NCBI GenBank assembly: GCA_903906515.1 | Contig: CAIVKO010000044.1 | Coordinates: 1 to 64,000 of the forward strand | Direction: 5' to 3' | DNA: 64,000 bases | Source of the DNA: Akkermansiaceae bacterium | Lineage (GTDB): Bacteria > Verrucomicrobiota > Verrucomicrobiia > Verrucomicrobiales > Akkermansiaceae | In this document: in pieces, positions 1 through 64,000 of the stretch | How positions within the stretch are numbered: the stretch's first letter is position 1 | Layout of the letters: every line of letters starts with the position of its first letter | The notes under the pieces: model-generated | The model's database searches: none | Seen by the model: the letters and a program-made list of their open reading frames with translations, nothing else | Told to the model about the DNA's origin: nothing | Position numbers and translations under genes: made by a program

Positions 1-7
1 CCAGTTC

Positions 8-964
8 TTGCCGGATGTCCGCCGGAGTGCTTGGCTGTCCGCAGTGAGCGACCATCAGGAAAAACGATTGCTGAAAGGAGTTTCCCGCTCGTTTTATCTT
101 TCGCTGCGCCTGCTGCCCAAACCCATGCGCGAGGCCGCCGGTCTCGGATATTTGCTGGCACGCACCAGTGACACCTTGGCCGATACGGCCACCATTCCCA
201 CGGAATCCCGTTTGGCCTGCCTCGATGGATTCGCCCAGTCCGTCGCCAGTGACGCCCCGCTCGCGCGCTGGCCTGTTCAGGTTTTGAATGCCGTGGCGGA
301 TGCCAGCGAGCGACATTTGCTGGAATGCGCTGCGGATCTTATCGAGTGGCTGCGCCGCCTGCCCGAAGGCGAGGCGTCCTTAGTGCGGGAAGTCGTGAAA
401 ATCATCATTGGCGGCCAGCAGTTGGACTTACGCCGTTTCGCGGATGCGGAAAACGGTCGTATCACCGCCTTGCCTGATGACGCGGCTCTCGATGACTACA
501 CCTGGCGTGTCGCGGGATGCGTGGGTGCGTTCTGGACCAAACTCGGATTCCTCACCCTCGGCGGAAAGTTTTCAAGAACTCCCGAATCAGAACTGATAGA
601 TCTCGGTATCAACTATGGCAAAGGCTTGCAACTCGTGAACATCCTGCGGGATCTTCCGGCTGATCTCGCGAACGGTCGTTGTTACCTGCCGGTCCGTGAT
701 CCACACGATTCTGTAAGTTTGTTAGAGTTGCATCAACAATGGCTGGCACGCGCGGCTGAAAAGATCGACGCGGGATTCCAATATGCGAAAACCCTCCGCT
801 CCAGCAGGCTGCGATCTGCCAGCGTTCTGCCGGCGATGATCGCCCGGGAAACCCTGGCCCTCATGCGCAGCGCGGATTGGTCCACCTTGAATGCCCGTGT
901 CAAAGTATCACGATCGCAAGTCTATCTTGCGTTGCTGCGTGCGATGGTAGGCCGGGTCGGATAA
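8..964 (+). CDS. squalene/phytoene synthase family protein, probably 5'-partial
   Basis: Head-to-head prenyl transferase that joins two C15 or C20 isoprenoid diphosphates, feeding hopanoid/squalene or carotenoid synthesis. The family opening SRSFYLSLRLLP lies near residue 30. The first Asp-rich motif DTLAD is near residue 55 and the second region NILRDLPADLANGRCYLP near residue 210, so both metal-diphosphate sites are intact. The frame is open to the left edge and the tracked start is a TTG, so the true start may lie upstream of the window. The sequence alone does not separate squalene from phytoene synthase or from the HpnC/HpnD pair. The next gene follows on the same strand about 70 bp downstream. 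Confidence 0.88.
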   Translation: MPDVRRSAWLSAVSDHQEKRLLKGVSRSFYLSLRLLPKPMREAAGLGYLLARTSDTLADTATIPTESRLACLDGFAQSVASDAPLARWPVQVLNAVADASERHLLECAADLIEWLRRLPEGEASLVREVVKIIIGGQQLDLRRFADAENGRITALPDDAALDDYTWRVAGCVGAFWTKLGFLTLGGKFSRTPESELIDLGINYGKGLQLVNILRDLPADLANGRCYLPVRDPHDSVSLLELHQQWLARAAEKIDAGFQYAKTLRSSRLRSASVLPAMIARETLALMRSADWSTLNARVKVSRSQVYLALLRAMVGRVG

Positions 965-1033
965 GATGGGTGTGTCGTTTTTCCCATCACTTTCCGGTTT
1001 CCAAGCCTGCCGCGAGCCACTACGCTCCGCCTT

Positions 1034-2257
1034 ATGAAATGCATGTGTCTATGGATTGGGCTCGGATCGTTGGTATCGGCGGCCCCGGCGGCTCCGCCTG
1101 ATCCCGAGGATGCGGCGTATCCGGCGATCAAGCGGTTGATCGAGGTGATGGACACCGTGCGCAAGAGGCACCCGGATGTGGACCGCTTGGCGTATGACCG
1201 TCTGGTGAATCACGCGCTCGAAGGCATGTTGGCGAGTCTGGATCCGCATTCATCGTTCATCCATCCGGAAATGGCGGCGAGGATGCGCGACAATCCGGCG
1301 ATGAATCCGGAGGTGGTTTCGTTAGGGATGGTGTTCGGATTGCGCGACGACGGGGCTTATGTGTCATCGGTCATTCCGCAAGGTCCTGCGGCGGTGGTAG
1401 GTGTGTTGCCTGGGTCGGCATTGTTGGAAATCGATGGCCGCAAGATCGAAGGCGCGGATTTTTCCGATTGGATCGGAGCACTGCGGAAGCCTGCCGGTGT
1501 CGTGACCCGCTTGCGGCTCAAGTCGCCCGCATCACCGCGCCCGGAGGAGGTGGAGTTGACGCATCGCTGGGTCGAAGAACGTTCGGTGACGGAAACGAAG
1601 ATAGCGGATAAGGCGAAGGGGATCGGTTATGTGAGGTTGTCGACCTTCGGTTCCGGATGCGCCCGCGAGATGGAAGCCGCACTCGATGAGCTTGAGGACG
1701 GTGGTATGAAATCACTCGTTCTTGACCTGAGAGGCAATGGTGGCGGCGACCTCGGGGAAACCGTGAAAATCCTCGGTTTGTTCGTGCCGCCGGAGACCGT
1801 GGTGGTGACCACTCGCGGCCGCGATGAAGACGCTACTTCGGAAATGAAGACTCCGGCGCGGCAACGTAGAAAACGTTCATATCCCATGGTGGTCCTCATC
1901 GATCAAATGTCGGCATCCGCGTCGGAACTCACTGCCGGTGCGCTCCAGGATTTGAAGCGCGCCACGATTCTCGGCGAGATCAGTTATGGCAAAGGCTCGG
2001 TGCAGAACATCATCCCCATGGGCGGCGGCACCGCTTTGCGTCTAACCATCGCCACCTATCATACGCCCTCAGGTAGGACACCACACCATAAAGGCATCAC
2101 ACCGGATGTCCCGGTCACCCTTGGCGAGAAGGATCGGACACAGTTCCAAAACCGCTGCCGGATCGGCACACTCACTCCGGAGCAGCGCAAGGAAAACGAA
2201 GCATGGGACGATCCGGTGATGAAGGCGGCTATTGGGGAGTTGGAAAAAAGCCGGTGA
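1034..2257 (+). CDS. S41 family C-terminal processing peptidase with PDZ domain
   Basis: Periplasmic serine protease of the Prc/CtpA family, which trims or degrades exported proteins. A short hydrophobic N-terminus ending SAAPAAPP looks like a signal peptide. A PDZ domain covers roughly residues 95-145 (SLGMVFGLRDDGAYVSSV). The catalytic core holds the nucleophile in SASASELTAGALQD (near residue 296) and the general-base lysine in ISYGKGSVQ (near residue 319), the Ser-Lys dyad spacing of the family. At 407 residues the length is normal. It lies just downstream of the prenyl synthase but a functional link is not evident. Confidence 0.93.
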   Translation: MKCMCLWIGLGSLVSAAPAAPPDPEDAAYPAIKRLIEVMDTVRKRHPDVDRLAYDRLVNHALEGMLASLDPHSSFIHPEMAARMRDNPAMNPEVVSLGMVFGLRDDGAYVSSVIPQGPAAVVGVLPGSALLEIDGRKIEGADFSDWIGALRKPAGVVTRLRLKSPASPRPEEVELTHRWVEERSVTETKIADKAKGIGYVRLSTFGSGCAREMEAALDELEDGGMKSLVLDLRGNGGGDLGETVKILGLFVPPETVVVTTRGRDEDATSEMKTPARQRRKRSYPMVVLIDQMSASASELTAGALQDLKRATILGEISYGKGSVQNIIPMGGGTALRLTIATYHTPSGRTPHHKGITPDVPVTLGEKDRTQFQNRCRIGTLTPEQRKENEAWDDPVMKAAIGELEKSR

Positions 2258-2420
2258 GCGGGCTGTTCAAGGAGCGGCGTCAAAGGACAACTTGCGAAAT
2301 GCGGCGGGGCTGCCTGCGGCTGCTAAAGTCCGACGCTCATAGAGCGCCGCTACATTGCTCCCTCGGCGAGGACGCGTTACCTGATTCTTCCTATCCCGGT
2401 AATTATTTTTCTCAAAGGCC
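2258..2420. other. convergent intergenic region with inverted-repeat hairpin
   Basis: This gap lies between the convergent S41 peptidase and GH95 genes. It contains CGCTC-ATA-GAGCG at about 2335-2347 inside a longer GC-rich segment that can fold further. The hairpin is a plausible bidirectional terminator. The wording resembles short interspersed intergenic repeats that I associate with Verrucomicrobia, but only one copy is seen here, so that is a weak inference. Confidence 0.3.
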
Positions 2421-4775
2421 CTAGTCGATGTTGATCGGGTGTGACGATCCGGCGGTGGTTTTCAATTCCCATGACTTGTCGCCATAGACGACCTTGCAGG
2501 GCTGGCCAGCTTTGGAATGGATCACGGCTTTGGTGATGCGGCCGTTTTTCCATGTGATATCGACATCAAATCCACCGCGGGCGCAAATGCCGTAGACATT
2601 GCCATCCGGCCACGACTTCGGCAGTGCGGGCAGCAGGCGGATTTCACCGGTGTGGCTTTGCAACAGCATTTCACAATAACCGGCGACCGCACCCAGATTG
2701 CCGTCGATCTGGAATGGCGGATGGGAATCGAGCAAATTCGGATAGACACCGGCACCGGACGCACCGTAGATGACCTTTGTTTCGCGAACTACGGTTAGAA
2801 GGTTGCGCAGCATTTTATAGGCGTAGTCGCCATCCCACAGCCTGGCCCAGAAATTGATTTTCCAGGCGCGGCTCCAACCGGTGCTTTTCTCACCGCGGGC
2901 TTTCAATGAAACCTCTGCCGCCTTCGCCAGATCGGGCGTGCCGGCCTTGGTGATTTGGCGACCCGGATAGAGTGCGAAGAGATGCGAAATGTGGCGGTGA
3001 TCATCCTTGGGATCGTCCTTGTCCTCTTCCCATTCCTGCAATTGTCCCCAGCGGCCGATCTTCGGCTTGAGCAGCTTGTCGCGCAGGCCGGCGATGTGAT
3101 CGCGGAATTCCTTATCGTCGCCCAGCGCGTCGGCCGCATCGATGGTATTGGTGAAGAGATCGTAGATGATTTCCTGATCGTAAGTGACGCCCTCTTCGGC
3201 AGGTCCATGCTCGGGCGACCATCCATCCGGTGTTACCAACGTGCCGTCGGGTCGGTGTTTCAGTCGGTCATCCCAGAATTGGCAGATCTCCTTGAGCACC
3301 GGATAGGCGGTTTGGCGTAGGTAGCGGATGTCACGGCTGAAGGCGAAGTGTTCCCACAGGTGCTGCGCATACCACGCGCTGCCGGGCGGGTTCCACTTCC
3401 AGAACGAAATACCGCAGGCGTTGTTCATCGTCTGGACGGTCCAGCCGCGGACATTGCCGTATTGTTTGCGCGTGTTGACCGCGCTGACCTCGCGGATGCT
3501 GTGGACGTAATCGATGAATGGCTCGTGGCACTCCGCGAGGTTGGCCACTTCGGCGGGCCAGTAGTTCATCTCGATGTTGATGTTGGAATGGTAGTCGCCG
3601 GCCCAGGCGGGCTGGTTGCTGTCGTTCCAAACTCCCTGCAGGTTCGCGGGCAAGGAACCCGGGCGCGAACAACTGATCAGCAGGTAACGGCCGAACTGGC
3701 AGAACAAGGCTTCAAGTTCGGGGTCGCTGGTCTGCTTTTCATTGTAGTCTTCGAGACGCGCCAGCGTGGTCTTGGCACGTAACTCAGGAGCGGTAGTTCC
3801 GAGGTCGATGGAAAAGCGACGGAAGATCGACTGGTAATTTTTCACATGCCGATCTAACAAATCGCCGAAGTCCCGCTTGCCTGCGGCATCCACCCTGCGT
3901 GTAACTGCCGCGTGAGGGTGCTCGCCAAGCCACTCTTTAGTGTGGTCCTGTAGGAAGTTGGTGCCTGCACCGAGAATGAGGGTTATGCGGTCGCATTTCT
4001 CGAATGCCAGATTGGCGGCAGGTACTGCGATTTTCCAGGGGTTTTCGGCGGTTGTTGTGGTGTCACCGACCGCGAGCGTACCCTTCTCATGCAACACGAG
4101 AAGTTGGGCTTCATATTCAAATCCGTTCTCCAGTTTGCCCACGGAGACGAGCATGTTGTCCTTGGCCTCGATCTTTGCCTGATGCATGTCCGCAAGCTGG
4201 ATGCGGCCGCTGCAGGTGCCGGGGCGGTCCGTTGTCAACTCGATGACGATCACTCCGTCGGGATGACTGGCGAAGGCTGTGCGTTGGTATCGCACGCCGT
4301 CAAACTCATAACTTACCCGGTGCACGGCACGGTCGATGTCCAATTCATGCCGATAGTCGGTCACCTTGGAAAAATCATGTCCGAGATGAAGCAGGATGTC
4401 GCCGAACGCCTGATAGGAGCCCATGTTCCGCTCTTCCTTATCTCCGACACCCAGCGGTGGTCTGTCACCGGCCACTCGCTCGCCGGTCCAAAGGCTGATC
4501 TCGTTGAACTGGATCCGCTCGACCTCGGTGCCGCCGAAGAGCATTGCTCCCATCGGCCCGTTGCCGATGGGTAGGGCCTCGGTCATCCATGCTTTCGCAG
4601 GACGGTCATACCAGAGGCAGCAAGTCTTTGACGGATCTGCGTGGGAGAGGGGATCTCCTGTTGTGGCACCCATGCCCGCCATGGGCTTCAAGCCTATGGC
4701 TGCCGTTGCGAGAGAAGCAGACTGCAAAAAGGACCGTCTTGAAATGTCATTGATGTGTGTGAATTTCGGTGTCAT
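2421..4775 (-). CDS. glycoside hydrolase family 95 protein (alpha-L-fucosidase type), Tat-exported
   Basis: Predicted inverting alpha-fucosidase (some GH95 members act on alpha-galactosides) of 784 residues. A twin-arginine signal (SRRSFLQSASLATA) is near residue 13, so the enzyme is exported folded. The GH95 N-terminal block TEALPIGNGPMGAMLFGG is followed by catalytic-region motifs: NINIEMNYWPAE near residue 395 (substrate-binding Asn pair), a Glu-rich block EHGPAEEGVTYDQEI near residue 525 (general acid) and FQIDGNLGAV near residue 690 (base-assisting Asp). Length and motif order match the family. It is transcribed alone; the upstream region holds a TTTATGA-CAA-TCATAAA dyad. The likely role is fucosylated glycan or fucoidan breakdown. 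Confidence 0.93.
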   Translation of the reverse strand: MTPKFTHINDISRRSFLQSASLATAAIGLKPMAGMGATTGDPLSHADPSKTCCLWYDRPAKAWMTEALPIGNGPMGAMLFGGTEVERIQFNEISLWTGERVAGDRPPLGVGDKEERNMGSYQAFGDILLHLGHDFSKVTDYRHELDIDRAVHRVSYEFDGVRYQRTAFASHPDGVIVIELTTDRPGTCSGRIQLADMHQAKIEAKDNMLVSVGKLENGFEYEAQLLVLHEKGTLAVGDTTTTAENPWKIAVPAANLAFEKCDRITLILGAGTNFLQDHTKEWLGEHPHAAVTRRVDAAGKRDFGDLLDRHVKNYQSIFRRFSIDLGTTAPELRAKTTLARLEDYNEKQTSDPELEALFCQFGRYLLISCSRPGSLPANLQGVWNDSNQPAWAGDYHSNINIEMNYWPAEVANLAECHEPFIDYVHSIREVSAVNTRKQYGNVRGWTVQTMNNACGISFWKWNPPGSAWYAQHLWEHFAFSRDIRYLRQTAYPVLKEICQFWDDRLKHRPDGTLVTPDGWSPEHGPAEEGVTYDQEIIYDLFTNTIDAADALGDDKEFRDHIAGLRDKLLKPKIGRWGQLQEWEEDKDDPKDDHRHISHLFALYPGRQITKAGTPDLAKAAEVSLKARGEKSTGWSRAWKINFWARLWDGDYAYKMLRNLLTVVRETKVIYGASGAGVYPNLLDSHPPFQIDGNLGAVAGYCEMLLQSHTGEIRLLPALPKSWPDGNVYGICARGGFDVDITWKNGRITKAVIHSKAGQPCKVVYGDKSWELKTTAGSSHPINID

Positions 4776-4805
4776 CGGAATGCGAAAACTTGGTTTTTAC
4801 ACAGA

Positions 4806-4822
4806 TTTATGACAATCATAAA
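4806..4822 (-). promoter_or_regulatory. candidate operator upstream of the GH95 gene
   Basis: A perfect dyad TTTATGA-CAA-TCATAAA sits about 31 bp upstream of the GH95 start codon in an AT-rich stretch. A further half site TCATAAA lies at about 4882-4888. Position and symmetry suggest a repressor or activator site for the hydrolase gene; the regulator is unknown. Confidence 0.3.
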
Positions 4823-4937
4823 ATTACGGGGTGGCTTTTTGCGGTTGGTTTTTTGTGGCTTGCACACTCTGCGATCGGATGTCATAAATCACGGGCTGCC
4901 AAATGATCAGGCGCTGAGCATCCAACCCCATACACCG

Positions 4938-5036
4938 ATGAAAACAAAAGACGCAAAAAAAGAGAATAAGAAGAAGCCTTCCAAAACTCCCAAGGAGAAG
5001 AAACTCGCGAAAAAGGAAAAGAAAAACAGCAAGTAA
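4938..5036 (+). CDS. 32-residue lysine-rich mini-protein
   Basis: A short ORF starting ATGAAAACAAAAGACGC encodes 32 residues, 16 of them lysine (MKTKDAKKENKKKPSKTP...). The track lists it as the end of a longer 93-residue ORF, but the upstream part looks random and the highly charged part starts exactly at this ATG. Such peptides are intrinsically disordered and strongly basic. A nucleic-acid or ribosome-associated role is possible but unproven. No clear Shine-Dalgarno is visible. It is convergent with, and one base from, the next minus-strand gene. Confidence 0.5.
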   Translation: MKTKDAKKENKKKPSKTPKEKKLAKKEKKNSK

Positions 5037-5037
5037 T

Positions 5038-5364
5038 CTAACATTTATCTTTCCCGAATTCGCGGATGCGTTTGAGAAACCCGTGCTCGCTGGGTTCATC
5101 TTTCGGGGCGTCCTCATAACGGGACTTGTAATAATGGGCGACGAGGTCATCGAAGTGATCGTCGCAGAATTGGGAATATTTGAGGTGTCGGTGAAAATCC
5201 ATCAAGGTCTGTCCTTCCAATCGGTGATGGCCATGGGTTTCGCACATGCGGAGAAACTCGAGGAAATATTCGGGCTGTTTGTCGCGCTCGGCCCTCACGC
5301 GGGAGGCCTTTTTCGGCGCCCATTGCCACGGAATGTGTCGCTTACGGAGAATAAAGCTCATCAT
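5038..5364 (-). CDS. small protein resembling a DUF4129-type C-terminal domain
   Basis: The track ORF (165 aa) overlaps the end of the upstream oxidoreductase. The plausible start is one of two ATGs at 5364/5361, giving about 108 residues (MMSFILRKRHIPWQW...). The sequence YFLEFLRMCETHGHHRLEGQTLMDFHRHLK...FDDLVAHYYKSRYE resembles the helical domain that usually ends membrane-bound transglutaminase-like proteins (DUF4129 type). Here it stands alone, without the transglutaminase part and with at most a short hydrophobic lead. It could be a genuine small paralogue or a remnant. The preceding frame (AIPGLGLLGSMM) is hydrophobic, so a non-ATG start slightly upstream is possible. Confidence 0.5.
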   Translation of the reverse strand: MMSFILRKRHIPWQWAPKKASRVRAERDKQPEYFLEFLRMCETHGHHRLEGQTLMDFHRHLKYSQFCDDHFDDLVAHYYKSRYEDAPKDEPSEHGFLKRIREFGKDKC

Positions 5365-5422
5365 CGAACCTAACAATCCAAGACCCGGAATGGCCGACCG
5401 GCAACACCATGCGTTAGGGGCA

Positions 5423-6907
5423 TCAGCCGATTTCAGGCACCTCGTATCCTTTGCGGAAGTTCGGCACATTGAACGCTTTGATGGCATCCGAACCTGAAAC
5501 AAGGCCGGTTTTAGGGTTGATCGAGACCTTGCCACCCACTGAACAAGTCACCTTGGCAAAGTCGATATTCCAGTCGTGGAGTTGCTTGTGCTGGCGTGCG
5601 ATCACATCGGCAAATATCTCGGTTTGTGGTATGGCGGATGGGATTTTCGCGAGCGGAATCTGCTCGCCTGTGCGCAGCGAGATGTTGGCATAGTGTGCCA
5701 GCGCGGCTGATTTGTGAGCCGATGAAATCGGTGCGGTGAGATCCTGGCTACGCCTTGAGCGAACCGCGTCGATGAAGTTTTGCATGTGATGTCCACCCGC
5801 ATCGCCGGGAAACTTGGCCACCTTCGTCACGCCATCAGGCCCGAGGACATAGCCGCCGCCGCGACCGCCGCGGAACTCGCCTTTTTCACCCGTAACGATA
5901 ATGGCTACACGGATGCCCTTATAGACCGCATCGACGTTGCGCGTTGGCGTCATCCACATGTTGTTGACCTCGAAAGTACACGGAATGCCATTGAGTGAAA
6001 ACGCAGCGGTCTGCATGTTCGCGGTGTTTCCTCCATCATCCCAACCGAAACGACCCCCAAAACTGTACATCTCGGATGGCAGTTCGGGATCTCCGGAAAA
6101 CCAGGCCAAGAGATCGAGTTCGTGCGGACCTTGGTTGCCAATGTCACCATTGCCGGTGTTGTAGTCCCAGTGCCAGTCGTAGTGCAAATGCGGACGGTAG
6201 ATCGGTTTGTCCTGCGCCGGGCCAAGCCACAGGTCATAATCCAATGTGGCCGGTGGCGTGATCGGTTTATCGACTTTACCAATGGACGAACGATTGCGGA
6301 AGCATGTGCCATACATCGCCGTAATCTTGCCGATGTTGCCTTCCTTGATGTATTGCAAGGCAGGGATCAATCCGGTGTCGGAGCGGTTCTGAGTGCCGGC
6401 TTGAACAATACGACCGTAGCGCTGGACCGCGGCTGCCATTTGCCGACCTGACCATGCGTCGCCGGAGACCGGTTTTTCCACATAGACATCCTTGCCGGCC
6501 TGGCAGGCGTGGATCATGTGCAGGGCGTGCCAGAAGTTCGGGCTGGCAATGATCACCGCATCGATATCCTTGCGCTCCAGCAACTTGCGGTAATCCCGAA
6601 TCTGATCGACCGTGCCACCCAGCTTTTTCGCCATCCTGGCCATGTGGTCGGTGTCGGGATCACACACTGCCACTATCCTGGCGTTTTTCGTGTGCTGCAG
6701 TTGCATTGACAGGCTGGTGCCGCGTTCACCGCATCCGATCAAACCGACCCGCACCTGCTCGTTGGCTCCCATCACATCTTGAGCCCGCAATACGGCCGCT
6801 GATGCCACAAAACCGCCGACCGTCTGCAAAAAACGGCGACGGTTCACCAATCGGAAGGAGGAATTTTCCATGCTGCGGTTACACATAGTCGACTGAATAT
6901 CTTTCAT
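5423..6907 (-). CDS. Gfo/Idh/MocA family oxidoreductase, Tat-exported
   Basis: NAD(P)-dependent sugar or inositol dehydrogenase-type protein of up to 494 residues. A Tat signal (NRRRFLQTVGGFVASAAVL) lies near residues 22-40. The Rossmann motif VGLIGCGERGTS follows near residue 54, and the family motif VEKPVSGD occurs near residue 143. The C-terminal half has GDIGNQGPHELDLLAWF, typical of secreted members abundant in Verrucomicrobia and Planctomycetes. The start could also be the internal ATG at MENSSFRL, closer to the Tat motif. The substrate is unknown; proximity to GH95 fits carbohydrate processing, but the genes are not in one operon. Confidence 0.9.
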   Translation of the reverse strand: MKDIQSTMCNRSMENSSFRLVNRRRFLQTVGGFVASAAVLRAQDVMGANEQVRVGLIGCGERGTSLSMQLQHTKNARIVAVCDPDTDHMARMAKKLGGTVDQIRDYRKLLERKDIDAVIIASPNFWHALHMIHACQAGKDVYVEKPVSGDAWSGRQMAAAVQRYGRIVQAGTQNRSDTGLIPALQYIKEGNIGKITAMYGTCFRNRSSIGKVDKPITPPATLDYDLWLGPAQDKPIYRPHLHYDWHWDYNTGNGDIGNQGPHELDLLAWFSGDPELPSEMYSFGGRFGWDDGGNTANMQTAAFSLNGIPCTFEVNNMWMTPTRNVDAVYKGIRVAIIVTGEKGEFRGGRGGGYVLGPDGVTKVAKFPGDAGGHHMQNFIDAVRSRRSQDLTAPISSAHKSAALAHYANISLRTGEQIPLAKIPSAIPQTEIFADVIARQHKQLHDWNIDFAKVTCSVGGKVSINPKTGLVSGSDAIKAFNVPNFRKGYEVPEIG

Positions 6908-6948
6908 GATGAGGTGGTGGGGAAGGAGGCGAAGGGTTGGTGAACAAG

Positions 6949-7112
6949 GGCAGGGATCGTCATCTCCGAGCGGTCCGCTTAGGCAGGGACCGACCTCCGG
7001 GCGGTCCTGCGAATGGAAGACGAATGATTGAACATGTTCGGATTTTCAAGCTTTCCATGTGCGAATACATTCTCATCTCATTCTCTGGACCGCTCGGAGA
7101 TCGGTCCCTGCC
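6949..7112. repeat. inverted-repeat element, copy A (two left arms, one right arm)
   Basis: Left arms lie at 6949-6976 (GGCAGGGATCGTCATCTCCG...) and 6982-7007 (GGCAGGGACCGACCTCCGGG CGGTCC). A right arm at 7087-7112 is the near-perfect reverse complement (GGACCGCTCGGAGATCGGTC CCTGCC). The interior is about 79 bp. The last base of the right arm is the third base of the folK stop codon. Related copies occur at 26242-26320 and 55398-55574. It can form a long hairpin and may terminate transcription; it resembles a MITE or REP-type mobile palindrome, with no transposase nearby. Confidence 0.75.
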
Positions 7113-7615
7113 TACTTTTCCGTTAGCCGAACCAGCGGCGGTTCGTCGGAGCGGAGGTTTTTCAGCAGGTCGGCTATATCATGGGTCTGGCCGGGCAGGA
7201 TCAGTTCCGGGCGGATGTCGGCCAGCGGTTGCAGGACGAAGCGCCTCTCGCCAATGCGCGGGTGCGGCAGTGTCAGGGAGTCGTTGCCGATCGTTTCATC
7301 GCCGAGGTAGAGGAGGTCGATGTCGATCACGCGCGGTGCGTTGCGTTCGGCGGATGGTGCGCGGCCCAGTTTTTGTTCAATGGTGCGGGTGGTCTCTAAC
7401 AATTCCATCGCGGTGCCGGTGAAATCGATTTCGATGACGGTGTTGAGAAATTCGGGAGAGCCCGGCGGACAGAGCAGAGGTTCGGTCTGATAGACTGGGG
7501 CGGTGATGATCGGTTCACCGGCGTTGGCGATTTCACGCAGGCAGGCGCAGGCGGCCCGCAGGTTGGCGAGGCGGTCGCCGAGATTCGATCCTAGTGCGAT
7601 TCCGGCGCGGGACAT
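7112..7615 (-). CDS. folK: 2-amino-4-hydroxy-6-hydroxymethyldihydropteridine diphosphokinase
   Basis: HPPK transfers pyrophosphate from ATP to the pterin in folate synthesis. The 167-residue protein opens with GIALGSNLGDRLANL and has the pterin/ATP site block APSAERNAPRVIDIDLLYLGDE followed by LTLPHPRIGERRFVLQPLADI. Length and motif order are canonical. The stop codon touches the right arm of repeat copy A. The upstream protease gene starts on the same strand, with its stop 3 bp before this start, so co-transcription is likely. Confidence 0.95.
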   Translation of the reverse strand: MSRAGIALGSNLGDRLANLRAACACLREIANAGEPIITAPVYQTEPLLCPPGSPEFLNTVIEIDFTGTAMELLETTRTIEQKLGRAPSAERNAPRVIDIDLLYLGDETIGNDSLTLPHPRIGERRFVLQPLADIRPELILPGQTHDIADLLKNLRSDEPPLVRLTEK

Positions 7616-7618
7616 GGA

Positions 7619-9070
7619 TTACTCGGTTAGGTTTTTGAGGCTGGGAATGCCGCAGTTTTTGGCGACTCGTTGGTTCGCTCCAGCCACACCGGCGGATGGG
7701 ATGATCAGCGGGCGGTTGGCACCGAACAACTCGATCACGAAAAATTTCGGGGCCTCTTTGGGATGCAACAACTCATAGGCTTGTTTGAGGTCGGTCACCT
7801 CGACGCCGTTGATTTTCTCCACCGCGAAGCCGGTGAAATCCGTGAGTTGGCTGGTGATGGGGTCGCTTTCGACACGGGTGAGGATCACGATATCGCCGTA
7901 TTTCTTGAAGAGCCCCTTGGGCACGTAGTCGGAGTAAAGACGACGCACATTGATATCGGTGAACTTGGAGGCGGCGAAGAGATTGGTGTCCAGGGGTTGG
8001 AAAACAAGACCTGCAAACACCATGTAGCGCGGTTTTTTCTCATATTGGATCGCATACATCCGCGACCAATGAAGCGGCTTGAGTTCGATCTCCACATCCA
8101 TTTCCTTGCCGTCGCGGATCAGACGTACAGCGACCTTGTCTCCGACGAATTTGCGTTCGACGATCTCGTTGAGGTTCACATTTTCACCATCGATCGTGAT
8201 CATGCCTGCGCTATCGACCGGAAGATGGTCCAAGGCGGTGATGACATCGCCCGGTTTGAGATGGCCGTCGCTGGCACTGGTAGGAACCACGTTGGTGATG
8301 AGCACGCCCACTCCATCATCCTTCAGACCCAATGCGGTGCGCATGGCCGGATTGTGGAGGGGGAAATCGGACACGCCGAGATCGGTGTATTGGTTGTAAA
8401 TGCCGTCCTCGATGTCCTTGAGAAACCTTTGGATTACAGGAGTGGGGATGATGTAGCCGGTGTTGTCTGCTTGCCGGAGCCCTTGAAATGCGACGCCCAC
8501 CACCTTGCCGTCCTGGATGACCGGGCCTCCCGAATTTCCAGGGTTGATCGCGGCATCGATTTGCACCGCCAGATGCGAATCCGCGCGCGAGTGCGAGTAG
8601 GGTTGGAAGTCGATGCGCGAGACTACGCCGCGGGTCACCGAGAGTCGGTCTCCGCCGATCGGATAGCCGATCACGCGCACTTGGGATTCCAAACTCGGGA
8701 CTTTTCCGAATTCGAACGTGGGAAACGACTCGAAGTTTTTGAAATCTTCCACCGAGAGCAGCGCCAGATCACAATCGTGGGCGATGTAATCGACCTTGGC
8801 TGGATACTTCACCGGGCTGCCATACACCGTGATCAATACACGACGTCCGTTGGAAACGACGTGGGCGTTGGTGAGGATCTTGTTTTTTCCGATAATGAAG
8901 CCGGTGCCGATGCCACCGCTGAAGCGTCCGGAGTTCCACGGCGTTTCATAGTCCGGGACCTGTGTGGCCACCTCGACCCGTAATACCGAGCGATAGACAT
9001 CCGAGGGTGCGGGTTCGGCGAAAAGTGCCGGAGCAAGGGCAAGCAGGACGGGGAAAAGGAGGTGTTGCAT
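7619..9070 (-). CDS. Deg-like trypsin-family serine protease with PDZ-like domains, exported
   Basis: The ORF track starts at 9163, but the ATG at 9070 begins a clear signal peptide (MQHLLFPVLLALAPALFAEP) and removes overlap with the divergent gene, so it is preferred (483 aa). The chymotrypsin-fold triad is visible: His in LTNAHVV (near 67), Asp in HDCDLALL (near 98), Ser in NPGNSGGPV (near 178). A PDZ-like segment follows (GVGVLITNVVPTSASDGHLKPGDVI), with a second, more diverged region near the C-terminus. The architecture resembles the plant-type Deg proteases more than classical DegP. Likely a periplasmic quality-control protease. Confidence 0.9.
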   Translation of the reverse strand: MQHLLFPVLLALAPALFAEPAPSDVYRSVLRVEVATQVPDYETPWNSGRFSGGIGTGFIIGKNKILTNAHVVSNGRRVLITVYGSPVKYPAKVDYIAHDCDLALLSVEDFKNFESFPTFEFGKVPSLESQVRVIGYPIGGDRLSVTRGVVSRIDFQPYSHSRADSHLAVQIDAAINPGNSGGPVIQDGKVVGVAFQGLRQADNTGYIIPTPVIQRFLKDIEDGIYNQYTDLGVSDFPLHNPAMRTALGLKDDGVGVLITNVVPTSASDGHLKPGDVITALDHLPVDSAGMITIDGENVNLNEIVERKFVGDKVAVRLIRDGKEMDVEIELKPLHWSRMYAIQYEKKPRYMVFAGLVFQPLDTNLFAASKFTDINVRRLYSDYVPKGLFKKYGDIVILTRVESDPITSQLTDFTGFAVEKINGVEVTDLKQAYELLHPKEAPKFFVIELFGANRPLIIPSAGVAGANQRVAKNCGIPSLKNLTE

Positions 9071-9144
9071 GGTAACCGACGAATCTCTATGGGAATGCGA
9101 GGACACCGGCAAACGAAATCTCGGGGCTGCAATCAAACATCCGT

Positions 9145-9963
9145 GTGGAAACCCGTCCATCAATGTGCATGATCACGGGCGTGGCGGATTTCTCGATGAC
9201 ATTTTTAGGGACCGGGACTTCTGTGGGAGTGCCGGTGATTGGTTGCAAGTGTGCGGTGTGTGTGTCGGAGGATTTCCGTAACCAGCGCACGCGCTCATCC
9301 GTGCTGGTGCGGGCGGGGGAGTCGGCGGTGTTGGTGGATTCCGGGCCGGATCTTCGGGCACAGGCGCTACGCGAGGGACTGGTCGCAGTGGATGCGGTGA
9401 TTTACACCCACTCTCATCTCGATCACGTCGTGGGATTCGACGAATTGCGGGCGTTTTGTTGGAGAAAAAGTGGTCCGTTGCCTTTGTATGCCACCGAGGA
9501 ATGCATGGCGACGCTCAAGCAAATGTTCGGTTGGGCGTTTTCTCCGGAGAATGTTTACAAGGGTTATATAAAACCGGACGCGCGAATCATCGACGGTCCG
9601 TTTTTTAGTGGGGATCTAAAAATCACACCGCTGCCCGTGGAGCACGCCGCTTTGGAAACCATCGGTTTTTTGTTTGAATACCCCGGTGCCCGCCGCCTCG
9701 CCTATCTTCCGGATGTGAAACGGATCCCCGATGAAACCATGGAGCGGTTGATCGGCGTGGACGTGCTGGTCCTGGACTCGCTGCGCCCGCTGCCGCACCC
9801 GACGCATTTTTCCCTCGCCGAATCCTTGGCGGCGATCCGGTGCTCGGAGGCCCGGGAGGCATGGTTGACTCATCTGGGACATGAAAACGATCATGCGGTG
9901 TTGGAGGCGGAATTGCCCGCCGGTGTCCGCGTGTCGTGGGACGGTCTGCGGATCGACCTTTGA
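9145..9963 (+). CDS. MBL-fold metallohydrolase, PhnP-like
   Basis: Metallo-beta-lactamase-fold phosphodiesterase resembling PhnP. The family opening MTFLGTGTSVGVPVIGCKCAVC carries the Cys pair typical of PhnP-type proteins. The metal motif THSHLDH is followed by later ligands in PVEHAALET, LAYLPDVK and HLGHEN. The tracked ATG at 9145 is possible, but ATG 9196 lies directly at MTFLGTG and leaves a 125-bp divergent promoter region to the protease gene, so it is the better start. The substrate (cyclic phosphate or phosphoester) cannot be told from sequence. Confidence 0.88.
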   Translation: METRPSMCMITGVADFSMTFLGTGTSVGVPVIGCKCAVCVSEDFRNQRTRSSVLVRAGESAVLVDSGPDLRAQALREGLVAVDAVIYTHSHLDHVVGFDELRAFCWRKSGPLPLYATEECMATLKQMFGWAFSPENVYKGYIKPDARIIDGPFFSGDLKITPLPVEHAALETIGFLFEYPGARRLAYLPDVKRIPDETMERLIGVDVLVLDSLRPLPHPTHFSLAESLAAIRCSEAREAWLTHLGHENDHAVLEAELPAGVRVSWDGLRIDL

Positions 9964-10157
9964 CGTTAAAAGGGATATTGGGGATTGGGGGATTTGATAT
10001 TGGGGATTTGGATTCGATACGTGGCAGTAAATGCAAACTCACTTTCTGGATGAATCGAGTCGAATGTCCAAGAGATTGAAAATGAGAACCTAATCTCTCA
10101 ATTTCAAATCCCCAATTTCCTTTCAAGCTGATATTCGTCGTTCTTGCATGTCGTGCG
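9964..10157. repeat. low-complexity intergenic repeats
   Basis: This gap contains direct repeats of GATATTGGGGATT (about 9973-10012). Near its end CAAATCCCCAATTTCC is partly complementary to the upstream GGGGATTTGG, so the transcript could fold. No coding potential is seen. Its function is unknown; similar G/A/T word-repeat gaps occur at 61144-61197 and 63262-63425 in this window. Confidence 0.4.
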
Positions 10158-11756
10158 ATGTCCGGTCATGTTTCCGGCCGAGTGCGTGCGTTTGCCCTGA
10201 TATTTTTCCTGCTATCCGGATGGTGCCATGCCGGAGTGGCGGCACCGGCTCCGGAATCCGTGGCCGTGCTTTACAATGCTGCGGTCCCGGAATCGCGCAA
10301 ACTCGCCGAGTTCTATCGTGAGGCCCGTGGTATTCCCGCGCAAAATCTGATCGCCTTGGAAATGCCTGTCGCAGCGGATATTACCCGCGAGGAATACGAA
10401 AAATCCATCGTCAAGCCGCTGCGGTTGGAGTTTGACCGCAGAGGCTGGTGGAAGCGTGGGAAGGATGCTGGTGGCGTTACTTTGCCGGTGATCAACCGGA
10501 TCCGCGTGCTGGTCACGATGCGCGGGGTGCCGCTCCGCATCAAACCCACCCCTAAACCCGCGCCGACCCCGGTAAAACCTGGCGCTCCCGCCACACCCCA
10601 AGACCCGATGGCGGGCCATGATGAGGCATCCGTGGACTCGGAGTTGGCGATGTTCGGGCTGGAGGGGGTGCCTACGTTAGGCGTTCTGCAGAATAAATTC
10701 TATCAATCCACGAAGTCGTTCAAGGATGTGAATCTGCCATTTCTCATCCTCACCGCCAGAATCGACGCCGCCTCATACCCGACCTGTGAGCGCATGATCC
10801 GCGATGCCGTGGAAACCGAAAAAACCGGGCTCTGGGGCATGGCTTACGTGGACATCGCTAACAAATTCCCACAAGGCGACCAGTGGCTGGAAACCGTGGT
10901 GAAGGAAAATGCGAAAACCGGGATTCCCACTGTGGTGGATCGTTTCAACGAAACGCTGCCCAAAAACTATCCGATGGAGGATGCTGCGATCTATTTCGGC
11001 TGGTATGACTGGAGCGTCAGCGGTCCGTTCCTCAATCCGGGTTTCAAATTCCGCAAGGGTGCCGTGGCCATGCACCTGCATTCCTTCAGCGCCGAGCAAC
11101 TCACCAATACCTCGAAAAACTGGAGCGCTCCATTGTTAGAGAGAGGGGCGGCAGTGACCATCGGCAATGTCTATGAACCGTATCTGCACCTGACTCATGA
11201 TTTTGGCATTCTCCAACAGCGCTTGCTGGCCGGTTACTCGTGGGTGGAGGCCTGCTGGATGGCGATGCCGGTGACGTCATGGCAGGGGGTGGTTCTTGGC
11301 GATCCTCTCTATCAGCCATTCAAGCACCTCGATGGCAGCGGCGAGCGCAGGAAAGAGGATCTGGATTTCCGCGCTCTCAGAGCAGCGACGCTTCAATGGC
11401 CGGACGACCTTTCGGAAAGGCGCAAGCAGCTTGAAAAAGCCGGAGATCGGACGAGCAGCGGTGTGTTTTACGAAGCCGTGGGACTGGATTGTCTCCAGCA
11501 CGGACTCCCCGATCAGGCAAACGCCAGTTTCCTCACGGCCAAGGCGCTTTACGTGAAATCTGCGGACAAGCTGCGCCAAGACTTCCATGGCATCGCCATC
11601 CACCGAGCCGCCGGACACAAGGACCTCGCCGTGCAGGGGCTTCATGAAGCGCTTGCCAGTTACGACGCCATCCCGGAAACCGAGGCGATCAAGGCATGGC
11701 TCGCCATCCTCGACCCGCCACCGCCGCCCGCTGCTACCGCTCCGACCGCACCATGA
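10158..11756 (+). CDS. TIGR03790 family exported protein
   Basis: A 532-residue protein of unknown function, recognised by the family opening VAVLYNAAVPESRKLAEFYREARGIPAQNLIALEMP. A signal peptide (residues 1-29, ALIFFLLSGWCHAGVAA) directs export. A Pro-rich insertion (KPTPKPAPTPVKPGAPATP) near residue 135 and a proline-rich tail are visible, as is the family segment WSAPLLERGAAVTIGNVYEPYL. The family occurs in Verrucomicrobia, Planctomycetes and Acidobacteria. The C-terminal third, after the core, is helix-rich and looks TPR-like. It lies 18 bp upstream of the DUF2851 gene and is probably co-transcribed with it. Confidence 0.85.
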   Translation: MSGHVSGRVRAFALIFFLLSGWCHAGVAAPAPESVAVLYNAAVPESRKLAEFYREARGIPAQNLIALEMPVAADITREEYEKSIVKPLRLEFDRRGWWKRGKDAGGVTLPVINRIRVLVTMRGVPLRIKPTPKPAPTPVKPGAPATPQDPMAGHDEASVDSELAMFGLEGVPTLGVLQNKFYQSTKSFKDVNLPFLILTARIDAASYPTCERMIRDAVETEKTGLWGMAYVDIANKFPQGDQWLETVVKENAKTGIPTVVDRFNETLPKNYPMEDAAIYFGWYDWSVSGPFLNPGFKFRKGAVAMHLHSFSAEQLTNTSKNWSAPLLERGAAVTIGNVYEPYLHLTHDFGILQQRLLAGYSWVEACWMAMPVTSWQGVVLGDPLYQPFKHLDGSGERRKEDLDFRALRAATLQWPDDLSERRKQLEKAGDRTSSGVFYEAVGLDCLQHGLPDQANASFLTAKALYVKSADKLRQDFHGIAIHRAAGHKDLAVQGLHEALASYDAIPETEAIKAWLAILDPPPPPAATAPTAP

Positions 11757-11774
11757 TATAGCCTGATACCGGAT

Positions 11775-13148
11775 ATGACTTACGGATATTTGTTAGAATC
11801 AGTCTGGCACCCTCCGCTCGCCTTTGCGGAGGCCATGCCCGATGCCCTGCCGCCGGAGTTGGAACTTCAGGCGCTCTGGTTCTCCGGAGCGTTTGGCCGG
11901 GACTTCCGCACCACCAACGGCAAGATCGTCCGCATCGTGCAGTTCGGCGAGTGGAACCGCAGCGCAGGCCCGGATTTCATTCAGAGCGCCGTAGAGATCG
12001 ATGGCGTGCTCCACACCGGACCGCTCGAACTCGATCCTGATTCCTCCGCATGGGAAGCGCACGGTCATTCGACCAATCCGGCATTTCGTGATGTCGTGTT
12101 GCATGTCGTTTTCCAATCCCATGCCCGACAGAATTTCATTCGCACCTGTGAGCATCGCGAGGTGCCCCAGGTGGTGATCACCGAACTCCAACTCTCCGAC
12201 GCGCTCAACCGTCCGATGCGCGAGGTTGCCATCGCTCACCCCGGGCGCTGCGTGTTTCCCTTGAAGCACCTGTCCACCGGAGCCGTCGAAAGCCTGCTCC
12301 ATGAGGCAGCCCTCCACCGTGCCAACCTCAAGGCTTCCCGCTGGTTGAAAACCGCCGACGCCCACGGGCGCGATGCCGCGTTGTTTCAATCCACCGCCGA
12401 AACCCTGGGATACCGCGGCAACTCGCTGGCTATGCGGCTCCTCGCCCAGCGCGCACCACTGGCCCTGCTCAAAACCGAGGGTGAGTCTGCGGAGGCCGTG
12501 CTTTTCGGCACTGCAGGATTTCTCGCGCCCAATCTTCACGAGCTGGCACCGCCCGATACCCGCGACTACCTTCGCCGCCTGTGGGATGCGTGGTGGAAAA
12601 GCCGCGCCCGCTTCGAAGTGATCGGGAATCGCTCCATTCCATGGAAAACCCATGGCCAGCGCCCCGCGAACCACCCTCACCGCCGGGTGGGTGCCTTGTC
12701 CGCCCTGGTCAAGGTCTGGTCTCAATACCGGCGTCTGGCTCTCGCCCGCCCGTTTTCCGCCAAACCCGTCGTCGATTTTCTCCATGCGCTCGATCACGAA
12801 TTCTGGGCCACCCGCCACACCCTGACTTCCACCGCCGCGTCCCGTAAGGTCGCTGTTTTCGGCCGTTCCCACGCCCTCGAACTGGTCGCCAACCACCTCG
12901 CGCCCCTCGCGATGACCGAGGGTGGCATGAATTTCAAGGCCTACCACAAGCTGCGCGACTCCTCGCCCAACGAAAAGGTCAAGCGTTGTTCGCTACGCCT
13001 CTTCGGTTCCAGCAAGGCCGCGCAACCATGGCTTCGCCGGGTCTGCCATCATCAGGCGTTGCTCCAGGTCTATCAGGATTTTTGTCTCGAGGATTTCTCG
13101 GATTGCATCAATTGTCCCTTCCCCGAACAACTTCTCCAGTGGAAATGA
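11775..13148 (+). CDS. DUF2851 family protein
   Basis: Protein of 457 residues with the hallmarks of DUF2851: the N-terminal ELQALWFSGAFGRDFRTTNGK and VQFGEWNRSAGPDFIQSAVEIDG, the central ETLGYRGNSLAMRLLAQRAPL, and the Cys-containing C-terminus DFCLEDFSDCINCPFPEQLL. The family function is unknown, and its charged core suggests a cytoplasmic enzyme. Its stop codon overlaps the thiS start by the ATGA arrangement, implying translational coupling, but I know of no functional link between the two. Confidence 0.9.
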   Translation: MTYGYLLESVWHPPLAFAEAMPDALPPELELQALWFSGAFGRDFRTTNGKIVRIVQFGEWNRSAGPDFIQSAVEIDGVLHTGPLELDPDSSAWEAHGHSTNPAFRDVVLHVVFQSHARQNFIRTCEHREVPQVVITELQLSDALNRPMREVAIAHPGRCVFPLKHLSTGAVESLLHEAALHRANLKASRWLKTADAHGRDAALFQSTAETLGYRGNSLAMRLLAQRAPLALLKTEGESAEAVLFGTAGFLAPNLHELAPPDTRDYLRRLWDAWWKSRARFEVIGNRSIPWKTHGQRPANHPHRRVGALSALVKVWSQYRRLALARPFSAKPVVDFLHALDHEFWATRHTLTSTAASRKVAVFGRSHALELVANHLAPLAMTEGGMNFKAYHKLRDSSPNEKVKRCSLRLFGSSKAAQPWLRRVCHHQALLQVYQDFCLEDFSDCINCPFPEQLLQWK

Positions 13149-13357
13149 CCTCCCAGCTCACCATCACCCTCAACGGCTCCCCTCATTTCCTTGAGGCCCC
13201 GGTTTCCTTGGTCCGTCTGCTCGAAAGCATCGGACTGGCAGGCAAACCCGTCGTCGTCGAATTCAACGAAACCGCCGTTTTTCCAAGGGATTACGCGCAA
13301 ACCCTGGTCGAGAACGGGGCAAGGATCGAACTGGTCACTCTCGCCGCAGGCGGTTGA
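13145..13357 (+). CDS. thiS: sulfur carrier protein ThiS
   Basis: Ubiquitin-like 70-residue sulfur carrier for the thiazole half of thiamine. The start is the ATG overlapping the DUF2851 stop (MTSQLTITLNGSPHFLEAP...); the longer track ORF from 12986 is only an upstream open frame. The protein has the ThiS core (PVVVEFNETAVFPRDYAQTLVENGARIELVTLAAGG) and ends in the essential Gly-Gly that is adenylated and thiocarboxylated. thiG and thiF are not adjacent; thiD lies elsewhere in the window. No TPP riboswitch is seen, as expected given the overlap. Confidence 0.92.
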   Translation: MTSQLTITLNGSPHFLEAPVSLVRLLESIGLAGKPVVVEFNETAVFPRDYAQTLVENGARIELVTLAAGG

Positions 13358-13458
13358 TTGCAGCGAGATTTCGCCGATTTCTAAACAATCTTGAATTTTT
13401 CCCTTGCCACAACACGCCATGGGAATCCATCTTCCGCCCGCATCCGAAAGGATAAAAA

Positions 13459-13533
13459 TCCGGCGTAGCTCAGTGGCAGAGCGGGTGACTGTTAATCACT
13501 AGGTCGTTGGTTCGATCCCAACCGCCGGAGCCA
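13459..13533 (+). tRNA. tRNA-Asn (anticodon GTT), CCA encoded
   Basis: Cloverleaf read by eye. The acceptor stem TCCGGCG pairs with CGCCGGA. The D-arm region is AGCTCAGTGGCAGAGC. The anticodon stem GGTGA/TCACT encloses the loop CTGTTAA with anticodon GTT. The T-arm region contains GGTTCGATCCC. The discriminator is G and CCA is encoded. Confidence 0.95.
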
Positions 13534-13537
13534 TTTT

Positions 13538-13575
13538 AAAACCTTGACCCTTAAAGGGTTGAGGTTTTTGCGTTT
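13538..13575 (+). terminator. rho-independent terminator after tRNA-Asn
   Basis: AAACCTTGACCCTT and AAAGGGTTGAGGTTTTT form a stem with G-U pairs, followed by TTTTTGCGTTTT. It lies directly 3' of the tRNA on the same strand. Confidence 0.65.
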
Positions 13576-14166
13576 TCAGGAGTGGCGTTGGTGTAGGCAC
13601 CTGGATGCACTGAGTGTGGACAGTATTCTGCCACTTTCAGAGATCCTGCTCACAGCATTGGGGTTCTTTGTCATTCCTCGACCCGTCCGGAAAATGATTA
13701 GGCACTTTTCAGGGTCAACGGCCCGCCATGATATCAGCCCGGTCCAGCGGGCCGGGTTGGCAATCTGCGATGGAATTGATGGCTGAAAGCCCGGGATATG
13801 ACACGCCGGGTTGCCGGAGGACACCTGGATGGAACGGGCTTTCAATCCCTCCTTTTGTCGAAAGCTGTAATCCCGAAAGCTTGTGGCGAGCCTTGAATTC
13901 ACTCAGACGAACTGGCTAGGCATCCATTATCGAGCATTGACCCGCCGTGTTTTCCAAATGCCCCGCAGGCAAGGGGATGATCCTCTTGATTCCATTAGAA
14001 CAATTGGGAGTTCATGCGGGAGCGATTCAAAGGAAAATGAAATGTGATTGAAGGGCTTATGGTCCGTTAGGAGGCATGGCTTGTTGAAACCGAAGCTAAA
14101 TTTAACGAAGCTAAATTTAACTTGGCAAAACGTGCCATAAAGCTATGCTCAAGGTAAATCAAACAA
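13576..14166. other. about 590 bp without a convincing gene
   Basis: Open frames here (13544-13786 plus, 13576-13902 minus) lack recognisable domains or good start signals. The segment 13720-13800 has GC-rich self-complementary words (CCCGGTCCAGCGGGCCGGG, CCCGGGATATGACACGCCGGG). It may be a decayed or interspersed noncoding repeat. The downstream end turns AT-rich and contains a 15-bp tandem duplication just before the next gene, marking a change in composition. Confidence 0.35.
14091..14120 (+). repeat. perfect 15-bp tandem duplication
   Basis: CGAAGCTAAATTTAA occurs twice back to back, 46 bp upstream of the AT-rich methyltransferase gene. It could be a regulator site pair or slippage product. 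Confidence 0.8.
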
Positions 14167-14898
14167 ATGTCAAATGACCTCCAGGCGCAACAGATTACGT
14201 TATCTTCATCTGATTATGACCTTCGTATAACCAATCTTGCCCGATTCATTTTCAAGAAACTGCCAGTCAAGTCAGGAACATTCATGGATATCGGTGCTGG
14301 CAACGGATTGTTCCTTAAATTTTTTAAAAACAAAGGGTTTGAAGTCGAAGGAATCGAACTCGAAAAAGAGCAGGTGCACGAGATGCAAAAAGACAGCAAA
14401 CTCAAAGATGTCAAAATTCAACAAGGAGATATCACCCAATTACACGGAAATGCGGATTTCGACGTCGTCATCGCGTCTGATGTGATCGAGCATATTGAAG
14501 ATGATGTTACAGCTCTCCGGAACTTGTTCACCTTCGTGAAAATGAATGGCCACCTGATAATCACGGTGCCTGCACACATGTATCTCTATGGCAAACGAGA
14601 TGAAAAATGGGGGCATTATCGCCGATACGGAAATCGAGATTTGATAAATAAAATCAGCTTGCTTACGGACTCAAAAATCATCTCGGTTTCCCAGTGGAAT
14701 ATTTTAGGATATATCGCGTATTTTTTCTTTGAGCGAATACTGCGCCGACCAATTCGAGAAGGGTTCAGGTATAAGCGATCTCCTTTCTCGAAATTTGTCG
14801 TTTTTTTGTCTGATTCGATTTTAAAATTGGAGGAGTTAGTTGGTGGATCTCCTGTCGGGCTGACTTTAGTTGCTGTTGTGAAGAAAAAACAGGTTTGA
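14167..14898 (+). CDS. class I SAM-dependent methyltransferase, AT-rich
   Basis: Methyltransferase of 243 residues with motif I MDIGAGNGLFLKFF, an acidic strand-2 end VEGIELEK and the motif IV region DVVIASDVIEHIEDD. The YLYGKRDEKWGHYRRY stretch is seen in methyltransferases of surface-glycan clusters. The C-terminal third carries a hydrophobic segment (ILGYIAYFFFERIL) that may associate with the membrane. Base composition is clearly more AT-rich and Lys/Ile/Asn-rich than the neighbours, suggesting recent transfer. It opens the plus-strand glycan block, but a 143-bp gap separates it from the next gene. Confidence 0.85.
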   Translation: MSNDLQAQQITLSSSDYDLRITNLARFIFKKLPVKSGTFMDIGAGNGLFLKFFKNKGFEVEGIELEKEQVHEMQKDSKLKDVKIQQGDITQLHGNADFDVVIASDVIEHIEDDVTALRNLFTFVKMNGHLIITVPAHMYLYGKRDEKWGHYRRYGNRDLINKISLLTDSKIISVSQWNILGYIAYFFFERILRRPIREGFRYKRSPFSKFVVFLSDSILKLEELVGGSPVGLTLVAVVKKKQV

Positions 14899-15041
14899 AA
14901 TCGTGCTCTGAAAACCCTAGGATTCACATGTGATTTACACCACGCACTTTTCTTCCCTTCTCCGATTTTCAATTCAGTTCTCTATACATAATACTTAACA
15001 GAAGTCTTTTTCTGGGAAAAAACCAATCAACTTTCGCATTC

Positions 15042-16682
15042 ATGCGATTCTGGGTCAGCCTTCTATGGAGACGCCTTGCGAGTCACGCGCTGGGATTTCA
15101 GGCTTTGATCATAGTCATCAGTGCCTTCGGAGGATTGATCTCATTCTTCATGCCATTCGGCCGCGACCATGGTAATTACGCATACGCGGGCTGGGCCTTC
15201 AATTCAGGGGCCAGGCTATACCAGGATGTTCTTTCATTCAAGCCTCCCATGACTGTATATGTCCACAGTTTTTCACAACTGGCATTCGGGCATCACGTGT
15301 GGTCCATTCGCATGCTGGACTGTGTCATTATTTCCCTTATTGCGCTAATGATTTTCAGAGTGTTATCGGCGTGTTTTTTTTCGCCAAAAACAGCATTCAT
15401 GGGGAGCTTGTTTTATCTGCTTCAATACTGGGGCTATGATTATTGGAACGCCGCACAGACGGATCACTGGGCACAGTTGCCTATTGTATTAAGTATTCTT
15501 ATAATTCTCAAGTCGAAGCCGTTGTCGTATTCCCGCTGCATGCTGAGTGGCTTTCTCGGAATGGCGGCGGTTCTTTTCAAGTATCCATTTATCATTATCT
15601 GGCTTCCGATCACGGTATTTCTTGTTGTCTCTAACATTCGTCAATACAAGACGGGCCGCCTTGTGAGGTCGGCCATAATTGCCACCGCCATGTGCATGGG
15701 TGGTGTTGTTGCATTGCTGGTATTCATGTCCCCCATGCTCTCTAAGCAAGGTTTGGCGTCTTTCATGGACGTTCAGGCGATGATGGTTGCTCCCTATGCC
15801 AAGCTGGGCATCTCATTGAGTGCGCCGGAATTGCTGTTTAAACTGCTTGGGGTCCTTTTCACCCACTCATCTCTCCTCCCTACCGGGATACTGGTATTTT
15901 TCGCCACGATTCTAGTAGTTCTGGTGAAGCGACCCAGGACTCAGGAGGATCAGCACCCAGCGATCCTCGTGCTTTCCTTCCTATGGCTGGCATGTGCTGC
16001 ACTTGCCTGCCTTGTGCAGACCAAGTTCTTCGTCTATCACTACGCGCCGATGCTGCTTCCCACGGCCATTCTCGGTGCGCTTGCATTTGATCGATTGGCC
16101 CGGCGTATCAGCCCGCCCGGCGCATCCATGAAACTATGGGTTCCGACCGTTTGCTGCGTTGCGTGGTGGTTGGTTTTCCTAGGTGATGGGCTCAGGGAGA
16201 ATCTGCGGTTTGCTTATGATGCCTGGCGGCATCCCTCGCTCCCAGCCTCTTACGACAGACTGGCAAAGGCGTCCATGCGCGACTACTCGCTTGTGGATAT
16301 CACGCTACTGGCGGATTACCTCTCTGAAAACACCAATTCTGGGGACAAGGTTTTCATCTGGGGTTTTGATCCAACGGTGAATTTCCTGGTGCGACGGTTC
16401 TCCCCGACCCGATTCATATACAATTATCCATTCCGTCTCGATCCGCACAATTCCGGATGGACTCGTGAGTTGCTCTATGACCTCCACTCCAATCCTCCTG
16501 CCAAGGTGGTTATTGCCCGTAATGATGATACCTTTCAAATCACTGGGAACACTTGCGACAGTTTGCAATTGCTGGACTTGATGCCTGAACTCTCCCAATA
16601 TCTTCAAGCCAACTACCAGAAAGAAGGACTCATCGGTTCACATTACATTCTTCTCAAACCCATTAACCTGGACAATCAATGA
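15042..16682 (+). CDS. GT39-like GT-C membrane glycosyltransferase
   Basis: Polytopic membrane protein of 546 residues with roughly ten or more hydrophobic helices. The first periplasmic loop contains GRDHGNYAYAGWAFNSGARLYQD, where the Asp after the first helix is the expected catalytic position of GT-C enzymes, followed by FKPPMTVYVHSF. A C-terminal periplasmic part (SGDKVFIWGFDPTVNFLVRR) is usual in this group. It likely transfers a sugar from a polyprenyl-phosphate donor to a lipid or glycan. Its stop overlaps the next gene (ATGA), which would make the donor, so the two probably work as a pair. Confidence 0.8.
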   Translation: MRFWVSLLWRRLASHALGFQALIIVISAFGGLISFFMPFGRDHGNYAYAGWAFNSGARLYQDVLSFKPPMTVYVHSFSQLAFGHHVWSIRMLDCVIISLIALMIFRVLSACFFSPKTAFMGSLFYLLQYWGYDYWNAAQTDHWAQLPIVLSILIILKSKPLSYSRCMLSGFLGMAAVLFKYPFIIIWLPITVFLVVSNIRQYKTGRLVRSAIIATAMCMGGVVALLVFMSPMLSKQGLASFMDVQAMMVAPYAKLGISLSAPELLFKLLGVLFTHSSLLPTGILVFFATILVVLVKRPRTQEDQHPAILVLSFLWLACAALACLVQTKFFVYHYAPMLLPTAILGALAFDRLARRISPPGASMKLWVPTVCCVAWWLVFLGDGLRENLRFAYDAWRHPSLPASYDRLAKASMRDYSLVDITLLADYLSENTNSGDKVFIWGFDPTVNFLVRRFSPTRFIYNYPFRLDPHNSGWTRELLYDLHSNPPAKVVIARNDDTFQITGNTCDSLQLLDLMPELSQYLQANYQKEGLIGSHYILLKPINLDNQ

Positions 16683-17662
16683 CCGACAGTCGCACCACCA
16701 CCCATCAAGGCCCGGGCTTGTCCATCGTGATCCCTGCCTACAACGAAGCTGATTCCATACCTGAATTGATGTTCGAAATTCAGCAATCGATGGAGGCTCA
16801 GGATTTTCCGTGGGAAGTCATTTTTGTCGATGATGGATCTTCCGATGGAACACTAGTCGCGATGAGGGACGCCGCTCGCGGGAACAAACGCGTTACCGTT
16901 ATTCCATTTACACGGAATCAGGGGAAGAGCGCCGCTTATACCACAGCTTTCGAGATAGCGAAATACCCACTCGTTGCCACAATGGATGCCGATCTTCAGG
17001 ATGATCCGCATGAACTATCCGCAATGATCCAGCTTCTCCATAGTGGGTGGGATCTGGTGGTCGGTTACAAGCAGGGCAGGATGGGCAATGAGGCTAAAAA
17101 AGCCATTCCATCCAGGTTGTTCAACAAATGGACATCGCTGGTGTTTGGGCTGAAACTACACGATTACAATAGCGGTCTCCGTGTGATGAGGAGGGAGGTC
17201 TGCACCGATCTGGATTTATATTCCGGCCGCTATCGATTCATTCCTGCTCTTGCCCGCCTCCAGGGATTTCGTGTCACCGAACAACCGGTGCATCACCGGA
17301 AGCGGAAATTCGGCAAGTCCAAATTTGGCCCTTCACGGTTTCTCACCGGTTTGTTGGATATTTTTTCGATCCGTATCATCAGTTTGTTCAATCAGAGACC
17401 CTTCCATCTGTTTGGCAGCATTGGTTTGATTTTGTTTCTCATCGGAACAGGTCTTGCAGGGTTGACCCTTTACCGGAAAATCTGGAATCATGATTTGTTC
17501 AGCAACCATTTCGCCGCCATCATCTCTGCTGCGACTTGCGCAATCCTAGCGGTTCACTTCGCCGCCATTGGCATCATTGGAGAACTCCTGCTGGTCGTAT
17601 CAAGGCGCCAATCCAGGCGGTCAATTCAAGAAAACCACAACCTCACCGACCCTGAAGCATGA
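16679..17662 (+). CDS. GT2 polyprenyl-phosphate glycosyltransferase (DPM1/GtrB-like)
   Basis: The 327-residue protein has a GT-A domain with SIVIPAYNEADSIPEL, FVDDGSSDGT and MDADLQDDP (DxD region), followed by GYKQGRMGNEAKKAIPSRLFNKW, as in dolichol/undecaprenyl-phosphate sugar synthases. Two hydrophobic segments form the C-terminus (FGSIGLILFLIGTGLAGL and IISAATCAILAVHFAAIGIIG), as in GtrB. It likely loads a hexose from a nucleotide sugar onto polyprenyl phosphate at the inner membrane. Four-base overlaps with both neighbours indicate a coupled operon. Confidence 0.9.
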   Translation: MTDSRTTTHQGPGLSIVIPAYNEADSIPELMFEIQQSMEAQDFPWEVIFVDDGSSDGTLVAMRDAARGNKRVTVIPFTRNQGKSAAYTTAFEIAKYPLVATMDADLQDDPHELSAMIQLLHSGWDLVVGYKQGRMGNEAKKAIPSRLFNKWTSLVFGLKLHDYNSGLRVMRREVCTDLDLYSGRYRFIPALARLQGFRVTEQPVHHRKRKFGKSKFGPSRFLTGLLDIFSIRIISLFNQRPFHLFGSIGLILFLIGTGLAGLTLYRKIWNHDLFSNHFAAIISAATCAILAVHFAAIGIIGELLLVVSRRQSRRSIQENHNLTDPEA

Positions 17663-18255
17663 ACCGTACATATCACTGTAAGAAATATACGGATGGGACG
17701 AAGAACCCTCTGGTGAACGCGTTGCTCAACCGTTTTATGCAAAAGGTGAAAGGCTGCATAGAGGATTTCGTCCCTCAATCTGTGTTGGATGTGGGTTGCG
17801 GGGATGGCTCTGCTCTGCACTATCTGTCGGACGCGATCCCGCAGGATTATTTAGGAATAGACATGGACGAGGACGCCCTTGCCTTATGCCGTGTCCGACA
17901 CCCATTCCGCTGTTTCCAGTCTGGAAACATCTTCGCCCTGCCCATGGAAGACGGCAGTCATCATATCGCGTTGTGTCTGGAAGTGCTGGAGCACTTGGAA
18001 GATCCCGAATGTGCCGTCCGGGAACTCCTCAGAGTCGTGGACCGCGGACTGGTCCTGTCCGTGCCATGGGAGCCATGGTTCCAACTGGGAAATTTGGCGC
18101 GTGGCAAACATATCTTCGCCTTGGGCAATCATCCCGAACATATCCATCATTGGACGCCGTCGTCCTTTGGCCGGTTCCTTCACGAAATAGACCCCAGCGC
18201 CCGTATCAAGTTTCATAACGCGTGGCCTTGGATTATCGCATCCATGGCAAAATGA
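17659..18255 (+). CDS. class I SAM-dependent methyltransferase
   Basis: Methyltransferase of 198 residues. Motif I is VLDVGCGDGSALHYL near residue 36, the acidic residue is in YLGIDMDEDAL, and the motif IV block is ALCLEVLEHLEDPECAVREL. No membrane segment is seen. It is translationally coupled to the GT2 gene upstream and the flippase-like gene downstream, so it probably methylates a glycan, lipid carrier or precursor of the same pathway. Confidence 0.87.
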   Translation: MNRTYHCKKYTDGTKNPLVNALLNRFMQKVKGCIEDFVPQSVLDVGCGDGSALHYLSDAIPQDYLGIDMDEDALALCRVRHPFRCFQSGNIFALPMEDGSHHIALCLEVLEHLEDPECAVRELLRVVDRGLVLSVPWEPWFQLGNLARGKHIFALGNHPEHIHHWTPSSFGRFLHEIDPSARIKFHNAWPWIIASMAK

Positions 18256-19163
18256 ACATAGCATCTCTCAAGTCTTGGTTACGCTTTGGAGTGTCGATTC
18301 TGGTGTCCGGTTGGATTCTATATGCCCTGCTGAGTCGTCATGGAGTGGAACAGATTGTTCGTCCTATTGGAAACTTGAGCGGCGGCATGATGCTTGGTTT
18401 GATTCTAACTTTTTTGTTCACGGTATGGGCTGCAGCCTACAAAATCATGAATCTCGTGGAAATCTTTGGTGCAAGACCGCGCTTCACGCAGGTGCTCCGC
18501 AGTTTACTGGTTTCCGCCGCCTTCAACAGTATTTTGCCGGGACGACTGGGAGATCTGCACCGGATTTCCCTCTTGGCCAGAATTCCTCATCTCAAAGCGG
18601 CACCGTTCATGATCGTCTTGTTAGAGCGTTATCTGGATATCGGGGTCATCCTCGGCCTTCTCTCTACGGTCACATTCTTCAGCAGCGGTCGGCACGCACC
18701 ATGGATTGAGGGCGTCAGCCTCGGCCTTGTGATCTTTCAAGGGATTTTATGGGTGGGTCTCTCCAAGTGGTCCGGCCCTACGCCTCTCATCGCATCCCTG
18801 AATCGCATGGTGCTTGTTTGGTTGGATTGCCCCAGGCTGTATGTGAAGACCCTTGGCTGGGGAGCGCTCTCTTGGGGGCTGAACATGAGTCTGCTTACCC
18901 TGGCCCTGCACTCCTGCTTTCCTTTCGTTCCAATCCGGGATGTTGTTGCGGCGGGGGCATTGGGAGTGGCGGCGGGGCTTTCCCCCATCGGAGTCAATGG
19001 ACTAGGGGTTCGCGAAGCCGTTCTGATCTATTGTTTTCCCTTGTTGAATCCTGCCGGTGTCATTCAGGCAGGCCTGATCTACTTTGCTTTTACTGCCGTT
19101 CCTATGATCATTGCGGGCGTGGTCACTATTTCCTTGGGCCATTGGTCCAAATACAAAAATTGA
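18252..19163 (+). CDS. lysylphosphatidylglycerol synthase TM-region/flippase-like membrane protein
   Basis: Polytopic protein of the LPG_synthase_TM (UPF0104/COG0392) type. The track starts at 18222, but ATG 18252 overlaps the upstream stop as ATGA and begins MNIASLKSWLRFG, giving 303 residues. Family features are LLVSAAFNSILPGRLGDLHRISLLAR and a later AAGLSPIGVNGLGVREAVLI. Such stand-alone proteins accompany GT2/GT-C genes and are suspected lipid-carrier transporters; that function is inferred. It is the last gene of the plus block, convergent with the dprE2-like gene. Confidence 0.85.
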   Translation: MNIASLKSWLRFGVSILVSGWILYALLSRHGVEQIVRPIGNLSGGMMLGLILTFLFTVWAAAYKIMNLVEIFGARPRFTQVLRSLLVSAAFNSILPGRLGDLHRISLLARIPHLKAAPFMIVLLERYLDIGVILGLLSTVTFFSSGRHAPWIEGVSLGLVIFQGILWVGLSKWSGPTPLIASLNRMVLVWLDCPRLYVKTLGWGALSWGLNMSLLTLALHSCFPFVPIRDVVAAGALGVAAGLSPIGVNGLGVREAVLIYCFPLLNPAGVIQAGLIYFAFTAVPMIIAGVVTISLGHWSKYKN

Positions 19164-19179
19164 CATCTCCGGGAGATGT
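19163..19179 (+). terminator. hairpin at the convergent glycan-block junction
   Basis: ACATCTCC-G-GGAGATGT is a perfect 8-bp stem starting at the last base of the stop codon, before a weakly T-rich stretch. It is a plausible terminator, without a long U-tract. Confidence 0.4.
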
Positions 19180-19233
19180 TATGTTAGATTGGTTTCATTC
19201 ATGGTCACGGTCGCTTGCACGGGAAAAGTGATA

Positions 19234-19986
19234 TCAGAGTTTCGTGCGATGCAGGAGTGAGCTTGGGAGGATGCGGATCAAGGTCATGATGAATTTCCAC
19301 CAACCGGGCAGATAGGCGACGGGTGGGGCGGATTGGATCGCGCGCCAACTTTGGGTGCCGACGGCTTCGGCCGAGCTGAAAAGCGGGCCTTTGGGAAGGT
19401 GGCTGGTCATGGGGGTGTCGGTCATGCCGGGTTTCAGGGTGACGATTTTGATTTTCCGGTGTTGGGAAAACTGGTGGCGCATGCCGGCGAGGAAGGTGTC
19501 GATGCCGGCTTTGGCCGAGCCGTAGATAAAATTGGAGCCGCGGCCACGGTCACCTGCGACGGAGCCGAACACAGCGAGCGTGCCGTGGTTTTGTTTTACG
19601 AGGATTTGGGCGCAAGCGGCGGCGATGACGGCCGGGCTGGTGAAATTGATGTGGAGCTCGGCGGCCAGTGATTCCGGGTCTCGCAGTGTGGTGTCTTGGT
19701 CAGGGAGCGATCCGTGAGCGATGAGCAGCAGGTCCCATGGATCGGATTGGGCGTTGTCGGTTAGAATTTGAAGCCAGTTGGTTTTCGGGTCCAGGAAATC
19801 GGCGACAAGCGTGGTGCATTCGGCACCGCGCGAGCGTAAATCGTTGGCGACGGATTCGAGGCGGCCAGGGTGGCGACCGATCAGCAGGAGCTTGGTCGTT
19901 TTTTCGCGGGCCATTGCCCGCAATGTCTCGATGCAAATGGCCGAGGTGGCCCCGAAAATGGCGGCATGATAAGGGCGGGTGCTCAT
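19234..19986 (-). CDS. dprE2: DprE2-like short-chain dehydrogenase
   Basis: SDR protein of 250 residues with GATSAICIETLRAMA (variant Rossmann motif), LLIAHGSLPDQ, and the catalytic Tyr/Lys in FIYGSAKAGIDTFLAGMRH. The GATSxIxxE opening matches DprE2, which reduces the 2-keto intermediate made by DprE1 to give decaprenylphospho-arabinofuranose. The start overlaps the DprE1-like stop (ATGA), the order known from arabinan pathways. It is the last gene of the minus-strand operon. Confidence 0.85.
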   Translation of the reverse strand: MSTRPYHAAIFGATSAICIETLRAMAREKTTKLLLIGRHPGRLESVANDLRSRGAECTTLVADFLDPKTNWLQILTDNAQSDPWDLLLIAHGSLPDQDTTLRDPESLAAELHINFTSPAVIAAACAQILVKQNHGTLAVFGSVAGDRGRGSNFIYGSAKAGIDTFLAGMRHQFSQHRKIKIVTLKPGMTDTPMTSHLPKGPLFSSAEAVGTQSWRAIQSAPPVAYLPGWWKFIMTLIRILPSSLLHRTKL

Positions 19987-21293
19987 GACGGGGTGGTGGC
20001 TGAGGTCATTCGTTTCCAGAAATCTGACGAGAATTTCGTGTCGAGGAAGGACTTGAAGGATTCAAGTTGTGGATAGGTCTGCGAGAAATCCCGGGCATTC
20101 ATGCGAGCATCCTTGGCGGGGTAGAGCCGGCCGTGGCAGGCGCGCACGATTTCATCGAGTTGGAGGAAGAGGTCGCGGGTGGCAGGGTCACGTTGTGGGA
20201 AATCGAGTGCGAGGGTGATGCCCGGCTGAGGGAATGAAAGCATGCCGGGGGAGGGGACATCGCCGAAGGTTTTGAGGACGGCGAGGAAGGATGCCTGACC
20301 GGACGCGGCTATTTTGGTTAGAATTTGTTTCATGGGCTCCGTGCCCGCTGCGGTGGGGGTGACGCACTGGTATTGATAGAATCCGGGTTTGCCGTAGATG
20401 CGATTCCATTCGTTGACGCCGTCGAGTGGATAGAAAAACGGGGCGTAGTGTTGATGCAGCGTTTTCGTTTTTCCGAGAAAGCGTCGATAATACAGAGTGT
20501 TGAACGCTTGGACGGTGAAGCGGTTCAATGTGAACCCGGGCATTTCGAAGGGCGCGGTCAGGCGGGCCGTGCGGTGGGTGCTGAGATCACCACGGTCGCT
20601 CCATTTGCCACGGATGAAGATGCCGCGTCCGAGTGAATTGCCGCTGGCAACGCAGTCGATCCACGCCACGGTGTGCTCCCATGTTTCGGAGGACGACGCG
20701 GAAATCTCCATGAATTCGTCCAAGCCGCAGAAGCGGGTGAGTTCGACATCCAGATGGGCGGAGCGGATGGGGACGAGTTGGATTTCCGCTGAGGTGATCA
20801 GGCCGGTGAGTCCGAGGCCGCCGATGGTTGCGGCCAGCATCGGGTCACCGGGGCGGAGGGTATGGCGCGAGCCGTCCGAGCGGAGCAGGTCAAGCATGCG
20901 CACGTGATTGCCGAAACAACCGGCGCTGTGATGGTTTTTTCCATGGACGTCATTGGCGATGGCTCCGCCGAGGGTGATTTGGGAGGTGCCGGGAGTGGTG
21001 GGGAGAAACCAGCCTTTTGGCACGCAGAATCGGAGGATGGCGGCCAAGGTGATGCCTGATTCCGCGCGCAGGATGCCTGTTTGTGGATCGAAGTGCTGAA
21101 TGCGGTCCAGAAATCGGGTTTCAATCATCGTGCCGCCGTCCAGCAGGCAGCTATCGCCGTAGGATCGGCCCAGTCCGTAGGCGAGAAACGGGCCGGTGCC
21201 TGGGAGATCATTGGGAATCCATGCCGGAGCAAGCAGTTTCGCGGTGGCAGGTCTGAGTTTTCCCCATGAGTGAAATGTTTTCGTGGCGGTCAT
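19983..21293 (-). CDS. dprE1: DprE1-like FAD-dependent oxidoreductase
   Basis: The track ORF begins at 21470 but overlaps the UbiA gene. ATG 21293 (MTATKTFHSWGKLRPA) overlaps its stop as ATGA and is preferred (436 aa). The FAD-binding block is AYGLGRSYGDSCLLDGG, followed by PTTPGTSQITLGGAIANDVHGKNHHSAGCFGNHV. This matches decaprenylphosphoryl-ribose 2-oxidase, including the GKNHH part; the covalently targeted Cys of mycobacterial DprE1 was not located. The C-terminus DARMNARDFSQTYPQLESFK, with a tyrosine, is typical of the family. It is predicted to oxidise the 2-OH of polyprenylphospho-ribofuranose. Confidence 0.88.
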   Translation of the reverse strand: MTATKTFHSWGKLRPATAKLLAPAWIPNDLPGTGPFLAYGLGRSYGDSCLLDGGTMIETRFLDRIQHFDPQTGILRAESGITLAAILRFCVPKGWFLPTTPGTSQITLGGAIANDVHGKNHHSAGCFGNHVRMLDLLRSDGSRHTLRPGDPMLAATIGGLGLTGLITSAEIQLVPIRSAHLDVELTRFCGLDEFMEISASSSETWEHTVAWIDCVASGNSLGRGIFIRGKWSDRGDLSTHRTARLTAPFEMPGFTLNRFTVQAFNTLYYRRFLGKTKTLHQHYAPFFYPLDGVNEWNRIYGKPGFYQYQCVTPTAAGTEPMKQILTKIAASGQASFLAVLKTFGDVPSPGMLSFPQPGITLALDFPQRDPATRDLFLQLDEIVRACHGRLYPAKDARMNARDFSQTYPQLESFKSFLDTKFSSDFWKRMTSATTPS

Positions 21294-22747
21294 GGCGATG
21301 GAATGGGCGAGGCGAGCAGAACACAAGCAAGGGCAAAGGCGGCAATCAGCCAGGTGCTGCGGTCCTTGATGGCGAAAACGACCGGGTCGTCGTGCATGAT
21401 GCCGCGTTTGGTGAGGAACCAGACGCGGGTGATCCAGTAAAGGGCGGCGACACAGACGCCCCAGAACCATTCCGGGTGGTGGTAGAGGGCTGTCACTTGG
21501 GTGCTGTTGGAGTAAAGACCAAGGACCACGATCGAGGCGATACCGGTGGAAATGCCGAATTCGGACACCATGGGCAGGTCTTCCTGATGGTATCCGCGTC
21601 CTGGCAAGAGGGATTCGTTACCAGTTGCCGTCGTGCGGCGGAGTTCCACAAACCGTTTCATGGCCGCGAGCGAAAGGAAGAAGAGGAAGGTGAAGGCAAA
21701 GAGCCAGAACGAGACGACTGCCAGGGAGATTACGATGCCCGCCACGATGCGTGAGAGATAGAGCAAGGCCAGAACGAAGATGTCCGCGATGGCGATGCGC
21801 TTGAGTACCAGTGAATAGGCGAGCGTGGTGATGATGTAGCCGAAAAGAAGAAGCCCGAACTGCCATTTCAGATAAAACGCGCCACCCAGGCCTGCGGCAA
21901 CGAGCAGCAGGGAGACGGAAATCAGACGGTGCACGGAAGTCCTGCCTGAGGCTGCCATGCGGTCTTTTTTGGTGGCATGTGAGCGGTCGTGATCCATGTC
22001 TAACAAATCATTCCAGATATACGTTCCGGATGCGCAGAGGCTGATTGCGAGGAACGCGGCGGTGAGGCCCGCCAGTTGCCATGGTTCGTTGAAATGGTGG
22101 CCGACAAGAAACGGCACGGCGATCAGCAGGTTTTTCGACCATTGGTGGATGCGCAGCGCCCTGACCCAGTCTTTCCACGTGGTGCGACCGCCCGTTGGGA
22201 TGACGCGTTCCACGTCAAACATGGATGACCATCGTTTCACCAGGCGCTTGGAGCGCTGGACGACGATGGCTTTTCTAGCGACCTGCCAAACGGCTTCGTC
22301 GGCAGTGGAGTCTCCTGCATAGTCGAATCCCTTGTTGCCGTAGCGTTCCACAAGGGCCTTGGCTTTTGCGGAGCCCTTGAGATTGATCGTGTCATCGCTG
22401 GCGAGAACGTCATCGAAGGGGAACGTCTGAAGGATAGGCCCTAGAAACGAGCGGTGCGCGGCGGTGGCCAGCACGATTTTGCGACCTTTGGATTTTTCCT
22501 CGTATAGGAAAGTCAGGAGACGTTGGTTGAGAGGAGGAGCGAGAACAGGAGGAGGAGCGTGCTGGGTAAGCCGGGATTTGAGGATATGTCTGCCTGATAA
22601 CAACCACCATGGGATGTGCAGCAGGCGCGCGGGCTTGCTGCGGATGAGGCGCAGGATCGCATCCCACATCATGTCGCCGCGGATGAATGTGCCATCGAGA
22701 TCCACGCAAAGCGGAACGGTGGGTGTGTTGGTTTGTTGATCAGGCAT
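21290..22747 (-). CDS. HAD phosphatase fused to UbiA prenyltransferase (DPPR synthase-like)
   Basis: Two-domain protein of 485 residues. The N-terminal part (about 1-190) is a HAD phosphatase with nucleophile motif VDLDGTFIRGD, then KIVLATAAH and YAGDSTADEAVW. The C-terminal part (about 195-485) is a UbiA-family membrane domain with NDLLDMDHDRSHATKKDR. The domain pair suits transfer of phosphoribosyl from PRPP to polyprenyl phosphate and removal of the 5-phosphate, giving the DprE1 substrate. It is flanked 20 bp upstream by the TMTC-like gene and overlaps dprE1 downstream. Fusions of this type are known in other bacteria with D-arabinofuranose glycans. Confidence 0.87.
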   Translation of the reverse strand: MPDQQTNTPTVPLCVDLDGTFIRGDMMWDAILRLIRSKPARLLHIPWWLLSGRHILKSRLTQHAPPPVLAPPLNQRLLTFLYEEKSKGRKIVLATAAHRSFLGPILQTFPFDDVLASDDTINLKGSAKAKALVERYGNKGFDYAGDSTADEAVWQVARKAIVVQRSKRLVKRWSSMFDVERVIPTGGRTTWKDWVRALRIHQWSKNLLIAVPFLVGHHFNEPWQLAGLTAAFLAISLCASGTYIWNDLLDMDHDRSHATKKDRMAASGRTSVHRLISVSLLLVAAGLGGAFYLKWQFGLLLFGYIITTLAYSLVLKRIAIADIFVLALLYLSRIVAGIVISLAVVSFWLFAFTFLFFLSLAAMKRFVELRRTTATGNESLLPGRGYHQEDLPMVSEFGISTGIASIVVLGLYSNSTQVTALYHHPEWFWGVCVAALYWITRVWFLTKRGIMHDDPVVFAIKDRSTWLIAAFALACVLLASPIPSP

Positions 22748-22767
22748 GGGAAGTTTGGTCCGTGCTG

Positions 22768-24528
22768 TCAGGGGGCGGATGAGCGGGATTTATCCTTAAC
22801 GATTTTCAGCAATTCCGACAAGTTCGGATCGTTTGGATAGAGTGCGGCGGCTTTGGTTGCCGCGCGCAAGGCGTCATCCCACTTCTTTTGGGCGAGGTAA
22901 CAATCGACATGCATGTAGATCGCCGAAAGGTGACAGGTGCTTTTCGGGTTTTCCAATAGTTTCAGCAGGGTTTCCCGCACCAGGTGGCGTTTATCCTCCT
23001 GGGAAAAGTAGGTGTAGGCGAGATAGTAGCGGGAATAGTCGCTGATGGGCGAGTTTTCCTGGCTGTTGTGGATGGCATCCAGCAGGCGCTTTTCCGCTTC
23101 CTGATAGTTTTTCCTATCGAAAGCCACGCGTCCGAGGACCATGCTGGTGTTGCCGAACCAAGGTGCGGTTGCATAAGATTTCAAGGCCAACTCCTGTGCC
23201 TCTTGCAGGTGCCCACTGAGGAGTAGCTCCCTGGCGACGAAAGTTTGGGCATGGAATTGTCCTGTCCGGGTGAGGTCACAACGCACGAACAATTCCATAG
23301 GGTGCGACCACAAGTCTGCTTGTAGCCAAAACAGCGGAATACACAGGGTTCTCCAGAGTGCGCCGATGCATAGCAGGGTGCCGACGATCAGTTTGTGCGA
23401 GGATTCCGGGTTTTCAGACTCACGCTTGCACCACTCCACCAAGGCTTTCGCGAAGCCTGCGAGGGCGATGGCCAGTCCAAGTCCGGGAAAGACCACATAG
23501 TAGTCGGCGATCGGCCCGACCCGGATGGGAATGAAATTGCATGAAGGAAAGCTGGTGGCGAGAAACCACAACAATCCGCAAGCGATCCATGGCTGCCGCC
23601 GCCAACAGAAATAGATCAGGCCGATGATAGAGAGCAACCAGGTCCAGGCAGCTGCCAATTCCCACGATGAAGCAGAGATGCCCCATAGATACGTGCCGAA
23701 AATTTCGATCCGTCCAAGAGGCATGAGCCACATGCTGAAGTGTTTCCAAAGAAACCACGGGGCCGAAATACTGATCTGCCATGCCGGACTGTCCGGAATG
23801 AATCCTGAATTGGTATATACGGAAAATCTGAAACCCAGCTGGGTGCGCAGGATCAAATAAATCACGGTGACTACGGCCAACAGCCCGTAGCGCATCATTG
23901 TCTTGCGCGTGAAAAGTGATCGCCGCCGTATGGCGTCTGTCAGCACGCACAATGCGGGGACTGCGACTGCGGTTTCGTAGCAAGTTTGTGAGAGGAACAA
24001 AAACAGACAGGCCAGAAAAGTGGATTTTCCGAAGCGGTCCGCTCCGGCTTGTGCGACATCGTGGAAATAGAGGCACGCACAAGCTAACAGAACGGCGAGG
24101 CTGATATTGGCGCAGCTCATCCAGATCACCGTGCTGACCTGGGTGGGGCTGGTGGCCCACATCGCCACCGCGACGAATGCCCAGAGCGGAGACTCCAGGA
24201 GCCGCCGCAGAAATAAATAGATCACAGGGATGGCGGCAAGGTAGAGCGCGAGTCCTAAAACGTGCCATTGGAATACGGGGCGACCATCCATTCCATAAAA
24301 AATGATGTTTTTGATCGGGCGGAACAGGCCATAGACATCGGGTTTGAAACAGTCCTGCCAAGACGTGAACGTGTGGATGTGATTCAGTTCGTCCAGATCA
24401 TCCAGCAGCATCGGGGAACTCATGCCCGGCCACGCGATCAGACAGACCAGAGCGAGCAGAAGCAAAAGGAAGATAGCTTCTTTACAACCAGAGGCGTCAT
24501 GTTTGGCTGGGTTCGGACAGGAAATCAT
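22768..24528 (-). CDS. TMTC-like GT-C membrane protein with C-terminal TPRs
   Basis: The 586-residue protein has about nine to eleven hydrophobic helices. The first loop contains LLDDLDELNHIHTFTSWQDCF and YGLFRPIKNIIFYG, resembling the acidic loop and RP motif of TMTC-type O-glycosyltransferases. The last 190 residues form TPR-like helical pairs (AQTFVARELLLSGHLQEAQELALKSY, RVAFDRKNYQEAEKRLLDAI, DDALRAATKAAALYP). It heads the operon for polyprenylphospho-arabinose, so the simplest hypothesis is an arabinosyltransferase using that donor on the periplasmic side. The acceptor (protein, LPS or pilin) is unknown. Confidence 0.75.
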   Translation of the reverse strand: MISCPNPAKHDASGCKEAIFLLLLLALVCLIAWPGMSSPMLLDDLDELNHIHTFTSWQDCFKPDVYGLFRPIKNIIFYGMDGRPVFQWHVLGLALYLAAIPVIYLFLRRLLESPLWAFVAVAMWATSPTQVSTVIWMSCANISLAVLLACACLYFHDVAQAGADRFGKSTFLACLFLFLSQTCYETAVAVPALCVLTDAIRRRSLFTRKTMMRYGLLAVVTVIYLILRTQLGFRFSVYTNSGFIPDSPAWQISISAPWFLWKHFSMWLMPLGRIEIFGTYLWGISASSWELAAAWTWLLSIIGLIYFCWRRQPWIACGLLWFLATSFPSCNFIPIRVGPIADYYVVFPGLGLAIALAGFAKALVEWCKRESENPESSHKLIVGTLLCIGALWRTLCIPLFWLQADLWSHPMELFVRCDLTRTGQFHAQTFVARELLLSGHLQEAQELALKSYATAPWFGNTSMVLGRVAFDRKNYQEAEKRLLDAIHNSQENSPISDYSRYYLAYTYFSQEDKRHLVRETLLKLLENPKSTCHLSAIYMHVDCYLAQKKWDDALRAATKAAALYPNDPNLSELLKIVKDKSRSSAP

Positions 24529-24719
24529 GGTGTTTTAAGGCGCTTGATCCCAGCGAATCAATGTTTGGGGTAAATGCAAGGAATTTGGGAACAATGGCAG
24601 GGAAAATGCTTGCAAATCGTGTTTAAGAAGATTGCATCCCCCCCGGTCACTTGAAACTGAAAACGCGAATCTCCTCTTTCTTCATACTGAAAAACTTCAA
24701 ACATCAAACTCGATAAAAA

Positions 24720-26216
24720 ATGGGCAAACCAACAGGATTCAAGGAGATCGCACGCAAGACCGATGCTGAAACCGCGCCACTCGAACGCCTCAAACACTGG
24801 CGGGAGTTCAAGGTTCATGGGGATGAGGCGGAACGCCGTGCCCAAGGTGCGCGCTGCATGGATTGCGGTACGCCGTTCTGCCACACTGGCCACATGGTTT
24901 CCGGGATGGCCAGCGGTTGCCCGATCAACAACCTGATCCCTGAGTGGAACGACCTCATTTTCCGTGGCCGATGGAAGGAAGCGCTCGAACGCCTCCACAA
25001 GACCAATAATTTCCCCGAATTTACCGGTCGCGTCTGCCCCGCTCCCTGTGAAGGTTCCTGCGTGCTCGGAGTGATCCAACCGCCCGTCACCATTAAAAAC
25101 AACGAGTGCGCCATCACCGACAGAGGGTGGGAGGAAGGCTGGGTCACCGCAAAAATCCCGCAAAAACGCACCGGCAGGAAAGTCGCTGTCATCGGTTCAG
25201 GCCCGGCGGGTCTCGCCTGTGCGGACCAACTCAACCAGGCCGGCCACAAGGTCACCGTTTTCGAGCGCGAGGACCGCATCGGCGGACTCCTCATGTATGG
25301 CATCCCCAACATGAAGTTGGAAAAAGAAGAAGTCGTCACCCGCCGCGTGAATCTCATGCAGGAAGAGGGCGTTGATTTCATCACCGGCGTTTTCGTCGGC
25401 AAGGACAAGAAATGGACCGCTGCCCGCCTTCGCGGGGAGTTTGACGCCGTGGTCCTTTGCTGCGGTGCCACGCTTGGCCGCGATCTGCCGATCGATGGCC
25501 GTGATGCCAAAGGCGTTTACCTCGCCATGGAATTTCTCACGGAAAACACCCGCTACCAACTCGACCACAAGTTCGATGGCTCCAACCCCGCCCTCAATGC
25601 GACCGGCCTGGATGTCGTGGTCATCGGGGGTGGCGACACCGGCACCGACTGCGTGGGCACCAGCCTGCGCCATGGATGCAAGAGCGTGGTGCAGTTGGAA
25701 ATCATGCCTATGCCGCCGATGGAGCGCGCTGCCAACAATCCGTGGCCGGAGTGGCCCAAGGTTTACAAGATGGATTACGGCCAGGAAGAAGCCGCCGCCG
25801 TGCAAGGTGGCGATCCCCGCCAGTATCTCGTGCAGACGAAACGTTTCGTCAAAGACGATGCCGGGAATCTATCAGGTCTCGAAATCTGTGAGATCGAGTG
25901 GGCCAAGGACGATCAAGGTCGTTTTGTTCCGAAGGAAAAGCCAGGCACGGCACGGGTCATCCCGGCGCAGCTTGCGCTGCTGGCCATGGGTTTCCTCGGA
26001 CCCGAGCAGGAGGTTGTCCAACAATTCGCCCTTGAAACCGACGCGCGCTCCAACGTGAAGGCGGAGCACGGCAAGTTTGCCACCAACATCCCGGGCGTCT
26101 TCGCCGCCGGTGACATGCGCCGTGGCCAATCGCTCGTCGTCTGGGCCATCAACGAAGGCCGCGGCGCCGCCCGCGAGTGCGACCGCTTCCTGATGGGGAA
26201 CACCCAACTGCCCTGA
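24720..26216 (+). CDS. gltD: glutamate synthase small subunit
   Basis: NADPH-dependent GOGAT beta subunit of 498 residues. The N-terminus holds the Fe-S ligands ([35 protein letters not shown]), then the FAD site [17 protein letters not shown] (near 157) and the NADPH site [21 protein letters not shown] (near 300). The end [23 protein letters not shown] matches the family. gltB is not in the window on the downstream side and the upstream neighbour is divergent, so the large subunit gene is elsewhere. A repeat element follows its stop by 25 bp. Confidence 0.94.
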
Positions 26217-26241
26217 GGTGGCCGTCTGAATAGGCGGAAAT

Positions 26242-26320
26242 GGCAGGGACCGACCTCCGGGCGGTCCAGAGCGCATTCGCCACCCATGCACCGGACCGCC
26301 CCGGAGGTCGGATCCCTGCC
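26242..26320. repeat. inverted-repeat element, copy B
   Basis: The left arm at 26242-26267 is GGCAGGGACCGACCTCCGGG CGGTCC, identical over 26 bp to the second left arm of copy A. The right arm is at 26293-26320 (GGACCGCCCCGGAGGTCGGA TCCCTGCC), with two single-base insertions. The 25-bp loop contains GCATTCGCC. This is the most compact copy and a near-perfect hairpin between gltD and the cyclophilin gene. Confidence 0.8.
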
Positions 26321-26378
26321 ATATTTTTTGAACGGGTAGGAGTTGCCATGGGCGTGGTTTCGGTGTTACCTGCCGCAC

Positions 26379-26879
26379 ATGTCCGATATCAAAATCACTG
26401 TTCACACCACCGCCGGAGACATCGAAGCCACGCTTTATGCGTCCAAGGCTCCTCTCACCTGTGCGAATTTCCTCAATCTCGCCCGCCGGGGATACTATGA
26501 CAACATCGCGTTCCATCGCGTGATCGCCGATTTCATGATCCAAGGAGGCGATCCCACCGGAACCGGTCGCGGAGGTCCTGGATACAAGTTTGCTGATGAG
26601 TTCCACTCCGAACTCCGCCACCGTTCTCCGGGCATTTTCTCGATGGCCAATGCCGGCCCCGGCACCAACGGTTCCCAGTTCTTTATCACCCACTGTGCCA
26701 CTCCCCATCTCGATGGCAAACACTCGGTCTTCGGCCAAGTCACCAATGGCCAACACGTCGTCGATGCTGTCAAACAAGGTGACAAGATCACCTCCATCAC
26801 CATTCACGACGATACCACCTCACTCTTCGAATCCCAGAAGGATTCGGTGGAACATTGGAACTCGGTTCTGGATCGCTGA
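26379..26879 (+). CDS. cyclophilin-type peptidylprolyl isomerase
   Basis: A single cyclophilin domain of 166 residues with the canonical motifs FHRVIADFMIQGGDPTGTGRGG, FSMANAGPGTNGSQFFIT and THLDGKHSVFGQV in diverged form (CATPHLDGKHSVFGQV). The start at 26379 (MSDIKITVHT) is chosen because the domain begins there; the track ATG 36 bp upstream adds an unrelated stretch. No signal peptide is visible, so it should be a cytoplasmic foldase of the PpiB class. It sits immediately after repeat copy B. Confidence 0.92.
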   Translation: MSDIKITVHTTAGDIEATLYASKAPLTCANFLNLARRGYYDNIAFHRVIADFMIQGGDPTGTGRGGPGYKFADEFHSELRHRSPGIFSMANAGPGTNGSQFFITHCATPHLDGKHSVFGQVTNGQHVVDAVKQGDKITSITIHDDTTSLFESQKDSVEHWNSVLDR

Positions 26880-26923
26880 GGCCGCCTGTTGAGGGCTTTT
26901 TTCACTAACAAAACACCACGCTG

Positions 26924-28012
26924 ATGTCCGAATTCCTCATCATTCCCCGTGCCGATCACGATGCCTTGGTTTCCCGTGCCTATCAGGCCCGCGGCTACAC
27001 CGCAGCGGAAGCCGCTGAAGGAGCCAAGCTGGCCGCCGAAGCCGCCCGCCACGGCATCCGTACTCACCACGCACTCAAGGCGCTGCACCTCGACCACCTG
27101 TTTGGTTCCGCCACCGGCGGCTGTGTGCCCGGCGCGGAAATCGAGGTTCTTCCATCCCGCTTCCCCGCGTCAGAGCGATGGAATGCTAACAAGAAGCTCG
27201 GTCAGTCGGTGGCCTATCAGGCGATCGACCGTGCCATTGAGTTGGCGGATCAATATGGAATCGCCCAGATCGCGGTGGACAATGCGTTTCACTACCTCTG
27301 GGGTGGCGGATACGTGATGGAGGCTGCGGAGCGCGGGTATTACGCATACACCAACTGCACCTCGGCTTTGGCGGAGGTGGTTCCCTTCGGTGGAGTCTTC
27401 CCGACACTGGGAACCAACCCGCATTCGTGGGGAATCCCTGCCGCCGCGCCGGGCGCATTTCCAATCGTCATGGATTGGGCGACGTCGACCGTGGCGATGG
27501 GACGCGTGCAGGCGCTCAAACGCGAGGGTAAATCCCTGCCACCCGGAGCGGCAGTGGATGCCCACGGTCATGCCACCACGGATCCTTCGCAAGTCGCGGC
27601 GCTGCTTCCCTTCGGCGGCCACAAAGGATATGGCATGTGCCTGCTCAACGAGATTTTCGGCGGCCTCATCGGCGGATCGTTGCCCACGCTTCGCGGTCGG
27701 CAACTGCCATCGGCGGACGAGAAGAACACCCCGGTTTTCTATTTCCAAGTGATTCATCCCGATGCGCTTTCCGGTGGGGCATTTGCCTGCGGACGGAGCC
27801 AGAAGGAAAATCTGAAAGCCGTGCTGGAGGATATCCTCGGACATGGCAACCAGGGCGCGATGTTGCCCGGTCAGATCGAAGGCGGATTCCGCAAGCGTTC
27901 CGATGCTTCCGGCGGTCTGCTCTTCACCGATGCGGAAGTCGCCGAATTTAATGAAATCGCCGCAGAGTTGGGCATGAAGGCTTGGGATACCGCCACACTG
28001 CCGCGCGCTTGA
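26924..28012 (+). CDS. Ldh2/MDH2 family malate/lactate/ureidoglycolate-type dehydrogenase
   Basis: NAD(P)-dependent oxidoreductase of 362 residues, not related to classical MDH. Family features are the N-terminal ARGYTAAEAAEGAKLAAEAARHGIRTHH, the glycine-rich GGVFPTLGTNPHSWGIPA, FPIVMDWATSTVAMGRV, and the C-terminal LLPFGGHKGYGMCLLNEIFGGLIGG. The exact 2-hydroxyacid substrate cannot be assigned. A classical malate dehydrogenase is encoded separately near 51 kb. tmk follows 41 bp downstream. Confidence 0.88.
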   Translation: MSEFLIIPRADHDALVSRAYQARGYTAAEAAEGAKLAAEAARHGIRTHHALKALHLDHLFGSATGGCVPGAEIEVLPSRFPASERWNANKKLGQSVAYQAIDRAIELADQYGIAQIAVDNAFHYLWGGGYVMEAAERGYYAYTNCTSALAEVVPFGGVFPTLGTNPHSWGIPAAAPGAFPIVMDWATSTVAMGRVQALKREGKSLPPGAAVDAHGHATTDPSQVAALLPFGGHKGYGMCLLNEIFGGLIGGSLPTLRGRQLPSADEKNTPVFYFQVIHPDALSGGAFACGRSQKENLKAVLEDILGHGNQGAMLPGQIEGGFRKRSDASGGLLFTDAEVAEFNEIAAELGMKAWDTATLPRA

Positions 28013-28020
28013 TGCAGGCT

Positions 28021-28037
28021 GCGGGCAAGATGCCCGC
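28021..28037 (+). repeat. GC-rich hairpin before tmk
   Basis: GCGGGCA-AGA-TGCCCGC forms a perfect 7-bp stem between the Ldh-family stop and the tmk start, ending 16 bp before the ATG. It may influence tmk translation or end the upstream message. Confidence 0.45.
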
Positions 28038-28053
28038 GCCACTTTTTACATCC

Positions 28054-28635
28054 ATGACAAAAGGCACCTTCATCGTCCTCGATGGTATCGACGGCACTGG
28101 AAAATCCACCCAGGCGCGCAGGCTCGGTGATTGGTTTATTTCACAAGGCCGCGAGGTCGTCATCAGTTGGGAACCCACCGACGGTCCGTGGGGTGCGAAA
28201 CTCCGTGCGTCCGCTTCATCCGGTCGTCTCTCGCCGGAGGACGAACTCCAGTATTTCCTCAACGACCGTCGGCAACATGTGGAGGAACTGATCGTTCCAT
28301 CGCTTGCAGTCGGCAAAGTCGTGATCTTGGATCGTTATTATTTCTCGACGATGGCCTACCAAGGAGCGCGCGGTTTGGATCCTGCGGAAATCCGGATTCT
28401 CAACGAGCAATTCGCCCCGGTGCCGGATCTACTGCTCATTCTCGATCTCGATGTGGATGCTGCTCTCGGACGCATTCGTGCGCGCGGCGACATCGCCAAT
28501 GAATTCGAAAAACGCGAGAGCCTCGAACGCTGCCGCGAAATCTTTCTTTCGCTTAAGGACGAGCCGTTCGCCCGCATCATCGACTCCAGCGGTTCTCTCG
28601 ATGAAGTCGAAGCCCGCATCCGGCAGGCGATGTAG
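28054..28635 (+). CDS. tmk: thymidylate kinase
   Basis: dTMP kinase of 193 residues. The start at 28054 (MTKGTFIVLDGIDGTGKSTQ) places the P-loop at the N-terminus as usual; the track start at 27982 overlaps the preceding gene. Other motifs are the DRYYFSTMAYQGARG (DR-Y) substrate block and the lid-type region RIRARGDIANEFEKRESLERCREIF. Length is slightly short but normal. The gene is convergent with the aminotransferase, the stops being 2 bp apart. Confidence 0.93.
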   Translation: MTKGTFIVLDGIDGTGKSTQARRLGDWFISQGREVVISWEPTDGPWGAKLRASASSGRLSPEDELQYFLNDRRQHVEELIVPSLAVGKVVILDRYYFSTMAYQGARGLDPAEIRILNEQFAPVPDLLLILDLDVDAALGRIRARGDIANEFEKRESLERCREIFLSLKDEPFARIIDSSGSLDEVEARIRQAM

Positions 28636-28637
28636 AA

Positions 28638-29804
28638 TCAATGCTCGCGGCAGAACTGCTCGAAGCGGGTCAAGCCTTCGTTGAGCACGTCCAGCGTGGT
28701 GCAGTAGCTCAGGCGGATGCCTTCGTCGTAGCCGAAGGCAACGCCCGGTACCGCCGCCACCTTGTAGCGTGAGAGCAGTTTGTCGCAAAGATTGAGCGAC
28801 TTGAGGCCGGTGTTGCCGGTGTAAACGAAGAAGTAGAAGGCACCTTGTGGCTCGACCACGCGGATGTTCGGGATCGCCTTGAGACGGGATAGCACGAATT
28901 GGCGCTTGACGTCGTATTCGCAGCGGAGGTCCTCGATGAATGATTGATCACCCTGTAATGCGGCGAGTGCTCCGTATTGGGAGAAGGTGTTGGCGTTGGA
29001 GATCGTGTGATTCTGGATCTTGTCGATCGCATCGGCCAGCGGCTTGGGAGCTGCGGTGTAGCCGAGACGCCAGCCGGTCATCGAGTAGGCTTTCGAGAAC
29101 CCGTTGACGGTGATGGTGAGATTGTAAAGTTCGTCGCTCAGAGAGGCGATCGAGACGTGCTTGGCTTCGCCGTAAACCAGTTTTTCGTAGATTTCGTCGG
29201 AAAGAATGACGATGTCTTCTTCGAGCGCGATATCACCCAGGGCGCGGAGTTCGGCTTCGGTATAAACCGCGCCGGTCGGGTTGCCGGGGGTGTTGAGGAT
29301 GACCATCTTGGTCGCCGGGGTCATGGCTTCCTCGAACTGCTGCGGAGTCATTTTCCAACCGGTGGATTCCTTGGTGTCCACGATCACCGGGATACCACCG
29401 GCGAGACGAACCATTTCCGGATAAGAAACCCAGAACGGTGAGGGAATGATCACCTCGTCACCTTCTTCGATCACGGCGAGGATGGCATTGAAACAGGCCA
29501 TTTTCGCTCCACCGGTCACGCAGATCTGGTTGGGGGCGTATTTCAGATTGTTATCGATCAGGAGCTTTGCGGCAAGGGCCTCACGGAGTTCCGGGATGCC
29601 GCCGGCAGGCGTGTATTTCGTGTGTCCATCGCGGAGCGCCTGGATGGCGGCCTCCTTGATGAAATCCGGGGTGTCCACTTCCGGTTCACCACCGGCGAGT
29701 GCGTAAACCTCTTCGCCTTTGGCGATCATGGCTTTGGCCTGGGCGGTGACGGCCAGAGTGAGGGATGGAGAAACCTTGGCAATACGGGATGAGATGCTGT
29801 CCAT
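28638..29804 (-). CDS. PLP-dependent class I aminotransferase (aspartate aminotransferase-like)
   Basis: Aminotransferase of 388 residues, fold type I. PLP-binding features are TGGAKMACFNAIL (phosphate), NTPGNPTGAVY, ILSDEIYEKLVY, and the Schiff-base lysine in TVNGFSKAYSMTGWRLGYTAAP. The N-terminal LAGGEPEVDTPDFIKEAA and the C-terminal AFGYDEGIRLSYC fit the AspC/AAT Igamma subgroup. Substrates cannot be fixed from sequence. Its upstream region (256 bp) separates it from a plus-strand small lipoprotein ORF. Confidence 0.92.
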   Translation of the reverse strand: MDSISSRIAKVSPSLTLAVTAQAKAMIAKGEEVYALAGGEPEVDTPDFIKEAAIQALRDGHTKYTPAGGIPELREALAAKLLIDNNLKYAPNQICVTGGAKMACFNAILAVIEEGDEVIIPSPFWVSYPEMVRLAGGIPVIVDTKESTGWKMTPQQFEEAMTPATKMVILNTPGNPTGAVYTEAELRALGDIALEEDIVILSDEIYEKLVYGEAKHVSIASLSDELYNLTITVNGFSKAYSMTGWRLGYTAAPKPLADAIDKIQNHTISNANTFSQYGALAALQGDQSFIEDLRCEYDVKRQFVLSRLKAIPNIRVVEPQGAFYFFVYTGNTGLKSLNLCDKLLSRYKVAAVPGVAFGYDEGIRLSYCTTLDVLNEGLTRFEQFCREH

Positions 29805-30060
29805 TGTTGATCGAGAATAAGGTATGAGTCCGCATGACCGGGGAAGGGAGAAGTTGGTCGTCCCGACACCCGGTGAAGCGGGCGCTTTTGTGGGGCTTCA
29901 CCCATGGTGTGGCAAGCGAAATGGTGAGCCTTTTCATCCGGAGGCCGGAATGGCGTGAAAAATGACCGAATTTTCCCTTAGGTCCCTGGTTTTTTATGCG
30001 AAAGAGATTGCTGGAATTTCCCTGTCAAAATGTTAAAAGGCAGCCGCACCCGCAAAAAAC

Positions 30061-30210
30061 ATGAAAATCCTGCTCCTCATCCCTGTTCTTGGTCTCGCTC
30101 TGCTTTCCATCAGTTGCCGTGTCACTCCGCCGCTCGATCCGATGACGATGAATCCCTCCGACCGTTGCTCAGCACCAGGTGTCACCGTCGTTCATTACTC
30201 CGGAAAATAA
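30061..30210 (+). CDS. small putative lipoprotein (49 aa)
   Basis: A 150-bp ORF absent from the ORF track encodes MKILLLIPVLGLALLSISCR VTPPLDPMTM..., ending HYSGK. The N-terminus is a compact type II signal-like sequence with the lipidation Cys at residue 20 after LSIS, followed by a short Pro-rich tail. It is followed 17 bp later by the end of the minus-strand methyltransferase gene. No function is recognised. The hydrophobic core and in-frame start directly after an A-rich stretch make it more than a chance ORF. Confidence 0.6.
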   Translation: MKILLLIPVLGLALLSISCRVTPPLDPMTMNPSDRCSAPGVTVVHYSGK

Positions 30211-30227
30211 TCCAATTCGTGTCTTAT

Positions 30228-31616
30228 TCAGGCGAACATCCCGCGTCCAGCGAGATGGCGGAGCCATGGTTCGTAGGCGAGTTCCGGGCAAAGGGTTCTT
30301 GAGAAAGCCGCGAGATCCACGCGATTTTTCGATCCGTCCATCGCCGCCAAAACCGAGTAATGGTCGGTTGGAAATGAACAGGGCCGGTGCCAGATGTCCA
30401 CCAATGGCAACCTGCGGCGCGCGCATTCCAACCGGAATGGATTGAGTTTAAAGAATTCAGGAACCTCGGGATCAAACCAAACCGGCTCAATCCGCGGTAG
30501 GATCCAGCCACGATGGATGCCATCGTAAATGCGCCGTGAAATGTCTCTCCAATCGCTGCCGGGCATCATTTGCTCCAGACCCGCCAGCGAGAGGCACAAG
30601 GGGTCATTGAAGGCAATCGCACGGTGGATTTTCCGGTCGGTCGCATTTGCCGGTTCCGGACCCGTGCGGGCGGATAACTCGAACACCCGCTCCAGAGATA
30701 CCCGATCCGCCACCTTCGCATCCGCTCGGCACAGTGCGCCGGAGCGGAATGTCCTGCCGGCGGCGACATCGACCGCCAATTGGAATGCCAGAGGATTCGG
30801 CGATTCGCGGCGGAGTTTTTCCAGAACCACCGGATCCAGATCCTGCGGGAGGTTCAGGCCGGGATCGGACTCGCCCAACCAGCGCAATCCTCTATCCGCA
30901 GAGGCGCGCACGAAGCGGTCGAAGGACCACGGGTCATTGATCGGAGCAAAGTCGTCAAATGCCAGAATATCCGGACCTTTGGCCAACATGTCATCGATGA
31001 TACGCAACTCCGGAGAACCCTCTTCCGTGACCGAACGCAGGATTGCCAGCGCTGCCATCAGATCCTCCGCGCCGGCCTGTTGGATGGCACGCGTTTTTTC
31101 AATCACCGGGAAACGCTCGCGCCAGCCACATTCGAGATTGAAACTGATCGTCGCCACGCCCGATGGCGCGAGATGACGCGCGCAGAAATCCAATAACGCC
31201 AACTTCACCTCGTCCGGCACCCATGAGAAAAATCCGTGTGCGATGATGTAATCAAAACCGCCGTCCTCAGGCTCGAAACCAATCAGATCTGCGGCAAGGA
31301 ATTCGATGTTTTCCAGCCGGGCCGCGGTTGCGAGTTCCCGCGCTTGAGCGATGGATCTTTCAGTTAGATCAATCCCGGTGAACCGGCTATCCGGCCAGCG
31401 CATGGCCAGAGGAATCAGATTGTGGCCGCTGCAGCAGCCAATCTCCAGAATCCTCGCCTCTGCCGGATGACATGCATCCAGTCCGCCTAACATGGCCGCC
31501 ACCGCACTCACCGCAGGATCCGTGAGAGGATGGCTCATCGCCGGATAGACCCGTGTTTCATGCACATCAAGCGCCGCAAGCGGTTCGTGGTCCGGGTTTG
31601 GTGGAAACGGATTCAA
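30228..31616 (-). CDS. class I methyltransferase with regulatory domain (PKMT-like)
   Basis: Two-part protein of 462 residues. The N-terminal SAM domain has RILEIGCCSGHNLIPLA, FTGIDLTERSIAQA and YIIAHGFFSWVP. The latter part matches the arrangement of methyltransferases with a MethyTransf_Reg domain, as in rickettsial outer-membrane-protein lysine methyltransferases. The central DMLAKGPDILAFDDFAPINDPWSFDRFV supports this. A protein substrate, perhaps a lysine-methylated surface protein, is plausible but inferred. The tolC-like gene ends 34 bp upstream of its start on the same strand. Confidence 0.8.
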   Translation of the reverse strand: MNPFPPNPDHEPLAALDVHETRVYPAMSHPLTDPAVSAVAAMLGGLDACHPAEARILEIGCCSGHNLIPLAMRWPDSRFTGIDLTERSIAQARELATAARLENIEFLAADLIGFEPEDGGFDYIIAHGFFSWVPDEVKLALLDFCARHLAPSGVATISFNLECGWRERFPVIEKTRAIQQAGAEDLMAALAILRSVTEEGSPELRIIDDMLAKGPDILAFDDFAPINDPWSFDRFVRASADRGLRWLGESDPGLNLPQDLDPVVLEKLRRESPNPLAFQLAVDVAAGRTFRSGALCRADAKVADRVSLERVFELSARTGPEPANATDRKIHRAIAFNDPLCLSLAGLEQMMPGSDWRDISRRIYDGIHRGWILPRIEPVWFDPEVPEFFKLNPFRLECARRRLPLVDIWHRPCSFPTDHYSVLAAMDGSKNRVDLAAFSRTLCPELAYEPWLRHLAGRGMFA

Positions 31617-31650
31617 GCGCTGCGGGTGGGAGTGATTGCGAAATGGCAGG

Positions 31651-33051
31651 TTACTTCCCGCTCCATCCGCCGCCGAGGGCTTTGGCTAGAGCGGCCAGAG
31701 TGATGCGTTGTTGGGCTTCGATCTGGGCCAGCACCAGTTGCACACGGAGGACAGTCCGATCCGCTTCGACCACTTCCAGATAACTGCTGATGCCTTTGTC
31801 GTAGCGGTCCTTTGAAATGCGCTGGGTATCTCTGGCGCTCGCGAGTGCTTGGTTCAACGCGCTGCGGGAACCGGCCAGTCCCTTGAGATCCACGAGTGCG
31901 TCCTCCACTTCCCGGAGTGCGACGAGCAGGGTGTTCTTGTAGGTGGCCAGCGCTTCATCTCGGCGGCTGATCGCGGCCTGGAAGTTGGCTTTGTTCGTGC
32001 CGCCGTCAAAGATGGGCGCGGCCACTCCGGCACCGAGGGAAAGAATGCGGTTTTCCCAGTTGAGGAAATTCGATGCGCTCAGCGACTCCAGTCCACCACC
32101 CGCGATGAGGTTGAAATTCGGATAGAACGCGGCCTCGGCCACGCCGATGCGGGCATTCGCCGCGCGCAGGTTTTGTTCGGCAGCACGGACGTCCGGACGG
32201 CGGTTGAGGACTTCCGCAGGCAACCCGGCGCGGATCGATGGGAGTGAGTTGTTAGGTTCGCGGTTGGATACGGAGAAATCCGAGGGTCGGCTTCCGCACA
32301 GCACCGCCAGCGCGTGTTCCGCTGAACCACGCTGACGTTCGATCTGGGCGAGGTCGTTTTTCGCAAGTTCCAACTCGGTGCGTGCCTGGCTGGTGGATAG
32401 TCCGTCGATCAACCCCGCGTCCGCCTTGCTTTTCTGCAGGTCCAGTGTGCTCTGGCGGCTCCGGATGGTTTCCACAATCACGGATTTCTGGGCATCGAGT
32501 CCACGCAGCAGGAAATATTGGCGGGCAACCTCTGTCGCCACACCGAGCCGCAGCGAATCCCACAGCGCTTCACTGGCCGCAGCCTGCGCGGTGGATGCCT
32601 CGATCAGGCGTTTGTTGCGCCCCCACAGATCCGGATCGTATGCGAGATCGAAGGATCCGCGGTAATGCTGGGAACTGAGATCGACGGAAATTCCGGGTGG
32701 CAATTGTGATCCCACGGTATCTCTTGAAGCACGTGAAACACCGGCGGAACCATTCAGATCGAGTGTGGGAAACATGCGTGCGCGGTCCACCCCGACAAGT
32801 GCGCGGGCGGTATCCACGCGGGCCTTGGCCGCTGCGAGGTCGTTGTTGTTCGATAACGCGCGATCCACCAACCGTGTGAGTTCCCGATCATTGAAAAGCC
32901 GCCACCAATTGTCAGGCAGACGAGTCCCCGCAGTCGCCCGGGTTTCCTTCCACTTCGAACCGCCGGTGTCGCCCGGAGTTTGGAAATCCGGCCCCAAAAC
33001 GCAGGAAGCAAGTAGCAGCGAGGCGGGTAGAATCAAGTGGCGGAATTTCAT
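31651..33051 (-). CDS. TolC/NodT-family outer-membrane efflux lipoprotein
   Basis: Outer-membrane channel subunit of 466 residues with a lipobox (LLLASCVLGPDF, Cys near residue 16) and the usual VLGPDFQTP...WWRLFNDRELTRLVDRALSNNNDLAAAKAR opening of OprM/NodT proteins. Two repeated helical halves are visible (AADKA-type QARTELELAKNDLAQ and LRAANARIGVAEAAFYPNFNLIAGGG). No adaptor or RND pump gene is next to it, so it must pair with components encoded elsewhere. Confidence 0.92.
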   Translation of the reverse strand: MKFRHLILPASLLLASCVLGPDFQTPGDTGGSKWKETRATAGTRLPDNWWRLFNDRELTRLVDRALSNNNDLAAAKARVDTARALVGVDRARMFPTLDLNGSAGVSRASRDTVGSQLPPGISVDLSSQHYRGSFDLAYDPDLWGRNKRLIEASTAQAAASEALWDSLRLGVATEVARQYFLLRGLDAQKSVIVETIRSRQSTLDLQKSKADAGLIDGLSTSQARTELELAKNDLAQIERQRGSAEHALAVLCGSRPSDFSVSNREPNNSLPSIRAGLPAEVLNRRPDVRAAEQNLRAANARIGVAEAAFYPNFNLIAGGGLESLSASNFLNWENRILSLGAGVAAPIFDGGTNKANFQAAISRRDEALATYKNTLLVALREVEDALVDLKGLAGSRSALNQALASARDTQRISKDRYDKGISSYLEVVEADRTVLRVQLVLAQIEAQQRITLAALAKALGGGWSGK

Positions 33052-33232
33052 GATGGTGAGGGAGTGACACCCGTAATTGGACGCACGATCAGTGGATCAC
33101 CGGAGGCCGGGCCTTTCGGAAATCTGGGCGATCATAACGGCAAGCGTCGCCATTCGCAACACGCGACACTCGTCATATTCAGAATTTTTTTCCAATGGTA
33201 GCGATTCAAAACCCCTTCTCATCCCTAAACGA

Positions 33233-33261
33233 AACGCCCCACCAGTCACTGGCGGGGCGTT
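33233..33261 (-). terminator. rho-independent terminator of pyrG
   Basis: On the minus strand AACGCCCCGCCAG-TGA-CTGGTGGGGCGTT forms a long stem followed by TCGTTT. It lies 56 bp beyond the pyrG stop and separates it from the tolC-like gene. Confidence 0.75.
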
Positions 33262-33317
33262 GGTTGATTCAAAACGATCTTCCGGTATCTCAGAAGTAGC
33301 TAGCCGCTATAGCCGTA

Positions 33318-34931
33318 TCAATGCTGTGAATGTTCGAGAGCGGCGGCGACAAAGCCAGCGAAGAGAGGATGCGGGTGGTTGGGCTTGGATTGGAATTCCG
33401 GGTGGAATTGTGCGCCCAGATAGAACGGATGGTTCGGGAGCTCCACGATCTCGACGAGACCCGCTTCCGCGGAGACGGATGAGATCACCAGGCCGGCATC
33501 CTGGAGGCGGTCCTGATAGTCGGAGTTGAGTTCGTAGCGGTGGCGGTGGCGTTCGTGGATGCGGTCCTTGTTGCCGTATAGATCGGATGCCCTGGTGCCG
33601 GTAAATAGAATCGACTCGCATGATCCCAGACGCATGGTGGCTCCCATATCCTCGATTCCCTTCTGTTCTTCTTGCAGGCAGATCACAGGATGCTTGGTGG
33701 TTTTATCGAACTCCGTGGAGTTCGCGCCCTTGAGGCCGCAGACATTGCGTGCAAATTCGATGGTGGCGATCTGCATGCCGAGACAAATGCCGAAGTATGG
33801 GATCTTCTTTTCCCGCGCGTATTTGGCGGAAAGAATTTTTCCTTCTGTGCCACGGTCGCCGAATCCTCCGGGGACCAGAATGCCATCCACATCGCCGATG
33901 ACGGCCTTGGCTCCCTGTTCCTCGACCGATTCTGTGTCCACGCGGATGATCTTGACCTTGGTGTCGTGGTGGGCACCGGCGTGAATCAGCGACTCATAAA
34001 TGGATTTGTAGGCGTCCTGGAGCTCGATGTATTTCCCGGCGACGGCGATGGTGACCGTGTGTTTCGGGTGGATCACGCGTTGCACGAAGCGTTCCCAATC
34101 GTCCAGCGCGGGTGAGGGCGTGTGGCCGAGGCCGAGTTTGTCCACGACGAGGCGATCGATCTTGTCGCGGCGGAGGTCGAGCGGGCATTCGTAAATCGTG
34201 TGGGCCACATCGCGGAAGGCGACGACGTTCTTGCGCTCGACGTTGCAGAACATGGCGATTTTCTTCCGGTTTTCCTCATCAAGATCCGCCTCGGTGCGGC
34301 AGATGATAATGTCCGGTTGGATACCGATTTCGCGGAGTTTGGCGACCGATTGCTGGGTGGGTTTGGTTTTCACTTCGCCGGCTGCTTTGATGTAGGGCAG
34401 CAGGGTGACGTGGATGAAGCAGACGTGCTCCTTGCCGACTTCCAGCGCGTATTGGCGCAACGCTTCGAGAAACAACAGGCCTTCCATGTCGCCAACGGTG
34501 CCGCCGATCTCGGTGATCAACACATCCACGTCCGGATTATTGTCGGTAACCATGCGGATGCGGTTCTTGATCTCGTCGGTCACGTGCGGGATGAACTGCA
34601 CGGTTTTACCCAAATACTCGCCGCGGCGCTCCTTCTTGATCACCGAGTCAAACACCTGGCCCGAGGTCAGGTTGTTGATGCGCGAAAGTACACCCGAGGT
34701 GAAACGCTCGTAATGGCCAAGGTCGAGATCCGTTTCCGCACCATCATCGAGCACATAGACCTCGCCGTGCTGATAGGGCGACATCGTGCCCGGATCGACA
34801 TTGAGATAGGGATCAAACTTCTGCATGAGCACCTTGAGGCCGCGGTGTTCCAGCAGGGTGCCGATGGATGCTGCGGCAAGGCCCTTGCCGAGTGAGGAGA
34901 CAACGCCGCCGGTGACAAAGATGTATTTCAT
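33318..34931 (-). CDS. pyrG: CTP synthase
   Basis: Glutamine-dependent CTP synthase of 537 residues. The N-terminal amidoligase domain starts [24 protein letters not shown] and includes [21 protein letters not shown] and [13 protein letters not shown]. The C-terminal class I glutaminase carries VPGGFGDRG, the nucleophile in [10 protein letters not shown], and [10 protein letters not shown]. Full length and normal. kdsB ends 24 bp upstream, so the two likely share a transcript; both supply or use CTP for CMP-Kdo. Confidence 0.97.
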
Positions 34932-34955
34932 AAAAAGTTTGTTAGTTTGAAGTGT

Positions 34956-35714
34956 TCAGTTTTCAGCGGCAAGCAGTCGTTCGATTTCTCGGGCTTGTTC
35001 GGGAGTATCGACACCGGGTGAGGTATCGGAGGTGAGAATGACCTTGATGGACGCGCCGTTTTCCAAGGCGCGGAGTTGTTCGAGCGACTCCGCAGTTTCC
35101 AAGGGCGATGGAGGCCAGGTGACGAAGCATTCCAAAAATCCACGGCTGTAGGCATAGATGCCCTTGTGGCGCAGGACCGGTAGACCGGGCACCTCGTTGC
35201 GGAAAAACGGCAGCGGCGAGCGGGAAAAATAAAGCGCCCTACCATCGAGAGCGGTGACCACTTTCACCACGTTGGGATCTTGAACCGCGGAATCCGACGG
35301 GGAGAGCGGATTGGCGGCGGTGGCCATGTCCAGTGTGGAATCCTCGACCATGGCCGTCGCCAGCTGGTCGATCAGCGCGGGGTCGATCAGTGGTTCGTCG
35401 CCCTGGATGTTGATGATGAGGGTCGCCTGCGGCACGGAGCGGACCGCCTCGGCGATGCGATCGGTGCCGGTCGGGTGTGCGGACGAGGTCATCACCGCCT
35501 TACCGCCGAAACCAATGACCGCATCGAAAATCCGCGAGTCATCGGTGGCGACGAGGATTTCATCCAATTTTGCGCAGCGCAGGCAGCGTTCCCATACGTG
35601 TTGGATCAACGGTTTGCCGGCGATGAGATGGAGCGGTTTGCCGGGGAAGCGGCTTGAGCCCCAGCGTGCCGGAAGGACTCCTAGAATGTGATGGTTGGAT
35701 GATGATTGTGCCAC
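34956..35714 (-). CDS. kdsB: 3-deoxy-manno-octulosonate cytidylyltransferase
   Basis: CMP-Kdo synthetase of about 252 residues, activating Kdo for lipid A core assembly. Motifs are GVLPARWGSSRFPGKPL, SAHPTGTDRIAEAV, IINIQGDEPLI and RHKGIYAYSRGFL. The track start at 35900 gives an unrelated 62-residue extension that overlaps the divergent TPR gene. The GTG at 35714 (MAQSSSNHHILGVLPAR) gives the normal family length and is preferred. Its presence shows the organism makes Kdo-containing LPS. It is followed by pyrG after 24 bp. Confidence 0.93.
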   Translation of the reverse strand: MAQSSSNHHILGVLPARWGSSRFPGKPLHLIAGKPLIQHVWERCLRCAKLDEILVATDDSRIFDAVIGFGGKAVMTSSAHPTGTDRIAEAVRSVPQATLIINIQGDEPLIDPALIDQLATAMVEDSTLDMATAANPLSPSDSAVQDPNVVKVVTALDGRALYFSRSPLPFFRNEVPGLPVLRHKGIYAYSRGFLECFVTWPPSPLETAESLEQLRALENGASIKVILTSDTSPGVDTPEQAREIERLLAAEN

Positions 35715-35835
35715 GCCTGCAAAAGGTTGGGCGAGCGTAAGACAGAGAACCACCGGTGGACAAGAGCGGTTTCCGGAAAATTTCCTTTTTAGAGACAAAC
35801 CGTGACTCGGCAACGAAAAACAGCGGATTCCATGA

Positions 35836-36525
35836 TTGCCGGAACGCCCGATGCGGCTAGGATGCCGCCTCCCGAGGTTTTCAGGCGGGTATCTGCTCAA
35901 GGCTTACATCCAGCAATCCAATGCGGACATCGCTGCCGCCGCGACCACGCTTTGTCAGTTGCTGACGTTTGAACCGAACAACGGATCCGCTCACTCGAAC
36001 CTCGGCTATTGTTATCTTTTCACAGGGCAACAGGAACTCGCCCGCAAACACCTCAGGCTCGGCAGACAATACAATCCCGATATGGTCAACTGCCTGAGCC
36101 TCGCGGAAGCGTGCCGCATGGGTGGTGATACCAAGGAAACATCGAACCTGCTGGACGGAATGGAACGGACTCTCGCGATCCCGGGCATTGAAGATGAATG
36201 TTTCACGGGCGGCGAATGGCTCTGGAATTACCTGCCGGAAAAGGCAGGCGATACCGAATCCCAGCGCAACACGATCCGCTGTTACACCATGGACCATAAA
36301 CGTGCCATTCTCCGCATCAGCCAAGGCATGCTCAAAGCCGGTAGCGGTGAATACGGGCCCGCCTTGGAAAAATTCCGCGAGTGTCTCAAGCTGGAACCGC
36401 TCTACCGCTCGTTCCTCGCAAATAAACTCCGCGCCACCGCAGTCTGCGGTAAAAACATCACCCCGGAACGCCAGGCATGGATGCAGGCCGTCGCCGCGAA
36501 ACTCGACGACCAAGAGAATCTCTGA
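35836..36525 (+). CDS. TPR-like protein of unknown function
   Basis: Helical-repeat protein of up to 229 residues. TPR-like pairs are seen in AAATTLCQLLTFEPNNGSAHSNLGYCYLFTGQQELARKHLRLGRQYNP (residues about 35-80) and YGPALEKFRECLKLEPLYR near the end. It has three to four Cys residues and no signal peptide. The N-terminus is uncertain: an ATG four bases earlier in another frame (MIAGTPDAARMPPPEVF) reads more naturally, so the true start may be downstream or a frameshift may be present. The function is unknown. Confidence 0.65.
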   Translation: MPERPMRLGCRLPRFSGGYLLKAYIQQSNADIAAAATTLCQLLTFEPNNGSAHSNLGYCYLFTGQQELARKHLRLGRQYNPDMVNCLSLAEACRMGGDTKETSNLLDGMERTLAIPGIEDECFTGGEWLWNYLPEKAGDTESQRNTIRCYTMDHKRAILRISQGMLKAGSGEYGPALEKFRECLKLEPLYRSFLANKLRATAVCGKNITPERQAWMQAVAAKLDDQENL

Positions 36526-36636
36526 GAGTGCAGCCGGTTCAACCAGCTCGTTCTTATGGGTGATTTGCTATAGGTGATCAGCACCAGAACCCGTGCTGCG
36601 CTGGAGTAGGGAATCAGGAGTCGATTGCGTTCCGAC

Positions 36637-37275
36637 TCACAGCGCCGCGAGTTTTTCCACGGCTTCTTCGTCGAGGAAATCCTGGCCGTGGATGAGGTGT
36701 TCGAGCAGGGGGACCCCGGTGATGTCTTCGAGCACGCCTTTGTTGGTGATCATGGCGGTGTCGAGTTCGTCGCCGAGTTGGTTGAGGATGACGCCCGCGC
36801 AGGTGAGGCCTTTGGCGCGGATGGCGTCGAGGGTGAGCAGGATGTGATTGAGTGCGCCGAGGCGGTTGGCAGCGACGAGAATCACTGGCAGATCGAGGTC
36901 TTTTGCGAGATCGGAGACTCGGTAGTTTGCGGCAAGCGGGACAGCCCAACCGCCCACGCCTTCGACGACGACGCATGGATGGGCTGCGGCGAGGTGGTGA
37001 AATCCGGCGACGAGATCCGCGGGGTTCACGGTTCGATTTTCCAATAATCCCGCCACGTATGGAGCGACGGGAGTTATCAAATGCACCGGATTGATGTCGT
37101 CCAGAGGCAGTCCGCCGGAGGCCTCGGCGAGGAGGCGGCCATCGTCACGGTCGCCGCAGGAGACGGGTTTGTATCCGACGGCATCCACGCCGCGTTCCCG
37201 CAAAGCATTCAGAATCAGTCGTGTTACATGGGTTTTTCCGGCACCGGTATCGGTTCCCGTCACAAAGAAGCTCAT
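36637..37275 (-). CDS. bioD: dethiobiotin synthetase
   Basis: ATP-dependent carboxylase closing the ureido ring in biotin synthesis. The start at 37275 (MSFFVTGTDTGAGKTHVTR) puts the P-loop GTDTGAGKT at the N-terminus; the longer track ORF overlaps nadB upstream sequence. Other motifs are YKPVSCG, VVVEGVGGWAVPL and VILVAANRLGALNHILLT. Length (212 aa) is normal. It is divergent from nadB with 94 bp between starts; other bio genes are not adjacent. Confidence 0.94.
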   Translation of the reverse strand: MSFFVTGTDTGAGKTHVTRLILNALRERGVDAVGYKPVSCGDRDDGRLLAEASGGLPLDDINPVHLITPVAPYVAGLLENRTVNPADLVAGFHHLAAAHPCVVVEGVGGWAVPLAANYRVSDLAKDLDLPVILVAANRLGALNHILLTLDAIRAKGLTCAGVILNQLGDELDTAMITNKGVLEDITGVPLLEHLIHGQDFLDEEAVEKLAAL

Positions 37276-37369
37276 GCACAAGAGGTGGGCTTTCAGGCGG
37301 CGGCGGTCAAGACGGAGAAATGACAATTTTTCTTTTGTCGCGGGGGATTCGTCTCCATGGTTTCGCCAG

Positions 37370-38983
37370 ATGACAGCGGATTTTCTGGTGATTGGTGCCG
37401 GCGTGGCCGGATTGTCTTTTGCATTGCGGGCTGCCCGCCATGGTTCGGTGATCGTTCTGACCAAGGGTGACGTCTATGAATCCAATACGGCGTGGGCGCA
37501 GGGTGGAATTGCCTCGGTATTGGAGGAAAGCCAGAGGGATGTCGGGGATTCCGAGGAAAGCCATGTGGCAGACACCCTGGACGCGGGCGCGGGGCTGTGC
37601 CGGGAGAGTGCGGTGCGCACGATCGTCGGGGAAGGGGTGGCGGCGATCAACGACCTCTGCCAGTATGGGGTTTCGTTCGACCGGGATAAGGATCACTTTT
37701 TGTTAGGAAAGGAAGGCGGGCACTCGCACCGGCGGATTCTCCACGCCAGGGATACGACCGGCAGGGAGGTCGCCAGGGCGTTGATAGAGACCGCGCGCAA
37801 CACACCCAATCTGACTCTGCTGGAGCATCATTTCGTGATCGATCTGATCACCTCGGCCCGGCTCGGGGCGGTGGCGGAGGATCGGGTGTTAGGTGCCTAT
37901 GTGTTGGAGAAAAAAACCGGGGAGGTGAAGGTTTTCCGCTCGGATCGTGTGATTCTCGCGGCGGGTGGTTGTGGCAAGGTCTATCTTTACACGACCAATC
38001 CCGACTCCGCGACGGGTGACGGTGTGGCGCTCGGTTGGCGGGCGGGAGCTTCGATTTCCAACATGGAATTCATCCAGTTTCATCCGACCTGTTTTTACAA
38101 TCCCGGCGCGACAGGGCCTGAGGCGCGTTCGTTTCTGGTGAGCGAGGCGGTGCGGGGCGAGGGCGGCGTGCTCATCAATGCCAAGGGAATTGATTTCACC
38201 CGCAAGATCGATCCTCGCGGATCGTTGGCTCCGCGCGACATCGTGGCGCGGGCGATCGACGGTGAGTTGAAGCGGACTGGTGCCGCCTGTGTTTATTTGG
38301 ACGTGACCCACAAGCCTCCCGGTTTCATGCGCGAACGATTTCCTTATATCTATGAGAACCTACTCAAGTTCGGCGTGGATTGCGAAAAACAACCGATCCC
38401 GGTGGTGCCGGCGGCGCACTATCAATGCGGCGGCGTGCTCACCGATGTGAATGGGAAATCCACACTCCGCGGGCTCTTCGCGGTCGGCGAGGTCGGTTGC
38501 ACCGGGCTTCACGGAGCCAACCGTTTGGCATCCAATTCATTGTTGGAGGGCAATGTGGTCGGCCGCCGTGCGCTGGATGAAATTCTGCGCCTCTATCCAC
38601 CCGGAAAAAAAATACTGAATCCACCGATGATTCCGGAGTGGGAACACGGAGACACCGCGGAGCCGGACGAGTTGGTGGTGATCTATCACAACTGGGACGA
38701 GTTGCGCCGCCTGATGTGGGACTACGTCTCCATCGTGCGGACCGACAACCGCCTGCGCCGCGCCGCGGCACGTCTGCAAAATTTGAAACGGGAAATTCGC
38801 GAGTTCTATTGGGGGCATCGCGTGAATCCCGATATCCTCGAACTCCGCAATCTTGTCGCTGTCGCCGGATTGATCGTCGAGTGCGCACTGCGTCGCAAGG
38901 AATCCCGTGGCCTGCATTATACCTCGGACCATCCGGCGACGGATGACCACTATTTATCAGATACCACGCTGCGCCGGTTTTGA
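37370..38983 (+). CDS. nadB: L-aspartate oxidase
   Basis: FAD enzyme making iminoaspartate for NAD synthesis. The start at 37370 (MTADFLVIGAGVAGLSFALRAA) is chosen because the dinucleotide fold begins there; the track ORF from 37091 runs antisense through bioD. Motifs are SNTAWAQGGIASV, GGHSHRRILHARDTTG, FIQFHPTCFY, RGSLAPRDIVARAID and the FAD-loop GLFAVGEVGCTGLHGANRLASNSLLE. The length of 537 residues is normal. These features separate it from fumarate reductase/SdhA. nadA and nadC are not adjacent. Confidence 0.95.
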   Translation: MTADFLVIGAGVAGLSFALRAARHGSVIVLTKGDVYESNTAWAQGGIASVLEESQRDVGDSEESHVADTLDAGAGLCRESAVRTIVGEGVAAINDLCQYGVSFDRDKDHFLLGKEGGHSHRRILHARDTTGREVARALIETARNTPNLTLLEHHFVIDLITSARLGAVAEDRVLGAYVLEKKTGEVKVFRSDRVILAAGGCGKVYLYTTNPDSATGDGVALGWRAGASISNMEFIQFHPTCFYNPGATGPEARSFLVSEAVRGEGGVLINAKGIDFTRKIDPRGSLAPRDIVARAIDGELKRTGAACVYLDVTHKPPGFMRERFPYIYENLLKFGVDCEKQPIPVVPAAHYQCGGVLTDVNGKSTLRGLFAVGEVGCTGLHGANRLASNSLLEGNVVGRRALDEILRLYPPGKKILNPPMIPEWEHGDTAEPDELVVIYHNWDELRRLMWDYVSIVRTDNRLRRAAARLQNLKREIREFYWGHRVNPDILELRNLVAVAGLIVECALRRKESRGLHYTSDHPATDDHYLSDTTLRRF

Positions 38984-38990
38984 TCCTAAA

Positions 38991-39012
38991 ATCCGCAGTT
39001 GAAACTGCGGAT
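38991..39012. terminator. hairpin at a convergent junction
   Basis: ATCCGCAGTT-GA-AACTGCGGAT is a perfect 10-bp stem between the convergent nadB and PDZ genes. On the minus strand it is followed by TTTTAGG. It could act as a bidirectional terminator. Confidence 0.55.
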
Positions 39013-39019
39013 GCCAAGA

Positions 39020-39859
39020 TTACTTTCCCTGCGGTGATTTTTCCTGTGGTTTTCCGCCTGAGAGTTTCAGCATCACCCGGCTGGAGTCGAAGATTTTTTC
39101 CAAATTCAGATCCTTCAATCGCAGGGCGACTTCCGGGGGGGCGGCTTTCTTATCCTCTTCGGTATTCCATGGTCCTGACCAAGTGACCTTGTTTGCCTTG
39201 TCACGCATGGTGATTTCCCGGTTCTTTTTGTTGGATTTCATTTCGACGCTTCCCTGGGCATCCATCATGTGAATCGATGAGCCGATCTGGATTTCCATAC
39301 CATCATTGCCAGGAGTATCTCCGGCGGCGGGTGTTTCGAAGCGCAGGATGCCATCGGCTTTTTCAGATCCCGTGCCATTGGCCAGATCCTTGAGCATCGC
39401 ATCAAGCGGGATGGAGCGCACCGGGCCCATTCCGGCAGGATGTGCATCCAGCGTCACATCATACTCCGCAGGGTTGCCTTTTTGAATCAGTGTCAAATGG
39501 ACGGAATCGCCGGGTTTTTGAGTCGCTAAAGCTTTGGTTAGATCTGCAGGTGCGCCGAGGTTCAGGCCGTTGATGCGGGTGATGATGTCGTTGACGGCAA
39601 GGCCCGCCTTGGCGGCCGGTCCTTGTGGGGCCAAGGCATGGATGGCAATGCCTTGGCCTGCGGGCAATCCCAGTTGCTCGGTGATGATTTTGGAGATTGG
39701 CGCGGTGACCACTCCGAGAAAAGCGGCGGGTTTGGGATCGACCGGCTTGGTATTGCCGCCGGATTCGGGTGCCGCGTTGTCAGGCGGAGTTCCGAATGCG
39801 GAAACCGTGCCGAGCAACAATGCCGCGACGCCGGTTTTGATTATGGAGAGTGGTTTCAT
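39020..39859 (-). CDS. exported PDZ-domain protein, paralogue 1
   Basis: 279-residue protein with a signal peptide (MKPLSIIKTGVAALLLGTVSAFG), a single PDZ domain at about residues 45-135 (IHALAPQGPAAKAGLAVNDIITRINGLNLG), and no protease domain. A C-terminal module (GSVEMKSNKKNREITMRDKANKVTWSGPWNTEEDKKAAPPEVALRL) is shared with the next gene. The two are tandem paralogues. Role unknown; a periplasmic scaffold or protease inhibitor/adaptor is conceivable but unsupported. It ends close to a hairpin shared with nadB. Confidence 0.82.
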   Translation of the reverse strand: MKPLSIIKTGVAALLLGTVSAFGTPPDNAAPESGGNTKPVDPKPAAFLGVVTAPISKIITEQLGLPAGQGIAIHALAPQGPAAKAGLAVNDIITRINGLNLGAPADLTKALATQKPGDSVHLTLIQKGNPAEYDVTLDAHPAGMGPVRSIPLDAMLKDLANGTGSEKADGILRFETPAAGDTPGNDGMEIQIGSSIHMMDAQGSVEMKSNKKNREITMRDKANKVTWSGPWNTEEDKKAAPPEVALRLKDLNLEKIFDSSRVMLKLSGGKPQEKSPQGK

Positions 39860-39985
39860 CGAATCATCTGATGAGCGTGGAAACCACTGTCATTTGTCTT
39901 GAAAAGATCAACCCGCAACCGGAATGGCCGGGTGCGGGTGATCTGCCATGAAACCGCCTTTGTTGGGAGGTTGATGCCCGATTGT

Positions 39986-40990
39986 TTACTGCGGGCCGTC
40001 ACCATCACCGTCTCCGGCGGGTTTTTTATCACCATTCAGATTGGGGTTCAACAGGTCCGGAGTAATTTCCACCATGCCACCCACCGCTCCGGCGCCATCC
40101 ATATTGAGGCGTTTGATTCTATCGCGGACGTTCTCGGGAGCTGCGGCTTTGTCCTGCTCCGTATCCCACGGGCCGGTCCATGTGACCTTGCCATTTTTAT
40201 CGCTCAGGGTGACTTCTTTACCGCCATTGGTGGATTTCATTTCGACGCTGCCCTCGCCGTCCATCATGCGGGTGCGGGAGCTGGATTGGAAGTCGGGCAT
40301 TGCGCCGAATCCTTTCAGCTCACGCATTTTTCTCATTTGTTTTCTCATCTCCTCGATGTTTTTCGGTGCGATCGCGTCCGGATTCAAATCGCCAAATTGG
40401 AGTTGGATGCCGCCGAGGTTTCCTCTGATGGCCCTGCGGATGCGGTCTGCCATTTCCTTGGGGACTCCATCGAGTGGAAGTCCCTCGATGAGTGGATTGG
40501 GTTGGAGGTTGTCGATCCCCTCGGGACGTGTGTCGAGCTTGACGTCCAAGCCCGATTTTTTGCCCTTGTGGATCATTTCAAGATGGAGGGTATCGCCGGG
40601 TTTTTTGCTGGTGACGATTTGGCTGAGTTCTTCGTGGGAACCCACGGGTTTGTCGCCCACCCGGGTGATGATGTCATTGACGGCGATGCCGGCCTTGGCG
40701 GCGGGGCCGTCCGGAGCCACCATTTGCACGGCGACTCCCTCGCTATCCTTGAGACCGAGGTGCCCGGCAAGCATGTCGGGCACCGGGGCGACGAGGACGC
40801 CGAGGTAGGCGACATTCTCCTTTTTCTCTGCCACGTTCTTTTCCGCGGCGTTGTCCGGTTTAGGGTCATCATTGACAGCGCTATCCGCTACTGCTGGGGG
40901 GCGCGCGTCATCCACAGGTGCATCAATGGCAAATGCAGGCGAGATCATAAACGCCGCCATAGCCGTGGTGATAATGGGTGTCGTTTTCAT
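39986..40990 (-). CDS. exported PDZ-domain protein, paralogue 2
   Basis: The ATG at 40990 starts a signal peptide (MKTTPIITTAMAAFMISPAFA), so it is preferred over the track start at 41140 (334 aa). The PDZ domain (VQMVAPDGPAAKAGIAVNDIITRVGDKPVGSHEEL) and the C-terminal module GSVEMKSTNGGKEVTLSDKNGKVTWTGPWDTEQDKAAAP match paralogue 1 closely. A longer central region with MRKQMRKMRELKGFG has no counterpart in the first copy. A tail rich in Gly/Asp (GDGDGDGPQ) ends the protein. It lies upstream of paralogue 1 on the same strand with a 126-bp gap. Confidence 0.82.
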   Translation of the reverse strand: MKTTPIITTAMAAFMISPAFAIDAPVDDARPPAVADSAVNDDPKPDNAAEKNVAEKKENVAYLGVLVAPVPDMLAGHLGLKDSEGVAVQMVAPDGPAAKAGIAVNDIITRVGDKPVGSHEELSQIVTSKKPGDTLHLEMIHKGKKSGLDVKLDTRPEGIDNLQPNPLIEGLPLDGVPKEMADRIRRAIRGNLGGIQLQFGDLNPDAIAPKNIEEMRKQMRKMRELKGFGAMPDFQSSSRTRMMDGEGSVEMKSTNGGKEVTLSDKNGKVTWTGPWDTEQDKAAAPENVRDRIKRLNMDGAGAVGGMVEITPDLLNPNLNGDKKPAGDGDGDGPQ

Positions 40991-41095
40991 GGTTGTTTTT
41001 GTGAGTGGTGAATTGATTTCATCAGGATAGCGCTGCGGAAGGAGGGTTTGTCTTGAAAAAGAATTCCTGCTCGACCATGTGTTCAGCAGGGAGAA

Positions 41096-41124
41096 TTGAC
41101 CGGGGCGTTTGTCTGAAATATTGA
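41096..41124 (+). promoter_or_regulatory. possible sigma70-type promoter
   Basis: TTGACC and TATTGA are separated by exactly 17 bp, upstream of the short ORF and the VIT/vWA gene. A dyad AATCACCG-actgc-CGGTGATT follows at 41135-41155 and could be an operator or a 5' leader hairpin. Confidence 0.3.
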
Positions 41125-41197
41125 CTGATTCTTGAATCACCGACTGCCGGTGATTTGTGCGCCGAGTTCATAGGGCAAGATCGTCAACCGTCGTTTC

Positions 41198-41365
41198 GTG
41201 CCAGCGCCGACGGATCTGATAGAGTCATGGCGTGTGGCGGCAGCCATGGTGGAAGACTTCCGGGAACGATTGGCCGGTGATGAGCGGGCCACCCCGTCGT
41301 TCGGATACATCGCGGAGAATGCTTTGGGTGTGGTGTGGAAGTTGATGCGTCGTAATGGCGTTTGA
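41198..41365 (+). CDS. possible short ORF (55 aa), unrecognised
   Basis: A frame open from 41174 reads VPAPTDLIESWRVAAAMVED and ends in VWKLMRRNGV; the GTG at 41198 is one possible start and ATG 41246 another. The amphipathic, protein-like composition stands out from the surrounding noncoding DNA. It could be a small protein or the decayed end of a larger gene. No family is recognised and there is no clear ribosome binding site. Confidence 0.3.
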   Translation: MPAPTDLIESWRVAAAMVEDFRERLAGDERATPSFGYIAENALGVVWKLMRRNGV

Positions 41366-41509
41366 TGTAAATTGTTCCAAAGATTCGTGTGCCCCGTGCG
41401 TTGTGTCTTGCCGTGACCCGTGATGCCTCTGATAGGCCGGTGTTGCAGACGGGCCAAATGGAAGCCTCGCTTCCATATCGCGGAAGAATTCTATCCAACC
41501 CACACCATC

Positions 41510-44500
41510 ATGCACATGAACCATCGCCATGCATTGTTTGCCGGAGCTTTGATGCTCCTCGCCGCCCCGCTCATCTTCGCTCAGGAAAATGGGAAAGTCA
41601 CCGAGGGTCGTCTTGACGCCACTGGCTCGAATGGTCAGGCGCTCGGTGTTTGTCCGCTCAAGCATACCACGGTCGAGGCTGAAATCAGCGGCACGATTGC
41701 GCAGGTGACAGTGACCCAGCAGTTCCACAATCCCTATCAGGATAAAATCGAGGCCATTTATGTGTTTCCGCTGCATCAGAACTCGGCAGTCGATGACATG
41801 ACCATGACGGTCGGGGATCGCGTGGTGAAGGGTGTCATCAAGGAGCGCGGCGAGGCCGCAAAGATTTACAATGAGGCTAAAACCAAGGGGAAAGTCGCGT
41901 CTCTCCTTGATCAGGAACGTCCGAATATTTTCACGCAGTCGGTGGCTAACATCGAACCCGGTCAAGAAGTCACTATCACCACCCGGTATTCACAAACGCT
42001 GGATTGGAAGGACGGACGCTACGCATTCGATTTTCCAACCGTCGTCGGGCCGCGTTACATCCCCGGCGGGGAAAGCAGCACTCCTTCGTTTTTCCGAAAA
42101 CCACAACCGAAACGCGGACCTGCCGGTGAGCCGCCAGTGGTCAACCCGAATCCGATGCCGCCCACCGCGCAAGTGCCGGATGCCAACCGCATCACCCCGC
42201 CCATAGTCGAAGAAGGTTACCGCGCCGGTCATGACATTTCCATCACGGTGAGGATTCACGCCGGTTTGCCCATTTCAGACCTGAAATCCGCCCTGCACGA
42301 AATCAAGATCGAGAACCCGGATGGTGACCCTGCATGCGCGGTGGTCAGGCTGTCCGAGAAGTCTGTCATACCTAACAAAGATTTTGCGATCAGCTACCGC
42401 ACCGCTGGTGACAAAATCACCGACGCCGTGCTCACACACACCGACGAACGCGGGAAATTCTTCACCTTGGTTCTGCAGCCACCCGCCCGCGTGAAGCAGG
42501 ACGAGGTGGTGCCGCGTGAACTGATCTTCGTGCTCGATACGAGTGGGTCCATGACCGGGTTCCCGATCGAAACCTCGAAAGCCATGATGCGGCGGGCAAT
42601 TGCCAATCTTCGTCCGTTAGATCGTTTCAATCTGGTGAAATTTGCGGGCGATTGCGCGATCCTCTTTCCCAATCCTGTCGAAAACACCGAGGAAAACAGG
42701 CATCAGGCACTAGGATTCATCGATAACCTACACGGCTCGGGCGGCACCGAAATGATGAAGGCCATCAACACCGCGCTAGGTGCCGAGCATGATCCTCACA
42801 AGGTCCGGATCGTCTGTTTTCTCACAGATGGATATGTCGGTAACGACATGGAAATCGTCGCAGCGGTCAAGAAACATGCTGGAATCTCACGCGTGTTTTC
42901 GTTCGGGATCGGCGATTCCGTAAACCGTTTCCTTTTGGATGAGATGGCGCACGCGGGTCGTGGCGAAGCCCACTACGTTCTCAATCATGAAGAGGCGAAA
43001 AAATCCGCCGATACATTCTACGAGCGGATCGATGCCCCGGTTCTCACCGATATCACTCTTGATTTCGGCGGACTCGCGGTCGAGGAGGTCTATCCACAGA
43101 GCATCGGCGATCTCTTCGCTGCCAAACCGGTGGTGGTCAAAGGCCGCTACAGCAAGGCCGGCACGGGAGTCATCAAGCTCAAGGGCAGCAACGCCGCCGG
43201 CAGCTATGAGAGGGAGCTCACCGTGACATTGCCCGAGGAATTTCCGGAGAATCAAGTCCTAGCCTCGCAATGGGCACGTGCGAAGGTGGAGCACCTGATG
43301 ATGCAGGACATGGGGGGGCTGCAACAGGGAAAGATGAAAGACTCTTTGAAGGAGGATATCATCAAACTTGGAATCAACTATCATCTAATGACTCAATTCA
43401 CGAGTTTCGTGGCGGTTGAGGAACAACGCGTCACCGAAGGAGGTGTGCCGCGCACGATCCAGGTGCCCATCGAGATGCCGGAAGGCGTGAGTTATTCCGG
43501 TGTCTTTGGAAATGCGACGTCGAATAAAAAATTATTCGGCCTCATTGGAAGTAGTGGCTTCAGCGGTGGTAATGGCTACGGTGGAGGTAAGGGTTTTGGA
43601 GCAGGTTTGGGTGGTGGCGGTGGCAGCGGGTCCGGACTCAGCATCCCACAGACATGCACAAAGCGTTTTTCGAAAGCAGACCGGCTTCAACGGCTTAATG
43701 AAAACGGAGGAAGTTTGGCTTGTGAAGAAGCCGTGGTGAAGTCACTGGACTGGCTCAAGAGCCACCAGAACAAGGACGGCAGTTGGTGCGCCAGCAAACC
43801 TACCTCCATGACCGCCATGGCTCTTCTAACCTATCTCGGCCACGCCGAGACTCCGATATCCGAGCAATACGGCGAGACTGTTTTGAAAGCGGTGGTTTTT
43901 CTCATTGAAAAATCCGCGAAGAACCAAGGCAAACTTGCGGATGATCTCAACGACACGCGTTGGCCCTATGAACATGCGGTTGCCACTTTTGCCCTTGCCG
44001 AGGCTTGTGCCGACTCAAAGCAACTTTTAATCCAAATTCCCGGTATCGAAGACGCAGTCCGCAAGGCCGGCCAATGGATCATCGATCATCCAGCTCAAGA
44101 CAGTAGCGATGTTTTGTTAATCGGTGCGCAACTCCAGGCTCTCAAAGCCTGTTCGCAAAACAAAATTCCATTCAAAGGACTAACAGAATGCATCAAGATA
44201 GGACTTGTCTCAATTCAAACCCGTCAGAATGCCGACGGTTCCATCGGTCGAGATACCAAGGGGGATGTCAAAAACATTTTCTGTCTCACCGGTGCCGGTG
44301 CCCTAGGCTATCAACAGTGGAGCAAGGGTGCGAAGGTATCCGGCAAAGCCTGCCATTATCTTGCGAAAAACAGCAAATTCGCATGGAGTGCCGCGGATGC
44401 GGATCTGCCGGCGCTTCATGTCAATGCCCAGGCCATGCTGAACCATGGCGGAAAAGAATGGACCGATTTCAATGCCATGTTCCTGCCAGAGGTGCTTGCT

Positions 44501-44671
44501 GCCCGGAATCAGGACGGCACATTCAAGGATGTCGGGGGAGCTTCCGCTGCCATGCCTCTCGCGGTTAGCCAGCAGTTTCGTGGCGAAGGCGAACTAGCGG
44601 TTCATTACCGCACCTGCCTCGCCACCCTCATCCTCGAAGTGTATTACCGCGATATCCCGAAGCCCGAATGA
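41510..44671 (+). CDS. exported VIT-vWA protein fused to an alpha/alpha-toroid repeat domain
   Basis: Large exported protein of 1053 residues; ATG 41510 begins the signal peptide (MHMNHRHALFAGALMLLAAPLIFA). A VIT domain (about 45-165: VEAEISGTIAQVTVTQQFHN, IYNEAKTKGKVASLLDQERPNIF) precedes a vWA domain with the MIDAS motif FVLDTSGSM near residue 343. A Gly-rich linker (GYGGGKGFGAGLGGGGGSG) near 690-710 leads to a C-terminal region of about 310 residues. That region has repeats such as SLDWLKSHQNKDGSW and IQTRQNADGSIG, typical of prenyltransferase/squalene-cyclase toroids. It probably has an adhesive or scaffold role at the cell surface; the combination is unusual. Confidence 0.88.
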   Translation: MHMNHRHALFAGALMLLAAPLIFAQENGKVTEGRLDATGSNGQALGVCPLKHTTVEAEISGTIAQVTVTQQFHNPYQDKIEAIYVFPLHQNSAVDDMTMTVGDRVVKGVIKERGEAAKIYNEAKTKGKVASLLDQERPNIFTQSVANIEPGQEVTITTRYSQTLDWKDGRYAFDFPTVVGPRYIPGGESSTPSFFRKPQPKRGPAGEPPVVNPNPMPPTAQVPDANRITPPIVEEGYRAGHDISITVRIHAGLPISDLKSALHEIKIENPDGDPACAVVRLSEKSVIPNKDFAISYRTAGDKITDAVLTHTDERGKFFTLVLQPPARVKQDEVVPRELIFVLDTSGSMTGFPIETSKAMMRRAIANLRPLDRFNLVKFAGDCAILFPNPVENTEENRHQALGFIDNLHGSGGTEMMKAINTALGAEHDPHKVRIVCFLTDGYVGNDMEIVAAVKKHAGISRVFSFGIGDSVNRFLLDEMAHAGRGEAHYVLNHEEAKKSADTFYERIDAPVLTDITLDFGGLAVEEVYPQSIGDLFAAKPVVVKGRYSKAGTGVIKLKGSNAAGSYERELTVTLPEEFPENQVLASQWARAKVEHLMMQDMGGLQQGKMKDSLKEDIIKLGINYHLMTQFTSFVAVEEQRVTEGGVPRTIQVPIEMPEGVSYSGVFGNATSNKKLFGLIGSSGFSGGNGYGGGKGFGAGLGGGGGSGSGLSIPQTCTKRFSKADRLQRLNENGGSLACEEAVVKSLDWLKSHQNKDGSWCASKPTSMTAMALLTYLGHAETPISEQYGETVLKAVVFLIEKSAKNQGKLADDLNDTRWPYEHAVATFALAEACADSKQLLIQIPGIEDAVRKAGQWIIDHPAQDSSDVLLIGAQLQALKACSQNKIPFKGLTECIKIGLVSIQTRQNADGSIGRDTKGDVKNIFCLTGAGALGYQQWSKGAKVSGKACHYLAKNSKFAWSAADADLPALHVNAQAMLNHGGKEWTDFNAMFLPEVLAARNQDGTFKDVGGASAAMPLAVSQQFRGEGELAVHYRTCLATLILEVYYRDIPKPE

Positions 44672-44710
44672 GGAAGAAAGCCTTTGAAGTATTACGAAAT
44701 CGCTATACAG

Positions 44711-44749
44711 AAAAAAACCCGCCCGGCTGGGAATGCCGGGCGGGTTTTC
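44711..44749. terminator. bidirectional rho-independent terminator
   Basis: AAAAAAACCCGCCCGGC-tgggaat-GCCGGGCGGGTTTT has a GC-rich stem with A-tract and T-tract on the two sides. It serves the convergent VIT/vWA and LysM genes. Confidence 0.9.
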
Positions 44750-44781
44750 TGCGTTCTGGGAGAGCAGGGAATCTACGTCGC

Positions 44782-45627
44782 TTATGGCTGGGCAGGCACG
44801 TAGAGTTCCGAGCCTTTGGCTAGAACGGTTGCTGTCGTCAGATCCAGTCCGTTCAGATCATTCAAACGTGTGACATCCGTCCCGTGGTTTGAGGCGAATT
44901 GGCCATAAGTCATTTGGCTCTCGATTCTGATGGAGCGGATTTTTTTCTCAGTGTTGGGACTGGCGGATGGTTTTGCTTCCTCCCCGGATTTGGCCTTCGC
45001 AGGTGCTGCTGCGGCCTCTGCAGTTTTTGCTGGAGTGGGAGTCGGTGTCGGGCTCGGTGTTGACTTGGCAGCGAGGATCGGAGTGGTCGTGGAATTGCCG
45101 AGTTGGACGGGACGAATCGCGGCGGTTGCAGCGTGAGCTGCTTCTGGGGCCTTGGGCTTGGGTGTCGGCTCGGCGACGGGTTCAAACGAGGCGGCTTTCC
45201 GATCCGCCGGGTAAGTGGCCATGGTATTCGTGGATTCGGACTTTTTCACTGCGGCACCGGGAAGTTTGAGACGTTGACCGGCGCGGATGATGGTGGAGGT
45301 GTTTATGCCATTGATCTTTGTCAGACTGGCTACGGAACAACCGTTGTTGCGTGCGATTTTCTCAACACTGTCTCCAGCTTTCACCACGTAGGTGCTGGAG
45401 ACTGAAGTGGAGCTTTTCTCGACTGGCGTGGCGGCTGTCGCCGTTGCTTCGGGCGTGGTCGTTGGCTTTTGGTCGCCTTGCAGTTGCTGAAGCTTTTGCT
45501 CGAGTTGGTGGATCTTCTTTTCCTGCTCACTACAGCGCGAACGCAGGGTCTCAAGCTCGGTCTTCGCCGAAACCGTCGGCATCGCAAACGCCATCGATAG
45601 TGCGGTGAACAATAGGGTTGCTTTCAT
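44782..45627 (-). CDS. exported LysM-domain protein with coiled coil
   Basis: 281-residue periplasmic protein with signal peptide (MKATLLFTALSMAFAMPTVSA), a short coiled coil (LETLRSRCSEQEKKIHQLEQKLQQLQ), a clear LysM domain (YVVKAGDSVEKIARNNGCSVASLTKINGINTSTIIRAGQRLKLP), a long Ala/Pro/Thr-rich linker, and a second, diverged LysM-like repeat at the C-terminus (MTYGQFASNHGTDVTRLNDLNG). It likely binds peptidoglycan. No catalytic domain is present, so a structural or targeting role is inferred. Confidence 0.88.
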   Translation of the reverse strand: MKATLLFTALSMAFAMPTVSAKTELETLRSRCSEQEKKIHQLEQKLQQLQGDQKPTTTPEATATAATPVEKSSTSVSSTYVVKAGDSVEKIARNNGCSVASLTKINGINTSTIIRAGQRLKLPGAAVKKSESTNTMATYPADRKAASFEPVAEPTPKPKAPEAAHAATAAIRPVQLGNSTTTPILAAKSTPSPTPTPTPAKTAEAAAAPAKAKSGEEAKPSASPNTEKKIRSIRIESQMTYGQFASNHGTDVTRLNDLNGLDLTTATVLAKGSELYVPAQP

Positions 45628-45721
45628 GACGAGGCCAATTTTTCAAAATTATTGATAAAGATCAAGAAGAAATCAATCTTTCTTAATAAAATCCAAGAGA
45701 TTGCCCGTTAATCCAACAAAA

Positions 45722-45752
45722 AACGGGTGTTTCCGCATTGGAAACGCCCGTT
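45722..45752 (-). terminator. rho-independent terminator of efp
   Basis: On the minus strand AACGGGCGTTTCC-AATGC-GGAAACACCCGTT forms a stem (one mismatch) followed by TTTTTG. It lies about 35 bp beyond the efp stop. Confidence 0.85.
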
Positions 45753-45785
45753 TGAAATAAAACCTTAAAGTCGACTAATGAAGAA

Positions 45786-46349
45786 TCAGGCGCGGCCGAG
45801 ATAGGAATTATCCTCGGTTTTCACGTTGATTTTCTCGCCCACGTTGATGAACAGCGGCACCTGGACGATCAGCCCGGTTTGCATGGTGGCGGGTTTGTAA
45901 ACATTGTTGGCGGAATCGCCCTTCACGCCTTCAGAGGACTCGGTGACGGTCATGGTCATAGACAACGGCAGTTCGACGGAAACCACGATGCCATCGGCGA
46001 TGAGAAGAACGTAACTCTGGCCCTCGATGAGGTAATTTTTGACGTTTTCGATCAGGTCCTCGAACACCAAGGCATCTTCGTAGGTGTTGGGTTCGAGGAA
46101 ATGGTAACCACTGCTGTCCTTGTAAGAGTATTCGTGGGGATTGCGCTCGAGCACGACGCCTTCCAGCGAGTCGTTGGAGGTCATGCGGAGGTTGAAGATT
46201 TTCTTGGTTCCGACGCTGCGGATGGACATCTGGACATAGGACGCCATGCGGGGGGGCGTCTTGAGTTCGTGATCGACCACGAGACAGATTTCGTTATTGT
46301 GACGGACTGCGTGTCCTTTGCGGAGGTTGATGACGGGAGTGCTGGCCAT
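45786..46349 (-). CDS. efp: translation elongation factor P
   Basis: EF-P relieves ribosome stalling at proline stretches. The start at 46349 (MASTPVINLRKGHAVRHNNE) gives 187 residues, the family norm; the track ORF from 46460 adds an unrelated leader. The three-domain pattern is intact, ending KPATMQTGLIVQVPLFINVGEKINVKTEDNSYLGRA. The domain I loop that is modified in other species reads LKTPPRMASYV, so the tip residue aligns with an arginine (as in rhamnosylated EF-P) instead of the usual lysine in PGKG, although the surrounding PPRM is atypical. No modification enzyme is visible in the window. Confidence 0.93.
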   Translation of the reverse strand: MASTPVINLRKGHAVRHNNEICLVVDHELKTPPRMASYVQMSIRSVGTKKIFNLRMTSNDSLEGVVLERNPHEYSYKDSSGYHFLEPNTYEDALVFEDLIENVKNYLIEGQSYVLLIADGIVVSVELPLSMTMTVTESSEGVKGDSANNVYKPATMQTGLIVQVPLFINVGEKINVKTEDNSYLGRA

Positions 46350-46435
46350 AATTTTGGTGGGGCGGGGATAGGGCGGGGGATGCGGGGAGGCAAGCCCGGA
46401 ATTCAAAGGAAGGCGGGTTAATCGGGAAAATCGGC

Positions 46436-46951
46436 TTAAACCGCCTGTTTTGCCACCCATGAGGCGAGTTTTCCGTCATTTTCCCCGCTGGCCCAGACGT
46501 GGCGAAGAAAATCCGCGGGGTGGATGTTGCCGTTTTTTCTCAGGAAATTCCGATCACCGCCGCAGCAGAACATCAGGTCAGGGTCGAGTTCGCCACGGAG
46601 TTTGGCCCTTGCCTTGGCGAGGATGCGAGGCAGGTAGGGGATATTTTCCAAGGTTTCGCCGAAGCCTGGGACGTTATCACGGGTGAGAAGGTTGGTGCTT
46701 TTCGTCCCTTTTTGCACGGTGAGCCAATAGTCCCTGCGGACCGCTGCAATCAACAGTGCTGTCGATAGGGAAGGGGTGCCGTCTTCACAGAAATCCTCCA
46801 CAAAATCGAAAAACTCGCGGGGCTGGCAGCCGATTTGTGCGAGAAAATCAAGATCCTCGGGCTTGTAATAGCTTGTGAAATTGCGGTTGCCGCCGCGGTA
46901 GTCAGCCACGCAGCGGTCGAAGAGTTCGAGAAATGTGTCGTTCCAAATCAT
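46436..46951 (-). CDS. DUF5069 domain-containing protein
   Basis: The track ORF starts at 46975; ATG 46951 (MIWNDTFLELFDRCVADYRGG) is a likely start, giving 171 residues. The motif LENIPYLPRILAKARAKLRGELDPDLMFCCGGDRNFL followed by NIHPADFLRHVWASGENDGKLASWV is characteristic of DUF5069. The function is unknown. No signal peptide or membrane segment is seen, so it should be cytoplasmic. It lies 86 bp upstream of efp on the same strand. Confidence 0.8.
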   Translation of the reverse strand: MIWNDTFLELFDRCVADYRGGNRNFTSYYKPEDLDFLAQIGCQPREFFDFVEDFCEDGTPSLSTALLIAAVRRDYWLTVQKGTKSTNLLTRDNVPGFGETLENIPYLPRILAKARAKLRGELDPDLMFCCGGDRNFLRKNGNIHPADFLRHVWASGENDGKLASWVAKQAV

Positions 46952-47020
46952 GGGCAACCGGTAATCACGGATCACAGGGACGGCAACCCCTTTGTCGGAA
47001 AACCACTGGTTATACGATTT

Positions 47021-48169
47021 TCATTTACCAAACGCCTCGATCACCCTGCGCACGGCAGTGGCGGCGGGCAGGGTCTGGCCGGAAACCTGGCGTTCGATGT
47101 CCGGCAGGAGGTGTTTGACGTTTTCATTGCGGAAAAACCGGTGGCGGAGTTCCTCCTCGATCATCGAGTGCATCCATTCGATGGATTGATGTCTGCGGCG
47201 GGCATCGAAGGCTCCGGATTCCCGCGTGGTGGCGGCGAATTTACCGACGTTGGCCCACAGTGCGGCGAGTGTCTCCGGTTCGAATGCCGAACAGGTGGTG
47301 CAGCGGGTTTTCCACCCGGCGGTCGCGGGTTGCAGAAATCCGAGCACCCGGTTGTATTCGGCGCTGGCGAGTTTGGCGCGCTGCATGTTGTCGCCATCCG
47401 CTTTGTTCACAGCTAGCAGATCGGCGATTTCGATGACCCCTTTTTTCATGCCTTGCAGTTCGTCTCCGGCTCCCGCGATCATGATAAGCAGGAAAAAATC
47501 GACCATCGAGCGTACAGTCACCTCGTTTTGTCCCACGCCGACGGTTTCTACAAGGATGGTATCAAATCCGGCGGCTTCGCAGAGCAGCATGGTTTCGCGG
47601 CTCTTGCGGCCGACTCCGCCGAGTGATCCGCCCGAGGGTGATGGACGGATGTAGGCGTTCGGTTCTCTAACAAGATGTTGCATCCGGGTCTTGTCCCCCA
47701 GAATACTGCCGCCGGTCACGCTGCTGCTAGGGTCCACCGCGAGCACGGCCACACGATGTCCTTGCGAGCAAAGTTGGCAGCCGAGCGCTTCGATGAGCGT
47801 ACTTTTTCCGGCGCCGGGCACGCCGGTGATGCCGACACGGATCGAGTTTCCGGTTTTCGGAAGAATGCGGGTGAGTAACTCCTGCGCCAGAGCCTCGTGT
47901 TCCGGCAGGTTGCTTTCCACAAGGGTGATCGCACGGGAAAGAATCCCTACATCGGCAGCCAGCACGCCGCGCTCGTAGTCATCGAGCGTGAGCTTCTGAC
48001 GTTTGATCGGCTTGCGATTCGAGATTCCGGAAGTTGGTTGGACCCCGGACATGACACGACATGCGAACCGGGGATCCCCCTCGGATCCCTCCGGCACCCA
48101 ATCCGGCATCGATGCCGAGGCGGCACAGCCATGCGGATGTTCCGGGGAGTTGTTGGCGGCTGTGGTCAT
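47021..48169 (-). CDS. meaB: MeaB-type G3E GTPase (methylmalonyl-CoA mutase chaperone)
   Basis: P-loop GTPase of 382 residues protecting and reloading adenosylcobalamin in methylmalonyl-CoA mutase. Motifs are GITGVPGAGKSTLIEAL (Walker A), VLAVDPSSSVTGGSILGDKTRM, VETVGVGQNE (switch/Walker B region) and LAVNKADGDNMQRAK (NKxD). The N-terminal 40 residues may be over-extended; another start is possible before QKLTLDDYERGV. No mutase gene lies in the window, so its partner is encoded elsewhere. Confidence 0.92.
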   Translation of the reverse strand: MTTAANNSPEHPHGCAASASMPDWVPEGSEGDPRFACRVMSGVQPTSGISNRKPIKRQKLTLDDYERGVLAADVGILSRAITLVESNLPEHEALAQELLTRILPKTGNSIRVGITGVPGAGKSTLIEALGCQLCSQGHRVAVLAVDPSSSVTGGSILGDKTRMQHLVREPNAYIRPSPSGGSLGGVGRKSRETMLLCEAAGFDTILVETVGVGQNEVTVRSMVDFFLLIMIAGAGDELQGMKKGVIEIADLLAVNKADGDNMQRAKLASAEYNRVLGFLQPATAGWKTRCTTCSAFEPETLAALWANVGKFAATTRESGAFDARRRHQSIEWMHSMIEEELRHRFFRNENVKHLLPDIERQVSGQTLPAATAVRRVIEAFGK

Positions 48170-48193
48170 CAGGATTATTTCGGTTTGCGAGTC

Positions 48194-50116
48194 TCACCGC
48201 TGCGCGGAGTCCGCTTCGATCCATGACCAGAGTTTGGCAAGTCCTTCACCAACTCGTGATTTGTTAGTTGCTAGATCGCCGCCGGGAGATGATTTTCCGA
48301 AAAGGTAGAACTTGATCTTCGGTTCGGTCCCTGACGGACGCACGGCGAAGGAGCGACCGTCTTCAAGATCAACAAACAACATCTTTTCCTTCGGCAGCAG
48401 ATCGCCTTCCTGATCGTAGAGATCCTGCCGGGCGAAATCTCGGACGCGGACGACGGCGGAACCATCGACAACGGTCGGCGGATTCTCGGCATAGGAATTG
48501 GCAAGCGCCTGGATTTTTACCGCACCATCGGCACCTTCCATGACAAGGGACTTGCCGATTTCCTGATAGTAGCCGTATTCCGAGTAAATGTCATCCATTA
48601 GATCGGGGATGGTTTTACTAACCGATTTCGCGTAAGCGGCGACTTCCGCAAACATGAGAGTGGCACCATTGGCGTCTTTATCTCGCACGGCATCGGAGCC
48701 GAGATAGCCGTAGCTTTCTTCGCCGCCGAAGACGAAGAAACGCGAGTATTCAAGCCGCAGCAGGCGGGTTTGTTCCTCGGTGAGCGCGCGGTAATCGCCT
48801 TTTTTCCCTGCGGGGATGGCATCCTCATATTTGCGCAGTTTTCCGGCGATGTATTTGAAACCGGTGAGGGTATCGACGATTCCGACGCCGAATCCATCGG
48901 CGATCGAGCGCTGGAGCTCGGTGGTGACGAAGGTTTTGACGAGCACGGCCCGGCTGCGGTTCGCGTCGCTGAGCCAGCCGAGTTCAAAGCAGGTTTTCAA
49001 TCGATACCATGCCATCAGCGAGCCGATCTGGTTGCCGGTGAGAAGAACCATTTTGCCGCTGGAATCACGGACGGCCACGCCCATGCGGTCGGCATCGGGG
49101 TCGGTGCCGATGACGATTTCCGCACCGGAAAGTTCGGCGAGGTCGATCGCCATCTTCAACGCAGGTGCGTTTTCCGGGTTCGGCGATTCCACGGTCGGAA
49201 AGCGTCCGTCCTGAATGTCCTGTTCAGGAACAGTTAGAACATCAAAACCAAAACCGCGGAGCATGGGAACGTTGATATGTCCGCCGGTGCCGTGGAGATT
49301 GGTAAAAACCACCTTGGTGGACGCACCATCTAACAACGATGGCTGGAGCAGCAGGGTTTTGATCCGGGCGACGTAGCAATCATCCATTTCCGCACCGAGA
49401 ATGGTGATGGTGCCACGCTGCTCCGGCGGAAGGGGTTCGTAGTGCTCCGACGTGATGGCGTTCACCTCACGAACGATGGCCGATGCATGGGGATCCACGA
49501 TTTGTGCGCCATCGTTGAAGTAGGCTTTGAAACCGTTGTCATGCGGCGGATTGTGGCTTGCTGTGAGGACCACCCCGGCATCGGCGCGCAATTCCCGGAC
49601 CGCGAACGATAACTGCGGTGTCGAGCGCGGACCCTCGAACAAATAGGCGTCACATCCAAGATCCGAGCAAACCTTCGCGCAAAACTCGGCGAAATCCCTC
49701 GAAAAGTGGCGCGTGTCATGGGCGAAGACCAGCAAGGGCTTGCGGTTGGGGCCGGCGAACTCCCTAGCATAGGCGATCAAACCGCGGACGGCGCGGCTGA
49801 CATTGTAAAAGTTCATGGTCGCGGTGCCGACACACGGGTGCTCCGGGCGATCATTCGGGCCGCCGATTCCTTGTTCGACCTTGGTGACCACTCGTCCGAT
49901 CGTGCGGCCGCGCAATCCCCCCGTGCCAAACGCGAGGGTTTTGAAGAATCGGTCGTTGAGTTCATCCCACGCGCCGGCGGAGACAAGCTCTTTAATCGCC
50001 GTTGCCGCCACTTCACTGGTGGTCCCGGCGAGCAGCGAGAGAATGTTGGATTTCGAAGATGCCAGCAGGCTACCGCTGGCAACGGCCGAAGACATGGATG
50101 ATTCAAGACGGTTCAT
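48194..50116 (-). CDS. alpha-D-phosphohexomutase (phosphoglucomutase/phosphomannomutase type)
   Basis: Phospho-sugar mutase of about 640 residues in the long PgcA-like subgroup. The start at 50116 (MNRLESSMSSAVASGS) is preferred because the track extension to 50323 crosses a 32-bp palindrome. Motifs in order: FGTGGLRG (near 70), the phosphoserine loop VVLTASHNPPHDNG (near 186), the metal loop IGTDPDADRMG (near 338), the sugar loop VFGGEESYG (near 463) and the phosphate loop RPSGTEPKIKFY (near 595). It interconverts hexose 1- and 6-phosphates; the preferred sugar is not clear. Confidence 0.92.
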   Translation of the reverse strand: MNRLESSMSSAVASGSLLASSKSNILSLLAGTTSEVAATAIKELVSAGAWDELNDRFFKTLAFGTGGLRGRTIGRVVTKVEQGIGGPNDRPEHPCVGTATMNFYNVSRAVRGLIAYAREFAGPNRKPLLVFAHDTRHFSRDFAEFCAKVCSDLGCDAYLFEGPRSTPQLSFAVRELRADAGVVLTASHNPPHDNGFKAYFNDGAQIVDPHASAIVREVNAITSEHYEPLPPEQRGTITILGAEMDDCYVARIKTLLLQPSLLDGASTKVVFTNLHGTGGHINVPMLRGFGFDVLTVPEQDIQDGRFPTVESPNPENAPALKMAIDLAELSGAEIVIGTDPDADRMGVAVRDSSGKMVLLTGNQIGSLMAWYRLKTCFELGWLSDANRSRAVLVKTFVTTELQRSIADGFGVGIVDTLTGFKYIAGKLRKYEDAIPAGKKGDYRALTEEQTRLLRLEYSRFFVFGGEESYGYLGSDAVRDKDANGATLMFAEVAAYAKSVSKTIPDLMDDIYSEYGYYQEIGKSLVMEGADGAVKIQALANSYAENPPTVVDGSAVVRVRDFARQDLYDQEGDLLPKEKMLFVDLEDGRSFAVRPSGTEPKIKFYLFGKSSPGGDLATNKSRVGEGLAKLWSWIEADSAQR

Positions 50117-50218
50117 GACGACCGCGATCATAGGAAAACACCCCTCCATGGCAATGACGGACTCACATGTCGGACCTACTTTCAGCCCCGGTCCGTATCG
50201 CAGGTAAAAAACTGTTAG

Positions 50219-50250
50219 CAAATCCTGCTGACGTACGTCAGCAGGATTTG
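50219..50250. promoter_or_regulatory. 32-bp perfect palindrome
   Basis: CAAATCCTGCTGACGT and its exact reverse complement ACGTCAGCAGGATTTG abut with no spacer. The palindrome lies about 100 bp upstream of the phosphohexomutase start in an otherwise gene-poor gap. It could be a dimeric regulator site or a cruciform/hairpin element; no homologous copy is seen elsewhere in the window. Confidence 0.75.
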
Positions 50251-50356
50251 TGAGGGCTGCCGCAGGTGGGGTAGGGGAATTGTTCGATTCGGGCGTCGGG
50301 TTGAACTGGGAAATACGAAGCAATTTTCAAATACCGAGGTTAATGATTTGGGTCGG

Positions 50357-50485
50357 ATGAAAAAATTCAAGGAACGGCGAAACGTGTTCGCCGATGTCCA
50401 TGAGCTGGCAATGAGTATCAGCGAAGCGCTTTCCATTGTCCCTTCATCCGCGTGGGCGATCAAGCATCGCCCTTCCTTGGAATAA
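50357..50485 (+). CDS. possible 42-aa ORF
   Basis: A short plus-strand ORF reads MKKFKERRNVFADVHELAMS and ends in WAIKHRPSLE. It has a basic N-terminus and an amphipathic middle. It is in a 480-bp gap that otherwise holds the palindrome and the mdh terminator. No homology is recognised and the RBS is weak, so it may be spurious. Confidence 0.25.
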   Translation: MKKFKERRNVFADVHELAMSISEALSIVPSSAWAIKHRPSLE

Positions 50486-50544
50486 GCGCCCTGCTCCCGT
50501 GATGATTTTCACACCGCATTGCCATGCTTGTGGAGCGAACGCAG

Positions 50545-50577
50545 AAAATCCCTGCCACGCTGGGTGACAGGGATTTT
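50545..50577 (-). terminator. hairpin terminator after mdh
   Basis: AAAATCCCTG and CAGGGATTTT form a 10-bp stem enclosing a 13-nt loop, 23 bp past the mdh stop on the minus strand, with T-rich stem end. Confidence 0.55.
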
Positions 50578-50600
50578 CGAGAACGGGAACTCACAAGCGA

Positions 50601-51593
50601 TCAGCCGGGGAGCAGATCTTTCACTGCATCGCGCTCTTCCTTGAGTTCGGCGATGGTGGCATCGATTTTGGCTTGGCTGAAGGCGTCGATGGGCAGGCCT
50701 TGGACGACTTCCCATTTGCCGTTTTCGGTGACCCGGATTGGCATGGAGGCCATGAGGCCTTTTTCGATGCCGTAGGAGCCATCGGAGCAAACTGCGACGG
50801 AGGTCCAATCACCGGCTGGAGTTGGAGTGATGAGGCTGCGCACGGTGTCCATGGCGGCATTCGCGGCGGAGGCGGCGGAAGATGCGCCGCGGGCCTTGAT
50901 GATGGCGGCACCGCGTTGTTGGACGGTGGAGATGAAGTCACCCTTGAGCCATTCCACGTGCGAGATCACGTCGGTGACCGGGCGGCCTTGGATTTTCGCA
51001 TTGGTGAAATCCGGGTATTGGGTGGCGGAGTGGTTGCCCCAGATGCACATGTTGGTGACTTGGGAAACATGGACGCTGGCCTTTTTGGCGATCTGGCTCT
51101 TGGCGCGGTTCTCGTCGAGGCGGGTCATGGCGAAGAAGCGGTCCTTTGGCACGCCGTCGGCATTGTTCATGGCGATGAGGGCGTTGGTGTTGCAAGGATT
51201 GCCGACGACCAGGACACGTACGTCCTTGGCGGCGTTGCGGGCGATGGCTTTACCTTGGCCGGTGAAGATCTTGCCGTTGATGCCGAGAAGGTCGCCGCGT
51301 TCCATTCCGGCCTTGCGGGGGACGGAACCGACGAGGAAGGCCCAGTTGGTGCCTTTGAAGCCTTCGTTGAGGTCCGAGGTGCCGACGACTTCGTTGAGCA
51401 GCGGGAATGCGCAGTCATCGAGTTCCATCATGACACCTTCGAGAGCGGCCATGCCGGGCTCGATTTCGATCAGGTGGAGGTTGACGGGTTGGTCAGGTCC
51501 GAAGACAAAGCCGGACGCGATGCGGAAAAGGAGGGCATAGCCGATTTGGCCAGCGGCGCCGGTGACGGAGACAGTAATTGGTGCTTTCATCAT
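50601..51593 (-). CDS. mdh: malate dehydrogenase
   Basis: NAD-dependent MDH of 330 residues, of the cytosolic-like type 2 group. The start at 51593 ([20 protein letters not shown]) gives the Rossmann motif [15 protein letters not shown] at the N-terminus. Other features are [47 protein letters not shown] and the catalytic His in [14 protein letters not shown]. Length and motifs are canonical. It is a single-gene unit between two gaps, ending at a hairpin. Confidence 0.95.
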
Positions 51594-51789
51594 AGGGTAG
51601 GTGTAGGAGGCGGAGAAACTATGGGACTTGTGCGGCAAGGTCAACATGCAACAGCTCGAATGCGAAATCGTGCGCGGGTTTTCTGAAACGATGCGCGGCC
51701 TGATAGGATCGGCGGCCTAGCAAGTTTGAGAACGGTATGACGAGCTGGATCATGGCCCCTGACCGTAGGGATGGATCGATCCTCCGGAA

Positions 51790-52149
51790 TCACGCAGTTA
51801 AACCATTGGAAATCAATCGTTTCTGCCCCTCGTCATCCACGCTGACGAAGGTGACACGGGTGCTGAAAATCGGGTGGGGTCCGGCGTTTTCATCGACCAC
51901 GGCGACGGCGTAGGTGACACTGGTTTTGCCCTCGCGTTCGCGGATGGAAGTGATTCGGAGAATGGTTCCCTGGCGCACGCTGTGATGGAACTCGACAGTG
52001 TCCATGGCCACCGTGACAAACTGGCAATGGCGGTATTCCAGACTGGCGGCGATCCATGAGGCCTCGTCAACCCATGCGAGCAGGCGCCCACCGAAGAGGA
52101 ATCCGTATTGGTTCAAATCGCCAGGCAGAACGAGTCGATGGGTTTCCAT
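51790..52149 (-). CDS. acyl-CoA thioesterase (hotdog fold, YciA-like)
   Basis: A 119-residue hotdog-domain protein with LPGDLNQYGFLFGGRLLAWVDEASWIAA, where the Asp/Asn after the LFGG turn form the active-site region, and FVTVAMDTVEFHHSVRQGTIL. The length is that of a minimal YciA/acyl-CoA thioesterase. It lies 6 bp after the DoxX gene, the last of a jag-doxX-thioesterase operon. The natural acyl-CoA substrate is unknown. Confidence 0.87.
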   Translation of the reverse strand: METHRLVLPGDLNQYGFLFGGRLLAWVDEASWIAASLEYRHCQFVTVAMDTVEFHHSVRQGTILRITSIREREGKTSVTYAVAVVDENAGPHPIFSTRVTFVSVDDEGQKRLISNGLTA

Positions 52150-52155
52150 AGGGTG

Positions 52156-52626
52156 TTACCAGCGGCGGCTTCTCTTTTCACGGTAAAGGCCCGCATCCAG
52201 TGAGAAAGCTCCAGCACCGGAGAAAATCAGAGCGATCATTGGAATCAGATAGAGCAGGGCAGGTTCCTTGGCCATCGGAGCACCCGGACCTAAAAACCAC
52301 GGAGCACCTGAGTTGATCTGGAATGCGGCTACCACCATGGTAAATCCCAGCACGAATGCCGCAGGGCGGGTGGAAAACCCCACAATAATGAGTGCTGCCG
52401 CCACGAACTCGCCGAAGATACAGGCACCTAGACTGACTTGTTTGGACATGTGGCTGAGCGGGAAAATCTCCGCGATGGGAAACTTCTCCTTCATCGCGGA
52501 AAAGTCCCGCAGCTTTGGATAGCCGTGCCCGATGAGCATCATCAAACCGGTGAGAACCCGCAAAACCAGAATGCCCACGGATGCGGTTACATCCCGTGTG
52601 CCACAGTCAAAAAAGAATTTTTTCAT
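52156..52626 (-). CDS. DoxX family membrane protein
   Basis: Four-helix membrane protein of 156 residues. The start at 52626 (MKKFFFDCGTRDVTASVGILVLRV) overlaps the jag stop as ATGA; the track start at 52695 is unlikely. Family features are LRVLTGLMMLIGHGYPKL, the Glu-bearing helix ACIFGEFVAAALIIVGF and the last helix LLYLIPMIALIFSGAGAFSLDAGL. DoxX-type proteins are small redox- or quinone-associated membrane proteins of mostly unknown role. Confidence 0.88.
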   Translation of the reverse strand: MKKFFFDCGTRDVTASVGILVLRVLTGLMMLIGHGYPKLRDFSAMKEKFPIAEIFPLSHMSKQVSLGACIFGEFVAAALIIVGFSTRPAAFVLGFTMVVAAFQINSGAPWFLGPGAPMAKEPALLYLIPMIALIFSGAGAFSLDAGLYREKRSRRW

Positions 52627-53087
52627 GAAGCTGCTGAAGTTTGGACGGAGATCGTGATACACTTGAGGCGATCGTCTCCTTCGGGCGAATGGCATTGGAT
52701 GCCGGGGAAATCCGCCAGGATATGATAGACCATGCGCCGGTAGTAGGCGTTGAGTGGTCGCATTTGATAAGGACTTCCGGTGGTTTTAACCCGTTCCGCG
52801 ATGGCGCGGATTTCCTCAGCCATCTGGTCTTCCCGCATCGTTCGGAAATGCTCGCAGTCCACCTTGAAGCGCTCCGCTTTGGGGAATTGGTGCCGCAGGA
52901 TGCGGTTGATGAGGTATTGGAGATCGTCCAGACGGTCGCCATCGCGGCCGATGAGAGTCTTGCTCTCGGAGGTGCTGATTTGCAGGCAAGGCCCGTCGTG
53001 GGTCTCTTCGACTGCGATTGTCGCCGTCACACCCAGGTGTCCGAGCATCGTATCGAGGATCTTGGTTGCTGATTCCGCCGTGGTCAT
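52623..53087 (-). CDS. Jag/SpoIIIJ-associated-like KH-R3H RNA-binding protein
   Basis: 154-residue protein with a KH domain (about 45-75: LIGRDGDRLDDLQYLINRIL, a variant GxxG loop) and an R3H domain near 95-150 (MAEEIRAIAERVKTTGSPYQMRPLNAYYRRMVYHILADFPGI). This is the Jag arrangement without the N-terminal Jag_N domain. It likely binds RNA near the YidC/SRP pathway. In most genomes jag follows yidC/rnpA/rpmH; here it heads a three-gene unit with doxX and a thioesterase. Confidence 0.9.
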   Translation of the reverse strand: MTTAESATKILDTMLGHLGVTATIAVEETHDGPCLQISTSESKTLIGRDGDRLDDLQYLINRILRHQFPKAERFKVDCEHFRTMREDQMAEEIRAIAERVKTTGSPYQMRPLNAYYRRMVYHILADFPGIQCHSPEGDDRLKCITISVQTSAAS

Positions 53088-53178
53088 GGAATGAGTTTAG
53101 AGAGTTCCACGGCGGGGTCAATCACAGGCTTTTCCGATTGTGCTGGATGCTACTCCTGAAAATCGCTACTCCACCGGC

Positions 53179-53331
53179 ATGAAATCCTGTTTCGGCATGC
53201 TACTCGCGTTGGTATTTTTTGTCCTCGTGATCGGGGGCGGCGGCTTGATCTGGTATTTGAGTAAAACCGCCGAGTTTTCGCGGACAGGGGATAACCCGCC
53301 CGTGGCCATTCCGGTGGATTCGCACCGGTAA
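53179..53331 (+). CDS. small single-pass membrane protein (50 aa)
   Basis: The internal ATG at 53179 starts MKSCFGMLLALVFFVLVIGG, a single strong hydrophobic helix followed by a short Pro-rich tail (NPPVAIPVDSHR). The tracked start at 53140 adds a leader that does not look coding. Its stop lies 62 bp before the C-S lyase. No function is recognised. It may be a membrane microprotein. Confidence 0.6.
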   Translation: MKSCFGMLLALVFFVLVIGGGGLIWYLSKTAEFSRTGDNPPVAIPVDSHR

Positions 53332-53393
53332 TTGGACGGTTGCCAATCCCTGCTCTTGAAAACCCGCCGGTTCGCTGCGAGAACGGGCGCGTG

Positions 53394-54542
53394 ATGAATT
53401 TCGACTTCGATACCCGGATTGTACGCCGCGGCACTGGCTGCATCAAATATGACCGCAGGCCCGAACTGGATCCATTCTGGGTGGCGGACATGGATTTTGT
53501 TTCGGCACCTGCCATTCTAGAAGCGCTCCACCGGCGGGTGGACCACGGGGTGTTCGGCTACGCCCATGCACATGAGGGTTTGAACGAAGCCATAATCACC
53601 TACCTGGCGGAACGACGTGGTGCGAAGGTTCCGGTGGAACACATTGTCCACCTCGGCGGCCTTGTCCCCGCGTTGTCTCTCACCGCCCGCGCATTCTGCA
53701 AGCCGGGTGAGGCGATGATGACCTGCACTCCTATCTATCCGCCATTTTTGGGTGTCCATCATGATGCCGGTGCGCGGTTGATCACGGTGGATTACAAGCT
53801 GATAGATAGCGTGTGGGAATTCGATTGGGACGCCATGGAAAAAGCAGTCACCCCGGACACGCGAATTTTCCTGCTTTGCAATCCGCAAAACCCGCTCGGC
53901 CGGGTGTTTTCAAAAGAAGAGATCACACGCCTGGCAGACTTCTGTGATCGTCACGACCTAGTGTTGGTTTCCGACGAGATTCACTGCGATCTCATCATGG
54001 ATGAATCTCGCACGCCACATTTCTCCGCGCTGAATCTTCCGGAGTGTTTCGCCGGACGCACGATCACACTGCTCTCGCCAAGCAAGACATGGAATATCGC
54101 CGGTCTTGGATATGCCTATGCGGTGATCGGCGACGACGGATTGCGCCGCGGGTTCAACGCCGCTCGCGGACATACCCTGGCGGAAATCAACGCCCTTTCT
54201 TATTTTGCCGCAGAAGCCGCCTATCGACACGGCGAACCCTGGCGTCGTGAATTGATCGGATATCTGAAGAAAAACCGCGACACGCTCGTGGATTTTATCA
54301 ACTCCCGTTGCCCCGGCATGTCGGTGTTGCCCGGTGATGCCACTTATCTCGCGTGGATCGACGCCCGCGGCCTCGGCGTGGAAAATCCTGCGCTTCATTT
54401 CGAAAAGAAAGCCGGGCTATTTTTATCAGACGGAGCGTTTTTCGGCTGGACGGGATATGTCAGATTCAACTTCGGTTGCTCACATTCACGTCTGTTGGAG
54501 GGTTTGGAAAAAATCGCGGGAGCCCTTTCACAACCCTCCTGA
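53394..54542 (+). CDS. PatB/MalY-type cystathionine beta-lyase-like aminotransferase
   Basis: PLP fold-type I protein of 382 residues; ATG 53394 (MNFDFDTRIVRRGTGCIKYD) matches the family start. It has PFWVADMDFVSAPAILEALHRRVDHGVFGY, typical of PatB/MalY C-S lyases, then LLCNPQNPLGRVF, LVSDEIHCDLI and the PLP lysine in LLSPSKTWNIAGLGYA. It likely cleaves cystathionine or other C-S bonds, forming homocysteine or sulfide. thiD starts 6 bp after its stop, so the two are probably co-transcribed. Confidence 0.9.
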   Translation: MNFDFDTRIVRRGTGCIKYDRRPELDPFWVADMDFVSAPAILEALHRRVDHGVFGYAHAHEGLNEAIITYLAERRGAKVPVEHIVHLGGLVPALSLTARAFCKPGEAMMTCTPIYPPFLGVHHDAGARLITVDYKLIDSVWEFDWDAMEKAVTPDTRIFLLCNPQNPLGRVFSKEEITRLADFCDRHDLVLVSDEIHCDLIMDESRTPHFSALNLPECFAGRTITLLSPSKTWNIAGLGYAYAVIGDDGLRRGFNAARGHTLAEINALSYFAAEAAYRHGEPWRRELIGYLKKNRDTLVDFINSRCPGMSVLPGDATYLAWIDARGLGVENPALHFEKKAGLFLSDGAFFGWTGYVRFNFGCSHSRLLEGLEKIAGALSQPS

Positions 54543-54548
54543 TCCGCT

Positions 54549-55373
54549 ATGAAATCCGCAATTCCCGTGGCGCTGACCATCGCTGGATCCGATTGCTCGG
54601 CGGGTGCCGGCATCCAGGCGGACCTCAAGACATTCCAACATTTCGGAGTGCACGGGCTCACCGCCATCACCTGTGTGGTTTCCGAGACTGCCAACATCGT
54701 GCGAGCGGTCCACCCGGTTCCCGTGGATGTCGTGGCCGACCAGATCTCGCTTCTGCTGGAGTCATTTCCCGTCCGCGCGGTGAAAACCGGCATGTTGTTT
54801 TCCGCGCCCCATGTGATCGCCGTGGCCGAGATTCTCGGCAGACACCGTGACGTGCAATTGGTGGTCGATCCGGTGATGATCGCTTCCACCGGCGACTCAT
54901 TGTTAGAACCAGATGCTGTCACGGCTTACAAATCGCTGCTGCTGCCGCTGGCCCGCGTGATCACGCCTAATCTCCATGAGGCTGATGCATTGTTAGGTGA
55001 GAAGATTCCGGATGCACAGGCGCTTGAGAGCGCGGCGCTGCGACTTTCCGCCATGTTCGGCACCGCCGTGTTGCTGAAAGGCGGGCACCTCGACGGCCCC
55101 CAGTGCATTGATTTGTTAGCCGATCAGGGAGAAATCCACCGGTTCGTAGCGGACCGGATTCCCGTCGCGGGTTCGCATGGCACGGGTTGCACGCTTTCCG
55201 CCGCCATCACGGCGCTGCTTGCTATGAATATTCCGCTTCCGCGCGCGGTGGAAATGGCAAAGGACTACCTCGGCGAAACCCTGCGGCTTTCGTATCAATT
55301 TCAATCTCCGTGTGGAGCAGAAACCCTTCACGCCCTCAATCAAGGGACGCGGTTCAACAATCGCGGGTCGTAA
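54549..55373 (+). CDS. thiD: hydroxymethylpyrimidine/phosphomethylpyrimidine kinase
   Basis: Ribokinase-fold kinase of 274 residues for the pyrimidine half of thiamine. Features are ALTIAGSDCSAGAGIQADLKTF at the N-terminus, VKTGMLFS, VVDPVMIASTGDSLLE, and the anion hole/catalytic block VAGSHGTGCTLSAAITALLA near residue 215. Length is normal. It follows the C-S lyase by 6 bp; thiS lies 41 kb away. Repeat copy C starts 24 bp past its stop. Confidence 0.95.
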   Translation: MKSAIPVALTIAGSDCSAGAGIQADLKTFQHFGVHGLTAITCVVSETANIVRAVHPVPVDVVADQISLLLESFPVRAVKTGMLFSAPHVIAVAEILGRHRDVQLVVDPVMIASTGDSLLEPDAVTAYKSLLLPLARVITPNLHEADALLGEKIPDAQALESAALRLSAMFGTAVLLKGGHLDGPQCIDLLADQGEIHRFVADRIPVAGSHGTGCTLSAAITALLAMNIPLPRAVEMAKDYLGETLRLSYQFQSPCGAETLHALNQGTRFNNRGS

Positions 55374-55397
55374 CTTTCAGGTGGGGTCGCGCGCAAA

Positions 55398-55574
55398 GGC
55401 AGGGACCGGTTTGCCTAACGCCATGCGGGGAGCGCTTCGCGGATAAGCTGTGCCGCTACAAGCGGGCAAGGCATTCCGCAGCGGTTCGTGCGGATGGACA
55501 GAGAATAAACAGCCGAGCCGACACACACATTCGCATTTCATCCGCGTGGACCGCCCGGAGGTCGGGTCCCTGCC
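55398..55574. repeat. inverted-repeat element, copy C (truncated left arm)
   Basis: The right arm at 55547-55574 (GGACCGCCCGGAGGGTCGGG TCCCTGCC) matches copies A and B. The left arm starts GGCAGGGACCGG at 55398-55409 and then diverges into about 137 bp of interior sequence. The interior next to the right arm (CATTCGCATTTCATCCGCGT) recalls copies A and B. The element sits between the convergent thiD and cytochrome c genes. Confidence 0.65.
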
Positions 55575-55592
55575 TTGGTGAGCAGGGACAAA

Positions 55593-56438
55593 CTATTTCG
55601 GAGCGGTCGTTCCGGCGGCGGGAGCTGGTGCTTCCGGAGTTTTGTCTTTCTTCGCAGCAGCTGCATCGGGAGCCGTTTTGGCGAACACGGGCATCAAGGT
55701 GAGCGGGTTGACCATCGCCTTGGGGTCCAACGGTTTGCCGGGAAGATCCTTAACGTGCTCGGCGGTGAGTTCCTCGACGGTCGTCTGACCCGTCTTGGTC
55801 CGTTTTGCAGAGATCGAGAACGCGGCTTTGGCCATGTCCACCGTCACGACATCACCCTTGGTATTGCCAAAATTGTTTCTGACATAGGTCATCACCCCGG
55901 CAAGGTCTTCGGGCTTGAGGTCGTTGGTGGCGTTCTGGCTGGGCATACCGGAGGCACCGCTGTAGATTTTACCGGTGCTCATCGGGCCGTGCAGGCCGTT
56001 GAGGACGATCATCGAGAAACGCTCGGTTTCACCCAACGCCCAAGCGGAACCAACCAGTGACGGGAAGTTGTCGCCCTGGCCCTTGCCATCCGCTTGGTGG
56101 CAAGTGATGCACTTGCTGCTCCAGACTTTCTTGCCACGCGCCATGTAGGCGTCCATCGCGGCTTTGGGTGGTGGGCCTTCGTCCGATCCGCCCGGTGGGG
56201 GAGTGCGCACGTAGCCATCGCGGAAGATTTTGTTGTAATCGAAACCTTTTCCGGCACCACCGAGGATGGCACCAGCCGACACTGCCGCCAATCCGCACGC
56301 GGCGAGCACCCAAACCGAGATGGGAGCGGAGCCGGGCTTGGCGATCGGTTTTTCGCGGCCGCATGCGGCCGCCTCACGAGCCGCGCGACGCTGGATATCG
56401 GTTCCTTCAAGTTCAGGTTTCTGATTGGGCAAGGACAT
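55593..56438 (-). CDS. membrane-anchored monohaem cytochrome c
   Basis: 281-residue protein with an N-terminal cytoplasmic stretch, one TM helix (ISVWVLAACGLAAVSAGAILGG) and a periplasmic cytochrome domain with the haem motif CITCHQADGKGQG near residue 110 and a probable axial Met in GMPSQN. The tail is Ala/Pro/Lys-rich and likely disordered. As the last gene of the ACIII-CcoN/CcoO-like operon it probably accepts electrons from ActE/ActA or passes them to an external oxidase. It has one haem, unlike the diheme CcoP. Confidence 0.88.
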   Translation of the reverse strand: MSLPNQKPELEGTDIQRRAAREAAACGREKPIAKPGSAPISVWVLAACGLAAVSAGAILGGAGKGFDYNKIFRDGYVRTPPPGGSDEGPPPKAAMDAYMARGKKVWSSKCITCHQADGKGQGDNFPSLVGSAWALGETERFSMIVLNGLHGPMSTGKIYSGASGMPSQNATNDLKPEDLAGVMTYVRNNFGNTKGDVVTVDMAKAAFSISAKRTKTGQTTVEELTAEHVKDLPGKPLDPKAMVNPLTLMPVFAKTAPDAAAAKKDKTPEAPAPAAGTTAPK

Positions 56439-56480
56439 GTGGGAAATTGGATGAAAGGTTGTGGGTTCGGAGTGGCGGCA

Positions 56481-57176
56481 TCATTCCTCCGGCGGAGCGA
56501 AGTTGAGCGCTGCGGGAACGGGGTGGTCCTTTTTCAACGAGAGCAGATAGGAAACCAGGGCCTTGGCATCCGGTCCTGGAACCATTTCCATATTTTCACC
56601 CACATCCACAGCAAGCGCGTCCGGCGAGCGATATCCCTTGATTTCCTGCTTTTCGAACAGGAAGCGATGTGGCGGGCATTTCGAATTCCACGACTGCGGA
56701 TCATTCCGCGGGTTGTAAAGATGAGCCATCAGCCAAGCGGTCGGATTGGCGGATGACGCTTCGGCGGTTTCCACACGGCGGCCGACGTTGGACAGGTCCG
56801 GGCCGATGCGCATCAAGCCGATCTGGGCGAATTTCTCGCCATTGAAGTCAAAGGCATTGGTTTCACGGCGCGTGTCACCGCGATCCGGGTCCATTTTCAA
56901 GCCTCCCCAATCCGGGCGATAAAGATCGTTGCCGGCATAAGTGGGGCGCACCAACTGGGTGTGGCAGATGTAACAACCGTTTTCCGCATAGACCCTGGCT
57001 CCATTCACCACACGACCCGTGCGTTTTGGAAAGAAGACACCGGCAGTGACCGTCTTGGCCTCCGGATAGGCGATGGGTGCCAGATCCCGCATTTTAAAAA
57101 ACGGGATCACGATGATCGCAAGCCATGCGATGCCGAAGCTGGCGGTTAGAGCGAGAATGAATGTGCGGAAGCTCAT
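56481..57176 (-). CDS. CcoO/FixO-like membrane cytochrome c subunit
   Basis: Homologue of cbb3 oxidase subunit II, 231 residues, with one N-terminal TM helix (TFILALTASFGIAWLAIIVIPF) and a haem c motif GCYICHTQLVRPTY near residue 71. The later RIGPDLSNVGRR and HLYNPRNDPQSWNSKCPPHRFLF match CcoO. In canonical CcoO the corresponding position reads SKMPAYPWL with the axial Met; here it is SKCPPHRFL, so the ligand is changed to Cys or possibly the nearby His. It is adjacent to the CcoN-like gene. Confidence 0.88.
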   Translation of the reverse strand: MSFRTFILALTASFGIAWLAIIVIPFFKMRDLAPIAYPEAKTVTAGVFFPKRTGRVVNGARVYAENGCYICHTQLVRPTYAGNDLYRPDWGGLKMDPDRGDTRRETNAFDFNGEKFAQIGLMRIGPDLSNVGRRVETAEASSANPTAWLMAHLYNPRNDPQSWNSKCPPHRFLFEKQEIKGYRSPDALAVDVGENMEMVPGPDAKALVSYLLSLKKDHPVPAALNFAPPEE

Positions 57177-57214
57177 GTGGGGAAAATCGGGAAGTTGAAA
57201 TCTGCCATTCTACA

Positions 57215-58678
57215 TCAATGCGCTGCGGAATCCAGGGCGTCAGCGGCGTGCGGATTGGTGAGCAAGGTGGGATTGGGACCACGCCGACCGAGGCGCAGCC
57301 ACATCAAGGTGAGGTGGATGAAGAAGAAGAAGTTTGAAAGCAGGATCATGCACCAGGCGAAGGTGATGGCCACGGCGTATGCGGCTCCGGTTTGCGCTGC
57401 GGTCATCCATGGCAGCTCCCAGTTTTCCTGGTCGGTGCCCTGCAAATATCCACCGATGAGCGCTACGGCGGCCACGGTGATGATGCCATACACCGAGAAG
57501 AGGAAATGCCAGCGGATCAGCCTGCGGGAGAGCCATTCGCGGCGTGTCACGCGGGGCACGATGAAATAGGCCGCACCGAAGATCACAAAGCTAAAAAACC
57601 CATACATCGCGAGGATTTCAGCGCTGTATCCGGCCATTGAGAACTGGGAGGCCTTGAGGGTGGAATTGGGCAGATTGAGAAACACTCCGCAGATGACCAG
57701 AATGACGAGAGAGATCAACCCGGCGAAGGTGAAGCGCAGTGCGGGGCTCAGTGCGAGCGTCTCGCGGTTTGCCAGGATCGAACGCAGATTATTGACGGCC
57801 GCCGCGCAGGCTGGAATGAAGATCAATGCCGTGGCCGCTCCGCCGACGTATGGCAGGAAAATGGGAATCGGTGCACCCGCGAGTTTTTGCATCCCTGCCC
57901 ATGGGGCGATGATTGCCAGCGACCAAAAACCGATTTTTGCCAGTTGATTGCTGAAAATCGGCAAGCCCGTGACCTTGGGAGTGATATAATAAACGGTGCC
58001 GAGCGCAACCGGAGTGAAGAACAGGAACACCATGCCGGATTTGAACCAGGCGTTGATGCCCGCAGCCATCACCGGATGACCGGGAATGCAATGCAGCAGG
58101 ATATTGGCGGTGAGGTAAACCCACGGGAACCAGATCATCGCTGCGAGCAGATACCATTGCGAGATCATCGCTCCGCCCTCCGGACGAACCCGGAACTGAA
58201 TGAACGAACCAATCACGATGACCGCATAAGCGACCAACAGAACCGGCCATGCGAAGGGAGGAAACTCCATCCACGGCATCCCGGTGCCGAATCCGGCGAG
58301 AATGCCGACGACACCGATGGCGATTCCGATGTTCCAGAGGTGACCAGCGGTTAGAATCGAGCCGATCATGGAGCACTCCTTACCGGATAGGCGCGCCATC
58401 AGCCAGAGGATCATGGCAAAAGCCGCCTGCATTCCCCATCCGTAAACCAAGGTGTTGACGTGTGCGGCATAGACCCGTCCCAAACTCATGGTGGCACAAT
58501 CGCTCATGAAGTCCGGGTTATGGATCTTCACCGAGGAAATCAGCCCTAGCAGCATCGAAATCGCGAGCCATGCCGAGCCGCTCATCAGGAAAAACATCAC
58601 CGGATGACGCAGCGAGCGGTCGATCCCCGAGCGCGTCAGTGCGTCCTGGGCAGTGGAAATGGGAGTGTCTGAAGACAT
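57215..58678 (-). CDS. CcoN-like protein lacking haem-copper site ligands
   Basis: Twelve-helix homologue of cbb3 oxidase subunit I, 487 residues. The helix II low-spin haem His is kept (VYAAHVNTLVYGWG, near residue 72). Ungapped comparison with canonical CcoN shows the rest of the active site is gone: WYGHNAVGF aligns with WFKSGMVFL (CuB His to Ser), VYIWAGPHHLHY with IIAPWAGMQKLAG (catalytic Tyr and both CuB His lost), and IGHVHAGALG with YSAEILAMYG (both helix X haem His lost). It cannot be a normal O2 reductase. It sits in the ACIII operon next to a CcoO-like gene, suggesting a structural or electron-transfer role. Confidence 0.9.
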   Translation of the reverse strand: MSSDTPISTAQDALTRSGIDRSLRHPVMFFLMSGSAWLAISMLLGLISSVKIHNPDFMSDCATMSLGRVYAAHVNTLVYGWGMQAAFAMILWLMARLSGKECSMIGSILTAGHLWNIGIAIGVVGILAGFGTGMPWMEFPPFAWPVLLVAYAVIVIGSFIQFRVRPEGGAMISQWYLLAAMIWFPWVYLTANILLHCIPGHPVMAAGINAWFKSGMVFLFFTPVALGTVYYITPKVTGLPIFSNQLAKIGFWSLAIIAPWAGMQKLAGAPIPIFLPYVGGAATALIFIPACAAAVNNLRSILANRETLALSPALRFTFAGLISLVILVICGVFLNLPNSTLKASQFSMAGYSAEILAMYGFFSFVIFGAAYFIVPRVTRREWLSRRLIRWHFLFSVYGIITVAAVALIGGYLQGTDQENWELPWMTAAQTGAAYAVAITFAWCMILLSNFFFFIHLTLMWLRLGRRGPNPTLLTNPHAADALDSAAH

Positions 58679-58705
58679 CGTTTTTAAAATGGGAAAATGG
58701 AATGA

Positions 58706-59128
58706 TCAGGGCTTGGGAGCATCCTGCCCAGTGGCCGGGGGCGTTGAGGATGGTGATTCGACGGGGGCCGGTGGTGTGGGTGCAGCGGGAGGAGGAGGAT
58801 TTGCCGCTGCAAGTTTTTTGGCGGTCGGAGAATCCGGGATCACCTGATCCGGTTTTTCCACCGGGGCGGGTTTGGCTGCTGCGAGTTTTTTTGCCATTTC
58901 CGGCATGGCCGCCTTGATCGCATCTTGGGAAAGTTCGGCCGCCTGTGCCTGATCGACTTTGGCGCGGGTTTCGTAGCGGGCTTTGGCCACTACGTCCTCC
59001 AAAGTAACGGGAGTCTTGCCGTTGAAAGACCAGACGACTGCCAGTAGCAGCGCGAATATCAAGAAGGTACCGATTCCCCACCAGAAGGTGGTGAAGCGGA
59101 TGATCGGATTGTCACGGGTAGGGTCCAT
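58706..59128 (-). CDS. small single-pass membrane protein of the ACIII operon
   Basis: 140-residue protein with one TM helix near the N-terminus (TTFWWGIGTFLIFALLLAVVWSF), a helical segment (LEDVVAKARYETRAKVDQAQAAELSQDAIKAAMPEMAKKLAAAK) and a Pro/Ala-rich tail. It carries no haem motif. It lies between actF and the CcoN-like gene, with short gaps (18 and 27 bp). It may be an assembly or linker subunit joining ACIII to the CcoNO-like module. No family is recognised with confidence. Confidence 0.75.
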   Translation of the reverse strand: MDPTRDNPIIRFTTFWWGIGTFLIFALLLAVVWSFNGKTPVTLEDVVAKARYETRAKVDQAQAAELSQDAIKAAMPEMAKKLAAAKPAPVEKPDQVIPDSPTAKKLAAANPPPPAAPTPPAPVESPSSTPPATGQDAPKP

Positions 59129-59146
59129 GTGGGAAAGAGGAGGAAA

Positions 59147-60460
59147 TCAGTTCGAGTGATTGGCGGATTCGAGGATGCGCGGATCGCGGCAGGGATAGAG
59201 CGAGTGCTGGCCGATGGCTCGCAGCAGGAAAAACAGGAAGGCCGAGCCGATGGTGACAAAGGCGAAAATATCCCCCCAGAAGGCACCGGGAATGGAGACT
59301 TGAATGTCACCGAAGACCGCCCGGTTGATGTTGCCGAGTGAGACACCGCGCTCCGGGATAGAAATCAGATAGTGGTCCAGCACGTGCATGCAAAGCGTGT
59401 AAACCGCGACGATCGCGAGCGTCTTCGGGTTTCTCTTGAGCCACGCCTGGAGCAGGACGACGAAGGGCACCACGAAGTGGCCGAAGACCAGGGCGATCAT
59501 GGCGATGTTCCAGTTGCCGGTGTTGCGGATGAGGAAATAGCGGGTTTCCTCGGTGATGCCCGCATACCAGATCAGGAAGAACTGCGAGAAGGAAACGTAG
59601 GCCCAGAAGATCGTGAAGGCCAGCATCAGCTTGCCCATGATGTGGAAATGCTCGGGTCCGGTGACGTGCTTGAGGTGGCCCTGGCTCTTCAGCCAGGTGC
59701 AGACGATCACGATCACCGCCATCGAGTTGAGTGCCGCTCCGGCAAACAGATAGACACCCCACATCGTTGAGAACCACGTGTAATCAAGGCCCATCATGAA
59801 ATCAAAACCGGTGAAGGTGATGGTGAGCGCGAAGATGATCAAGGTATAGGTCGAGTGGAAACGCGCCCTGAACAAACGCTTTGTGCCGGGATTCGGATCG
59901 GTGTCTTGATCGGTTGAGAGCTTGCGCAGGCCGATGATGACCAAGCTGAGACCGATGAAATAGAATGCCACCCGGCCGTACCAGAACGGAATGTTCATGA
60001 ACCAATGCTTGTTGAGCAACAGGTGGTTCACGTGATGGAGGTGTTCCTTGACGTCTCCTCCATGAGCGCCGCGGTGGACGTTCATCCACTCGTAGAGGAA
60101 ATGCTGCACATGCGGGCAGAACAACGGTAGACCGAACAAGAACATCCACGGATAGGTGGAGCCGAGGTTTTCATAGGTCCGCCGCACGGAGGTTCCCCAT
60201 CCTGAGTTCGAGACGTTGTGGAGCAGGGTCCAGAAACACCCGCCGATCGAGAGCGTTAGGAAAAAGTAAAATGCGAACAACCACGAGTAGGCATAGGTGC
60301 CTTGGATTTTCTCGGGGCCGAAAAACAGCAGATAAAGGCTGACGACGGTTCCGATGGCGGCGATGATCGCGGCGATGGTTTTCACCTTCGATACCTTTGA
60401 TGGTTCGAGGTGGTCGCCGTTGATGGCGATGTCTGCGGAGGTGACGTGGTGGTGAGCCAT
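59147..60460 (-). CDS. actF: alternative complex III membrane subunit ActF
   Basis: Polytopic NrfD-like protein of 437 residues with about ten TM helices. The GCFWTLLHNVSNSGWGTSVRR and PYWW-less but ActF-like FTGFDFMMGLDYTWFSTMWGVY segments are typical of the quinol:cytochrome c/quinol:electron acceptor oxidoreductase membrane subunit. Several His in HLHHVNHLLLNKHWFMNIPFW are characteristic of ActF. It forms the membrane arm together with ActC. It is followed by the small membrane protein and the CcoN-like gene on the same strand. Confidence 0.92.
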   Translation of the reverse strand: MAHHHVTSADIAINGDHLEPSKVSKVKTIAAIIAAIGTVVSLYLLFFGPEKIQGTYAYSWLFAFYFFLTLSIGGCFWTLLHNVSNSGWGTSVRRTYENLGSTYPWMFLFGLPLFCPHVQHFLYEWMNVHRGAHGGDVKEHLHHVNHLLLNKHWFMNIPFWYGRVAFYFIGLSLVIIGLRKLSTDQDTDPNPGTKRLFRARFHSTYTLIIFALTITFTGFDFMMGLDYTWFSTMWGVYLFAGAALNSMAVIVIVCTWLKSQGHLKHVTGPEHFHIMGKLMLAFTIFWAYVSFSQFFLIWYAGITEETRYFLIRNTGNWNIAMIALVFGHFVVPFVVLLQAWLKRNPKTLAIVAVYTLCMHVLDHYLISIPERGVSLGNINRAVFGDIQVSIPGAFWGDIFAFVTIGSAFLFFLLRAIGQHSLYPCRDPRILESANHSN

Positions 60461-60486
60461 TTCGATGGGGAATTTGCGGAGAGAAT

Positions 60487-61143
60487 TTACTTGGCCGGGG
60501 TGGCGGAGGCTTTGGCGGCCTGGAGGGTGTGGACGTAGGAGATGATCGCCCAGCGGTCCCTGACGGGGATGTTGTATCCGTAACCGCTCATGCGGCCCAT
60601 GCCGTTGGTGATGGTGTTGAACATGCGACCGTCCGGATAGGCACCCGGAGCGTGGGCGTTGAGCTTGGCGTTGACGTTGGTATTCACCGGCACGCCGAAC
60701 GATGCGGTGATGCCCTCGCCATTACCGGATGGTCCGTGGCAGACGGCGCAATAGATGTTAAAACGCTCTTGGCCACGGCGGATCAGCTCGCCAGCCGACT
60801 CTTCGGTGAGATTGAGTTCCTCCGGCATTCCATTGCCATAATAATCGCCCATCTGGCCGGTGTAATAATAACCGGTTTGGCCGCCGAATTCATACTCGGG
60901 GATGCCGCCGATGATTTTTTCACCCTGCGGATTGAACCCGCGCGGTTGAGTCTGGGTAATGGGAAGACGCGAGCCATGACCATCCGCGAAAAACGAATCG
61001 GGTTTCTGGGCGCGGACTTTGTCCTGCTCGTCCATATCCGGGAAAATCCGTACGGGCGGCTTGGCAAACTTCTGGCCGCGGAATCCGAAGATCCCGACGA
61101 CGATCAGTGCGATCATTAGGTAAGCTAGGAAAAAGTAGCGCAT
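60487..61143 (-). CDS. actE: alternative complex III monohaem cytochrome c ActE
   Basis: 218-residue cytochrome with an N-terminal hydrophobic anchor (YFFLAYLMIALIVVGIFGF) and the haem motif FNIYCAVCHGPSGNGEG near residue 133. The downstream TNGMGRMSGYGYNIPVRDRWAIISYVHTLQ supplies the likely axial Met and is typical of ActE. It transfers electrons from ActA to the terminal acceptor. The gene lies 26 bp upstream of actF in the operon. Confidence 0.92.
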   Translation of the reverse strand: MRYFFLAYLMIALIVVGIFGFRGQKFAKPPVRIFPDMDEQDKVRAQKPDSFFADGHGSRLPITQTQPRGFNPQGEKIIGGIPEYEFGGQTGYYYTGQMGDYYGNGMPEELNLTEESAGELIRRGQERFNIYCAVCHGPSGNGEGITASFGVPVNTNVNAKLNAHAPGAYPDGRMFNTITNGMGRMSGYGYNIPVRDRWAIISYVHTLQAAKASATPAK

Positions 61144-61197
61144 CTGGGGTGGAAATTTGAGTATTTCAGTATTTCAGTTTTTCAGCATTTACCCTCA

Positions 61198-61752
61198 TCA
61201 GTCTTCCTCTTCGACGAGTTCGATGTTTTTTCCGCCGATCTCGGCAAGCAGGTCGCGGGTTTGATTGGGGCTGAACTGGGGATCGCGGGCTTCGATGGCG
61301 ATGAAGAATCCGTCATCGGTGGCACGGTGAAATTGCTTGCTCGCGAAGAGCGGGTGGTTCAGGCGCGGAAGTTGGATCAGTGCCAGAAGACCGAACAGCA
61401 CGGTGAAACCGGAAAACAACACCGTCAGCTCGAACATGATCGGGAAGTAGGCCGGAATAGTGAAGATGTTGGTCGGCTTTGCCTGCACGATCGTCGGATA
61501 GATGATGACCTGGGTGGAGTAAGCCAGGGAGAAAGCGGTGGCCGTGCCGGTCATGCCGCCGAAGAAGACGAACCATGGCAGGATCGAGCGCTTCATGCCC
61601 ATGGCTCCATCCAGTCCGTGGATCGGATAGGGCGAATAGCAGTCCCATTTCTTGAAGCCGGCGTCACGAACCTTCTCCGCAGCCTTGTAAAGCTGGGAGG
61701 CGTTCTTGAACTCGGCAAGGTAGCCGTAAACGCGTTTGCGGGTGGTGCTCAC
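61198..61752 (-). CDS. actD: alternative complex III subunit ActD (DUF3341)
   Basis: 184-residue membrane protein with a short N-terminal domain (VYGYLAEFKNASQLYKAAEKVRDAGFKKWDCYSPYPIHGLDGAMG) followed by two TM helices (PWFVFFGGMTGTATAFSLAYS, LTVLFSGFTVLFGLLALIQLPR). The FKKWDCYSPYPIHGLDxAMG motif identifies DUF3341/ActD. It is an accessory membrane subunit of ACIII, between actC and actE in the standard order. Confidence 0.93.
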   Translation of the reverse strand: MSTTRKRVYGYLAEFKNASQLYKAAEKVRDAGFKKWDCYSPYPIHGLDGAMGMKRSILPWFVFFGGMTGTATAFSLAYSTQVIIYPTIVQAKPTNIFTIPAYFPIMFELTVLFSGFTVLFGLLALIQLPRLNHPLFASKQFHRATDDGFFIAIEARDPQFSPNQTRDLLAEIGGKNIELVEEED

Positions 61753-61788
61753 AATTGGAATTAGAGATTTAAGATTGGAAATTCGGGA

Positions 61789-63261
61789 TTATTTTCCGGC
61801 CAGCTCATGCTGATAGGCGGCTTCGACGATGGTGCCGGGGTCCGGATGTTCGAGATGGTCGTCATGGTGTGGATCGGACTCGCGCATCGCCCATTTGACT
61901 TCGGCGATGTTGATGCATGGCAGGAAGCGGAGGAAGAGCATGAACAATGCGAGGAAGAGTCCGATGGTGCCGATGAAAAGTAACTGGTCCTGCGGCGATG
62001 GTGAGAAGGTTTTCCAATCGCCCGGCAGCCACATGCGGGCCAGCGTGGTGACGATGATGACGAACCGCTCGAACCACATGCCGACGTTGACGAACATCGC
62101 CACGATCATGACCACCCAGAGGTTTTCACGGCAGGAACGCCACCAGAAGACCTGCGGAGAAATGACGTTGCACGTCATCATCGCGAGGTAGGCCCACCAG
62201 TAGGGACCGGCAATGCGGAACTTGAAGGCGTCCATTTCATAGATCGCACCTGAGTAGAACGCGACGAACAACTCCATCAGATAGGCATAACCGACGATCG
62301 TGCCGGTGAGCAGGATGATCTTGGCCATGTTGTCGATGTGCTTCATCGTGATCAGGTCCTGAAGTCCGTAAATAAAGCGGGCGGGCACCATGATCGTGAG
62401 CACCATGGCGAATCCGCCGAAGATGGCGCCGGCCACGAAGTAGGGTGGGAAGATCGTGGTGTGCCAACCGGGGACCACGGAGGTGGCGAAGTCGAAGGAA
62501 ACCACCGAGTGCACCGAGAGCACCAGCGGAGTGGAGAGCGCGGCTAACAGGAGATACGCCATTTCGTAGTGGCTCCACTGGCGGTTGCCACCGCGCCAAC
62601 CGAGAGAGAAAATCCCGTAGAGGATGCGGCGCAGGCCGGGCTTGCAGCGGTCGCGGATGGTGGCGAGGTCCGGAACCATGCCGAGATACCAGAAGATCAG
62701 CGAGATCGTGAAATAGGTCGAAACCGCGAACACGTCCCACAGCAGCGGGGATTTGAAGTTCTGCCAGATCGCATTGGCATTCGGCACCGGGGCCAGGAAC
62801 CAAGCGAACCACACGCGGCCGACGTGGAAAGCCGGGAAAATGCCGGCGCACATCACGGCGAAGATCGTCATGGCCTCGGCGGCGCGGTTGATCGAGGTCC
62901 GCCAGTTTTGCCGGGTTAGGAAGAGAATCGCGGAAATCAGGGTTCCGGCGTGGCCGATACCGATCCAGAACACGAAGTTGACGATCGGCCATCCCCACAT
63001 GACGCGGTTGGTGTTACCCCAGATGCCGACGCCGGTGGAAACGAGGTGGGTCAATCCTCCGCCCACGCCGATCAGCGCGATCAGTGCGGATGGGATGAAC
63101 AACAGCCACCAGATGAACGGTTGGCGGTTTTCAAGTACTCCGCAAATGCGGTCGGTAATCCAGTGATAGGAACGTCCGGAGAGGATAAGCTTTTCGCGCT
63201 CAAGCACAGGGAGTTTGACTCCTGTGTGGGGCTCATGCGCGGTGTGGGTGGTGGTAGCCAT
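61789..63261 (-). CDS. actC: alternative complex III NrfD-like subunit ActC
   Basis: 490-residue polytopic subunit with about ten TM helices. ActC features are [64 protein letters not shown] and [16 protein letters not shown]. It contains the proposed quinone site and proton path, and contacts ActB. A 164-bp gap containing inverted repeats separates it from actB upstream. Confidence 0.94.
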
Positions 63262-63425
63262 GTAGATAAAAAAGGAAGTGGATTGAAAAGTCGGTTAGAC
63301 AGAAGAAGAGAAGACAGAAGACAGAAGATGGGATATTCCACCCAGCTTGGTCTCCAGCTTTGGCTTGTGCTTGTGATTCATGATTTCCAGTCTTCTGTCT
63401 TATGTCTCAAAGTCTTCTGTCTTGA
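63262..63425 (-). repeat. inverted purine/pyrimidine word repeats between actB and actC
   Basis: AAGACAGAAGAC at 63311-63322 is the exact reverse complement of GTCTTCTGTCTT at 63390-63401 and at 63412-63423. The transcript of the actB-actC gap can therefore fold into alternative hairpins. It might modulate relative expression of the ACIII subunits, but simple-sequence drift is possible. Confidence 0.55.
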
Positions 63426-64000
63426 TCAGACCATGTGAATGGTGGCCTTGCCGATGAATTTGTGGTCCGGCATGTCGGGGTTCGGGTTCTTGACGCGGGC
63501 CAGATAGCCGGTGCGCGGGCGGGTGCCGATGTAGTTGAGCAGACTGTAGTTGCGCTCGAGGTTTCTGGCGCGGCCGTGTGCGGATTTCTCTTCGTCGAGA
63601 CGGTTGCCGAAGGTAATGGCGGACGCAGGGCAGGCGTCTTGGCAGGCGGTTTTCACCGAATCCACCGGGATGCGCAATGTCGCTGTGGTAACTTCCATTT
63701 CCGTGGAGAGTTTGCCGGCGACGAGAGCTTCCTGTTTCTGTCCACCCTTTTGGCGGATGACGGCATCCTTGAGACGCTGCACGCAGTAGGTGCATTTTTC
63801 CATGACGCCGCGCATGCGGACGGTGACGTTCGGATTCTTCTGGAGGTGATCCGGATCACCCACAGCCTTCACACCGAAGGGACCCCGGTTGAGGTTGTGT
63901 GGAATGAGCGGGTTGCGCTTGTTGTAATCGAAGAAATTGAAGCGACGGACCTTGTATGGGCAGTTGTTGGCGCAGTAGCGGGTACCGATGCAGCGGTTGT
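63426..64000 (-). CDS. actB: alternative complex III Fe-S subunit ActB, C-terminal part
   Basis: The C-terminal end of ActB, cut by the window edge. The frame extends past the tracked start to the edge (frame begins at 63998) and shows ferredoxin-type Cys clusters in [36 protein letters not shown] and [13 protein letters not shown], as in the [4Fe-4S]-carrying domain fused to the molybdopterin-like domain. The end [20 protein letters not shown] is intact. actA would lie beyond the window. Confidence 0.93.

Follow-up and report, generated by a model that had tools for sequence, protein, structure and literature searches.

A putative D-arabinofuranose donor operon with a GT-C/TPR protein in an Akkermansiaceae bacterium and its possible connection to type IV pili

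Introduction

Among the closest described systems is the arabinosylation of type IV pilins in Pseudomonas paraeruginosa Pa5196/PA7, in which DPPRS/UbiA-type genes for the D-arabinofuranose (D-Araf) donor (PSPA7_6245-6251) serve TfpW, an arabinosyltransferase of the GT-C type (PMC12369383). The donor genes are found there in a genomic island, while tfpW is part of the pilin cassette. A second system is that of Citrobacter youngae O1/O2, which consists of ORF15, a HAD-UbiA fusion acting as a PRPP-dependent polyprenylphosphoryl-ribofuranose synthase, a MATE flippase encoded by a dedicated gene in the cluster, and the glycosyltransferase GT136, a GT-C enzyme with a carbohydrate-binding module that acts in the periplasm with the O-antigen as acceptor. 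The Araf versions of this three-component pentofuranose system contain DprE1 and DprE2 homologues (PMC11127046). The lipid-sugar pathway itself is already known, also from the mycobacterial DPA pathway (Rv3806c, Rv3807c, DprE1, DprE2 and Rv3789). Finally, there are eukaryotic GT-C enzymes with TPR domains, the TMTC proteins, and these act on proteins.

Here, an operon is described that shares elements with each of these systems. It is located in the window, the 64,000-nucleotide stretch of an Akkermansiaceae contig (CAIVKO010000044.1) that was analysed. What appear to be new are the transferase family, the phylum and the linkage to pilus genes. In the library searched, no paper linked D-arabinofuranose with both type IV pili and Verrucomicrobia.

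Operon organization

Gene coordinates confirm the four co-directional minus-strand genes that had been described in a sequence-only reading: the genes for the GT-C/TPR protein and the HAD-UbiA fusion are separated by 20 bp, and four-base overlaps (ATGA) join the HAD-UbiA gene to the DprE1-like gene and the latter to the DprE2-like gene. The features, with the evidence for each, are as follows.

22768..24528, minus strand: GT-C/TPR protein, 586 aa, proposed arabinofuranosyltransferase (sequence, profile, model)
21290..22747, minus strand: HAD-UbiA fusion, 485 aa, putative 5'-phosphoribose phosphatase and polyprenylphosphoryl-5-phosphoribose synthase (families, motifs, known homologue ORF15, PMC11127046)
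19983..21293, minus strand: DprE1-like FAD oxidase, 436 aa, putative polyprenylphosphoryl-ribose 2'-oxidase (family, motifs, alignment)
19234..19986, minus strand: DprE2-like SDR reductase, 250 aa (families)
19163..19179, minus strand: possible terminator of the minus-strand operon, a stem-loop with a T-rich tail in the interval where the two operons converge (consensus scan)
18222..19163, plus strand: LPG_synthase_TM flippase-like protein, member of the converging operon (family match)

The terminator assignment is to be read against the scan as a whole, which found 8 candidates with 6.2 expected by chance. For the DprE1-like protein, the start at 21470 of the mechanically called reading frame (495 aa) was rejected as too long, since homology to DprE1 begins at the ATG at 21293. 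Convergent with this operon is a second one for lipid-linked sugars, which has a GT2 gene, a PMT_2 GT-C gene and two methyltransferase genes. No pilin-like or pilus genes were found inside the window.

The donor pathway

A route to polyprenylphosphoryl-D-Araf through HAD-UbiA, DprE1 and DprE2, as had been postulated, is well supported by family membership and intact motifs. The HAD-UbiA fusion passes the cut-off of PRK08238 (NCBIfam) with 562 bits against 351 and matches the Rv3806c structure 8j8j (E 4e-20). Its N-terminal HAD part scores above the PF12710 cut-off and contains VDLDGT at residues 15-20 (catalytic Asp, DxD) and GDSxxD at 145-150. In the UbiA part, both NDLLDMDHDR (the NDxxDxxxD loop) and KRFVEL (R/E of loop IV) are intact, with the N, D, R and E invariant in an alignment of 13 sequences. 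Another UbiA match in the genome, on contig C58, was rejected as a second HAD-UbiA: this protein is UbiA only, and the isoprenoid-type cluster around it is unrelated.

The DprE1-like protein has a FAD_binding_4 domain and can be aligned with mycobacterial DprE1 structures (E 1e-77) along almost its entire length, with HGKNH at 117-121, K341 and K394 kept. It scores 375 bits (E 9e-112) with NF053785, a model built on mycobacterial-type enzymes, which is below the cut-off of 500. The DprE2-like protein, whose SDR fold is certain from family matches, likewise stays below the cut-off of its model NF053786 (143 bits against 250). The chemistry would be that of the mycobacterial DPA pathway, and a GtrA-type flippase is encoded in relatives. 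In contrast to that pathway, the phosphatase is a HAD enzyme and is fused; in P. aeruginosa, by comparison, UbiA lacks a fused HAD phosphatase (PMC11127046). A further difference is that the benzothiazinone-reactive cysteine (Cys387) is replaced by Ala362, alanine being found in all 11 homologues compared. Covalent benzothiazinones are therefore predicted to be ineffective, and a sensitivity test of the enzyme with such drugs, as had been proposed, would be expected to fail.

The operon had been called complete, which is not borne out: it contains no flippase gene, and profile searches found neither a GtrA (PF04138) nor a Polysacc_synt (PF01943) protein in this genome. In six relatives, a GtrA-type flippase gene sits between dprE1 and dprE2. 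The LPG_synthase_TM protein of the converging operon is a weak candidate for the missing function.

The GT-C/TPR protein

For the first gene product, Pfam and NCBIfam gave a match to the TPR only and none to the GT-C part. A search of PDB sequences with this protein alone gave no match, and a profile search of PDB gave only TPR chains among the 60 matches listed. Its assignment as a GT-C enzyme is supported by the predicted structure and by the resemblance of its profile to a bacterial PMT_2/TPR protein. The AlphaFold model (pLDDT 81, pTM 0.79; the loop residues 270-285 and 330-342 are of low confidence) has PglB and STT3-type oligosaccharyltransferases as the only GT-type fold matches among the 50 PDB matches listed, and these are weak (TM about 0.39-0.42). 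Eleven TM helices are predicted, with D43-D44 in periplasmic loop 1 and a C-terminal periplasmic TPR domain spanning about residues 410-580. This topology is supported by the model and by loop charges, and D43 and D44 are nearly invariant.

The proposed likeness to TMTC enzymes stands for the architecture and only in part for the motifs. As in the O-mannosyltransferases TMTC1-4, there are 11 TM helices, a DD in the first luminal (here periplasmic) loop, an RP motif, a conserved E in loop 3 and C-terminal TPRs on the trans side. On the other hand, Pfam gives no DUF1736 match, and KE(T/Q)xxT lacks its K and ERxxY its R, the equivalent places reading YET and DYY by eye. The proposed donor also differs, being arabinose instead of mannose. 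Compared with TfpW, by description, the protein has a TPR domain and belongs to another phylum, the Verrucomicrobiota; compared with the transferase of C. youngae, it has TPRs in place of the carbohydrate-binding module.

Distribution and genomic context

Among 244 genomes of Akkermansiaceae-type Verrucomicrobiota, 10 contain the cassette. It always has the oxidase and reductase as a pair. The Verrucomicrobial setting suggested at the outset is supported. A GT-C/TPR gene adjoins nine of the ten cassettes (Fisher p about 1e-15, phylogeny ignored), in most loci through overlaps or short gaps, in agreement with the view of this protein as a dedicated partner. The closest cassette is that of G200, from the same genus (67/75/65% identity), where both cassette and pilus locus are present and no GT-C/TPR match was found. 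The GT-C/TPR proteins fall into clades: the cassette-linked clades A and B, orphan copies far from the cassette included, occur only in cassette-bearing genomes, and clade C is restricted to genomes that lack this cassette. A tie to arabinose therefore does not extend to the whole family. Some relatives sit among housekeeping genes, and the neighbours of the remote relatives L137-L141, mostly housekeeping, are uninformative.

In seven of the ten genomes (G056, G108, G039, G064, G030, G120 and G200), a type IV pilus locus with the content PilT-pilin-PilMN-O-P-Q-PilB-PilC either encloses the cassette or is no more than 6 kb away from it. A cultured strain, Haloferula rosea KCTC 22201, has its cassette near the pilus locus. 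In three genomes without the cassette (G061, G184 and G117), a sister GT-C/TPR gene is the last gene of this pilus operon, and a PilB-PilC-pilin locus from a different family of bacteria (L136) contains a remote GT-C/TPR gene. In G101 and G093 the cassette is away from pilus genes in the stretches read. The genome under study has its pilus locus on another contig (C227), without a cassette, and the acceptor in this organism is for that reason deduced from its relatives. Identity of this locus with Akkermansia MUL2 (Amuc_1098-1102) was rejected: the secretins of Amuc_1098 type are encoded on other contigs, C188 and C67, and that on C227 scores only 44 bits.

Proposed function and alternatives

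It seems fairly probable that the operon makes polyprenylphosphoryl-beta-D-arabinofuranose for use outside the cell. The most likely acceptor would be a type IV pilin or some other product of the pilus locus that adjoins the cassette in relatives. HAD-UbiA, of the PRPP-dependent polyprenylphosphoryl-ribofuranose synthase type, would form the ribose lipid, from which its fused HAD domain would take off the 5'-phosphate. Oxidation of C2 by DprE1 and subsequent reduction by DprE2 would convert ribose to arabinose. These steps are suggested by close homology to characterized enzymes. A flippase, of the GtrA type in most relatives, would turn the lipid-sugar to the periplasmic side, where GT-C/TPR, with its catalytic D43-D44 loop and TPR domain both periplasmic, would move D-Araf to the acceptor. 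Co-occurrence and gene linkage point to this transferase role, and synteny in relatives to a pilus protein. A broader proposal is more tentative, its chances being somewhat below even: GT-C/TPR may represent a new bacterial protein O-glycosyltransferase family of TMTC architecture, with clades A and B acting on type IV pilins of Verrucomicrobiota as D-arabinofuranosyltransferases and the periplasmic TPR domain choosing the protein acceptor.

With the same donor pathway, the periplasmic acceptor to which GT-C/TPR adds D-Araf could instead be a polysaccharide of the cell surface (LPS O-chain or exopolysaccharide), in parallel to GT136 and its ribofuranose in Citrobacter. Three-component pentofuranose systems that include homologues of DprE1/E2 are used for O-antigens (PMC11127046), and in the window the cassette faces lipid-linked-sugar genes and not pilus genes. 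This reading is nevertheless rather unlikely in view of the pilus linkage of seven cassettes and of the sister GT-C/TPR clade, which favours a protein acceptor over LPS, and of the eukaryotic TPR-bearing precedent. Moreover, no O-antigen cluster was recognized beside the cassettes examined, most of the non-pilus neighbours being unannotated.

GT-C/TPR might also be a mere neighbour that uses another donor, such as a polyprenyl-P-hexose, and has no part in arabinose transfer. Clade C, one member of which adjoins a GT2 gene, would fit this; the confinement of clades A and B to cassette-bearing genomes and the operonic linkage make it improbable. More improbable still is a sugar other than D-Araf, either a different pentofuranose at which the DprE1/DprE2-like pair stops or which it makes, or ribofuranose supplied by the cassette. 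The scores below the cut-offs of the curated mycobacterial equivalog models leave some room for it, as does the different SDR epimerase that yields Xylf in C. youngae O2 (PMC11127046). Against it stand the nearly full-length alignment to DprE1 with flavin and catalytic motifs kept, the constant pairing of oxidase and reductase, and the match of Gram-negative DprE1/E2 loci with Araf glycans (PMC11127046).

Pilus arabinosylation, if correct, would carry protein glycosylation with D-arabinofuranose beyond Pseudomonas into another phylum, where the transferase is of a different type, and would provide a genetically simple bacterial example of the GT-C-plus-TPR design known in human TMTC enzymes. 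Since pilin arabinosylation shields P. paraeruginosa from pilus phages (PMC12369383), the same selective reason is plausible, by analogy, for the system described here. The cultured Haloferula rosea, with its cassette near the pilus locus, makes the question testable.

The operon and its probable lipid-linked donor

The four genes that the sequence-only reading had assigned to an arabinofuranose operon are all present on the minus strand, as described. HAD-UbiA is preceded by a 20-bp gap, the remaining junctions are 4-base overlaps, and the DprE1-like gene starts at an internal ATG (21293).

Genes of the window operon
24528-22768, minus strand, GT-C/TPR protein
22747-21290, minus strand, HAD-UbiA
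21293-19983, minus strand, DprE1-like protein
19986-19234, minus strand, DprE2-like protein

HAD-UbiA scores above the NCBIfam cut-off for PRK08238, matches three DPPR-synthase models below cut-off and, at the sequence level, matches the Rv3806c structure. Its motifs are intact (VDLDGT and GDSxxD in the phosphatase, NDLLDMDHDR in UbiA) and are kept in close relatives, with the exception of locus L036, where the phosphatase loop is degenerate. The same fusion in C. youngae, ORF15, converts PRPP and prenyl phosphate into prenylphosphoryl-ribofuranose, and Araf-glycan loci contain DprE1/E2 homologues (Kelly et al. 2024, PMC11127046). The lipid pathway is already known. Mycobacterial DprE1 structures align with the DprE1-like protein (E 1e-77), in which HGKNH, K341 and K394 are present. 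Since Ala362 replaces the benzothiazinone-reactive Cys, as in 11/11 homologues compared, covalent benzothiazinones are predicted to be ineffective on this enzyme. The fourth protein, DprE2-like, belongs to the SDR reductases; among specific NCBIfam models it matches a general SDR model and DprE2 best, each below cut-off. A GtrA-type flippase gene sits between dprE1 and dprE2 in six loci; neither a GtrA nor a PF01943 flippase was found in the window's genome.

A converging operon (14167-19163, plus strand) encodes two methyltransferases, a PMT_2-type GT-C that is 27% identical to a GT-C adjoining the cassette in G039 and G064, an ArnC/DPM-like GT2 and an LPG_synthase_TM flippase-like protein, and is probably a second lipid-linked-sugar system. 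A UbiA-like gene elsewhere in the genome (L006, G000:C58:20000-39900), with neighbours encoding PEP-utilising-enzyme-like, DUF3419-like and AMP-ligase-like proteins, was rejected as a second HAD-UbiA, since it is a plain UbiA in an unrelated isoprenoid or lipid cluster. In genome G200 there is, besides the cassette, a second HAD-UbiA/DprE1/DprE2 cluster of divergent sequence (L088:7802-11455; 38/49/36% identity to family members).

The candidate transferase

The cassette, defined as HAD-UbiA at 54% identity or more plus DprE1 and DprE2, occurs in 10/244 family genomes. Its linkage to the GT-C/TPR gene, for which a check had been proposed, is conserved, the two being adjacent in nine of the ten. 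In the GT-C/TPR tree, clade A comprises the window's copy, copies after dprE2 and orphan copies, and clade B the copies before HAD-UbiA; both are confined to cassette-bearing genomes (Fisher p about 1e-15, uncorrected for phylogeny). Clade C occurs only in genomes lacking this cassette, although G184 has a divergent HAD-UbiA elsewhere.

TPRs are the sole Pfam and NCBIfam matches of the GT-C/TPR protein. Across 22 aligned relatives, DD 43-44 is almost invariant, R70-P71-K73 is invariant, and E185, R228, H263, E275, D342 and Y344 are conserved. A model built from nine sequences (pLDDT 81, pTM 0.79) weakly matches the oligosaccharyltransferases PglB and STT3 (TM about 0.4), and an hhalign comparison links the family with a PMT_2/TPR protein from bacteria at 99% probability. 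The proposed likeness to TMTC enzymes, which share this plan (PMC7801869), holds for the overall architecture, in which helix positions and loop charges predict 11 TM helices and a non-cytoplasmic placement of both the DD loop and the TPRs. It fails in part at the sequence level: the protein has no DUF1736 match and lacks the K of the TMTC loop-3 motif as well as the R of ERxxY.

Linkage to type IV pili

In G056, G108, G039 and G064, the cassette leads directly into a pilus locus consisting of ABC transporter genes, PilT, 1-3 pilins, PilMN, PilO, PilP, PilQ, PilB, PilC and a second pilin (PilB, PilC, PilT, PilQ and pilins named by family matches; PilMN, PilO and PilP by position). In G030 and G120, cassette and pilus locus are separated by purF/purM and no more than one further gene. 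In G200, which belongs to the window's genus and has the closest cassette, the cassette comes after the final genes of this pilus operon, and at this end G061, G184 and G117 have a clade C GT-C/TPR gene and no cassette. A remote GT-C/TPR gene lies within a PilB-PilC-regulator-pilin locus of another family of the phylum (L136:6369-17437), where it adjoins a GT87 gene. Such cassette-pilus proximity has a chance of about 1% for a random locus; the placements are not independent, although the upstream arrangement, the downstream arrangement and clade C without the cassette are separate cases.

Because contig C227, which bears the pilus locus of the window's genome, carries no cassette, because in G101 and G093 the cassette is likewise away from pilus genes in the stretches read, and because G200 has no recognisable GT-C/TPR, it is from the relatives that we infer an acceptor at the pilus. 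Akkermansia MUL2-type secretins (MUL2 being Amuc_1098-1102; compare PMC13174399) lie on other contigs than the pilus locus; the C227 locus therefore differs from MUL2, and a MUL2-type assignment is ruled out.

In P. paraeruginosa, type IV pilins are arabinosylated by the GT-C enzyme TfpW (PMC12369383); judged by the description of TfpW, the present system would work in a similar way. In the literature searched, no description was found of the TPR-bearing transferase family, of the Verrucomicrobial setting or of the linkage to a pilus locus, all three of which appear to be new.

Finally, some features of the neighbourhoods may be mentioned. In G056, the cassette and GT-C/TPR gene are followed immediately downstream by three tandem, nearly identical type IV pilin genes (L036:13275-14863), and in L044, L045 and L047 the gene after the clade C GT-C/TPR gene at the pilus-operon end encodes a STELLO-type glycosyltransferase. 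Furthermore, purF and purM are conserved next to the cassette or the pilus locus (L036-L039, L048, L050); PRPP, which purF uses, is also the cassette's substrate.
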